A stretch of 36,571 bases of DNA. Source: Bacteroidota bacterium (lineage in GTDB: Bacteria > Bacteroidota > Ignavibacteria > Ignavibacteriales > SURF-24). Below, one piece after another: positions 1-36,571 of the stretch (position 1 is the stretch's first letter; each line of letters opens with the position of its first letter). The notes below the pieces were generated by a model. The model was not told the origin of the DNA. It did no database searches and worked only from the letters and a program-made list of their open reading frames with translations. The stretch lies in assembly GCA_030706145.1 (NCBI GenBank), contig JAUZPB010000038.1, positions 1 through 36,571 of the forward strand. Direction: 5' to 3'. Both the position numbers and the translations under genes were made by a program.

Positions 1-2833
1 CATATTCAATCCTATCATTATTCCTGTTTAAAAGAAGTGCCATACGTTCGGCGGCTATTTTGCAGCAAGAAAGGCCCTGGTCTTCAGCCCTGTGAAAAAT
101 TCCGAGGCGTCTAATTAAAAGGTCATCAAGATGAAGAGCCAGCTCGAATAGTACAGCAAAACTTACCTCGGCCAGAACAAATTCAAAGGGCTGCATAAGT
201 TTTTCTCTTTCTTTGGGAAAGGATCTCATTCTAGAAATTATCCACTGAGCTTTTGAGGCAGGCATAGATAAGAGATGGCTTTTTAACTCATCGGTTAAGA
301 AATCCTCATCATCAAGCCTACTTAACATCATTGGGTCATCCTCTAAAGAAAGGACATCAGTTAAAGAGGCAGAAGGACTAAATTTATGAAGGCTATTATG
401 GATAATAAAATCGACAGTTTTTTCAGCCAGGTTTCTGTGGGTTGTCAGTTTTCCGCCTGCAGCAGCAGTAATTCCATTAGCAATATGTATTATTTTATAA
501 TCCCTGCTTTTCTGATTAATGTTACTTTTATTTATCCAGTGAAACTTTTCATTATTCAGAAGTTTACCAATTTTATCTGTCTTAAAATCCTCTGATAAAA
601 GCGGCCTAAGTCCCGACCAGGTGCAATGAATATCCTCCAGCTTAAGATTAGCATCAGGAAAACATTTCACCATCGCGCGGTAGATATATTCTACCTCCTC
701 TGGTTTTGCACGAAGGAAGTTGGGATCATCAGCATCAAATCCCGAATCAGTAGTCCCAGCAATAATTATATTATGAAATGGGACACAATAACACCACCTG
801 CCATCATCAGGAGACATAAGGATCAGAGCAGAATCTAGTTTAAGCTTTTCATTAGAAAATGCAATATGAATTCCTTTAGAAGGCATAATAAGATCCTTAG
901 GTGCACCAGGAAGATTTCCTAACATAGCTCCTGCTGCATAGACAATATGAGATGTATTTACAGAGAATGCTTCGCCTGTTTCACAATCTTTAAGAACAGC
1001 ACCTGTAAGCTTATTAAATTCATTAAAGGATGGCTTTATGAATTCGACATAATTTCTTACAACTGCCCCATTATTTTTAGCATCAAGTATAGTACTTATT
1101 GAAAGTCTTGAATCATCGGTCAGGCAATCATAATAGACAAGTGAGCCTGTTAATTCCTTCTTCGAAATAGAGGGGACTAATTGCAGAGTTGAAGTTATAT
1201 TTAATCTTTTATGAATCCTGTATGTCTTAAATTTACTTAAAACATCATAGATCCATAATCCAAGATCGAGCCAAGCTGACTTTAAGTGTGAAGTTCCATA
1301 CAGAGGAATAATAAACCGAATAGGTTTGACCAGGCCCTGATTCAGCTTCATCTGACTATCTCTTGCCGAACAGCATTCCATTACAAGTTTAAGCTGAAAA
1401 GATTCAAGGTATCTGTAGCCGCCATGAACAAGTTTTGCAGAATTTCCTGAAGCTTCTGAGGCAAAGTCATTTTTCTCAACCAATAGAACTTTCATTTTGC
1501 GCAATGCAGCTTCGCGTGCAATTGCAGCTCCATTAATGCCGCCGCCAACAACAAGAAGATCAAAGGTATTACTTTTCAGGTCATTTGAAGCATGGCGGTC
1601 CATTTTGACAGAATGCTCACAACAAAGGTTTGATAGTTTAATTATATCTCTATCCTTCATATCCTTATAAACAGGTATATAGACCATATTTAATAAAATT
1701 CTTTTTGCTTCAATTGGATCGAGATATTGTGCCCTGGCTGGTTCAATATTCCATGGTAAGTCAACGCAGAATAGTTGGCTGGTCCCTTTAGTTGCATCGA
1801 AACCATTTTTCCACAATATATGCATTAGTTTTATTGGGTTCGCTGTAACAATCGGATATAGCCAGTAAGTACAATTATCAGAATCGATACCTGGCTTTTC
1901 ACAATAATTCCGAAGGAGTGTATCGGCAAGTTTTCCTTTGCTTATGTGCATCTGCATACTAGCAGGATCATAATTACGAAGCTTTCTATAAAGCAGCTTA
2001 AGCAAAGCACAAGAGGGTTGGAGCTGTATCTTAAGGAACAGATCTCCACCAGCGTATCCACGAGTAAGTCTGGTTAGTGTTATATCATAGCTTTTTTGAT
2101 CTTTGAAAAAAGTTTTGACCAGAAGAGAAAACACAAATCTATTTGATGAGAGGGCCTTTAGCAAAAAATATAGTACAAGTTTTTTTGAATATTGACTTCT
2201 CTTTTGCAATGGATAATTATTTTCGGCAATGCGCATTTTATCCAGAATTACAGGATCCTTTACCCTGGAAACAGATCCTCCTAAAGCAGTAAAGAATTTA
2301 ATATTTCCAAAACTAAACATTGAAATATCAGCCTGAGGATGCCCGCAATAATCTAAAAATCCATTATAAGCCTGTGCGCAATCTTCGACTAATACAAGTC
2401 CATTCTCATCAGCAAATCTCGCGAACTTCGAGATATCAAATCTGCTACCATATAGATGAGTAACAATTAAGACTTTTGATTTATGGGATAGTGCCCTTTT
2501 GCATAGTTCAATTCTGGGAATAAGTGTCTTGACATCAAGGTCTACAGGAACAGGAATAAGCCCATGAGCTTTGATTATTTTTACCATATCCGGAATTGTT
2601 ACAGCAGAAATTAAGACCTCTGAACCTTCCGGAAGATTTAGAGCCCTTAGAAAAAGATCGAAGGCAGTTCTTACAGAAAGGCAAACAAAAATCTTTTCCG
2701 AAGGAGAAATAAGTCCTGCAATATCTGATTTTATTTCATCCCGTTTTTTTTGTACAGATTTTGGATAAGTGCAATATAGAAGTCCTAGAAGAATATCCTT
2801 AAAACTAATATGCAGTCTTTTTCTAGCCCACAT
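1..2833 (-). CDS. Fusion protein: DegT/DnrJ/EryC1/StrS-type aminotransferase + FAD glycerol-3-phosphate dehydrogenase (C-terminus off the left edge)
   Basis: I read this frame directly on the minus strand; it has no stop from 2833 to the window edge, giving 944 codons. Residues 1 to about 410 look like a PLP aminotransferase of the DegT/DnrJ/EryC1/StrS (sugar aminotransferase) family. VEDCAQA contains the PLP-pyridine Asp151, and FSFGNIKFFTALGG contains the Schiff-base Lys179. From about residue 424 a GlpA/GlpD-type glycerol-3-phosphate dehydrogenase begins with the FAD motif VVGGGINGAAIARE, followed by LVHGGYRYLE, a SGLRPLL segment and GGKLTTHRNLAE. At about 520 residues this half is nearly complete. 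GlpD oxidises glycerol-3-phosphate to DHAP at the membrane. The start overlaps the end of the lgt-like gene. ATG at 2833 has GAGAAG seven bases upstream and is preferred to the ATG at 2839. Fusion of these two families is unusual. A role in converting glycerol-3-phosphate to an amino-triose phosphate is my inference. Confidence 0.88.
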   Translation of the reverse strand, partial: MWARKRLHISFKDILLGLLYCTYPKSVQKKRDEIKSDIAGLISPSEKIFVCLSVRTAFDLFLRALNLPEGSEVLISAVTIPDMVKIIKAHGLIPVPVDLDVKTLIPRIELCKRALSHKSKVLIVTHLYGSRFDISKFARFADENGLVLVEDCAQAYNGFLDYCGHPQADISMFSFGNIKFFTALGGSVSRVKDPVILDKMRIAENNYPLQKRSQYSKKLVLYFLLKALSSNRFVFSLLVKTFFKDQKSYDITLTRLTRGYAGGDLFLKIQLQPSCALLKLLYRKLRNYDPASMQMHISKGKLADTLLRNYCEKPGIDSDNCTYWLYPIVTANPIKLMHILWKNGFDATKGTSQLFCVDLPWNIEPARAQYLDPIEAKRILLNMVYIPVYKDMKDRDIIKLSNLCCEHSVKMDRHASNDLKSNTFDLLVVGGGINGAAIAREAALRKMKVLLVEKNDFASEASGNSAKLVHGGYRYLESFQLKLVMECCSARDSQMKLNQGLVKPIRFIIPLYGTSHLKSAWLDLGLWIYDVLSKFKTYRIHKRLNITSTLQLVPSISKKELTGSLVYYDCLTDDSRLSISTILDAKNNGAVVRNYVEFIKPSFNEFNKLTGAVLKDCETGEAFSVNTSHIVYAAGAMLGNLPGAPKDLIMPSKGIHIAFSNEKLKLDSALILMSPDDGRWCYCVPFHNIIIAGTTDSGFDADDPNFLRAKPEEVEYIYRAMVKCFPDANLKLEDIHCTWSGLRPLLSEDFKTDKIGKLLNNEKFHWINKSNINQKSRDYKIIHIANGITAAAGGKLTTHRNLAEKTVDFIIHNSLHKFSPSASLTDVLSLEDDPMMLSRLDDEDFLTDELKSHLLSMPASKAQWIISRMRSFPKEREKLMQPFEFVLAEVSFAVLFELALHLDDLLIRRLGIFHRAEDQGLSCCKIAAERMALLLNRNNDRIEY

Positions 2834-3605
2834 ATTCATTCTTCTCATTTAGCTTTATTTCTGTCTTAATTGTTCCATGGTAATACTGCCAAACAAAAAT
2901 TCCAATGCCGGTAATAAAAAGAAATAATGCAATGTACTGGGAAGGTCTCAGACTTAAAATACCAAACGGGTAAGCATCGTATCTGAGAAATTCAACGAAG
3001 AATCTCAGAATGCCATAATAAATAAGATAGGAGGCAAATATTGTTCCCGGAACGACAAACTTTTTTCTCATAGACCAGAAAAATGCAAAGGCAAGGAATA
3101 GTGGAATACTTTCATATAGCTGAGTAGGATGAACTCTTATATGCTGACCCGGAAAGATAACTCCTGTAAAGCAATTAGTAGGAGTACCATAACAGCAGCC
3201 TGCAAAAAAACACCCTAGCCTGCCAAATGAGTGAGCGATCATAAATGCGAAAGCTGCAATGTCGAGTGGCTTAAGAACAGGCAATTTTTTAATGAGGAGA
3301 TAAGTCACTCCGCCAATAACTCCAACAATCTCTGCACCATAGTACATCCATCCCCCACCAGAAAACAGTGTACTAATGGGGGCTTTAACAAAATCATTCC
3401 ATGCATAGAATATAATTTCGAAAATTTTAGCTCCAATAATTCCAGATATAATACCAAAGAAAGCTGTTGGCGGGAAATAATAAACCGGAAGGTTTACTCT
3501 TTTACATTCTTTATATGCAACAAACAGACCTAGTGTGATAGCAATAAGATAATTTAAGGAATAGACATTTATTGTTGCACCGCCAATAACTATTCTTGGA
3601 AACAT
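2823..3605 (-). CDS. lgt: Prolipoprotein diacylglyceryl transferase family protein (Lgt-like)
   Basis: 260 residues with about seven hydrophobic segments, the normal size for Lgt, which moves a diacylglyceryl group from phosphatidylglycerol to the lipobox cysteine of prolipoproteins. Visible family motifs are GGWMYYG (84-90), HSFGRLGCFFAGCCYG (125-140, with the signature Arg129), HPTQLYE (159-165) and RFFVEFLR (201-208). Compared with E. coli Lgt, the GRLGNFINGE signature is changed: Cys stands where Asn is expected, and the GCCYG stretch replaces the NGE with its glutamate. The HGG histidine corresponds to Tyr. Such forms do occur in Lgt-family proteins of this phylum, so they do not exclude normal Lgt activity. 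It lies 29 bp after the ligase-ACP-acyltransferase gene and overlaps the following fusion gene, so co-transcription is likely. Whether it is the housekeeping Lgt or a lipid-island paralogue cannot be settled here. Confidence 0.85.
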   Translation of the reverse strand: MFPRIVIGGATINVYSLNYLIAITLGLFVAYKECKRVNLPVYYFPPTAFFGIISGIIGAKIFEIIFYAWNDFVKAPISTLFSGGGWMYYGAEIVGVIGGVTYLLIKKLPVLKPLDIAAFAFMIAHSFGRLGCFFAGCCYGTPTNCFTGVIFPGQHIRVHPTQLYESIPLFLAFAFFWSMRKKFVVPGTIFASYLIYYGILRFFVEFLRYDAYPFGILSLRPSQYIALFLFITGIGIFVWQYYHGTIKTEIKLNEKNEYVG

Positions 3606-3634
3606 ATTAAACCTTTAATTGATCATAAATAATT

Positions 3635-6175
3635 TTAGAGTTTTCTTTTTATCATTGTGCAGACCAGTTCATTTAACTCGCTGGAGGTTAGGTTATCCGG
3701 GAAAACAGGGTTTAAGAACTCAACAGAAATTTCCTTAAAGGGCCTGGGAAACAAGGTTCCCTTAGGCAAAAAGTCCTTTGTCCCCTTAATAACTACGGGT
3801 ATAACCGAGATGCCGAGAGCACAACTTAAGATCGAATAAGTCGGCTTAAATTCACCCAATGAACCATCAACAGACCTTGTCCCTTCAGGAAAGATTATAA
3901 TATTCTTTCCCTTGTTCAAACAGGCTGCAAGTCTTTTAAGAGAAAGAGAAAGGTCCTTTTCAATATCTACCAGAATTGTATTATGTCTCTCTGCAAGGAA
4001 TTTTTTCCAATACTTTTGAAAATGCTTTTCCTTAGCAAAATAAAAAGTATTAAGAAAAGTTCTCCTCTTTAGAAAACAAGTAACAATAAACTCATCCAAA
4101 GAACATTGCTGGTTAGGAACAAATAGCACTGATGAATTTGGTACTGTCTGCAAGCCAATAATTCTGGTCCTGCAAAATAGCTTAAAAAACATTCTAAAAA
4201 AGATCTGCAGCAAAGAAAGTGTAAACCAGGTCTTTGGAATAGTGATATCTTCAGTATCGGTTAAGAATTTTTTCCATTCGGCCTCTTTTAATCTTTCATC
4301 GTCTTTCACGCTGCGGATATATCTAAATAAATCCTTGAGGGTTGCATGCTTTTTAAGCTCCTCTTCGGTTATTTTCACTCCGAAAGAGGATTCAATAAAT
4401 GAAAGCAGCAGAACTTTATCCAGTGAATCGAGGCCAATGTCTATTTCAAGGTGAGAATATGGATTAGCTTCAACATTCTTTTCCTTATTAATATAATTTG
4501 TAAGTACATTTATCTCACCCTCTGAATTAGAGTTAGCAATGGTAGAGTTATGGCCGTTCAGTTTTAATGAGCCATTGCCCTGATTATTGCTTAAAGATCG
4601 TTCGTGATCCTTCCGGGGATTTAGTGATCTTTGTTCTTTAAGCAAAGAAGAGGCAGAATTCTTTTGAGGCAACTTAAAGCGTTTTATCTTTCCAAGAGAA
4701 GTCTTCGGAAGCTCTTCTTTTGTAAGTTCAAATGAAACTATCTTCCTATAGTCGGGCACTGTATCGTTATACTTACCAATAACCTTCCATTTAATCTCTT
4801 CATTTATCATATTAACTGGGCAGTTGAATTTTGAGTAATCGGGATAAATGAATGCATACAGCTTAGAGTCATTTTTAATAATTGCAACTTCCTTAACCAG
4901 GTCTGAGACAGATAAGATACCCGTCTCAATTTTTGCAGGGTCAATATTCTTTCCATTTGCAAGGACTATCATATCATCTTTCCGTCCTGTTACAAACAGA
5001 TAACCATCTTCATCAAGTCTACCTAAGTCACCCGTATAAAGCCATCCATCTTTAAGGATAGATGCAGTTTCATTTTCTTTTAGATAATATCCTTGCATCA
5101 CGTTTGACCCTTTTACAACAATCTCTCCATTGACTATTCTAACTTCATTGCATGCAAGGGGTTTACCAACAGATCCGATCTTTATCTGTCCAGGCTGATT
5201 GAAAGCGATCATTGGAGAAGTTTCAGTAAGGCCATACCCCGTCTGAAGTTCAAAGCCAAGAGTACGAAAATCCTCTTCTACTTCTTTTTCAATTTCAGCT
5301 CCACCGCAGATTAGGTAGCGTATATTTCCCCCAAACATTTTTTGAATCTTATGGAAGATAATTCTCGAAAACCAAAGAGAATTGATCCTCTTTGCACTAA
5401 AGAAGACACTCTTTTTCCAGAAACTATTTTCTATTTCTGAAATTATCTTTTCTCTTATTATGCCGAAGAGTTTCGGGACTCCTGAAATAGCAGTAACCTT
5501 GTTTGACTGTAGTGCATTCAAAATATCCTTAGGATCGAGTGACCTTACAAAAACAATAGTTGCTCCTGCATACAAAGGCAATATCATAGTCCATAAAAGC
5601 GGGAAACCATGATAGAAAGGCAGTATAGCCAGAATGGAATCATCTCTTCCACCAAGTCCAAGTATAGGCTGAATATTTGAAAAGAGGTTATGAAAACTTA
5701 ACATCACTCCTTTAGGAGGGCCTGTAGTCCCAGAAGTATAAGCTATAACAGCCGTCCTATTCATATCAGCTGGTTTAACTTCCACCATAGCAGCAGTATT
5801 AGGATCGCCTGTTTTAAGATCCTCAAATATTAATATCTTAGGGTTAAAGTGTAAGAGTGGAAGAATCTTCTCAAGTTTGTTTTTGCATGCTATAGAGCAG
5901 AATATCAATTTAGGGGCTGCTTCATTTAATACAAATGCTATCTCATCAATTTCTGCGGTATAATCAAAAATTACAAGGGTTGCCTTCATATACCAAGCAG
6001 AATAAACTGAATATATCCATTCAGGCCTATTCTCAGAAAATATGCATATCTTAAGGTTATCTTCTAAAGGAAACAATGAAGAAAAGTAAGCAGTATTGCG
6101 AAGCACTTCAGAATAAGAGATCTTCTGGGCGTTATAAACAACTGCAGTTTTATTATGATCTTTCAGAAATGGCAA
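3635..6175 (-). CDS. Tri-domain acyl-ACP/acyl-CoA ligase, acyl carrier protein and PlsC-type acyltransferase
   Basis: 846 residues in three blocks. Residues 1-500 are an adenylate-forming ligase with P-loop YTSGTTGPPKG (146-156), YGLTET (314-319), YTGDLG (380-385), GRKDD and a C-terminal TSLGKIKR lysine motif. After a polar low-complexity linker (about 505-555), residues 560-620 are an acyl carrier protein with IGLDSLDKV, whose Ser584 should carry phosphopantetheine. Residues 670-846 are a PlsC/LPLAT acyltransferase with FPEGTRS (763-769). The usual HX4D catalytic box reads NQQCSLDE (688-695), so Gln689 replaces the His while Asp694 remains. The likely role is to activate a fatty acid, load it on the in-cis ACP and pass it to an acceptor. 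The start is TTG with GGGGAAATA just upstream. About 100 bp separate it from the PAP2 gene; the Lgt-like gene follows after 29 bp. Confidence 0.88.
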   Translation of the reverse strand: MPFLKDHNKTAVVYNAQKISYSEVLRNTAYFSSLFPLEDNLKICIFSENRPEWIYSVYSAWYMKATLVIFDYTAEIDEIAFVLNEAAPKLIFCSIACKNKLEKILPLLHFNPKILIFEDLKTGDPNTAAMVEVKPADMNRTAVIAYTSGTTGPPKGVMLSFHNLFSNIQPILGLGGRDDSILAILPFYHGFPLLWTMILPLYAGATIVFVRSLDPKDILNALQSNKVTAISGVPKLFGIIREKIISEIENSFWKKSVFFSAKRINSLWFSRIIFHKIQKMFGGNIRYLICGGAEIEKEVEEDFRTLGFELQTGYGLTETSPMIAFNQPGQIKIGSVGKPLACNEVRIVNGEIVVKGSNVMQGYYLKENETASILKDGWLYTGDLGRLDEDGYLFVTGRKDDMIVLANGKNIDPAKIETGILSVSDLVKEVAIIKNDSKLYAFIYPDYSKFNCPVNMINEEIKWKVIGKYNDTVPDYRKIVSFELTKEELPKTSLGKIKRFKLPQKNSASSLLKEQRSLNPRKDHERSLSNNQGNGSLKLNGHNSTIANSNSEGEINVLTNYINKEKNVEANPYSHLEIDIGLDSLDKVLLLSFIESSFGVKITEEELKKHATLKDLFRYIRSVKDDERLKEAEWKKFLTDTEDITIPKTWFTLSLLQIFFRMFFKLFCRTRIIGLQTVPNSSVLFVPNQQCSLDEFIVTCFLKRRTFLNTFYFAKEKHFQKYWKKFLAERHNTILVDIEKDLSLSLKRLAACLNKGKNIIIFPEGTRSVDGSLGEFKPTYSILSCALGISVIPVVIKGTKDFLPKGTLFPRPFKEISVEFLNPVFPDNLTSSELNELVCTMIKRKL

Positions 6176-6279
6176 TATTTCCCCAAAAAATTCAATTTGA
6201 AAGATAAGGTTTCGTGAAAATAAACAAATTAGCTTTTCAATACAAGCAAGTAAACTTTATAAATTAAATGTGAGCACAG

Positions 6280-7107
6280 CTAAAAGCTAATCAGAAATGA
6301 AAGTGAAGGAGAGTTATTTACCATCCCAAGGTTAATACTTAATGCTTTGTTCTTATTAGTAATGTAGGAATAATAAACGATATTACTGATAGCCGTACCG
6401 GCAAGAGCACCGATTAGGACGTCACTCAAATAATGCTTGTTATCCTTTAGCCTGCTATAGGCAACAAATGAAGCCCAGCCGTATAGAATAGAAAAAGAGA
6501 CAAATTTTGCGGCAAATTTGGGAAGGGTCCTTTCAGGCATCTTTTCATTTAGATAATCGTTGAACTCAAGAAAAAGAAATGAAGCAGCAGCAAAAGATGT
6601 TGAACTATGACCGCTAAAGAAACTTTTTGTATCGCTGCTATCGGGGCGCTGGCGATAGGTCCAATTCTTTACAAATTCTGTAAGTGTATAGGTATAAACC
6701 AGTGACTTATAGAACAAGAAGGAATGCCTGTGGTTTTCTATTCCGTCTGTGTTCTTTGAAAAAAGGTCGTAAGCTGCGTTATATAAGACTCTTGTAAGTA
6801 GAATGCTTTGTGGTATTATATCTCTGTTCAGGTTATCAGGTTTAGTTTTACCAGCAAACCCAAGTTCTTTTTGAATATGTAAATCAACATTAGATAAACC
6901 TAACTTAATCCTGTCATCTGATTCAGGGGCCAAATACTTTCCGGAAATATACATAGCGCCAACTGGCAGGTCATACCATCTGAGATTTTCAGAGATGGCC
7001 TGAGAAATGTTATTTGCCGTCAGTTTAAGTCTTTGTGAAAATTCCTGGGACTGTACTGCGGATACAGCTATTGAAAGCATCAGGACAGTTAAAATTTTCC
7101 TCATCAA
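6280..7107 (-). CDS. PAP2-family phosphatase, exported
   Basis: 275 residues with a clear N-terminal signal peptide (MMRKILTVLMLSIAVSAVQS). All three type-2 phosphatidic-acid phosphatase motifs are present: KNWTYRQRP (147-155), FFSGHSS (163-169, His167) and SRLKDNKH...D (218-229, His225 and Asp229). PAP2 enzymes remove phosphate from lipid phosphates such as phosphatidate or undecaprenyl pyrophosphate, or from small phospho-compounds. Here the active site would face the periplasm. Hydrophobic stretches lie around the second and third motifs. It follows the CotH-like gene by five bases, so it belongs to the vtc-DUF4956-barrel-CotH operon. The substrate is unknown; given its neighbours on both sides, a lipid phosphate or a polyphosphate-related substrate is plausible. 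Confidence 0.88.
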   Translation of the reverse strand: MMRKILTVLMLSIAVSAVQSQEFSQRLKLTANNISQAISENLRWYDLPVGAMYISGKYLAPESDDRIKLGLSNVDLHIQKELGFAGKTKPDNLNRDIIPQSILLTRVLYNAAYDLFSKNTDGIENHRHSFLFYKSLVYTYTLTEFVKNWTYRQRPDSSDTKSFFSGHSSTSFAAASFLFLEFNDYLNEKMPERTLPKFAAKFVSFSILYGWASFVAYSRLKDNKHYLSDVLIGALAGTAISNIVYYSYITNKNKALSINLGMVNNSPSLSFLISF

Positions 7108-7112
7108 TCATT

Positions 7113-8243
7113 TTATCTGTTGAAAGAGTCAATATTGTTTAAAAGGTAAGCCCTTCGCTCTTTTATAAAACACTTTACTTTAGAGATTTCTTTTTCAAGT
7201 GAAATCCCATTTCCACCAAGGTAAGGATCACAGCTGTAGGCATCCTTAATTTTAATATACGCAGAATCTATGATAGGATAAAGCTTTTCTTCGGTAAAAT
7301 AGTTATTGAGTATATTCTGGAGATCATCCTTGTAAAGAGAAAAACAACTGTCGTTTTGAAACAGTTTTCTGATAATAGCATTATCGCCCGCAAAACCTAG
7401 GTGAGCATCAGGATCAAAGGTCTTATCAAAATCCCAGGGGAGCAATTTATAAGGGGAGTTTGGCTTTTCCTTAAACAAGTAGAAGTTATTTCCAAATCCA
7501 TCACTATTATTTATTATCGTTGTTATGGCATGATATAACAGGTACTGTTTAATATCTATATAATTTCCCAGTTCCTGCAGGAGGTTATTAGCTTCGGAAT
7601 TATCAATTGCATTAATAAGATCGGCCAGATTATTAAAATTTCTGTCATCCGGAATTTTCTTTTCGAAGTTATCCTTAAGATCATTTTTCTCTGAGAAAGA
7701 GAACTTTGCTCCAAAAACAACTTTGATAAGTTCATTTACAGGCAAGTGCCTTTTAATAAAATAATTTTCATCAATTTTTTCTGCGAGCACATATAATCCC
7801 TTAACATTTCCATTTATCTTCAAAAATGCGTGAGAGGAGTGAAATAAATTAAAGCCTGCCGAGGAATAAATATAGGATGCAAGAGCGGTTTTAATCATTG
7901 TTTTGTCATAAGATTGTATACTTAAATTAAACTGATTCTCCCCTTCGATTGTCTGCCCCTCTTTAAGCCTGACATAATAGCCCCATTTGGGGAAGTATCT
8001 TGCCCCGGCCCCTTGTGCCTCAATCTGTGCATCATATTTTTTTTGGCCGGAATAAATATCTACAGAAACAGATACATTACTGAACTTGTTTTCCTGCAGT
8101 ATCCTGTAATTTTCATCACTTACATAACAGTCCAGCACGGAAACTTTATCAATGCTATCAACAGGTCCGTCTACCCTGCTTATTTCACATGAAGCGAGAA
8201 GAAATGTACAAAGCACTGCCATAATGGATTTCAAGTACTTCAT
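7113..8243 (-). CDS. CotH-kinase family lipoprotein
   Basis: About 376 residues from the preferred ATG at 8243, which shares its A with the stop of the upstream barrel gene (TGATG); an in-frame ATG at 8261 lies inside that gene and lacks a ribosome site. The N-terminus MKYLKSIMAVLCTFLLASC is a lipoprotein signal with the lipidated cysteine at residue 19. Recognisable CotH-kinase blocks are LNLSIQS-type text followed by K-containing TMIKTALASY, GLYVLAEKIDENYFIKR, NNSDGFGNNFYLF and the metal-site-like LLPWDFDKTFD. CotH proteins are atypical kinases, first described on spore coats, that phosphorylate proteins using ATP. An exported location raises the question of the phosphate donor. The gene is translationally coupled to its neighbours in the VTC/DUF4956 operon, a combination known from other bacteria. 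Confidence 0.85.
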   Translation of the reverse strand: MKYLKSIMAVLCTFLLASCEISRVDGPVDSIDKVSVLDCYVSDENYRILQENKFSNVSVSVDIYSGQKKYDAQIEAQGAGARYFPKWGYYVRLKEGQTIEGENQFNLSIQSYDKTMIKTALASYIYSSAGFNLFHSSHAFLKINGNVKGLYVLAEKIDENYFIKRHLPVNELIKVVFGAKFSFSEKNDLKDNFEKKIPDDRNFNNLADLINAIDNSEANNLLQELGNYIDIKQYLLYHAITTIINNSDGFGNNFYLFKEKPNSPYKLLPWDFDKTFDPDAHLGFAGDNAIIRKLFQNDSCFSLYKDDLQNILNNYFTEEKLYPIIDSAYIKIKDAYSCDPYLGGNGISLEKEISKVKCFIKERRAYLLNNIDSFNR

Positions 8244-9265
8244 CAGAACATTACCTGACATTCAAAGCTCACTTTTGAACCAATGGTACTATAAGCCGAA
8301 TTAGAGCGATTTCTTGAAAGCAGCAGATCACCATTTATTCTGAGGCGTAAGTCCTTATCGAGATAAATATTTCCACCTGTAATAATCTCAAAAGTGTGAG
8401 AATACTTTTCTTTGCTATCCGGAAAGAATACACCTGCAAGAAGGACAGGTTCAATGGTCTTTATAACTTCTCCATCAATATGGATTGAAAGAGCATTTAT
8501 TGATTTTAGGCCAAATGCATATATGTTGCCTCCAAAACCAGACTGCACATGTCTAAGACTTTCAAAAGGATCTTTTACATACATCATTTCGACTGAGGAA
8601 CTAAATGAATTTTTCTCATAGGTTAGATCAGCACTAAAGCCGCTGGCATTCTGAGGATACTCACCTCCAAGATGCTGGAAAAGATAATTAAGTGACCAAA
8701 TGAGGTCATCATTATGGAAAGAAAATCTGGCGGCAAGACAAGTATTAAGAGAGTTATCTCTCATTACTGCAAGGGCATAAGAATATGGAAATTCGGGGCG
8801 TTTTTTATTGTAGTTATAATAAGCTTCAAGACTTATACTACGGCCTGCATAGCCAAGGTCGGCCACAGAACTCTGAATAAAACTTCTTCCAATTGTAAGG
8901 AGATCTTCAGTATTTACCAGCTGTTCCAAACCGAATGGCTTTTTAATATTGCCAGCCTTAAACTTCATATATTTCAGATAATCGAACTTTACAGAAAACT
9001 CACGTAAGACAAGTCTTTCATCTTCCGAGCTGCCACGCATGTCAAGCTGTGCGTCAATGTGTTTGTTTATTTTTACATCAGCCTGAAGCTTTCCTTCATA
9101 GTAAGCTTCCTGGTTATAATCTCTTAAAACATTTCTGTCATAGATTTTATAACCTGTAGCTCCATAACCGCTGAATTTTATCTTCTCTTGTGAAAATGTA
9201 GTCTCCTGAAAAAAGTTAAGCAGTATAAAAAAAAGCGATATGAGATAATTTTTATAAAGTTTCAC
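8243..9265 (-). CDS. Outer-membrane beta-barrel, phosphate-selective porin (OprO/OprP)-like
   Basis: 340 residues with signal peptide MKLYKNYLISLFFILLNFF...FSQ and alternating amphipathic strands to the C-terminus, which ends with a strand and terminal Phe (SFECQVMF). The segment DERLVLREFSVKFDY...MKFKAGNIKKPFGLEQL resembles the OprO/OprP family, where strands are followed by a VGQxKxPFGLE-type turn. The start is GTG at 9265, in the junction TAGTG with the DUF4956 stop; the downstream stop overlaps the CotH ATG. These one-base junctions imply strict translational coupling. A phosphate or anion channel would fit a polyphosphate/phosphorylation operon, but substrate specificity cannot be read from the sequence. 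It is shorter than classical OprP. Confidence 0.75.
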   Translation of the reverse strand: MKLYKNYLISLFFILLNFFQETTFSQEKIKFSGYGATGYKIYDRNVLRDYNQEAYYEGKLQADVKINKHIDAQLDMRGSSEDERLVLREFSVKFDYLKYMKFKAGNIKKPFGLEQLVNTEDLLTIGRSFIQSSVADLGYAGRSISLEAYYNYNKKRPEFPYSYALAVMRDNSLNTCLAARFSFHNDDLIWSLNYLFQHLGGEYPQNASGFSADLTYEKNSFSSSVEMMYVKDPFESLRHVQSGFGGNIYAFGLKSINALSIHIDGEVIKTIEPVLLAGVFFPDSKEKYSHTFEIITGGNIYLDKDLRLRINGDLLLSRNRSNSAYSTIGSKVSFECQVMF

Positions 9266-9942
9266 TATGAGATTGTCCCGAATTTTAAGACTGTCAGTTG
9301 CCCTTGAGTTGAGTTAAAGAGTTTATTGACAAAACCCTGGACAGTTTTATTCTTCTTAAGGAGAACTTTATAGTCAATAATTGCTTTTTTATCATCAATC
9401 GCTATTATACTCACTATTTCCCAATGTGCAATATCATCATTAAAAGTACTTTCAACAATTTCGCGACCACTGGTTACCTCATTTACTCTAACGCTAAGTA
9501 TATTTCCATTCTGCATTGTCACACTTTTGCCAAAATCCAATTTCCAGAATACCAGGATCACCAATGAAATAAACAAAGTTGCGGATATTGCCACAGTATA
9601 TTGCTGCAATCCACATGTAAGGCCAATTGCCATTTCGAAAAAGATATAAGCAGTATCCTGGGGATTATCTAATCTGGTACGAAAACGAATAATCGAGACC
9701 GCCCCTACCAGTCCAAAAGCACCAGCTAAGTTATTCCCTATTACCAGCATTACCGATGTAACGACTAAGCTTAAGAAGATCAATGTTTGAATAAAGTCCT
9801 GGTCATATCCATTCTTTTTATGTGTCAACATATAAATTCTGAGAACAACCAATGACAGGATTGTTGTTAAGAAAAAGCTAATAAATACTTGTGTCCAGTT
9901 GTAAGTAATATTTACAGATGATAAGAGTTTAATTATTTCCAT
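9265..9942 (-). CDS. DUF4956 integral membrane protein
   Basis: 225 residues. Three or four membrane helices fill roughly residues 20-130, followed by a soluble C-terminal alpha/beta domain. The DUF4956 signature is plain: NNLAGAFGLVGAVSIIRFR and then TRLDNPQDTAYIFFEMAIGL, the conserved RFRT-DP-DTA-F core. DUF4956 proteins are commonly encoded beside VTC-domain polyphosphate polymerases and CotH proteins. A membrane partner that helps polyphosphate synthesis or transfer is an attractive but unproven role. It starts 10 bp after the VTC gene and overlaps the barrel gene by one base. Confidence 0.88.
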   Translation of the reverse strand: MEIIKLLSSVNITYNWTQVFISFFLTTILSLVVLRIYMLTHKKNGYDQDFIQTLIFLSLVVTSVMLVIGNNLAGAFGLVGAVSIIRFRTRLDNPQDTAYIFFEMAIGLTCGLQQYTVAISATLFISLVILVFWKLDFGKSVTMQNGNILSVRVNEVTSGREIVESTFNDDIAHWEIVSIIAIDDKKAIIDYKVLLKKNKTVQGFVNKLFNSTQGQLTVLKFGTIS

Positions 9943-9952
9943 ATATTTTCAT

Positions 9953-10783
9953 TTAATTTAGTTCTACAAGATGGAGACCACCAAGGGTTTTCGTCTCATT
10001 TATACAGTTATTGATTTTTAGCTCACGAATTGAATCGCAGTACTTTGAGAAATGCTGTTTTTTTAAAGCATTATATTTCAGCAATGAAGTCAGCCAGGAC
10101 GGCATTTGACCTGCGTGCTTAATCTCCATAATCATAAAGTCAGAGGGTTTTCTGAAAGGAAGTCTTACTATGCTATTACTACTATTATGCATACTCAGAA
10201 ATTCCAGTTGGGAATCAAAAGTAATTCTAAGTGACTTTTCATTATTTTCAAAGGCTTCTCTATAATATGAAACTGATGTAACAGGTTCTAATTCATATTT
10301 TCTTTTATTACCTATAATTTCACTATAAATTGTGATTAGTTTATCAGTTCTTAATCCTTTATTATGGAAGAATACAGAATCGGGAATCTGCTGGTCCGGA
10401 ATACTGTAAATTAGATCCATATCAGTTTTAAAACGATCTTTTATGGTTGTTGAACTAATCTTCTTCTTTATTTCAAAAAAGCCTACTCCCTTAAAATTTC
10501 TATCTTTTTCGTACTGTCTAAAACGGATCTTGAACCTTGGATTTATTTTGTTCATATGATCATTGAAACATTTCAATTCTTTATTATCAAAATAGACGGA
10601 CCTTATAAAAGGATTTTTAGCTGCTTTTTCATCAAAAGGCATATAAAATGCAATTTGTCCTTTAAGAATATCAGCTATTATTGAGTTTACCAGGTATTTC
10701 ACTTCCATTCTCTTAAACTGGAATTCCTGAGTTTGAGGTTTGGTATATTTTTTTAATTCAATAATACTTGCTGTATCAAACAT
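9953..10783 (-). CDS. VTC-domain protein (polyphosphate polymerase-like)
   Basis: 276 residues from the ATG at 10783, preceded by AAGGA about nine bases upstream. A longer reading from 10897 would add a 38-residue stretch that runs through upstream repeats and has no ribosome site, so I reject it. The VTC tunnel residues can be followed: KRMEVKYLV near the start, IRSVYFDN, the basic KIRFRQY, FFEIKKK, RKYELEPVTSVSYYREAFE, LRITFD and the metal-binding IMEIKHAG. In yeast Vtc4 this triphosphate-tunnel fold makes polyphosphate from ATP. Bacterial homologues are annotated as polyphosphate polymerase domain proteins. It is the first gene of the minus-strand operon. No SPX domain is present. Confidence 0.88.
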   Translation of the reverse strand: MFDTASIIELKKYTKPQTQEFQFKRMEVKYLVNSIIADILKGQIAFYMPFDEKAAKNPFIRSVYFDNKELKCFNDHMNKINPRFKIRFRQYEKDRNFKGVGFFEIKKKISSTTIKDRFKTDMDLIYSIPDQQIPDSVFFHNKGLRTDKLITIYSEIIGNKRKYELEPVTSVSYYREAFENNEKSLRITFDSQLEFLSMHNSSNSIVRLPFRKPSDFMIMEIKHAGQMPSWLTSLLKYNALKKQHFSKYCDSIRELKINNCINETKTLGGLHLVELN

Positions 10784-11019
10784 AAATATTTTCCTTGCGC
10801 CAGTTTTTGTTATAATTATTAAAACCAAACGGCAAGCCAAGACTTTATTTGACAAAAAGAAAGGAAATATGAGGCATAACTGCTTAAATAAAAGCAATTC
10901 CTTATTATTACTTCTTAAATAAAAGCAGTTAATTATATTTAAGAGAATGGAAGTGATGATTTAATGAAAGGTAAAAGGAAGGGAATAGTTTTGTAACCAG
11001 AGTGTAAGCAGTAATAATC
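10784..11019. promoter_or_regulatory. Upstream region of the VTC operon
   Basis: 236 bases without a gene, between the 2H-phosphoesterase-like gene and the VTC operon, both on the minus strand. It is AT-rich and holds the duplicated element at 10878-10930 described separately. I see no convincing terminator hairpin with a T-tract for the upstream gene, so read-through is possible. Confidence 0.5.
10878..10930. repeat. Duplicated semi-palindromic element upstream of the VTC operon
   Basis: CTTAAATAAAAGCARTT occurs at 10883-10899 and again at 10914-10930 with one difference, exactly 31 bp apart (about three helical turns). Each copy is the right part of a palindrome: AACTGCTT, AAATAA, AAGCAATT at 10878-10899 with one mismatch, and a weaker version (two mismatches) at 10909-10930. 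The elements lie about 95-150 bp upstream of the VTC start. Two same-side binding sites for a dimeric regulator are the natural reading. Confidence 0.55.
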
Positions 11020-11691
11020 TCATAATCGGATTCGTTGTATTATTCTTTTGGTTTGAGAAGAATTATACCAGTCGTGTTCTACTAGCTCAAAGTTAGTAAT
11101 TTCTTCTATTCCCAATTCTGTATCTTTATTATTTTCAATTGTTTCATTGAATTTTGTAGGATTTTGCAAGGCTTTCCTGAAGCGGACAAATGTTGCATGT
11201 GAGGATTCTGATTCATAGCGCTCATCATTTGTTAGGCTATAACTGTTCATCAGTTCTCTAATATTCTTTCTTATTAAAACTAACACGTTGTTATCAAATC
11301 CCTTTATTAGGCCTGCACTCCTGCTGAAAACAACTCCCTTCAATTCAATGTTAAATGCCCTAATTTTATCTACAGCCCTCTTTGAAATTTCAAGAAAAGC
11401 ATCTTCAAGCGAAGAATTTCTCTGATATTCATTTTTTGCATGAATAAAATCAAAAATCGTAATGTGAAGGTCGTCAAAATTATAATAATATTGGTTTGGA
11501 TCGACATTTGAGAAAACATTGACCAGGTGCTCATATGAAGTAAATATTTGTTTAATAGGAATTATGAGTGAGATCCCTCTACGTAGGTCAGGTTTCCCAC
11601 TTGTCAGGACTTTGTCAATATCAATATTACCCGATTCCAAATAACTTTTATTATTCAAATAGATTTGATTGTATAACTCAGCAGAGCTCAA
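11020..11691 (-). CDS. 2H phosphoesterase-like protein (LigT / 2'-5' RNA ligase superfamily)
   Basis: 223 residues, soluble, no signal peptide. Two HxT motifs sit about 90 residues apart: DDLHITIF (His76, Thr78) and SSHATFVRF (His165, Thr167). Each is embedded in a predicted beta-strand, which is the hallmark of the two-histidine phosphoesterase superfamily. Members hydrolyse cyclic phosphodiesters, 2'-5' linkages or cyclic nucleotides. It lies 236 bp upstream of the VTC operon on the same strand and divergent from the sensor kinase at 11998. The substrate is unknown; family assignment rests on the paired motifs and their spacing. Confidence 0.65.
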   Translation of the reverse strand: MSSAELYNQIYLNNKSYLESGNIDIDKVLTSGKPDLRRGISLIIPIKQIFTSYEHLVNVFSNVDPNQYYYNFDDLHITIFDFIHAKNEYQRNSSLEDAFLEISKRAVDKIRAFNIELKGVVFSRSAGLIKGFDNNVLVLIRKNIRELMNSYSLTNDERYESESSHATFVRFRKALQNPTKFNETIENNKDTELGIEEITNFELVEHDWYNSSQTKRIIQRIRL

Positions 11692-11866
11692 TGTTATTAT
11701 TCCTTATTTGATATCTTAAGGTGGATAATTTTGTAATTAAAAAGGGAAAGCATATTAAAGTAAGAATGACTTTAATAACAGATTACAATATTCAGTTACT
11801 CCCTGATTAATTATTATTAACCAGCATAAGATTTTTCGTAATATGCTCAATTAAAAAAATATAAAA

Positions 11867-11893
11867 CTTGCAAAATTTCTTTGCAATTGCAAG
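11867..11893. repeat. Inverted repeat in the divergent intergenic region
   Basis: CTTGCAA at 11867-11873 is mirrored by TTGCAAG at 11887-11893, separated by 13 bases, in the 306-bp region between the 2H-phosphoesterase-like gene and the kinase at 11998. The rest of that region is AT-rich and I see no gene in it. It could be an operator for either divergent gene. Confidence 0.35.
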
Positions 11894-11937
11894 GGAAAGT
11901 GTATCAATTCGATCTATCAACTTAGGCTAAAAATTGC

Positions 11938-11966
11938 TTGACATAAAAAGCACTAAATTGTATTTT
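11938..11966 (+). promoter_or_regulatory. Likely sigma-70-type promoter of the kinase/regulator operon
   Basis: TTGACA at 11938-11943, then 17 bases, then TATTTT at 11961-11966. It lies about 30 bp before the start codon at 11998, with the ribosome site AAGGAG (11982-11987) between. The spacing is ideal for a primary-sigma promoter; the -10 is imperfect and the 5' leader would be short. Confidence 0.45.
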
Positions 11967-11997
11967 CATTTTGGCTTTTGCAAGGAGACTATATAAC

Positions 11998-13851
11998 ATG
12001 GAAGATCTCAATACTATCGCCAGTGAAATAGCATTAATGCTAAATGCCATGCATAGCGGAATAGCAATAATTAACCCAGATGGTAAGATAGTACGCTGTA
12101 ATAATTGTCTTGCTAACATAATTGATAGATCAGAATCAGAGATCCTAACTCTGCATTGTTATGAAGCTATCCACAATATGGCTGAGCGCCCTAAAAATTG
12201 TGCATTCCTAAAGGCCTGTGAAGATCATAAGACGCACTTCTATGAAATAGAAAGAAAGGGTAAGACCTATGAAGTATCGGTTGATCCGATCATAGATGAT
12301 AATAAGGTAGTGGGTGCTGTACATATATTAAATGATATTACTGAGCGAAAACAAGCCCAGGAGGCTTTTCAGACTGCCCACCAAAGATTACTTGACGTAG
12401 TTGAACTACTTCCAGATGCTGCTTTTATACTGGGTCAAGATAAAAAAGTCTTCGCATGGAATCATGCGCTTGAGCAGATGACAGGTATAAAAAAGGAAGA
12501 AGTACTTGGGAAAGACGATTTCATTTATGCGCTTCCTGTTTGGGGACAAAGAATCCCTTTACTAATAGACTTTCTTGATATGGATTTTGAAGCTGAAAAG
12601 AAGCGATATAAATACTTAAAGAGAACCGGAAACAAAGTCTATGGAGAAGCCTTTATTCCTCATTTCAATGGCGGCAATGGTGCTTATTTAACAATGACAG
12701 CTACCCCGCTTTATGATATAGATGGTTCAAGATTTGGTTCCATAGAAATCATACGGGATATAACGGAAATAAAGCAGGCAGAAATAGCGATAGTTGAAAG
12801 TGAAAACAAATACAGAACGCTTTTCGAATCTGCTTCAGAGGGAATAATTTTAATAAACGACAATAAAATAGTCGACTGCAATCTTCAAGCGATCCGGTTA
12901 TTTAGATGCTCCAAAGAGGGGCTTATTGGTAAAACACCCATTGAACTTTCCCCTTTACAACAAGCTAGCGGTATACTATCAGAAGAAGTTGCTCTAAAGC
13001 AAATAGAAACAGTTTTAAAAGGTGAACTTCAGTGTTTTGAGTGGATACACAAAAGGCCGGATGGCAGCTGTTTTAACGCAGAAGTAAATCTCAACTGTTT
13101 TACAATAGATGGTGAGACCTGTATCCAATCTATGATAAGGGATATTACTGAACGGAAAAGGGTTCAGCAGGAACTTGTTCACTCAAAGCAGCAGCTTAGC
13201 GCTTTAGCAAATCACTTACAAACAATTCGTGAAAGTGAAAGAGCTACAATAGCAAGGGAGATACATGATGATCTTGGACAACAGCTTACAGCAATTAAGA
13301 TTGAACTTGCATGGATCACGGGAAGGATTCCTCTTTCTGAAGAAGAATTAAAAAATGAACTGATATCAATAGAGCAGATAGTTGACAGCCTGGTTGAAAG
13401 TGTGCAGAAGATCTCTTCTGAACTTAGGCCTGGTCTTTTAGATGATCTAGGGTTAATACCAGCGATCAGGTGGCAATTTAATGAGTTTGTAAAGAAGACT
13501 AAAATGAATGGAGATATCTCACTGCCTGATGAAGATCTCAGATTTGATGATAAACTATGTATTCAGCTATTTCGTGTTTTTCAGGAATCTCTTACAAACA
13601 TTGCAAGACATTCTGAAGCTACACATGTAAAAGTAGAGTTAAAACATCAAATGGACGAGCTTTTATTGTTAATTGAAGACAATGGTAAAGGAATTACGGA
13701 GGAGCAAATAAACTCATCAAAATCCTTAGGCCTACTGGGAATGTGTGAAAGAATAAGATCTGCAGAAGGAAATATTACAATATCAGGTAAGCCTGGCCTT
13801 GGTACTAAAGTTTGTATAAATTTACCTATTAAGACAGAGGGACAATTATGA
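11998..13851 (+). CDS. PAS-PAS-PAS sensor histidine kinase, NarX/LiaS type (HisKA_3)
   Basis: 617 residues from the ATG at 11998, which has AAGGAG ten bases upstream; an upstream TTG at 11971 would place the ribosome site inside the gene. Three PAS domains lie at about 10-115, 130-250 and 265-385, with two DITERK and one DITEIK ending, typical PAS-to-coiled-coil junctions. Then come a HisKA_3 dimerisation helix with REIHDDLGQQL (His423 phosphorylated) and a HATPase domain with the N-box (ESLTNIARHS) and GKGITEEQ, GLLGMCERI. There is no transmembrane segment or signal peptide, so it senses a cytoplasmic ligand. The stop overlaps the response-regulator start by four bases (ATGA), so the two form a cognate pair. 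Confidence 0.92.
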   Translation: MEDLNTIASEIALMLNAMHSGIAIINPDGKIVRCNNCLANIIDRSESEILTLHCYEAIHNMAERPKNCAFLKACEDHKTHFYEIERKGKTYEVSVDPIIDDNKVVGAVHILNDITERKQAQEAFQTAHQRLLDVVELLPDAAFILGQDKKVFAWNHALEQMTGIKKEEVLGKDDFIYALPVWGQRIPLLIDFLDMDFEAEKKRYKYLKRTGNKVYGEAFIPHFNGGNGAYLTMTATPLYDIDGSRFGSIEIIRDITEIKQAEIAIVESENKYRTLFESASEGIILINDNKIVDCNLQAIRLFRCSKEGLIGKTPIELSPLQQASGILSEEVALKQIETVLKGELQCFEWIHKRPDGSCFNAEVNLNCFTIDGETCIQSMIRDITERKRVQQELVHSKQQLSALANHLQTIRESERATIAREIHDDLGQQLTAIKIELAWITGRIPLSEEELKNELISIEQIVDSLVESVQKISSELRPGLLDDLGLIPAIRWQFNEFVKKTKMNGDISLPDEDLRFDDKLCIQLFRVFQESLTNIARHSEATHVKVELKHQMDELLLLIEDNGKGITEEQINSSKSLGLLGMCERIRSAEGNITISGKPGLGTKVCINLPIKTEGQL

Positions 13852-14477
13852 AAATACTAATAGCAGATGATCACGCAATTGTAAGGACCGGATTCCACAA
13901 GATAATTGAAGATTATTCTGGTAATCTTATGGTAGATGAAGCTGAAGATGGTATTGAGGTCCTTGATAAGTTAAAAGAATCTAAATATGACCTGATAATA
14001 CTTGATATTAATATGCCTAATAAAAATGGTCTAGATACATTAAAGGAAATAAAACTAATAAATTCGGACCAGAAAGTAATCATATTAAGCATGTATTCCG
14101 ATGAGCAATATGCAATGCGTGCTTTCAAAGCCGGAGCCTCGGGGTATTTAAATAAAACAATGGCTCCTAAGATATTAAACCAGGCTATTAAGAAGGTGCT
14201 AAATGGCGGGAAATATATAAGTCCGGATTTTGCTGAAAAAATGCTTGATATTTTTGAACCTTCATCTGATAAACTACCACATCAACTCTTAAGTGACAGA
14301 GAATTTCAGATCTTTAATTTAGTTGTTCAAGGGAAATCGACAACTGAAATAGCCGGTGAGCTTTGCCTAAGTGTAAAGACAGTAAGTACACACCGTAAGC
14401 ATATTCTTGAGAAAATGGGAATGAAGAATAACACTCAGCTTATTCAGTATGCTATCACAAACAGTCTGATCATATAA
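13848..14477 (+). CDS. NarL/FixJ-family response regulator
   Basis: 209 residues. The N-terminal receiver has the acidic pair Asp7-Asp8, phospho-acceptor Asp53 (LILDINMP), the Ser/Thr position in ILSMYS and the conserved Lys in YLNKTMAP. The C-terminal LuxR-type helix-turn-helix reads LLSDREFQIFNLVVQGKST, then TEIAGELCLSVKTVSTHRKHILEKM. It is the partner of the overlapping kinase. The next two signalling genes have repeated palindromic elements in front of them, which I take as candidate binding sites for this protein. Confidence 0.93.
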   Translation: MKILIADDHAIVRTGFHKIIEDYSGNLMVDEAEDGIEVLDKLKESKYDLIILDINMPNKNGLDTLKEIKLINSDQKVIILSMYSDEQYAMRAFKAGASGYLNKTMAPKILNQAIKKVLNGGKYISPDFAEKMLDIFEPSSDKLPHQLLSDREFQIFNLVVQGKSTTEIAGELCLSVKTVSTHRKHILEKMGMKNNTQLIQYAITNSLII

Positions 14478-14488
14478 ACAGCTATATA

Positions 14489-14600
14489 TAGGATAATTCC
14501 TACATAATATCAGATTTAATCCTACCTATTATTCAGCATTAGTGCTATTGGTTTTTCCGATAAGTCCGATTTACAGTTGTATTGCTTAAAAGTAATTTTC
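14489..14600 (+). promoter_or_regulatory. Promoter with phased TCCTA operators, upstream of the short kinase
   Basis: The palindrome TAGGATAATTCCTA occupies 14489-14502. TCCTA steps follow at 14498 and 14520 with a variant TGCTA at 14543 (22 and 23 bp apart). GATAAGTCCGATTTAC starts at 14559, 16 bp after the last step, and a -10-like TAATTTTC starts 34 bp further on at 14593. The same layout, with the same 16- and 34-bp distances, occurs before the receiver gene at 15702, which is why I call it a regulated promoter. The regulator is probably the NarL-type protein encoded just upstream. Confidence 0.6.
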
Positions 14601-14675
14601 AAATGAAAATATATCTAACAATGACAAAGTAAATTATTTCTAAAACAATTGAAATATCAAAGGAAAATCCAAAAG

Positions 14676-15602
14676 ATGAAAAATTCCAATATTTTGTATT
14701 TCAGTCTCCCATTTCCTTTTAGTATACCATTTAGGTTATTAAACAGCAGTTCAGGACTATCATTAAGCAAAATAGATTATAATGAGTGTGATGATTGCGA
14801 AATTGTAAAAAATAGATTTTGCGATAATAATCTACATAGAAATATAGGAAATGGAGATGATAGTATAGAAAGGTTAAAATCAGAATTCTTTTCGCTGATG
14901 TCACACGAGATACGGACACCATTAAATAATATATTAGTCCTTAATGATTTGCTTAGAAATGAGTTTGAGAATTTAGTTACGAGTGAACTTTCAGATGTCT
15001 TCAGAATTATTGAACAATCAGGAAAAAGGATTATAAGAACCTTTGAACTTATGTTATTTTATTCAGAACTAAAGGCAGGCCTATACAGATCAACAGCAGA
15101 AAACCTTTCGGTTTATGAATTTATATGTGATAATCTGTTTCTTGAGTTTAAAGATATTGCACAAAAGAAAAACCTCGGATTTTCTATCAAGGATCTTTCT
15201 GATAGCTCTAAAATCAGTGTCGATCCAAACGCATTATATCAGATACTTAACCTCGTGATTGATAATGCTCTCAAGTTTACTAAAGATGGGTCAGTAGAAA
15301 TCCTTGTTATTTCAGATGAAAATACTGTAATTGTAAGCGTAATGGATTCAGGTATAGGAATAAGTGACAAGTACATGGATAGCATTTTCGAACCTTTTTC
15401 ACAGGAAGAGCATGGGTATACAAGAAGTTATGAGGGCAACGGGCTTGGATTAGCTTTAGTGAAAGAGTACTGTAAGGTCATCAATGCAGAAGTAAGAATA
15501 AAAAGTAAGAAAAACGAAGGTACATGCTTTAATATTATATTAAATGGACAAGGTTCAGAGCATAGGAATATTCCTACACTGTCTAGGAATTATCCTATCT
15601 AA
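14676..15602 (+). CDS. Short HisKA-type sensor histidine kinase
   Basis: 308 residues from the ATG at 14676; a TTG at 14649 would add nine residues but has no better ribosome site. After an N-terminal stretch of about 65 residues with a CDDC pair and no recognised domain comes a HisKA helix (FSLMSHEIRTPLNN, His77 phosphorylated). A complete HATPase domain follows, with NLVIDNALKFTKDG, DSGIGISDKYMDSIFEPF and GNGLGLALVKEYC. No membrane segment or PAS domain is evident, so input may come through a partner protein. A separate promoter region lies before the gene, and the final codons overlap operator-like palindromes of the next promoter. The nearby single-domain receiver (15702) is a possible partner. 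Confidence 0.9.
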   Translation: MKNSNILYFSLPFPFSIPFRLLNSSSGLSLSKIDYNECDDCEIVKNRFCDNNLHRNIGNGDDSIERLKSEFFSLMSHEIRTPLNNILVLNDLLRNEFENLVTSELSDVFRIIEQSGKRIIRTFELMLFYSELKAGLYRSTAENLSVYEFICDNLFLEFKDIAQKKNLGFSIKDLSDSSKISVDPNALYQILNLVIDNALKFTKDGSVEILVISDENTVIVSVMDSGIGISDKYMDSIFEPFSQEEHGYTRSYEGNGLGLALVKEYCKVINAEVRIKSKKNEGTCFNIILNGQGSEHRNIPTLSRNYPI

Positions 15603-15672
15603 TACTCAGAACAATCCTATATGATAATAAGATAAGTCTGATTTACGCTTTACAAAGCCAATATTAAATTAT
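15563..15672 (+). promoter_or_regulatory. Promoter with phased TCCTA operators, upstream of the single-domain receiver
   Basis: Two 14-bp palindromes with TAGGA/TCCTA arms, TAGGAATATTCCTA (15563-15576, perfect) and TAGGAATTATCCTA (15584-15597), lie 21 bp apart inside the last codons of the kinase gene. A TCCTA half-site follows at 15615. GATAAGTCTGATTTAC starts 16 bp later at 15631 and TAAATTAT 34 bp after that at 15665. The arrangement copies the promoter at 14489-14600. Confidence 0.62.
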
Positions 15673-15701
15673 AGCCATAAATAATAAAGGTATGACGATA
15701 A

Positions 15702-16070
15702 ATGGAAATACTGATAGTAGATGACTCAGTTATAATACGAAATAAAATGGCCAAGCTGCTATCAGATATAAAAGCAATCAGCAAGGTTTATACAGCTGAA
15801 GGCGGACATTCCGCCTATGAGCTTCTTAGCAAATGCAAACCTGAACTTATTCTTACAGATATTAGAATGCCTGCTGGAGATGGATTTGAACTTGCACAAA
15901 AGGTAAAATCAGAAATGCCTCAAATTAAAGTAATTTTTTATACAAGCTATGACTTTGAAGAGTTCAGAGATAAAGCAAAAAAAATAGGTGTAGATCATTT
16001 CTTTAATAAATGGAAAGAAACAAAGAATTTGATATCCACTATAGTTGACATTTCTAATGGGAATATATAA
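15702..16070 (+). CDS. Single-domain response regulator (CheY-like receiver)
   Basis: 122 residues, a receiver domain only. Asp7-Asp8 bind Mg, Asp53 (LILTDIRMP) accepts the phosphate, FYTSY gives the Thr switch position and HFFNKWKE the conserved Lys. With no output domain it must act by protein contact or as a phosphate relay or sink, possibly for the short kinase upstream. Its promoter shares the operator architecture of the kinase gene, so both are probably co-regulated. Confidence 0.9.
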   Translation: MEILIVDDSVIIRNKMAKLLSDIKAISKVYTAEGGHSAYELLSKCKPELILTDIRMPAGDGFELAQKVKSEMPQIKVIFYTSYDFEEFRDKAKKIGVDHFFNKWKETKNLISTIVDISNGNI

Positions 16071-16113
16071 ATATTATTCATTTTCATTATAGTAATATAT
16101 CTGCCTATTGTTT

Positions 16114-16198
16114 TTCTATGTGTGATAATTTTTTCCTAGCTATTCAGCTTATTATACTGATATTATAAAAGTCTACAGTATACTTCTTAAAATAATAC
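16114..16198 (+). promoter_or_regulatory. Possible degenerate copy of the TCCTA-type promoter
   Basis: TTCTA at 16114 and TCCTA at 16134 are followed by AGTCTACAG around 16171-16178 and TAATA at 16193. The text CTACAG...CTTAAAATAAT resembles the TTTACAG...CTTAAAAGTAAT of the promoter near 14570. The spacings do not match exactly, so this is only a suggestion that the gene at 16209 belongs to the same regulon. Confidence 0.25.
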
Positions 16199-16208
16199 CT
16201 GATAGAAT

Positions 16209-16826
16209 ATGAATACTTCTAGAACTTCAACTCTTATTGACACCTTGATGCCTGAATATGATTTTAATGAAGTACATTCCATTGAAATTAACGCATCTGC
16301 CGAATCAGTTTTAATTGCAATAAAAGAACTTAAGGCTAATGAACTTTCCTGGATTTTCCATTTATTGATAGCCATGAGAGAACTGCCTGAAAAATTATTT
16401 GGGAATGATTTTATTAACAAATCATTTTTTGATGGCCAACAGTCAATGTTAGAAAAGATGAATGCGGGCGGATTCATAAAGCTAGGAGAAATAACAAACC
16501 GGGAAATTGTATTGGGCCTGCTTATTCCAGAGACGATCGGTAAGTTTTGGAAGCGTGCTCCTAAAGTGAACTTGGGATCTAAAAAGTATCAAGATTTTAT
16601 ATCATTTAATTCACCTGATTTTGCAAAAGTGACTCTTAATTTTCTTATTGATAGAAAAGAAAAGACTATATTAAGGACAGAGACGCGAATACTTCCTCTT
16701 AGTCCTAAAATGTATAATAGTTTTAAGATCTATTGGAGTATCATCCATATAGGAAGTGCATGGATAAGGCGGATATGGTTAAAAGCCATTAAGCGCCATG
16801 CAGAAAGAATTGAGCCTACCAGTTAG
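16209..16826 (+). CDS. SRPBCC (START-like)-fold protein of unknown function
   Basis: 205 residues, soluble. The layout is that of the SRPBCC/START-like superfamily: an early strand with HSIEINASAESVLIAIKEL, a central IVLGLLIPETIGKFW strand, and a C-terminal strand-long-helix unit (TILRTETRILPLSPKMYNSF, then KIYWSIIHIGSAWIRR). That terminal RTETR...F..YW..I..GS..IRR pattern recurs in bacterial hypothetical proteins with this fold. The fold binds hydrophobic ligands in a helix-grip pocket. The ligand is unknown. It follows the receiver gene by 138 bp on the same strand. Confidence 0.6.
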   Translation: MNTSRTSTLIDTLMPEYDFNEVHSIEINASAESVLIAIKELKANELSWIFHLLIAMRELPEKLFGNDFINKSFFDGQQSMLEKMNAGGFIKLGEITNREIVLGLLIPETIGKFWKRAPKVNLGSKKYQDFISFNSPDFAKVTLNFLIDRKEKTILRTETRILPLSPKMYNSFKIYWSIIHIGSAWIRRIWLKAIKRHAERIEPTS

Positions 16827-16962
16827 ATGAACTCTGTTTGGGGAAAAATCAATCCTTATGCCTTTTAAGTATTTCTTTTTATTATTTTTGTTCAGACAAA
16901 AACCAGATATACAATTTCACATTTTACTTACTGAAATATTTAAGCAGGCATTAGGAGGATAA

Positions 16963-19377
16963 TTGAAACACGGATACCTTATACTCACCTTTATTTTCTT
17001 TTTCGGCTTTAATCATATCAATGCTCAAACCTATACAATAAAAGGTCATGTTGCCGATTCCCTTTCCAAAGCTGCACTACCAGGCGTAACAGTCGTTGTC
17101 ATATCTAAGAGTAATAATAAAATAGTCCGTGGAACAACTTCTGATGAGAATGGAGAATTCAGTATAAAGAATATTTATCTTAGTGAGGTATCTCTCAGAT
17201 TTACAATGATAGGATACGAACTCCAGATGATAGATTCTCTTAATTCGCAAGATGTGCTAAAAACATTAAGTATAATGTTAAAACCTTCAACTGTTTTATT
17301 ATCCGGTGTTGAGATCAAAGGTCAAAGGCCAATGATTGAATTTCATGTTGACAAGCAGATCATAAATATGGATAAGATACCTGGAGCTAGCGCCAGTTCG
17401 GTATCCAACGCTTTAAGAAATACGGGCATAATCGAGGTTGACCCCTCCACAAATAAAATAAGCGTGCGCGGCAACAATTCTGTAAATATAATGATTGATG
17501 GTCATCCAATGCCTGGAGCAGAGCTTTTACTTTCACAGATGCCAGCTAGTTCTGTTGAAAAAGTTGAACTTATGACAAATCCTTCTGCCAAAGAAGAAGC
17601 CGAAGGCGAAGCAGGTATAATTAATATTATTACAAAAAAGAATAAAATTGATAATTATAATGGAATGGTTGGTCTGTTCATTTCTACTGAAGGGGTATAT
17701 ATTGGCAATGTTATGATGAATTACAAAAAGGATAGGTTCAATATTTATTCAACAATAATGGCTGGAAAAGGCCGGACGGAAAACTCAATTGAGGATCAAA
17801 AAACAAATTACAACAGTAGCTCGTTATACCAAACATACTCTAATTCAAACAACTTAATGTTAGGAAAACTAGGCCTTGTAAAATTTGGCGCTGATTATGA
17901 TCCAGATGATAACAATACTTTTTCAATTTCAGGCAATATAAGCAGAATACGGTTTGATAATGATAATCATGGAAATGCAACTAACTTTAACAACAGAGAT
18001 ATACTAATTTACAGTTACTATCAAACGACAAAAGGATATAACATTATTGACACTTATAATTATAGTGCATATCACAGAATTAAATTAAATAACAAAGGAA
18101 GTGAACTATCAACAGATGCCTACTATTTTATTCAGAATATAGATATTGAAAATAACTTATCTACTGCATATGATTATCTCCTCTTCTTTCCCAAAATGCA
18201 GGATACAAAAAACACATTGAACAATAAGACATTTATTATCAAGTCTGATTATATAAATCCCACTGAAGATCTTGGTACGTTTGAAGCCGGTTACCGCTTT
18301 ACACTTAGAGACAGGACTAATGATTATGGCAATTTAAATTTCTCCTATAATGATAAGAAGTGGATAGACAGTCTCAATCTAAGTAATATTTTCAAGTATA
18401 AAGAAAATATTTACGCTCTTTACTTAACATACACAAATAAGTTTTATGTCTTAGAATATAAAGCTGGTTTAAGGATGGAGGTTACAAATGCTGAAGGAAA
18501 ACAGCTACGAGCTAATGAAAATTTTGAGACTAATTATTCGAGCTACTTCCCCTCTTTTTCTTTATCCTACAAAATCTCTGACAGATTTCAGGCAATTCTC
18601 AATATTGCACGAAGAATAAACCGGCCAATAATGGATTATATTAATCCATTTATGAAGATCAATGGGCCAAATAATATTACGAAAGGAAATCCATATATTG
18701 AGCCTACATACATAAACTCGTATGAGTTAAAGTTAAGTCCAATTTTGAATATATTTCATACAAATGCAAAGGGGAAAGCTTCACCATTTATTACCACAAT
18801 AGATGACAGCATAACAATGAATACAATAATAAATGCAGCTTCCTCTAAAACTTATGGTGTCGAATTAACCATTCCACTATTAAATGAAGCAGGTTATCCC
18901 ATAAAACTACCAAATTGGCTTAACATGGCAAATATAATGGTAAGTTACTATAGACTTACTGAAGAAGGCGGCTATCTTGCTGATAAATATTCAATTGCAC
19001 GAAATGCCTGGAGAATTAATGGCAATGCTAATATTAATCTGGTTTATGGAATAAATTCCAACCTATATTTCAACTATTTACCGAAAACTACTGACGAAAG
19101 AGGAATAGCTTACAGTACTATGTATGCTGGAATTTCATTTAGCAGAGCAATAATGGAAAACAAGTTGCAGATATCCTTAAATATAAGTGACTTGTTTAAT
19201 TCAACCATCGGTAAAAATGAGACTTTCGCATACAACTTTCATAGTTTTAATAGGAATCAGCATATAAACTCCAGGAACATAACTCTTTCCATACAATATA
19301 ATTTTAATGATTTCAGAAGAAAGCAAGAGAGAAAGGTTGACGATGGAAGAGATAATACAGAAGGAAATAGATTATAA
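16963..19377 (+). CDS. TonB-dependent outer-membrane receptor with carboxypeptidase-regulatory domain
   Basis: 804 residues. The start is TTG at 16963, with AGGAGG (16953-16958) four bases upstream, and gives a clean signal peptide ending in NHINAQ. Residues 23-105 are a CarboxypepD_reg-like beta-sandwich (IKGHVADS...LPGVTVVV...DENGEFSIKNI). Residues 115-230 are a TonB plug with ISVRGNNSVNIMIDGHPMPG and VEKVELMTNPSAKEEAEG. The remainder is an outer-membrane barrel of the OMP_b-brl_3 type. Unlike many receptors it does not end on a terminal aromatic residue: after YNFNDF comes a charged tail of about 25 residues rich in Lys, Arg, Asp and Glu. No SusD-like partner is adjacent. The substrate is unknown. 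Confidence 0.9.
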   Translation: MKHGYLILTFIFFFGFNHINAQTYTIKGHVADSLSKAALPGVTVVVISKSNNKIVRGTTSDENGEFSIKNIYLSEVSLRFTMIGYELQMIDSLNSQDVLKTLSIMLKPSTVLLSGVEIKGQRPMIEFHVDKQIINMDKIPGASASSVSNALRNTGIIEVDPSTNKISVRGNNSVNIMIDGHPMPGAELLLSQMPASSVEKVELMTNPSAKEEAEGEAGIINIITKKNKIDNYNGMVGLFISTEGVYIGNVMMNYKKDRFNIYSTIMAGKGRTENSIEDQKTNYNSSSLYQTYSNSNNLMLGKLGLVKFGADYDPDDNNTFSISGNISRIRFDNDNHGNATNFNNRDILIYSYYQTTKGYNIIDTYNYSAYHRIKLNNKGSELSTDAYYFIQNIDIENNLSTAYDYLLFFPKMQDTKNTLNNKTFIIKSDYINPTEDLGTFEAGYRFTLRDRTNDYGNLNFSYNDKKWIDSLNLSNIFKYKENIYALYLTYTNKFYVLEYKAGLRMEVTNAEGKQLRANENFETNYSSYFPSFSLSYKISDRFQAILNIARRINRPIMDYINPFMKINGPNNITKGNPYIEPTYINSYELKLSPILNIFHTNAKGKASPFITTIDDSITMNTIINAASSKTYGVELTIPLLNEAGYPIKLPNWLNMANIMVSYYRLTEEGGYLADKYSIARNAWRINGNANINLVYGINSNLYFNYLPKTTDERGIAYSTMYAGISFSRAIMENKLQISLNISDLFNSTIGKNETFAYNFHSFNRNQHINSRNITLSIQYNFNDFRRKQERKVDDGRDNTEGNRL

Positions 19378-19397
19378 ATACTAGAAGGAAGATAAGG

Positions 19398-19439
19398 CCT
19401 TTTGACCATGATCCTTTTGAACATCATGATCCTTTTGAA
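19398..19439. repeat. Three short tandem repeats containing CCTTTTGA
   Basis: CCTTTTGA occurs at 19398, 19413 and 19431. The larger unit CATGATCCTTTTGAA is identical at 19407-19421 and 19425-19439. It lies 20-60 bp after the stop of the TonB-dependent receptor gene. Confidence 0.7.
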
Positions 19440-19544
19440 AGCTGTAAAATTTGTCAAATGGAAAATATTTTACGATTTTTATCAAGATTTATTTGAATTT
19501 TGGCTATTTTATAGTCACTTTTTGGGAAAAGAAACTGATAATGC

Positions 19545-19889
19545 ATGAGAGATAGTTTAAAAGTCATTGATGGCGATCGCCAGACCTTCTATGGTGAGTT
19601 TGTACGGTTAGGTACAAAAAGAGGATACAAAGGAACTGAGGAAACTGTTTTACTTAGATCAATTTATGACAGTTTTGGTAAATTTATTACAGATCACCTA
19701 TGGTTTAATTTTACAAAAGGGTTTGAAAAGTTAAATCTTAAAGAGGGTGATAAAGTTCAGTTTGATGCCAGAGTAAAAAGCTACACGAAGGGTTATAAAG
19801 GCAAATTCGCCAGGATATTAAATCCAGATAAAGCTGGTGAGAAAAAAGATTTCAAATTAAGCCATCCGACGAGGATAATAAGACTATAA
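19545..19889 (+). CDS. Small conserved-looking protein, possible OB-fold
   Basis: 114 residues, basic, no signal peptide or membrane segment. The text alternates predicted strands (TFYGEFVRLGTK, TVLLRSIYDS, HLWFNFTKGF) and contains LKEGDKVQFDARVKSY, the kind of line seen in small beta-barrel (OB-like) nucleic-acid-binding proteins. I do not recognise a named family. The start is the ATG at 19545; only a weak purine-rich ribosome site (GGGAAAAGAAA) precedes it. Coding is supported by the regular strand pattern and charge distribution. The neighbours, a TonB receptor and a sensor phosphatase, say little about its role. Confidence 0.55.
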   Translation: MRDSLKVIDGDRQTFYGEFVRLGTKRGYKGTEETVLLRSIYDSFGKFITDHLWFNFTKGFEKLNLKEGDKVQFDARVKSYTKGYKGKFARILNPDKAGEKKDFKLSHPTRIIRL

Positions 19890-20030
19890 AAGAATATTTA
19901 TCAGTTATATTTCTATATATATATATAGTTTAGATATTCTTTATTATGGCCAAGTATTCTTAATTATATAATTAATATTTAAGTACCACAGGCATAAAGG
20001 TTCAGAAGCGCATTATTTCGAGCTTTATCT

Positions 20031-22409
20031 ATGAACAAATATCATTACAAAATAAAACCTTGCCTATATTTGATAATTGCTTCTCTTTTCTTTTTCTCAA
20101 TAAGCTGCAATTCATCTTCTACAAAAATACATGTTAATTTTAAGATAATACTAAAAAAGCCTCTCTCCCATGAAAAAGTATATCTTACCGGCAGCAATAG
20201 CACACTTGGGAACTGGAACCCTTCTGCGGTTTTACTTGATAAACAATCGGACTCAGTTTGGACAAAAAAACTGGTATTTGAAAAAGGTGACAAGCTGGAA
20301 TTTAAGTTCACATTGGGGAGCTGGAAATCAGAAGCTGTTAATGCTGATGGCTGGATACTGGATAACTTCAGTTTGATCGCAAAAAATGACACAACATTTG
20401 TAACAAACATTTCCAATTGGAAAGATCATCAATATTCGAGAATTATAAAACCGGTATATATTTTCGGTAAAGATAATGGTATTATACTTGTGAATAACTG
20501 GAGATATCACGAAGGCGATAATCCTGAATGGGCTGGGTTAAGAGTTAATGATACCTTATGGAAGACTGTAGAATCCAACTTCACAACAGATAATTTTTAT
20601 GATCTCAAATGGCAAAACATTGGTTGGTTCAGAACTCATCTTCATATAGATCCTTCTTTATGGAATAAAACTTTGGGGTTAAAATTAACCCAATTGGGGG
20701 CTTCGGACATTTATTATAATGGCAGACTTATTTACTCTTCCGGCAAGGTTGGTAATTCTGAATTTGATTATTCCCCATCGCCAAAAAACAGCTGGAAAGA
20801 AATCACACTTGATCCAGTTCCTGATCATGTAATTGCCGTAAGATATGCCAATTATAAGTCAAAGACTGAAAGGAGCATAGGATTTGATCCAGGGTTTTCG
20901 ATACTTTTGATGGATCTAAATTCCGCATTTAATACTACAGACAATATTCGCAGTCACACAATTCATCAAATGGTTTTTACACTTATCCCACTGATTCTTT
21001 CTTTCCTTCATCTTTTTCTCTTCTTCTTTTATATAAAGCAGAGACAGAATTTATACTATGCGATATGTTTGCTTGGTTTTTCCGGGCTCACATTTTTTAA
21101 CTATGAAAGATTTCTGCTGGATAATGTTGATCTTATGATTTTCTTTCAAAGACTTAATGTTATGTCTGCAGCTACGGCCATATTTTTTGCACTACTTACT
21201 TTGTTTGAGATAAATTATCATAGCTTACCTAAAAGGTGGCGCTCATATCTAGCGCTTTATGTTATAATCTTTATGTCAGGTTTCCTCGACATCTCCCCCA
21301 GAATAACCAGCATGTTTATTTATTTTAGTTTTACAATTACCTTGGCAGAAGGAATTATTGCTGGTATTAAAACAAAAGCGGCAAGTAAAAAAGGAACATG
21401 GATAATTTTTATTGGCTTTATAGTTATGAGTATTTCTATTGTGCTACAAATTTTCGTAGACTTCGTTTTAGAGAATGGTCTATTCGGAGTCAACCAGATC
21501 TACGTTTATGGAATGATTGGGTTCATTATTTCGATGTCTCTTTACTTATCTTATAATTTCGCATATATCAATAAAGATCTGGAGTGGCAATTAGATAAGG
21601 TTAAAGTATTATCAAGGAAAACGATTGAACAAGAGCGGATTGCTGCCAGCCTTGAAATTGAAAGAAGAGTTATAGAAGCAGAAAACCTTAGAAAGACAAA
21701 AGAACTAGAATCGGCGCGGGAATTACAGTTATCCTTACTTCCAAAGGAGGTACCTCAGTTGGAAGATTTTGAAATTTCCTGTTACATGAAGACGGCTTCT
21801 GAAGTTGGGGGTGACTATTATGATTTTTATGTAACAGAGGATAATGCTTTAACTGTAATAATTGGTGATGCAACAGGGCATGGCCTAAAGGCCAGCAATA
21901 TGGTAATTTTAGCAAAAGGTCTGTTTAACACTCTTGTTCATGAATCAAATCTAATAAGCATAATGAATACATTTAACCGTTCGATCAAGCAAATGAATTT
22001 GCATATGCTCACAATGTGTATGGCACTTATAAGAGTCAGAGAAAACAGAATTGAATATAGTTCGGCAGGAATGCCCCCAATGCTAATATACAGGAACAAC
22101 ACAGGTGAAATTGAACAATTCCTATTAAAAGGAATGCCTCTAGGCGCTTTTTATGATTTTCCTTACAAAAGCCTCTCTACTGATATCAATAAAGGTGATG
22201 TAATGCTTCTGATGAGTGATGGTTTAGTTGAATTGTTTAATAAAGAAAACGATACTTATGGTTTAGAAAATGTCATTAAGTCCTTCAAAGATTCGGCAAA
22301 AAGATCAGTAGAAGAAACAATAACTCACATATGCAAAGAAAGCACCTTATGGTCCGGTGAAGCTCAGTTAAAAGATGATATTACAATTTTGGCCCTCAAA
22401 AAGAAATAG
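20031..22409 (+). CDS. Membrane sensor phosphatase: CBM20-like domain, 7-TM module, SpoIIE/RsbU PP2C domain
   Basis: 792 residues. An N-terminal signal (FFFSISC) suggests a lipoprotein-like or exported start. Residues about 33-130 look like a starch-binding CBM20 domain (HEKVYLTGSNSTLGNWNPSAVLL ends in a paired Trp pattern). Residues 170-300 form a beta-rich jelly-roll similar to sensor regions of 7TMR-DISM proteins. About seven membrane helices occupy 307-515, and a coiled coil about 515-565. The SpoIIE-type PP2C phosphatase (about 566-790) has metal-binding acids in EVGGDYYDFY (about 590), IGDATGHGLKA (about 611), LMSDGLVE and LKDDITIL. Such phosphatases act on anti-sigma-factor antagonists in partner-switching. 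No STAS or anti-sigma gene is adjacent, so its target lies elsewhere. Confidence 0.85.
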   Translation: MNKYHYKIKPCLYLIIASLFFFSISCNSSSTKIHVNFKIILKKPLSHEKVYLTGSNSTLGNWNPSAVLLDKQSDSVWTKKLVFEKGDKLEFKFTLGSWKSEAVNADGWILDNFSLIAKNDTTFVTNISNWKDHQYSRIIKPVYIFGKDNGIILVNNWRYHEGDNPEWAGLRVNDTLWKTVESNFTTDNFYDLKWQNIGWFRTHLHIDPSLWNKTLGLKLTQLGASDIYYNGRLIYSSGKVGNSEFDYSPSPKNSWKEITLDPVPDHVIAVRYANYKSKTERSIGFDPGFSILLMDLNSAFNTTDNIRSHTIHQMVFTLIPLILSFLHLFLFFFYIKQRQNLYYAICLLGFSGLTFFNYERFLLDNVDLMIFFQRLNVMSAATAIFFALLTLFEINYHSLPKRWRSYLALYVIIFMSGFLDISPRITSMFIYFSFTITLAEGIIAGIKTKAASKKGTWIIFIGFIVMSISIVLQIFVDFVLENGLFGVNQIYVYGMIGFIISMSLYLSYNFAYINKDLEWQLDKVKVLSRKTIEQERIAASLEIERRVIEAENLRKTKELESARELQLSLLPKEVPQLEDFEISCYMKTASEVGGDYYDFYVTEDNALTVIIGDATGHGLKASNMVILAKGLFNTLVHESNLISIMNTFNRSIKQMNLHMLTMCMALIRVRENRIEYSSAGMPPMLIYRNNTGEIEQFLLKGMPLGAFYDFPYKSLSTDINKGDVMLLMSDGLVELFNKENDTYGLENVIKSFKDSAKRSVEETITHICKESTLWSGEAQLKDDITILALKKK

Positions 22410-22561
22410 AGATAAAGGGCCTGCCCATATATAAAAGTAAAGCCCCCTAAAACCAAAGCTCAAAGTATCTTCGCTTCAGAAAAATCATATTTTCGGATAG
22501 AAATTTATTTTTTTGATAAAATTTGCAAAAAAAAGAGAAAAAAACTTGCATTTTTCACTTC

Positions 22562-22605
22562 TGATAATTATTTATCGATATCAAAATATCGATAAATAAT
22601 TATCA
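22562..22605. promoter_or_regulatory. 44-bp near-perfect palindrome upstream of rex
   Basis: Two 20-base arms (22562-22581 and 22586-22605) pair perfectly around the four-base centre CAAA. The arms contain nested symmetric units: TATCGATA at 22573-22580 and again at 22587-22594 (14 bp apart), and GATAATTATTTATC-type outer parts. A further TATCGA follows at 22612. The element ends 25 bp before the rex ATG, so it is best read as an operator, probably autoregulatory. It does not match the known TTGTGA-type Rex site. Confidence 0.7.
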
Positions 22606-22630
22606 ATATTATATCGAAAAAGGATAAAAA

Positions 22631-23338
22631 ATGGAAACAAATTCCTGGGCTAATAAAACATTCAATGAAACCAAAGCTTCATCAGAGAGCTTATTAAAAG
22701 AGCTACGCCTGCCCACAATAAGAAGATTTCCTAAATATTTGAGAGTACTATGGGATTTATCTTCGCTTGGACGTGATTTTGTTTCTTCTGATAAAATTGC
22801 GAATGAATTAAATATAGATCCTATAACCGTACGTAAAGATCTGGCTTTTACTGGTGTTATAGGAAAGCCCAGGATTGGTTATTCTATTCCATTATTAATA
22901 AATGGGATTGAGCAGTTAATTCAGTCAAATGGGCAAACAAACATACTCTTAATTGGAGCCGGGAATCTCGGTAGAGCCCTTCTAGGCTACGGTGGACTTG
23001 AAAAGCATGGATACAACATTGTTGCAGCATTTGATTCTGATCTTAACAAAGTAGGTACTACAATCCATAACAAACAAGTTTATAATATAGAACAGTTAAC
23101 TGAAATAACAGAAAAAGTTAATATTGAAATTGGCGTGCTTTGTATCCCTGAAGATGTTGCACAAAAAACTGCAACTTTTCTAGTAAAAGCCGGAATAAAA
23201 GCGATTTGGAATTTCACAAATACCGAATTAAAAGTACCAGAACATGTTACTGTACTCAGTGAAGATCTTGCCTCAAGCCTTGCAGTACTATCAGTAAACA
23301 TGAAAAGAAACTCAAATAAAAAAGCGAAAGAAGAATAA
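22631..23338 (+). CDS. rex: Redox-sensing transcriptional repressor Rex
   Basis: 235 residues. The N-terminal winged helix (about 22-85) has LRLPTIRRFPKYLRVL, VSSDKIANELNIDPITVRKDL and GKPRIGY. The Rossmann domain follows with the NAD(H) motif ILLIGAGNLGRALLGYGG, then IVAAFDSD and a C-terminal dimerisation helix. Rex dimers leave DNA when NADH binds, switching on fermentative and hydrogen-evolving genes. A ribosome site AAAGGA precedes the ATG by six bases. The large palindrome directly before it suggests self-control, and the next two genes are typical Rex targets. Confidence 0.93.
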   Translation: METNSWANKTFNETKASSESLLKELRLPTIRRFPKYLRVLWDLSSLGRDFVSSDKIANELNIDPITVRKDLAFTGVIGKPRIGYSIPLLINGIEQLIQSNGQTNILLIGAGNLGRALLGYGGLEKHGYNIVAAFDSDLNKVGTTIHNKQVYNIEQLTEITEKVNIEIGVLCIPEDVAQKTATFLVKAGIKAIWNFTNTELKVPEHVTVLSEDLASSLAVLSVNMKRNSNKKAKEE

Positions 23339-23477
23339 AAGAAATAATCTGAACTATGTTTAATAAATATCAAAGAGTTAAAAATAATGGAAATAGTTAA
23401 AGTTACAATTTATATGGAAATAATGTGTTTTAAGAAGAGCAATTCTGAAATAGAAGTGGTTTCTCCGGAGTTAAACT

Positions 23478-24926
23478 ATGGAGAGTAGTCTAGTAAAGAT
23501 CAGAAGAGAGATATACGTAAGGATAGCTGAAGCATTTTTTGAAAACAAGTTAAATGAGAAGATAGACAGGATCCCCCTTGAAATGCGCCCTAAGAACGGG
23601 AGTGAATTATCTCGCTGCTGCATTTATAAAGACAGAGAAATGATAAAATACAGGATAATGGCTGCATTAGGTTTAGGAGTTGAGGATGAAGAAGATGAGC
23701 TAACACCACTTTCAGAGTATGCAAAAGAAGCGTTAAACAGTCATGTAAAAGATTCCTATCTAACAATATTTTCAGATTTATGCAGTGCTTGTATAAAGAC
23801 ACATTATCACGTTACAGACGGATGCCGAGGCTGCGTAGCACGTCCATGTACAACAAGTTGTGCAAAAGAAGCAATATCGTTTATAAACGGCAAAGCAATA
23901 ATTAATTCAGATTCATGCGTAGGATGTGGCAAGTGCATGACTGTATGCCCATATAGATCAATAATCCGGGTTCCGATTCCATGTGAAGAATCCTGCCCCA
24001 CAGGAGCTATTACGAAAGATCAAAGTGGGAAGGAAGAAATAGATGATAATAAATGCATTCTATGCGGGAAATGTCTGCAGGCGTGTCCTTTTGGTGCAAT
24101 AGCTGAAAGGTCACAACTGATTAAAGTTCTGCAAGCTCTTTCAGAAGGTGAACCTGTAGTAGCACTTATTGCTCCCTCAATAGCAGGACAATTCTCCGGT
24201 TCTATGGAACAGTTGCACAGTGCGCTGATGAAATTAGGATTTTCTTCAGTCTTAGAAGTTGCCCATGGGGCAGAACAGACTGCGATAGAAGAGACAAATG
24301 AATTCCAGGAAAGGATGGTAAACGGCCAGCAATTCATGACAAGTTCATGCTGTTCGGCTTATGTATTGGCAGTAAACAAACACATTGTTAAGCTTCAGCC
24401 TTATGTTTCCAATACGCCATCACCTATGATATTTGCAGGAAGGAATGCAAGAGAAAAATATCCTACAGCAAAAACAGTTTTTATAGGACCATGTCTAGCC
24501 AAAAGAAGTGAAGCTTTCAACTCAGGATATATTGATTATACCTTGACATTTGTAGAGTTGGATTCTCTATTTATTTCAAAAGGTATAAACGTTGGTGAGT
24601 GTGAGGCAGTAGAACTGATGAAACCTGCGACAAAAGAATCATTACTGTTTGCTGTTTCAGGAGGAGTTGCAGGAGCTGTAGGTTATTGTATAAATCCAAA
24701 TATTAATTTTAGGCCTTACATAGTAAATGGTTACAACCGGCGCGAATTAAAACAGCTGCCGGGAAAACTAATAAATCAGAAACCAGGAAATTTTATTGAA
24801 GTAATGACCTGCGAAGGCGGATGCATAGCAGGGCCAGGGACAATTGTTAATTCAAATAATGCCGCGCGGAGTGTTGAACGTCTAGCAGAAAAAGCCGATT
24901 CCATTTTCAAAGCTGAAATAGGTTAA
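23478..24926 (+). CDS. Monomeric [FeFe] hydrogenase, group B (FeFe_hydrog_B1-like)
   Basis: 482 residues. The N-terminal part (RIPLEMRPKN...RCCIYKDREM) is typical of the group-B1 monomeric enzymes. Ferredoxin-like cysteine sets follow: CRGCVARPCTTSC, CVGCGKCMTVCP, and CILCGKCLQACPFGA. The H-cluster loops are L1 TSSCCSAY, L2 GPCLAKRSE and L3 MTCEGGCIAGPG; the cysteines expected for the cluster are present. L1 has Ser where Pro is usual (CCP). The enzyme would use ferredoxin electrons to make or oxidise hydrogen. The position between rex and adhE suits a route for excess reductant. No HydE/F/G maturase gene is in the window. Confidence 0.9.
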   Translation: MESSLVKIRREIYVRIAEAFFENKLNEKIDRIPLEMRPKNGSELSRCCIYKDREMIKYRIMAALGLGVEDEEDELTPLSEYAKEALNSHVKDSYLTIFSDLCSACIKTHYHVTDGCRGCVARPCTTSCAKEAISFINGKAIINSDSCVGCGKCMTVCPYRSIIRVPIPCEESCPTGAITKDQSGKEEIDDNKCILCGKCLQACPFGAIAERSQLIKVLQALSEGEPVVALIAPSIAGQFSGSMEQLHSALMKLGFSSVLEVAHGAEQTAIEETNEFQERMVNGQQFMTSSCCSAYVLAVNKHIVKLQPYVSNTPSPMIFAGRNAREKYPTAKTVFIGPCLAKRSEAFNSGYIDYTLTFVELDSLFISKGINVGECEAVELMKPATKESLLFAVSGGVAGAVGYCINPNINFRPYIVNGYNRRELKQLPGKLINQKPGNFIEVMTCEGGCIAGPGTIVNSNNAARSVERLAEKADSIFKAEIG

Positions 24927-24995
24927 GCATAAGCTAAGAAAAAACACCTCGATTTCTTAATTCAAACAACAACAATTAAGACTAAAAATCTATAT

Positions 24996-25011
24996 GGCAT
25001 AATTTTATGCC
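24996..25011. promoter_or_regulatory. 16-bp palindrome just before adhE
   Basis: GGCATAATTTTATGCC has two perfect seven-base arms around TT and ends 14 bp before the adhE ATG, touching the ribosome site (GGAAAGG). It could be an operator or a small RNA hairpin that limits ribosome access. Confidence 0.5.
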
Positions 25012-25025
25012 GGAAAGGAAATAAA

Positions 25026-27626
25026 ATGAGCGATAAAACATATGTAAAGAATCCTGAAGAACTTGAACGCTTAATTGAAAGAGTTGCAAAGGCACAAGAG
25101 CAATATGCAAGTTTTTCACAGGAAGCAGTAAACAGCATTTTTAGAAGAGCAGCGCTTGCAGCAAGCAGTATGAGGATTGAACTTGCAAAAGCTGCTTGTG
25201 AAGAAACCGGAATGGGTATTGTTGAAGATAAAGTAATCAAAAACCATTTTGCATCTGAATATATATATAACCGGTACAAAGATGAAAAGACATGCGGTGT
25301 TATTGAGTCAGATGGAACATATGGTGTAAAAAAAATAGCCGAACCAATTGGAATAATTGCAGGCGTAATACCAACAACAAATCCTACCTCGACAGCAATA
25401 TTTAAGGCATTACTAGCGCTAAAGACAAGGAATGCAATAATCTTTTCGCCTCATCCAAGAGCAAAGAAGTGTACAATAATGGCAGCAGAAATTGTAAGAA
25501 AAGCAGCCGTTGAAGCCGGCGCGCCAGAAGATATTATAGGTTGGATCGATGAGCCAACAATAGATCTTAGCAACAGGTTAATGAAACATCCTAAGATAAG
25601 TCTTATTCTTGCCACTGGCGGACCTGGAATGGTAAAAGCTGCTTATTCAAGTGGAAAGCCAGCACTTGGAGTAGGAGCAGGCAACACTCCAGCGATCATA
25701 GACGAAACAGCACATCTGAAGATGGCCGTATCTAGCATTTTGATTTCCAAGACATTTGACAATGGAGTAATATGCGCAAGTGAACAATCAGTTGTAGTAG
25801 TCGATTCTGTTTACCAGGCGGTACACGATGAATTCATTGCAAGAGGAGCTTATATATTAAATGATAAAGAAAAAGCGAAAGTTGGTAAAGTAATTTTATC
25901 TGATGGAAAGATAAATGCTGATATAGTTGGGCAAAGTGCTGAGACAATAGCCAAGATGGCTTCAATTAAGGTTCCTAAGGATACTAAAGCGCTTATAGCA
26001 GAGTGCAGTAGCGTTGGGAAAGATGAACCTTTCTCATACGAAAAATTGTCTCCAACATTAGCTCTTTACAGGGCAAAAGATTTCAAAGACGCAGTAAGTA
26101 TTGCAGATAAACTTGTAAGATTTGGCGGACTAGGGCATACATCTGTTTTATATACAGAGGCCAGAAACAAAGACAGAATAGATTATGTAGGGACCTGCTT
26201 AAAAACAGGACGTGTGTTAATAAACACGCCAGCTTCTCAAGGTGCAATAGGCGATATTTATAATTTCAAACTTGAACCGAGTTTAACTCTTGGTTGCGGT
26301 TCATGGGGAGGTAATTCTGTGAGTGAAAATGTTGGTATTAAGCATTTAATAAATATAAAAACAATAGCAGAGCGAAGAGAAAACATGCTATGGTTCCGCG
26401 TTCCACCAAAAATATATTTCAAATACGGATGTCTTCCCATCGCGCTTCAGGAATTGGCAGGAAGGAAAAGAGTTTTTATTGTAACGGATAAATCTTTGTT
26501 TGATCTTGGTTATTCAGACCGAGTAATCAGAGTATTAGAAGAATTAAAAATTGAATGCGAAGTGTTCTCTGAAGTTGCTCCTGATCCTACGTTAAGTACA
26601 GTAACAAGAGGTTTAGAAAGAATAAAAGTTTTCCGTCCAGACGTTTTGATTGCAATGGGTGGAGGATCTCCCATAGATGCTACTAAAATAATGTGGGCAA
26701 TGTATGAGCATCCTGAGATAACCTTTGAAGGACTTGCACAGCGGTTTATGGACATTCGTAAGAGAATTTACAATGTACCGGAAAAGCCAAAAAAATCGAT
26801 GATGATAGCTATTCCAACAACAAGTGGTACAGGAAGTGAAGTAACTCCATTTGCTGTTGTTACAGATGATGCAACGGGAATTAAATATCCTGTTACAGAT
26901 TATGAACTTACTCCAGATATGGCAATAGTAGATCCAGAGTTGGTTTTGAGCATGCCCAAAAGCCTAACAGCATTCTCAGGGATTGATGCAATAGTACATT
27001 CAATTGAAGCCTATGTTTCAATCTTTGCAAATGAATATACAAATGGTCAAGCCCTTGAGGCAGTCAGGCTTCTTGTAAAATACTTACCAGATTCATACAA
27101 GAAGGGAGCTGCAGATCTGAAGGCAAAAGAAAAAGTACACTACGCAGCAACAATGGCAGGAATGGCATTTGCAAATGCATTTTTGGGAGTATGTCATTCA
27201 ATGGCGCATAAGCTTGGAGCAGCATTCCATATTCCACATGGATTGGCAAACGCATTACTAATTAGCCAAGTTATCAGATATAATGCTACAGATGTTCCTA
27301 AAAAACAGGCAGCATTTGCCCAGTATAAATATCCTTTGATAATCGAACGCTATGGAAAAATTGCCGACTACATTGGGCTTCAGGGCAGCACACCAGCGGC
27401 AAAGATAGACGCACTTATCGCAAAGATCGAAGAGATAAAAAAAGCCCTTGATATACCTTTATCAATAAAGGAAGCAGGAGTAAATGAAGCTGAATTTATG
27501 GCAAAGATAGATGAACTTTCAGAGCTTGCTTTTGATGATCAGTGTACAGGTGGTAATCCGAGATTCCCTCTTATTTCGGAAATCAAAGAGCTTTACCTAA
27601 AGGCATGGAATGGAAATACAAAGTAG
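25026..27626 (+). CDS. adhE: Bifunctional acetaldehyde-CoA / alcohol dehydrogenase
   Basis: 866 residues, the normal AdhE length. The N-terminal aldehyde dehydrogenase half (about 1-440) has PTTNPTSTAIFKALLALKT, GVGAGNTPAIID and NGVICASEQS with catalytic Cys250. The C-terminal iron-dependent alcohol dehydrogenase half (about 455-866) has AMGGGSPIDATK, IPTTSGTGSEVTPFAV and the metal-binding GVCHSMAHKLGAAFHIPHG. It reduces acetyl-CoA to ethanol through acetaldehyde, consuming two NADH. It lies 99 bp after the hydrogenase gene with its own ribosome site (AAAGGAAATAAAATG). AdhE is a classic Rex target, and these proteins often form spirosomes. The strong terminator after it closes the transcription unit. 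Confidence 0.95.
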   Translation: MSDKTYVKNPEELERLIERVAKAQEQYASFSQEAVNSIFRRAALAASSMRIELAKAACEETGMGIVEDKVIKNHFASEYIYNRYKDEKTCGVIESDGTYGVKKIAEPIGIIAGVIPTTNPTSTAIFKALLALKTRNAIIFSPHPRAKKCTIMAAEIVRKAAVEAGAPEDIIGWIDEPTIDLSNRLMKHPKISLILATGGPGMVKAAYSSGKPALGVGAGNTPAIIDETAHLKMAVSSILISKTFDNGVICASEQSVVVVDSVYQAVHDEFIARGAYILNDKEKAKVGKVILSDGKINADIVGQSAETIAKMASIKVPKDTKALIAECSSVGKDEPFSYEKLSPTLALYRAKDFKDAVSIADKLVRFGGLGHTSVLYTEARNKDRIDYVGTCLKTGRVLINTPASQGAIGDIYNFKLEPSLTLGCGSWGGNSVSENVGIKHLINIKTIAERRENMLWFRVPPKIYFKYGCLPIALQELAGRKRVFIVTDKSLFDLGYSDRVIRVLEELKIECEVFSEVAPDPTLSTVTRGLERIKVFRPDVLIAMGGGSPIDATKIMWAMYEHPEITFEGLAQRFMDIRKRIYNVPEKPKKSMMIAIPTTSGTGSEVTPFAVVTDDATGIKYPVTDYELTPDMAIVDPELVLSMPKSLTAFSGIDAIVHSIEAYVSIFANEYTNGQALEAVRLLVKYLPDSYKKGAADLKAKEKVHYAATMAGMAFANAFLGVCHSMAHKLGAAFHIPHGLANALLISQVIRYNATDVPKKQAAFAQYKYPLIIERYGKIADYIGLQGSTPAAKIDALIAKIEEIKKALDIPLSIKEAGVNEAEFMAKIDELSELAFDDQCTGGNPRFPLISEIKELYLKAWNGNTK

Positions 27627-27645
27627 TTCATTATAATAAGCTGTT

Positions 27646-27676
27646 AAAGACTCCGGCTACTCAACCGGAGTCTTTT
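27646..27676 (+). terminator. Rho-independent terminator after adhE
   Basis: AAAGACTCCGG pairs with CCGGAGTCTTT around the loop CTACTCAA, and the stem runs into TTTT. The hairpin begins 20 bp after the adhE stop and is the clearest terminator in the window. Downstream (27677-27858) I see no gene. Confidence 0.9.
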
Positions 27677-27858
27677 CTAGCGGAGAAACATCCAGTATAC
27701 TAAACCTGCCGGTTGCCACTGTACTATCCTATCTGGAAAATAAATTTGGAGAAGTTAAGAGAACAACAATGAATTAGTACTTAAATAAATATTTGTAAAT
27801 ATTGTGATTTCTAAGTATCCTTAATTTTAATTATTTTGAAAAATCTAAAAGAAGGCGA

Positions 27859-28491
27859 ATGGTTAAAGCAATACTTTTGGACAACGACGGCATACTGGTA
27901 GATACAGAGCACCTATACTATCTTGCAACAAAACAGGTCTTTGAAAAGCTCGGCCTTACTTTAAGTGAAGAAAACTACATTGAGCTTTTTCTTATCAAAT
28001 CAAAAGGAGCTTGGCATCTTCTCGAAGAAAAGGGATTTACATCTGAAGAAGTACAGAGCTTCAGAAATGAGCGCAATGCAATCTACAGCAGTTTCCTTAG
28101 TAAAGGCATAGCACCTATTGCCGGGGTTAAGGAAGTCTTAAATGAACTCCACGGGAAATATAAGATGGGTGTAGTTACAAGCTCGAAGAAAGAACATTTT
28201 CAGATAATCCATAGTACGACAGGATTACTTAATTACTTTGATTTTGTCATAGCAAGCGGTGATTATAAAAAATCAAAACCAGATCCTGAACCATACCAAC
28301 TAGCCGTAAAAAGGACTGGCTTTAAGGCCGAAGAATGCATTGCTGTTGAAGACTCGCAACGAGGTTTAGCCTCAGCTCTTGCAGCTGGAATAAAATGCAT
28401 TGTAATTCCAAATGGACTTACAAAAAGTTGTGATTTTACAGGAGCATATAGACGGCTAAATGAAATAAAGGAAATTATTCCATTATTATAA
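27859..28491 (+). CDS. HAD-superfamily phosphatase, beta-phosphoglucomutase-like
   Basis: 210 residues. HAD motif I is LLDNDGILVDTE (nucleophile Asp8 of DNDG; the second Asp is the acid/base). Motif II is VTSSKKEHF, motif III is the Lys in KSKPDPEPY, and motif IV is CIAVEDSQRGLASALAAG. The helical cap between residues 15 and 90 is the type found in phosphoglycolate phosphatase and beta-phosphoglucomutase. It probably removes phosphate from a sugar or small metabolite; the substrate is not identifiable. A GAAGG ribosome site precedes the ATG. It stands alone between the adhE terminator and a convergent alpha-galactosidase gene. Confidence 0.88.
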   Translation: MVKAILLDNDGILVDTEHLYYLATKQVFEKLGLTLSEENYIELFLIKSKGAWHLLEEKGFTSEEVQSFRNERNAIYSSFLSKGIAPIAGVKEVLNELHGKYKMGVVTSSKKEHFQIIHSTTGLLNYFDFVIASGDYKKSKPDPEPYQLAVKRTGFKAEECIAVEDSQRGLASALAAGIKCIVIPNGLTKSCDFTGAYRRLNEIKEIIPLL

Positions 28492-28539
28492 AAAGCTAAA
28501 CATCTAAGGATCTCATACGATAGCCCATCAATAGAAAAA

Positions 28540-28590
28540 GGAGTTCAAAATCAAAGACTAATATTAGTGACAATTTTGGTTTTAAACTCC
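28540..28590. repeat. 51-bp imperfect hairpin between convergent genes
   Basis: GGAGTT at 28540 pairs with AACTCC ending at 28590, AAAA/TTTT pairs continue inside, and the centre holds the perfect palindrome ACTAATATTAGT. There is no T-tract on the plus strand. It lies about 50 bp after the HAD gene and 120 bp before the end of the convergent alpha-galactosidase gene; the rest of 28492-28711 shows nothing recognisable. It may be a transcript-end structure. Confidence 0.45.
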
Positions 28591-28711
28591 TAAATAAAAG
28601 CCACAATAATTCTTTACTTTATAATATTACAGGTAAACTTAAAGCTAATTAAAGAAATACGGTATGCGCGTAACCGAGATCTACTGTTACTTGCCGCTGG
28701 TTTTTATAAGC

Positions 28712-31033
28712 TCATTTTTTTGTGACCTCTTTTAATGCTGATACCTTTATAAGTTTAACACCATGTGCTGGGACAATAGCAGAAAAAGTTTCTACAAACT
28801 TACCCAAATCTTTTTGTCTCCAAAGGTCACGCACTAAACATTTGTCGTGGAGGCCAAAAGACTTAAAGTCAGTTGTTATCCCGGCCTTATGATTTCCTCT
28901 GTTAAATAAGCCTACTGCCCTTGAACCATCTTCCATTTCTTTTGCCCATACTTCAAGGTTGCCATTAACAGATATTCTTGATGCCTGCTTTCCAAGTGGA
29001 TCCTGGTTAACAGCAAGTACCTCATCATTGGTAAGGAGGTTAAGTGTAAAATCATCAAGTTGTGTCATATCGCATCCAATCAGTAAAGGAGAAGACAGGA
29101 GGCACCAAAGGCTAATATGTGTATACTGTTCATTAGCAGTTAGTTTAGTTGGATGAAGTTTCGAACCCCATCCGACCATACCTACGATGAGCATATCCGG
29201 GTCATTCCAATTTCCTGGTTTTGCGAATTTCTCATGCCCAGCCTGACTAAAGCCAATAGAAGAAAGGCTTGCCCATGTATCAGTGATATCTCCTGTTGTA
29301 CGCCAGCAATTACCACCGACCTTATCTCCCCATTCCCAAACGTTTCCCATACCATATTGACAAAGACTATAGACTATGTCCCTGTTAATTTTATTAAGTT
29401 CAGTCCTCATTATATTGTAAGGTTTCATTAGTTCAGCGAGGCTGTGATCCTTAGCTTTAGTTTCGTATGTACACCAATCGTATTTCAGATAATCCACTCC
29501 CCACTGACCATATTTTTGTGCATCTTTGTCTTCAAAGCCAAAGCTAGCATAACATTCTCCGCATGTAAGAGGGCCAGGTGAAGAATAGATTCCCATTTTG
29601 AGGCCCTTTGCGTGTATATAATCACTCAAAGCTTTCATGTCAGGGAAGTTTTCATTTGTATTAATAAACCCATCTTTACTCCTTGCTTCACCTTTCAAAG
29701 CCGGATTAGAGGAATGTGGATTGTTTTCCCAGAAATCATCTATATTAATATATGTCCATCCGTGATCTATAAGTCCGCTTTTTACCATTGCATCAGCAGC
29801 TTGACGAACTTTTTCATCACTTACAGCGTCTGCAAAACAGTTCCAGCTATTCCATCCCATAGGAGGGGTTAATGCAATACGGTCCCCGCAAATTATTGAA
29901 AATTTTCTTTCTGTTTTACCCAAACTATTTCTGGCCATTAAGGTAACAGTATATTCTCCATTTTCATTCAGAGTCCCAGTAATAATACCAGTATTCTTAT
30001 CAAGTTGAAGTCCAGAAGGAAGATTAGAGACGCTAAATTCCATAGGACGTTTACCAGTTGCAGCAATTTTGTAGAGGAATGGAGAGCCAGGTCTTACGCC
30101 GTATACTTTTGCTCCATTAATTTTGGGTTTATTTGAAGGCTTTGGCGTAAGCACCTGATATTCACTTAATCTCGCCTTAATATATTCTTTGCGAATTGAA
30201 AGTAGCTTTGCAATTGTTTTGACATTAGATGACTCTTTTTCAACTTTCTTTTTATTGCCGGAATAAATCTCGTTTACAATTTCGAGATATCCTTTTGCAA
30301 GAGATGAATAATTACCTTCCTTAAGTTCAACATTCCAAATGCTATCCTGCTTTTCCCAAATTATTTCCTTAATCTCTTCAGGTTTAGTAAAATCTCTTTC
30401 TACGTACTTCCATAATTGATCCTTCGGATATGACTCTACAGTCGAAAAATAAAATCCTGCACCACCTTTGTTATTGTTAATTTTAATAACAAGAGTGTTT
30501 TTCCCTTTTTTTAGATTTAATTCGACTTTATCCTGATTTATCCTGCAAGCACGATTTGCATTATCTTCAAATACAGGATTTCCATTTAGCCAAACTTTAA
30601 GTCCATCATCACTTCCGAAATAAAATACGACAGATGTGTCTTTAATGTAATTTATAGTGCGCTGCAAGTAGACTGCACTGTTGTTTATTTCAGGAAAATC
30701 ATTAACTACGCCATCTTTCCATTCGGGACGTTCAGTCCACCTATACTTCCCATTCTCATATTCATCTTTTAATCCGAATTTAGGCTCAGGAGCAAAAGCT
30801 TCGGAGAAAGAACTATCTGATTTACCTTCAATAGGGCCAACGCTAAACCAGTTACTTAGCACCAGTTGTGCATTCCCTTTAATTTTATTTAACTGTTTAT
30901 CAATTTCAATTCGTGAAGCAATCATGGTCTCAGTCCATGAATTTTTCTTTTTATAAAAGCTTTGATCTTGTGCAAGACAGTAGCCACACGAACAATAAGC
31001 AAGAAGTACTGAAAGAAGCAATAAATTCTTCAT
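28712..31033 (-). CDS. GH27 alpha-galactosidase with N-terminal carbohydrate-binding-like and putative Ig domains, exported
   Basis: 773 residues with a signal peptide (MKNLLLLSVLLAYCSC...LAQ) and AAGGGGAAA before the ATG. Residues about 120-200 look like a PA14/jelly-roll unit (VFYFGSDDGLKVWLNG, KGKNTLVIKINN). Residues about 300-380 form a putative Ig (He_PIG) domain with GITGT-like LDKNTGIITGTL. From about 388 the GH27 barrel starts with LTPPMGWNSWNCF, has nucleophile Asp519 (YLKYDWC) and acid/base Asp582 (WRTTGD) and ends in a beta-sandwich. Members cleave terminal alpha-galactose or, in some cases, alpha-N-acetylgalactosamine. It is divergent from the DUF5686 gene across about 200 bp. Export suggests polysaccharide use, which fits the CBM20-like sensor upstream only loosely. 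Confidence 0.9.
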   Translation of the reverse strand: MKNLLLLSVLLAYCSCGYCLAQDQSFYKKKNSWTETMIASRIEIDKQLNKIKGNAQLVLSNWFSVGPIEGKSDSSFSEAFAPEPKFGLKDEYENGKYRWTERPEWKDGVVNDFPEINNSAVYLQRTINYIKDTSVVFYFGSDDGLKVWLNGNPVFEDNANRACRINQDKVELNLKKGKNTLVIKINNNKGGAGFYFSTVESYPKDQLWKYVERDFTKPEEIKEIIWEKQDSIWNVELKEGNYSSLAKGYLEIVNEIYSGNKKKVEKESSNVKTIAKLLSIRKEYIKARLSEYQVLTPKPSNKPKINGAKVYGVRPGSPFLYKIAATGKRPMEFSVSNLPSGLQLDKNTGIITGTLNENGEYTVTLMARNSLGKTERKFSIICGDRIALTPPMGWNSWNCFADAVSDEKVRQAADAMVKSGLIDHGWTYINIDDFWENNPHSSNPALKGEARSKDGFINTNENFPDMKALSDYIHAKGLKMGIYSSPGPLTCGECYASFGFEDKDAQKYGQWGVDYLKYDWCTYETKAKDHSLAELMKPYNIMRTELNKINRDIVYSLCQYGMGNVWEWGDKVGGNCWRTTGDITDTWASLSSIGFSQAGHEKFAKPGNWNDPDMLIVGMVGWGSKLHPTKLTANEQYTHISLWCLLSSPLLIGCDMTQLDDFTLNLLTNDEVLAVNQDPLGKQASRISVNGNLEVWAKEMEDGSRAVGLFNRGNHKAGITTDFKSFGLHDKCLVRDLWRQKDLGKFVETFSAIVPAHGVKLIKVSALKEVTKK

Positions 31034-31078
31034 TTTCCCCTTCTAATTGAAATTATTATACAATAGAATTAACTAAAG

Positions 31079-31111
31079 CTGAAAGTTATGAAATCTTTTT
31101 TTCACTTTCAG
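31079..31111. promoter_or_regulatory. Inverted repeat in the divergent alpha-galactosidase / DUF5686 promoter region
   Basis: CTGAAAGT (31079-31086) and ACTTTCAG (31104-31111) are perfect eight-base inverted arms with 17 bases between. It lies about 50 bp upstream of the alpha-galactosidase start and 120 bp from the other gene, a suitable place for a repressor or activator site. The rest of 31034-31220 is AT-rich without a gene. Confidence 0.45.
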
Positions 31112-31220
31112 AAGTTTTATTTTTTCATTTATTTTAGAATGCAACCATTATAAATTATGTATTGTTAAAAAGATAATAGCATTATTCCAATAAAGACAGA
31201 ACGCGCTTACCTTGACAAAT

Positions 31221-31236
31221 AGGGGGATCGAATATC
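31221..31236 (+). promoter_or_regulatory. Ribosome-binding site followed by an ATC start
   Basis: AGGGGG at 31221-31226 is followed after seven bases by ATC at 31234, then AAA AAG. No ATG, GTG or TTG exists in this frame between the upstream stop at 31213 and the GTG at 31327. Position, ribosome site and downstream signal peptide all point to the ATC as the start. Confidence 0.55.
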
Positions 31237-33714
31237 AAAAAGGGCTTAATAATTACGAGTATTTTTCTACTATTTTGTACTTGTTTTGGACAGGAGATAA
31301 AATTAAAAGGTAGAATTATTGACAGGGTGACCTCTAAAGGCATCAGCTCTTCTATTGTTAAACTAGCTGATTCTTCAAGAGCCACAAGCGCAAATTCAGA
31401 AGGCTCTTTTGAAATAAAGCTTCCAAGTGGCAAAGGTGAACTTATTATTTCAAACATTGGTTACATCTCCGATACACTTCAAATCTACATAGATTCCACC
31501 AGTCTCAAAGCTGGTTTAGATATTTATCTTAGACCTGCAGAACTACATCCCCAAAGGTCATTGGTCGCTAAATATTCTTCAGCTTCCAATTTAGTCGAAT
31601 CGGCAATATCAAAAAAAGAAAAAAGTTTTGCGGAACTTACTAATTATGAATTCTGTGCTTATAATAAGTGTGTAGTTCGCGAAAATGATGGAGTTGGAAT
31701 TGGCAGCGGATCAATCAGAGTAGATCCAGGTATTTTTAAGGACGCTATAGAGTTCATATCAAATCTCTGGCAAGAAAAGCCAATGAGGATTAATGGTATT
31801 TATGAATTTATGAGCAAAGGTTTTTATGATAGCCCGGCCTCCTACAGAGAATCACTAATAAATCAAAAGGAGCACAACTATTTACCCCCTTCATTATTAA
31901 CTTTATTAGGGACAAGGCGTATTCAAAATATAATGAATGACGAGCTTTTGTTTTTTGACAGACCATTGCCAGGACCTATTTCATACAGCGCACTTCGATA
32001 TTACAGATATTCCTTTGAAGACACACTGCAAATTGATCAGAAAAGAGTATTTAAGATCAAATTCGAACCAATTGATAAAAATGATCCAGGACTTATCGGA
32101 GTTTTATATATTGAAGAAGGATCTTTCGATATATTAAAGATAGAAGCGGATCTAAACTCGGCAGCAAATGTTGGGAATATGTTTGAAAAGATATCCCTTG
32201 TACAGCAATATAGTCCAAATAAAATTAAGGCTATTTTACCGGTAGATTACAGGATGTCAATAATATCAAACTACATGGGGATTATTAAAATTCAATATGA
32301 ACTAAGCTCTTTAATGGGTGACTATAAAATTAACTTAAACGATGAGAGATCTATTACTTCCAATGAAACTCTACCACAATTGGATGCAAAAAAAGACACG
32401 CTTTTTGGGGGAGAATTGCAAGCAATGCCTTTTACACAAGAAGAAGAGGTTGCCAAGGAAAGCCTGGACAGTATGAGATCCAAGTCGAAAGGATATACCA
32501 GTGCAGCAAAAAGAATTTTGGCTCCTCAATATCAATTAAGTGAACATTATTCACTGAGCGGGCTGAGCGGAATTTACCAGTTTAATCACGTTGAAGGACA
32601 TACTATTGGTGTTACTGGAGTTGGCAACGGTCTGTTTAACAATACTTTTGATGCAAAGATAAGTCTTTCAAATGGTTTTTCAGACAAAAAATTTAAGGAA
32701 AGCCTTTCAGCTTCTTATTATCTTAATAACAGAAACACGGCAAAGCTTTCCTTTAGCGCCTATAACAAGCTTGCAATTCTTTTTGCTTCATCCAACATAT
32801 ATAACTCAATAACTACAACAATTCTCTCGCTTTTATCCCGTCGTGATATAAGAAATTACTATTACACTAGTGGCTTTGATATTCGAACTGATGTTGAGAT
32901 GACACACTTCATGGATGTTTATTTATCATATTCTAATCATGTGGATCATTCTGCCCACACAAATACTACTTTCTCTCTTTTTGGAAACAACATTCGGCAT
33001 AGTTACAGAAATAGCAACAATAGCTTTAGCTTTTCCGACTCTGTAAATCCGCCAATTTATGATGTACGGTTAAATACAATTAGTTTGGGAGTAAACTTTG
33101 ACTTTCGAAATAATGTTGTAGAAGATAACCTAAAAAGAAAAACTGCTGACGGGCATTCTTTCTTAAGCTATGGAGCTGGCATACTGATCTCTGATCCCAA
33201 GTATCTTGGAAGTGGTATTGGCTTTATATCATATGGGGCTAATCTACTTGGAGAGATAAATACTTTCGGCACATCAACTTTAGGAATAGCAATAAATGGA
33301 GTTTATTCGAATGGTCCTGTTCCCATGCAGATGCAATATGCGCTTGCTGGTAATATTAGTGCAACGGGCAGGACTCATACCTTCAGAACAATAGGTGTAG
33401 GTACTTTGTTTGGAGATCAGGTAGTTTCAATGACATTAGAATATAATTTCAGAAAAGAAATTTATAGACTATTTCCAATTTCAATTCTCCGCAATATAAG
33501 CCTAAATTCTTTTTTTAATGCCGCCTGGAAAAATATGTCTGAAAAGTCTGCTGCAATTATGCCTGTGGAATTTACAGTCCTAGAAAAACCATTATTAGAA
33601 ACCGGATTCAGTTTTGGATATTCCTTTTTGCCTGTCAGTCTTGAATTTGCATGGAGGCTTACTCACATAGATAGAAGCAGTTTCAGGTTTGGTGTAAACA
33701 CATCTATATTATAA
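31234..33714 (+). CDS. DUF5686 / carboxypeptidase-regulatory-like outer-membrane protein
   Basis: About 826 residues from the proposed ATC start at 31234; the first conventional start (GTG, 31327) would cut into the first domain. The extra residues read KKGLIITSIFLLFCTCFGQ, a normal signal peptide, and then KLKGRIIDRVTSKGISSSIV, the first strands of a CarboxypepD_reg-like domain. A DUF5686-type middle follows (INGIYEFMSKGFYDSPASY, PGPISYSALRYYRYSF, RVFKIKFEP). The C-terminal half alternates in the manner of a beta-barrel. Homologues in Bacteroidota are outer-membrane proteins of unclear function. It is divergent from the alpha-galactosidase gene. If the ATC is a sequence error for ATG, the assignment is unchanged. 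Confidence 0.8.
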   Translation: MKKGLIITSIFLLFCTCFGQEIKLKGRIIDRVTSKGISSSIVKLADSSRATSANSEGSFEIKLPSGKGELIISNIGYISDTLQIYIDSTSLKAGLDIYLRPAELHPQRSLVAKYSSASNLVESAISKKEKSFAELTNYEFCAYNKCVVRENDGVGIGSGSIRVDPGIFKDAIEFISNLWQEKPMRINGIYEFMSKGFYDSPASYRESLINQKEHNYLPPSLLTLLGTRRIQNIMNDELLFFDRPLPGPISYSALRYYRYSFEDTLQIDQKRVFKIKFEPIDKNDPGLIGVLYIEEGSFDILKIEADLNSAANVGNMFEKISLVQQYSPNKIKAILPVDYRMSIISNYMGIIKIQYELSSLMGDYKINLNDERSITSNETLPQLDAKKDTLFGGELQAMPFTQEEEVAKESLDSMRSKSKGYTSAAKRILAPQYQLSEHYSLSGLSGIYQFNHVEGHTIGVTGVGNGLFNNTFDAKISLSNGFSDKKFKESLSASYYLNNRNTAKLSFSAYNKLAILFASSNIYNSITTTILSLLSRRDIRNYYYTSGFDIRTDVEMTHFMDVYLSYSNHVDHSAHTNTTFSLFGNNIRHSYRNSNNSFSFSDSVNPPIYDVRLNTISLGVNFDFRNNVVEDNLKRKTADGHSFLSYGAGILISDPKYLGSGIGFISYGANLLGEINTFGTSTLGIAINGVYSNGPVPMQMQYALAGNISATGRTHTFRTIGVGTLFGDQVVSMTLEYNFRKEIYRLFPISILRNISLNSFFNAAWKNMSEKSAAIMPVEFTVLEKPLLETGFSFGYSFLPVSLEFAWRLTHIDRSSFRFGVNTSIL

Positions 33715-33827
33715 AAATACAATTATTTTTTAGCAATCCTACAATCTGACTTGCAAGAAAAAGGACCTTGCACCTTGCATATTAAATACAAATCCCTCCT
33801 ATATATTGTCATGCACATTTTAGTGAC

Positions 33828-33856
33828 TTGACTCAATAAGGTACATTGTATATGGT
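33828..33856 (+). promoter_or_regulatory. Possible promoter of the TIGR03118-type gene
   Basis: TTGACT at 33828-33833 with TATATG at 33849-33854 (15-base spacer) or TATGGT at 33851-33856 (17 bases). It lies about 80 bp before the start codon in the 219-bp gap after the DUF5686 gene. The -10 part is weak. Confidence 0.35.
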
Positions 33857-33921
33857 AAAAGTGATACTTCTTTGGTTAGAATTATCAGGACAAAAAGAAG
33901 TAGTAAAATTATTTCATAGAT

Positions 33922-33930
33922 AAAGGAGGT
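33922..33930 (+). promoter_or_regulatory. Unusually strong ribosome-binding site
   Basis: AAAGGAGGT is a full complement to the anti-Shine-Dalgarno end of 16S rRNA and lies three bases before the ATG at 33934, an unusually short distance. It fixes the start and suggests high expression. Confidence 0.75.
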
Positions 33931-33933
33931 ATT

Positions 33934-35094
33934 ATGATCAAGAAAAATCATCAGCTTATCTTCGCATCAATAGTTGTTTTTCTTATACTTATAATTTCAG
34001 GGTGCACTGACAACGCTCCTACAGTCACTCCAGGCACATCTGATAAGACTGGGAATACTCAGTTAAATAAAACGAATGGTGAAAATGAGAAGAATGCCTA
34101 TCAGCAGACAAATTTAGTTTCAGACATATCAGGATTTTCTGCTGCCAGAATTGATCCCAATTTAGTAAACGCATGGGGTTTAGCTGTTAGTCCAACGGGC
34201 AATTTCTGGATATCTGCAAATGGGACCGGGTTATCTGTAGTCTATGATAATATGGGAAATCAAACCTTAGCCCCGGTTACAATTCCAACTGTTAATAATG
34301 CACCAGGTGGAACCCCGTCAGGTGTAGTCTATAATTTCACTCAAGACTTCAGGATTCCCCCAAATAATGAACCCAGCAAATTTATTTTTGTAGGAGAAGA
34401 CGGTATAGTATCGGTATGGGGACCAAGTTCAGGAACGATGGCTGTTGTAGCTGCAGATCAATCATCTAAAGAAGCAGTATATAAAGGTGTTGATATTGCA
34501 ATTCATCAAGGCGAACCATTTTTATATGCTACAAACTTTAAGCAAGCCCGCATAGATGTTTTCGATCGGAATTTCAAACTCGTTACTAAAATGTCATTTG
34601 AGGATAATAACATCCCTGCAGGATTTGCTCCTTTTAACATCAAGACTATACACAACAAGATTTTTGTTAGCTACGCAAAGCAGCAACCACCAGAAAACAA
34701 AGATGATCAAAAAGGGCCAGGAAATGGTTTTGTAGATGTCTTTACAACTGGAGGCCGTTTAATTACGAGGTTAATTTCTCATGGTCCACTTAATTCTCCA
34801 TGGGGGATGACGCTCGCTCCAGATATCTTCAACAAACAGTCAGCCAAAATACTAATCGGGAACTTTGGTGATGGAAGAATTAATATGTTTGATATAGAAG
34901 GAAATTTCCTTGGGCCACTTAAAGACACAAAGAATAATCCAATTACAATAGATGGGCTCTGGGCCATATATTCTGTAAATGAAGAAGGATATATGAATCA
35001 GAAGATCATGACCCCAATTTTGGAAAGGATATACTTTACAGCCGGCCCAGGAGAGGAGAATCATGGACTTTTTGGATATTTACAAAATGAATAA
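33934..35094 (+). CDS. TIGR03118-family lipoprotein (beta-propeller-like)
   Basis: 386 residues. The N-terminus KKNHQLIFASIVVFLILIIS-GC is a lipoprotein signal, followed by a low-complexity Thr/Asn-rich linker. The body matches the TIGR03118 pattern: QTNLVSDISGFSAARIDPNL, VNAWGLAVSPTGNFWISANG, PGGTPSGVVYN and FVGEDGIVSVWGP, YATNFKQARIDVFD. The closing block is LNSPWGMTLAP, LIGNFGDGRINMFD and GLWAIYSV, which is repeated NHL-like blade text. Function is unknown; such proteins are surface-anchored or periplasmic. It stands alone with its own promoter region and a very strong ribosome site. The NRAMP-like gene converges on it with 11 bp between the stops. Confidence 0.88.
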   Translation: MIKKNHQLIFASIVVFLILIISGCTDNAPTVTPGTSDKTGNTQLNKTNGENEKNAYQQTNLVSDISGFSAARIDPNLVNAWGLAVSPTGNFWISANGTGLSVVYDNMGNQTLAPVTIPTVNNAPGGTPSGVVYNFTQDFRIPPNNEPSKFIFVGEDGIVSVWGPSSGTMAVVAADQSSKEAVYKGVDIAIHQGEPFLYATNFKQARIDVFDRNFKLVTKMSFEDNNIPAGFAPFNIKTIHNKIFVSYAKQQPPENKDDQKGPGNGFVDVFTTGGRLITRLISHGPLNSPWGMTLAPDIFNKQSAKILIGNFGDGRINMFDIEGNFLGPLKDTKNNPITIDGLWAIYSVNEEGYMNQKIMTPILERIYFTAGPGEENHGLFGYLQNE

Positions 35095-35105
35095 AGCAGT
35101 AATTT

Positions 35106-36416
35106 TCAGCTAATGATAAGACCTAAGGCTGCCAAAAGCATTACAATAGTCGAGATCCATCCCATTATTTTGAGGGATCTCGATATTGTAAACTCACCCA
35201 TTACTTTTTTATTACTGGACATTAGCATCATTATTATCATTATAGGAACCGCAGCGATACCGTTAATAATAGCAGCCCAGTAAAGAGCTTTTATTGGATT
35301 AATCGGTGAAAAATCAAGTGCCAAACCTAAAAACGTAGCTGCTGTAATAATGCCATAAAAGTTCATTGCTTTATTGGGTTTTCTATTTAATCCTATCTTC
35401 CAATGAAAAGCCTCACCTACTGCATAAGCTGCAGATCCAGCCAAAACCGGAATAGAAAGGAGTCCTGTTCCAACAATACCAAGACTGAACAGAAGGAAAG
35501 TTAATTTTCCTCCGAAAGGGCGCAGTGCCTCAGCAGCTTCAGCAGCTGTATTAATATCCATCATTCCATGAGTATGCAATGTTGTTGCAGCAACCAGCAT
35601 TATAAAAAAAGCTATCAGGTTGGAAAAGGCCATACCAATATATGTATCCACTTTAATTCTTTTAATCTGGTAGCCAGCCTGCTCAGGAGCTTTTTTTACA
35701 GGAATTTCCTCAGGATTTATCTTTAATTCCTCAACTTCCTGAGAAGATTGCCAGAAAAACAAATAGGGACTAATAGTCGTACCAAGAATTGCAGTTATTG
35801 AGGTTAAGTATTCCGGTTTAAATATTATTGAAGGTTTTATTGTGCTTAGAAAAGCCTGCGGCCATGGCAGGTTTATCATAAAGGCAGTAATAATATAAGA
35901 GAGAAGGACAAGAGTAAGCCACTTTAAATAATTAACATATGTTCGATATGGGACAAAAACCTGGAGATATACAGAAAACACAGAGAACAAAACCGAATAT
36001 AAAAGTGCTGGTCCCCCAATAAGTAATTTCAATGAGCTTCCCATAGCTGCAATATCGGCTCCAATGTTTATTACATTTGCAATTACCATCAGGCCTACGA
36101 CAAGAAAGCTTAGAAATAAAGAATAATGATGGCGAATATTTCCTGCAATTCCTCGTCCCGAAACACGTCCAATACGGGCACTTATTTCCTGGATTGTAAC
36201 CATTAGTGGATAAGAAAAAAGTGAAGTCCATAGGATCGAAAGACCAAATTGTGCTCCCACCTGAGAATATGTAGCAATACCACTCGGATCGTCATCTGAG
36301 GCTCCGGTTATAAGACCGGGGCCAAGTTTTTTTAATATTGAAGTTATACTAAAAGCTGATTTTTCTTTTTCAGGCGTATTAGGTGTTTGTACATTACTGC
36401 TGGATATATTGTCCAT
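35106..36416 (-). CDS. NRAMP-family metal transporter with altered metal-site motifs
   Basis: 436 residues with about eleven hydrophobic helices. The TM1 region KLGPGLITGASDDDPSG aligns with the NRAMP site, but DPGN reads DPSG (43-46). In TM6 the usual MPH reads SPY (Ser216-Tyr218; text GTTISPYLFF), so the Met that favours soft transition metals is missing. Related NRAMP homologues with changed sites include Mg-type (NRMT) and other divergent transporters. The substrate may be a harder ion such as Mg(2+) or Mn(2+), but this is inference. The start is the ATG at 36416 with a weak AAGAAAG ahead. Confidence 0.85.
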   Translation of the reverse strand: MDNISSSNVQTPNTPEKEKSAFSITSILKKLGPGLITGASDDDPSGIATYSQVGAQFGLSILWTSLFSYPLMVTIQEISARIGRVSGRGIAGNIRHHYSLFLSFLVVGLMVIANVINIGADIAAMGSSLKLLIGGPALLYSVLFSVFSVYLQVFVPYRTYVNYLKWLTLVLLSYIITAFMINLPWPQAFLSTIKPSIIFKPEYLTSITAILGTTISPYLFFWQSSQEVEELKINPEEIPVKKAPEQAGYQIKRIKVDTYIGMAFSNLIAFFIMLVAATTLHTHGMMDINTAAEAAEALRPFGGKLTFLLFSLGIVGTGLLSIPVLAGSAAYAVGEAFHWKIGLNRKPNKAMNFYGIITAATFLGLALDFSPINPIKALYWAAIINGIAAVPIMIIMMLMSSNKKVMGEFTISRSLKIMGWISTIVMLLAALGLIIS

Positions 36417-36571
36417 ATTGTTATACTTTCTTACACAGTGCTTTTTAATAGTATAGGGAAATACGATGAATTATGAAACTTAATTATCCTTCATATATTT
36501 ATGTTAATGTAGATTTTATGTATTTAGGTCAGGATTTTCCCTTTACATTTGTATGTAATATGGTATTCGCA
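36417..36571. other. Upstream region of the NRAMP-like gene at the right edge
   Basis: 155 AT-rich bases up to the window edge. I see no gene start, hairpin or clear promoter apart from the weak ribosome site of the NRAMP-like gene. Confidence 0.5.

Follow-up and report, generated by a model that had tools for sequence, protein, structure and literature searches.

Union of a VTC-DUF4956 pair with a porin-CotH-PAP2 trio in Ignavibacteriales: a putative system for phosphate polymer export and envelope phosphorylation

The closest described gene sets encode CotH, poly-phosphate polymerase and DUF4956 proteins and are accessory to the pel loci of Gram-positive bacteria (PMC7112168). The corresponding set in S. 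intermedius is SIR_1592-1594; Pel levels changed there when the DUF4956 and CotH genes were deleted, no such change being reported for the VTC deletion, and the VTC-DUF4956-CotH arrangement is described in this 2025 paper at Pel loci only (PMC12345266). In the eukaryotic VTC complex, synthesis is coupled to translocation, with impairment by R264A/R266A/E426N (PMC9911596); no bacterial VTC activity was found in the literature consulted. The supply of a phosphate donor to secreted kinases beyond the cytoplasm is an open question that has been named for CotH: the B. subtilis kinase works with ATP in vitro, and the source of ATP for the spore-coat enzyme is listed as unanswered (PMC7821199).

The locus described here belongs to a 36,571-nucleotide stretch (the window) of an Ignavibacteriales genome and has the VTC, DUF4956 and CotH families side by side, as in the Gram-positive set, but differs from the latter in that genes for a porin of the outer membrane and for a PAP2 phosphatase are added and no pel genes are visible; neither polysaccharide synthesis nor pel-like genes were found among the ORFs inspected near the operon (3-17 kb). 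All five genes, VTC, DUF4956, 16-strand porin, CotH-family lipoprotein and PAP2, are on the minus strand. The VTC and DUF4956 genes are separated by 10 bp, the next two junctions are one-base overlaps (TAGTG between DUF4956 and the barrel, TGATG between the barrel and CotH), and the gap between CotH and PAP2 is 8 bp counted from the ATG or 5 bp from an upstream TTG, so that the tight five-gene operon originally proposed is confirmed by the reading of the junctions. The arrangement is not due to chance because a second genus of the family has a locus (L043) with the same five genes in identical order, at 56-73% protein identity. The downstream lipid genes, which the original prediction added to the set, are an acyl ligase/acyltransferase gene (6175-3635) and an Lgt gene (3605-2823); they are excluded from the system because the first starts 104 bp past PAP2 and neither was found beside the operon of the other genus. 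The operon consists of two joined modules, VTC-DUF4956 (module A) and porin-CotH-PAP2 (module B).

The first gene of module A (9953..10783) encodes a 276 aa predicted polyphosphate polymerase of the cytoplasm with a full-length VTC domain (PF09359, E 1.3e-42, 146 bits, matched over positions 1-233 of 235) and matches to the Vtc2/Vtc4 structures. Residues R87 and R89 (codons 10525-10517) align with R264/R266 of yeast Vtc4, and E220 (10126-10124), judging by its position, is likely the counterpart of Vtc4 E426; R87, R89, K106, K115, R175, R186, E220 and K247 are invariant across 45 VTC homologues. The catalytic tunnel domain and key residues match those of the eukaryotic complex (Vtc1/3/4), from which the protein differs by the lack of an SPX domain and of a fused TM domain. 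No TM helix is predicted in it, and the membrane partner here is likely the MgtC-like DUF4956 protein. It is plausible that the protein makes an exported phosphate polymer, presumably polyphosphate. A PPK1 is also encoded in the same genome. The DUF4956 protein (225 aa, 9265..9942; PF16316, 3.6e-18, with a weak MgtC match) is a predicted inner-membrane protein. In the AF2 model (pLDDT 85), MgtC-like helices are followed by a C-terminal ferredoxin/ACT-like domain, the same architecture that has been described for SIR_1592 of S. intermedius (PMC12345266); a fold search recovered only partial, ferredoxin/ACT-like matches and no relative of the whole protein. G80, R86, R88, G107 and G111 are invariant across 45 homologues, and the protein falls in one clade with other DUF4956 proteins linked to porin and CotH (support 100/99).

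Among the products of module B, the porin-like barrel (340 aa, 8243..9265) is translated from a GTG that overlaps the DUF4956 stop codon. Its match to PF07396 (7e-4; 19.4 bits) is just under the curated cut-off of 20.9, and a profile search by sequence against solved structures gave no match. The AF2 model (pLDDT 89) contains 16 strands, and the nearest solved folds are the phosphate and pyrophosphate porins OprP and OprO (VIA Z of 28.4 and 28.3; next 25.6), the sequence identity being 14-15%. Unlike OprP/OprO, the barrel appears to have no basic excess in its lumen, where, with inward residues judged from the strand pattern, 14 basic and 15 acidic residues are counted, many of the acids being conserved. 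The passage of the polymer through this barrel is unsupported because the lumen looks charge-balanced.

The CotH-family protein (376 aa, 7113..8243; PF08757, 4e-47, 161.7 bits) is a full-length match to the spore coat kinase (5JD9, E 1.8e-35; also 5JDA) and retains both aspartates required in B. subtilis: D248 (7502-7500) and D271 (7433-7431) correspond to D228/D251 and are likewise 23 residues apart. In contrast to the spore enzyme, it is found in a non-spore context and is a predicted outer-membrane lipoprotein, with a LASC lipobox whose Cys19 is encoded at 8189-8187. The lipobox is present in 17 of the 20 CotH proteins of the clade, this one included, and CotH proteins adjoining other VTC genes carry type IX sorting tails; at the level of prediction, the export of CotH is therefore borne out. 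Another difference is that RGAHIREFEKKSY of 5JD9 is replaced by QGAGARYFPKWGY. In the RGxSS..KK region, the first basic residue is K86 here and R or Q in other members of the trio clade, and all 17 trio-clade proteins sampled have W in place of the second K, whereas other CotH proteins often have KK; given this [KRQ]W motif, phosphate-donor use could differ. The second K is missing from some accepted CotH proteins as well. The last gene (6280..7104) encodes a PAP2-family phosphatase (274 aa; PF01569, 3e-19) with a signal peptide and a predicted periplasmic location. The catalytic motifs KX6RP, SGH and SRX5HX3D are all present, as KNWTYRQRP, FSGH and SRLKDNKHYLSD, and are found in the relatives too; the protein also has a conserved C-terminal segment.

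The two modules have different distributions. VTC and DUF4956 occur together at 43 of the 46 VTC loci in the order Ignavibacteriales and at 21/22 in Clostridia, and in 39 of the 40 VTC genomes of the order, the lone exception being a broken VTC fragment; in all 61 adjacent pairs, VTC comes first. A contig scan with the VTC protein of the window as the single query detected only 5 distant loci. At the genome level, VTC-DUF4956 depends on CotH, which is present in 40/40 VTC genomes of the order vs 96/164 overall (P = 6e-12 by genome); counted by genus, which lessens the influence of common descent, P is about 1e-3. CotH genomes with VTC encode more CotH copies (mean 4.0 vs 1.75, P 2e-7), and CotH occurs in the absence of VTC in 56 genomes of the order. 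Adjacency of VTC-DUF4956 with CotH recurs in two phyla. The functional link with CotH that had been proposed is thus supported, and the arrangement also occurs outside Pel, in the Ignavibacteriales surveyed here. An HlyD-type adaptor gene precedes VTC at 39 of the 46 loci of the order, compared with 0/22 in Clostridia, a pattern compatible with cytoplasmic synthesis of the product and its transport across the envelope, in line with the envelope-crossing theme of the original prediction; the present operon contains no HlyD gene. One locus has the order CotH-DUF4956-HlyD-TolC-like-VTC. The genome that carries the present operon has a second VTC locus, which encodes HlyD, VTC, DUF4956, an SdiA-regulated/phytase-like protein, Porin_O_P, a solute-binding protein (PBP_like_2), two permeases and an ATPase, and resembles the Pst phosphate uptake system.

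Porin, CotH and PAP2 form a conserved and apparently previously undescribed trio that was seen in at least 17 Ignavibacteria genomes, with the genes joined by conserved -1/-4 bp overlaps and with CotH as the best kept of the porin's partners; the neighbors of the trio in other genomes were clustered, and part of them were annotated. VTC adjoins the trio in this operon and in a single further genus of the family, and nowhere else. Six trio genomes, 94-100% complete, encode no VTC or DUF4956 anywhere, and in three of these the trio CotH is the sole one. Therefore a need of this CotH clade for VTC as a phosphate source is unsupported, and VTC can be dismissed as its obligate partner. Altogether, the link between VTC-DUF4956 and CotH, the export of CotH and the envelope theme are supported from the initial interpretation, whereas the lipid genes, the obligate VTC phosphate source and the barrel channel are not. 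The trio can be considered a natural control, since the one kinase set occurs both accompanied by the polymer pair and in its absence.

These observations are consistent with a fusion of a polymer export module with an envelope phosphorylation/dephosphorylation set, a reading to which we give roughly an even chance. Under this scenario, VTC, anchored at the inner membrane by the multi-helix DUF4956 protein, would use ATP to extend a phosphate polymer on the cytoplasmic side, and DUF4956 would hand the chain outward, comparable to the coupling of synthesis and translocation in eukaryotes. The outer-membrane-anchored CotH kinase, its dedicated 16-strand barrel and the periplasmic PAP2 would form the envelope set, with CotH and PAP2 probably acting as a kinase/phosphatase pair. 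In the present lineage, module A would have been placed upstream of module B, so that the polymer and the kinase set would be co-produced. Counted against the two-module reading are module B alone in six genomes, the PPK1, the apparently balanced lumen, the lack of HlyD here and the absence of bacterial VTC activity from the literature consulted, as well as the S. intermedius VTC deletion, for which, unlike those of DUF4956 and CotH, no Pel change is reported (PMC12345266). A stronger version, in which polyphosphate is the direct phosphate donor of an exported CotH that has no ATP outside the cell, would turn the operon into an extracellular phosphorylation system driven by an exported polymer. 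The strict confinement of VTC-DUF4956 to genomes with CotH and the restriction of VTC-adjoining envelope parts to the sampled diderm group, with HlyD in the order and not in Clostridia, make it a concrete, testable case; the predicted CotH export, the [KRQ]W motif and the spore-coat ATP question (PMC7821199) also speak for it, as does one genome (G160) in which the operon CotH is the only one found. However, ATP suffices for B. subtilis CotH in vitro (PMC7821199), the lumen does not look cationic, and 56 genomes have CotH and no VTC. That CotH lives on polyphosphate exported by the cell is possible, yet unproven, because relatives run the porin-kinase-phosphatase set without VTC, half of the six with that CotH alone, and direct donation cannot be general. 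This version appears distinctly improbable, and the same low probability applies to the full route, in which VTC-made polyphosphate is threaded via DUF4956 and then HlyD/TolC-type parts or the porin, replacing ATP for CotH, with PAP2 opposing.

Two further explanations assign CotH or VTC a subordinate role. The operon might serve phosphate economy, with VTC-DUF4956 storing or exporting polyphosphate, PAP2 freeing phosphate from this polymer or from targets that have been phosphorylated, the porin handling phosphate at the outer membrane and CotH being a client. The Pst-like surroundings of the second VTC locus and the OprP/OprO-like fold favor this possibility; nevertheless, it is doubtful considering the apparently balanced lumen, the VTC-free trios and the status of CotH as the best-kept partner of the porin. 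It is also rather unlikely that a glycan or adhesin of the cell surface is phosphorylated by the operon's products and that VTC-DUF4956 has a regulatory part in this, similar to the Gram-positive Pel accessory genes, given that no polysaccharide synthesis gene was seen among the ORFs inspected at 3-17 kb. Nonetheless, VTC, DUF4956 and CotH genes do adjoin pel genes (PMC7112168), and both Pel and aggregation are altered by the DUF4956 and CotH deletions in S. intermedius (PMC12345266). Furthermore, Cthe_2159 carbohydrate-binding proteins adjoin VTC-DUF4956 at 7 of the 22 clostridial loci, and at another locus (L086), a Wzy-like gene and a CotH-like protein are found next to the pair.

The five genes are all encoded on the minus strand and, as originally noted, are separated by only short gaps (8-10 bp) or overlap by one base: VTC (10783-9953), DUF4956 (9942-9265), a porin (9265-8243), CotH (8243-7113) and PAP2 (7104-6280). 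The respective products match Pfam VTC (146 bits), DUF4956 (66 bits, with an additional weak MgtC match), CotH (162 bits) and PAP2 (69 bits), and the porin scores slightly below the Porin_O_P cut-off (19.4 vs 20.9 bits). For CotH, the ATG at 8243 is the preferred start: this codon overlaps with the stop of the porin gene (TGATG), and the protein read from it carries a lipoprotein signal (LASC, Cys19). The best reading of the operon is that two genes for synthesis and translocation of a phosphate polymer have been joined to a conserved envelope trio of a porin, a kinase and a phosphatase. Among the 164 surveyed genomes of the order Ignavibacteriales, 40 of which encode VTC, the exact gene arrangement of the window was detected in a single further genus, from the same family (G160, locus L043), with protein identities of 56% for VTC, 73% for DUF4956, 71% for the porin, 65% for CotH and 64% for PAP2. 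The acyl ligase and Lgt genes that start 104 bp downstream of PAP2 had been counted as part of the set; they are missing in L043 and are therefore neighbours in the window rather than operon members. A small minus-strand gene (11020-11691) located 236 bp upstream of VTC, which resembles 2H phosphoesterases only very weakly (E 0.09), does not adjoin VTC in the sister operon.

The porin-CotH-PAP2 trio is a module of its own. A porin profile run against 391 genomes of the class yielded 19 strong matches (E 1e-28 or better) besides both five-gene operons, and at 14 of these loci the porin, CotH and a same-strand PAP2 are called together. At L150, the porin match, with its ORF uncalled, is followed by CotH and PAP2; L144, where CotH is masked by an overlapping ORF, is outside the trio count, and at L153 PAP2 is divergent. 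Altogether, the trio is present in at least 17 genomes of the class, including the window and G160, usually with a porin-CotH overlap of 1-4 bp. None of the porin-profile loci in the 391 genomes, outside these two operons, has VTC adjoining the trio, and both VTC and DUF4956 are absent genome-wide from six trio genomes (G090, G091, G111, G114, G125 and G129; completeness 94-100%), in three of which (G090, G114 and G129) no CotH was detected besides that of the trio. In a phylum-wide draw, every strong porin match fell within this order; the class draw added strong matches from neighbouring families.

In the genomes of the order, DUF4956 accompanies VTC in 39 of 40 cases, the sole exception being a broken VTC fragment. 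CotH is present in all 40 VTC genomes vs 96 of all 164 (P 6e-12 when genomes are counted and about 1e-3 when genera are, the latter being the safer figure because related genomes are not independent), with a mean of 4.0 copies per genome with VTC vs 1.75 among CotH genomes. The 46 VTC loci of the order include DUF4956 in 43, an HlyD-type adaptor in 39 and CotH, no more than four genes away and in the same orientation, in 19; the 22 clostridial loci include DUF4956 in 21, CotH in 8 and a Cthe_2159 carbohydrate-binding protein in 7, and 0 of 22 has a detectable HlyD-type adaptor, a quite different version of which could be missed by the Ignavibacteriales-built profile. Cthe_2159-type proteins (PF14262) adjoin VTC-DUF4956 in two phyla (L160, L161, L162, L163, L168, L177 and L178 in Clostridia, and L070). 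A single run in L085 (3958-9403), CotH-DUF4956-HlyD-TolC-like-VTC, is predicted to comprise a full set of envelope-crossing parts, and several VTC-adjoining CotH proteins carry type IX secretion tails. This pattern fits the synthesis of some product in the cytoplasm and its export to be used together with a secreted protein. The link between the three families VTC, DUF4956 and CotH is already known at Pel loci (PMC7112168, PMC12345266); a search of open-licence full texts found no description of the trio or the joined operon.

The three predicted enzymes of the operon keep their catalytic residues. VTC R87 and R89 align with R264 and R266 of yeast Vtc4, and R87, R89, K106, K115, R175, R186, E220 and K247 do not vary across 45 homologues; the R264A/R266A/E426N substitutions impair yeast VTC (PMC9911596). 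CotH D248 and D271, with the same spacing (23) as in the solved CotH structure 5JD9, are the counterparts of the Asp pair whose loss inactivates Bacillus subtilis CotH (PMC7821199), and PAP2 retains all three catalytic motifs. In 17 of 17 aligned CotH proteins of the trio clade (window 7113-8243 and relatives among L137-L152), the second lysine of the 5JD9 KK is replaced by tryptophan and the first position is K, R or Q, within a common motif [QSA]GAGSR-like...[KRQ]W; L153, L154 and L155, the latter two being DUF4956-porin-CotH loci without PAP2, keep KK and lack the tryptophan.

It had been proposed that the polymer passes outward and serves as the phosphate donor for the exported CotH. Such a donor role is possible but improbable, and the trio does not need it elsewhere. 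The porin is modelled as a 16-strand barrel (pLDDT 89) closest by VIA to the phosphate and pyrophosphate porins OprP (Z 28.4) and OprO (Z 28.3; next 25.6), a preference that rests on the VIA step, as Foldseek alone puts other anion and general porins first. The inward residues, as assigned from the strand pattern, include 14 basic and 15 acidic ones, with many acids conserved, and this balance lends no support to a polyphosphate channel. The DUF4956 model (pLDDT 85) combines MgtC-like helices with a ferredoxin/ACT-like domain, the architecture described for the S. intermedius counterpart. A phosphate context for VTC in this genome is indicated by the second copy (L037, G000:C297:1986-10401, minus strand), in the order HlyD-VTC-DUF4956-SdiA-regulated/phytase-like-Porin_O_P-solute-binding protein-two permeases-ATPase, which resembles a Pst phosphate uptake operon, here joined to VTC. 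PPK1 is also encoded, so that polyphosphate storage need not depend on VTC.

The joining of DUF4956 to porin-CotH cannot be put down to chance in a single assembly, since the DUF4956 proteins adjoining porin-CotH (window, G160, G130 and G131) form one clade (support 100/99); in G130 and G131, where DUF4956-porin-CotH lacks PAP2, VTC lies at a separate locus. In L156 (7699-9987), a DUF4956 and porin-like pair is followed, in the place of CotH, by a lipoprotein resembling lamin-tail-domain proteins. The C-termini of the trio PAP2 proteins (window 6280-6360) form a short amphipathic segment, often with a final Phe, which is reminiscent of an outer-membrane protein C-terminus.

Follow-up and report, generated by a model that had tools for sequence, protein, structure and literature searches.

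A perfect palindrome before rex in an Ignavibacteriales genome is best read as a ladder of overlapping variant Rex operators

The window analysed for the current report, that is, the whole 36,571-nucleotide stretch of contig JAUZPB010000038.1, contains a perfect 44-bp palindrome that ends 25 nt before the ATG of a rex gene. Judging from sequence comparisons, we consider it very probable that this palindrome is an autoregulatory Rex operator, a ladder of overlapping variant sites through which bound Rex would switch the rex, hydrogenase and adhE genes by the level of NADH. We take it to be a variant Rex operator laid out as an overlapping ladder, and neither a foreign element nor the mark of a new regulator. 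The observations computed here concern the sequence itself, the pitch of its boxes, its linkage to rex across genomes, the coupling between a Rex residue and a base of the half-site, and the sites that occur before other redox genes.

A first-pass annotation of the same DNA had reported a 44-bp palindrome before rex with 20 paired bases in each arm, and this is confirmed: the arms (22562-22581 and 22586-22605) are 20 nt long, 100% complementary and separated by a loop of 4 nt, and with loops of up to 8 nt allowed, no other perfect inverted repeat in the window is as long. The longest inverted repeat did not exceed 17 nt (mean 9.8, against the observed arm of 20) in 60 dinucleotide shuffles of the window, or 14 nt in 300 shuffles of the local 300 bp. 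The palindrome resolves into half-site boxes at a pitch of 14 bp (Table 1), which read TTCTGATA, TATCGATA, TATCGATA and TATCAATA and are separated by A/T-rich spacers of 6 nt. Of these, two units 14 bp apart and a third, partial copy had already been recognized, and the third indeed lies in register as TATCAATA; the TTCTGATA box is an addition to that list. The window holds just these two exact copies of TATCGATA, a number that is not rare in itself, since at least two were found in 13 of 100 shuffles. An adjacent pair of boxes contains the 18-bp sequence TCGATA-N6-TATCGA, and because TATCGATA is itself palindromic, an inner box can belong to two neighbouring operators, as the right half-site of the first and the left half-site of the second, which makes the operators overlap. 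Four boxes at a 14-bp pitch thus give three overlapping predicted Rex operators that share half-sites, and the great length of the palindrome follows from this overlap of several 18-bp operators; the earlier suggestion of multimeric binding by several protomers is supported. Another long form of the same ladder, a 38-bp perfect palindrome without a loop, lies before rex at locus L030 (G014:C80:51365-51386 plus flanks).

Table 1. Positions in the window of the palindrome, its boxes and predicted operators, a candidate promoter and the genes downstream
Feature	Position	Strand	Basis
Whole ladder, 44-bp perfect palindrome (20-bp arms, 4-nt loop)	22562..22605		Inverted-repeat search and shuffles
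Half-site box 1, degenerate, TTCTGATA, in 14-bp register	22559..22566		G075 orthologue has AATTGATA at the matching place
Half-site box 2, TATCGATA	22573..22580		Exact copy
Half-site box 3, TATCGATA	22587..22594		Exact copy
Half-site box 4, degenerate, TATCAATA	22601..22608		Outer box TATCAATA also in G003; one further change in G004, TATCAACA
Central Rex-type operator TCGATA-N6-TATCGA, perfect 6/6 (predicted)	22575..22592		Sequence
Upstream overlapping operator, boxes 1 and 2, imperfect (predicted)	22561..22578		Sequence
Downstream overlapping operator, boxes 3 and 4, 5/6 pairs (predicted)	22589..22606		Sequence
Candidate promoter, weak match: -35 TTGCAT (22546-22551), 17 nt, -10 TATTTA (22569-22574) overlapping box 2	22546..22574	+	TTG at the same place before the G003 and G004 ladders
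rex (Rex1, 235 aa), winged-helix DNA-binding and NAD-binding Rossmann domain; specificity residue I65 in DPITVRKDL	22631..23338	+	Profile matches
Monomeric [FeFe] hydrogenase (TIGR04105), probably co-transcribed with rex	23478..24926	+	Profile match
adhE, bifunctional acetaldehyde-CoA/alcohol dehydrogenase, probably in the same operon	25026..27626	+	Profile match

The assignment of the gene downstream as rex is based on matches of its product to the N-terminal winged-helix domain PF06971 (E 4e-14, above the cut-off) and the C-terminal Rossmann domain PF02629 (E 1.7e-21), on a GxGxxG motif (GAGNLG, residues 109-114) and on a score of 241.3 bits against the NCBIfam Rex model NF003994, for which the curated cut-off is 130. 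No clear operator was found in the 99-bp gap before adhE, which is therefore probably under the control of the ladder. The gene just upstream of rex (20031-22409) encodes a SpoIIE-type phosphatase with starch-binding (CBM20) and 7TM-DISM membrane domains.

The candidate -10 hexamer of the window lies directly 5' of the central operator, as it does in G003 and G004. A consensus promoter scan reported no plus-strand promoter at this position, so the window's promoter is tentative; its hexamers are weak matches and stand off the register that was found more widely. In 10 of 62 loci, TTG[AC] occurs exactly 19 nt before the first half-site, whereas no offset gave a count above 5 in 1000 shuffles, and in those 10 a -10-like hexamer (mean 4.6 of 6 matches to TATAAT) follows 17 nt further on, starting inside the half-site. 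With TTG[AC] at -19, the -10 hexamer thus falls inside the first operator.

The linkage of the element to rex extends across the order. The exact two-box core, TATCGATA-N6-TATCGATA, occurs at 8 distinct places in 8 of 160 genomes, while a reversed control pattern gave no match in these 160, and 7 of the 8 places are directly upstream of rex (in G000, which is the window's own genome, and in G014, G017, G034, G119, G143 and G155). The remaining place, in G027, is about 100 bp upstream of a gene that scores above the NCBIfam cut-off for AdhP (alcohol dehydrogenase). Of 164 genomes of the order, 30 gave a rex match, and these include all 8 that bear the core. When a 91-bp stretch was used for a DNA search, rex promoters made up 7 of the 9 top-ranking distinct places in genomes other than G000; 139 of 160 genomes have some match to this stretch at E 0.1, which indicates that the weaker matches are mostly due to chance. 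The closest orthologue (G075, 72% identity) is preceded by a ladder of three boxes in register, compared with four in the window, and the three boxes before rex in G003 and G004 correspond to boxes 2 to 4 of the window; the simplest reading of these differences is that one 14-bp unit was gained or lost. Absence before rex in close relatives had been named as evidence against the element, and what we find is its presence upstream of the G075 orthologue and of rex genes from other genera in the order.

Exact matches with spacers N3-N9 were compared in 20 chosen genomes. Among the matches listed, 21 have an N6 spacer, of which rex accounts for 14, adhP for 2 and other places for 5, and 54 have other spacings, of which 0 are at rex. 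Counts of patterns with one mismatch, set against the reversed control, were dropped as a test of rex linkage; they were high in G050 and G007, which have no rex match, so that the control was poor, for which reason exact matches were used instead. In these two genomes and in G057, likewise without a rex match, TCGATA inverted repeats exceed the reversed control, and those among the matches listed have mostly non-N6 spacers.

Rex-type 18-bp sites are found before 45 of 98 rex genes, against a shuffle expectation of 2.05. Of 135 rex loci, 73 lack a T-x-[GA]-x-[GT]-A site with N6; several of these belong to the order and have degenerate boxes or none. As a positive control, the same kind of scan found the canonical TTGTGA-N6-TCACAA 39-41 nt before three other rex genes at the level of the class. 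One rex promoter (L038, G004:C22) has both the canonical sequence at -76 and TCGAGA-N6-TCTCGA at -23; given these two types of site and the more distant Rex paralogues that G004 also encodes, one Rex may control another.

Within G000, which comprises 5.3 Mb and three rex genes, no second exact copy of the two-box core was found. Sites with at most one mismatch number 13, of which 9 are within open reading frames and 4 are intergenic; the latter comprise an overlapping pair at rex1 and single sites at rex2 and upstream of sdhC, with none elsewhere between genes. The rex2 gene is followed by genes for a 2Fe-2S ferredoxin, an [FeFe] hydrogenase-like protein with a PAS domain and, 3' of the latter, another SpoIIE-type phosphatase. 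As with classical Rex sites, the predicted ones thus precede rex and genes of NADH-linked fermentation or respiration, here rex-hydB-adhE, rex2-hydrogenase and sdhC in G000 and adhP in G027. The third rex has TAGAGA-N6-TCTCGA, the dialect of the Thr-type proteins described below, and so the three paralogues (window 22631, L003 at G000:C79:45556 and L002 at G000:C157:1722) use two operator dialects, TATCGA-type for rex1 and rex2 and TCTCGA-type for rex3.

The 14-bp pitch was analysed in 92 loci, 35 from the order and 57 from elsewhere, which remained of 118 after exclusion of 20 unlocated, 4 duplicate and 2 short ones; boxes were counted in 36 loci, picked because sites were present. The 35 dereplicated upstream regions of the order have 28 pairs of TCGA boxes at 14 bp, 7 at 28 and 1 at 42, with a shuffle mean of 0.02 for the 14-bp pairs, and the 57 regions from outside it have 7 pairs at 14 bp and 3 at 28, with a shuffle mean of 0.00. 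Perfect inverted repeats in the order are most frequent with a spacer of N6 (17 of 35 regions); N8 (16 of 35) and N2 and N4 (13 of 35 each) rise as well because the palindromes are long. Ladders also stand before rex in Spirochaetota (L115), Planctomycetota (L157), Nitrospirota (L119), Desulfobulbus (L118) and Armatimonadota (L089, L092), and ladders with TAGATA letters occur in Myxococcota and Omnitrophota, among others. The proposal of a lineage-specific Rex site is supported as regards Rex, but the layout extends beyond a single lineage. The idea that ladders require a strictly self-complementary half-site core was rejected, since the TAGATA-type loci L147, L152, L153 and L151 were seen by eye to have 14-bp boxes too. 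Upstream of a Treponema rex (L117) there is a cluster of repeated GATCGATA/TATCGATC palindromes that is off the 14-bp pitch.

The letters of the half-site vary together with the recognition helix of Rex. For this comparison we used 135 rex loci, after removal of 6 duplicates and 3 with short upstream sequence and with the unlocated L093, L098, L106 and L247 not included; 62 of them carry T-x-[GA]-x-[GT]-A half-sites with N6. Where the residue three positions before the recognition Arg (I65 in the window) is Ile or Val, position 5 of the half-site is T in 36 of 36 cases. With Thr there, it is G in 15 of 22, mixed in 5 and T in 2 (L099 and L139); G is found in all 3 cases with His, whose sites are of the TTGTGA type, and T in the single case with Ser. 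I65 aligns with Ser45 of the Thermotoga maritima protein, and the equivalent residues of three further Rex proteins make base contacts in their complexes with DNA (PMC8836258). A similar relation exists at position 3, where the half-site G is contacted by Arg48 of T. maritima Rex (PMC8836258): in Bacteroidota proteins in which Thr or Val replaces the recognition Arg, position 3 is A in 6 of 7 cases and mixed in 1. In five such Bacteroidota loci (L146, L148, L160, L165 and L168), where the Arg-less Rex reads QVTKD or QVVKD, the site upstream of rex is TAAAGA-N6-TCTTTA, and A replaces the contacted G. On a tree of 58 of the 62 site-bearing loci, listed by hand with L028, L159, L225 and L248 excluded, the link between residue and position 5, although strong in counts, involves 8 independent changes on the best tree but 1 pair when well-supported branches alone are considered, too few for it to be significant after phylogeny, and the link between Arg and position 3 is that of one clade, the trait changing once. 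The coupling suggests a rule by which Ile or Val goes with a TATCGA-like site and Thr with a TCTCGA-like site, and by which paralogous Rex proteins within one genome can be distinguished by their sites.

Some features of the palindrome might be accounted for in other ways. Palindromic, A/T-rich sites are common for redox or NO regulators of the Crp/Fnr type, and the letters of the site differ from TTGTGA, so that a regulator of rex other than Rex itself might be its user. We regard this as improbable, because the two-box core occurs only in genomes that bear rex and nearly always at rex, because its letters change with the recognition helix of Rex and retain T1, G3 and A6 in the 18-bp Rex geometry, and because Thr-type Rex paralogues of the same family carry TCGAGA sites. 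It is less probable still that the palindrome acts as RNA, either as a hairpin or attenuator in the 5'-UTR or as the terminator of the upstream phosphatase gene, even though its fold has an energy of -23.7 kcal/mol (z -7.7) and a terminator-like pattern was reported at its position. The stem has just 3 G-C pairs and no clean T run after it, no Rfam family was matched at the gathering score, and the relatives conserve a pitch and box letters that a hairpin does not need; moreover, 10 of the 62 related promoters have their -10 hexamer within the first pair of boxes, so that transcription would leave out part of the palindrome. Long perfect palindromes are also typical of REP- or MITE-like repeats, one of which could have come to lie before rex by chance, but we give this hardly any credence in view of the single exact core in the genome, the few and mostly coding one-mismatch sites and the predominance of rex promoters among the best matches to the 91-bp stretch.

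If the palindrome is a ladder of Rex operators, as we prefer to read it, each 18-bp TCGATA-N6-TATCGA unit would be a variant site for one Rex dimer. At low NADH, Rex-NAD+ would cover the -10 region and the start of the promoter and repress rex-hydrogenase-adhE, probably a single transcript, and as NADH rises Rex1 would dissociate and allow NADH-consuming enzymes to be made; repression by Rex-NAD+ with release by NADH is the established mechanism of the family (PMC8836258). Overlapping operators need the same TCGA and should therefore not hold two dimers simultaneously, so that the possible occupancies might be two dimers, on boxes 1-2 and 3-4, or one on boxes 2-3. A more speculative and, in our estimation, rather doubtful extension is that of a graded switch, in which a central dimer excludes two weaker flanking ones by way of the shared boxes and is replaced by two outer dimers as active Rex rises, with the self-complementary TCGA easing the sharing and with ladders having grown and shrunk by 14-bp steps in several phyla. 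The box-sharing ladder is an unusual operator layout and is directly testable. The usual searches for Rex sites rely on the TTGTGA consensus, and the regulons of the bacteria described here would escape them.

As far as the portions of the literature available to us extend, we found neither TCGATA sites for Rex nor overlapping Rex ladders described; Ravcheev et al. 2012, who according to PMC5045206 studied variation of Rex sites and its correlation between protein and DNA, may contain part of this. Their consensus for the classical operator, TTGTGAANNNNTTCACAA (as quoted in PMC5317091 and PMC6391272), is not matched by the half-site of the element, and for this reason we file it as a variant and not as a classical operator. 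The earlier remark that it does not resemble TTGTGA-type sites is correct for the letters, the half-site being TCGATA with 3 of 6 letters changed, but not for the architecture, since the element shares with TTGTGA-N6-TCACAA an 18-bp inverted repeat of 6-nt half-sites around N6, retains T1, G3 and A6, and has the same position before rex, hydrogenase and adh genes. A further difference is that its units have boxes in common and overlap at the 14-bp pitch. Multiple Rex sites at one target promoter are likewise known from rex and adhE of Streptococcus mutans (PMC3441419) and from ldh1 of Staphylococcus aureus, where two shifted bands appear (PMC3544828); the available text of these two reports describes two sites, and box sharing or a 14-bp register was not found there. 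A close half-site is that of the TM0201 operator in complex with T. maritima Rex (7WB3; PMC8836258), TTGAGA, from which TCGATA differs only at positions 2 and 5. The Arg48/Lys49 pair of that protein is conserved in the window's Rex as R68/K69, whereas Arg60-Gly61 of its wing is Pro-Arg here and Ser45 is Ile65 (PMC8836258), and the changed wing together with Ile65 may explain the two changed letters of the half-site.
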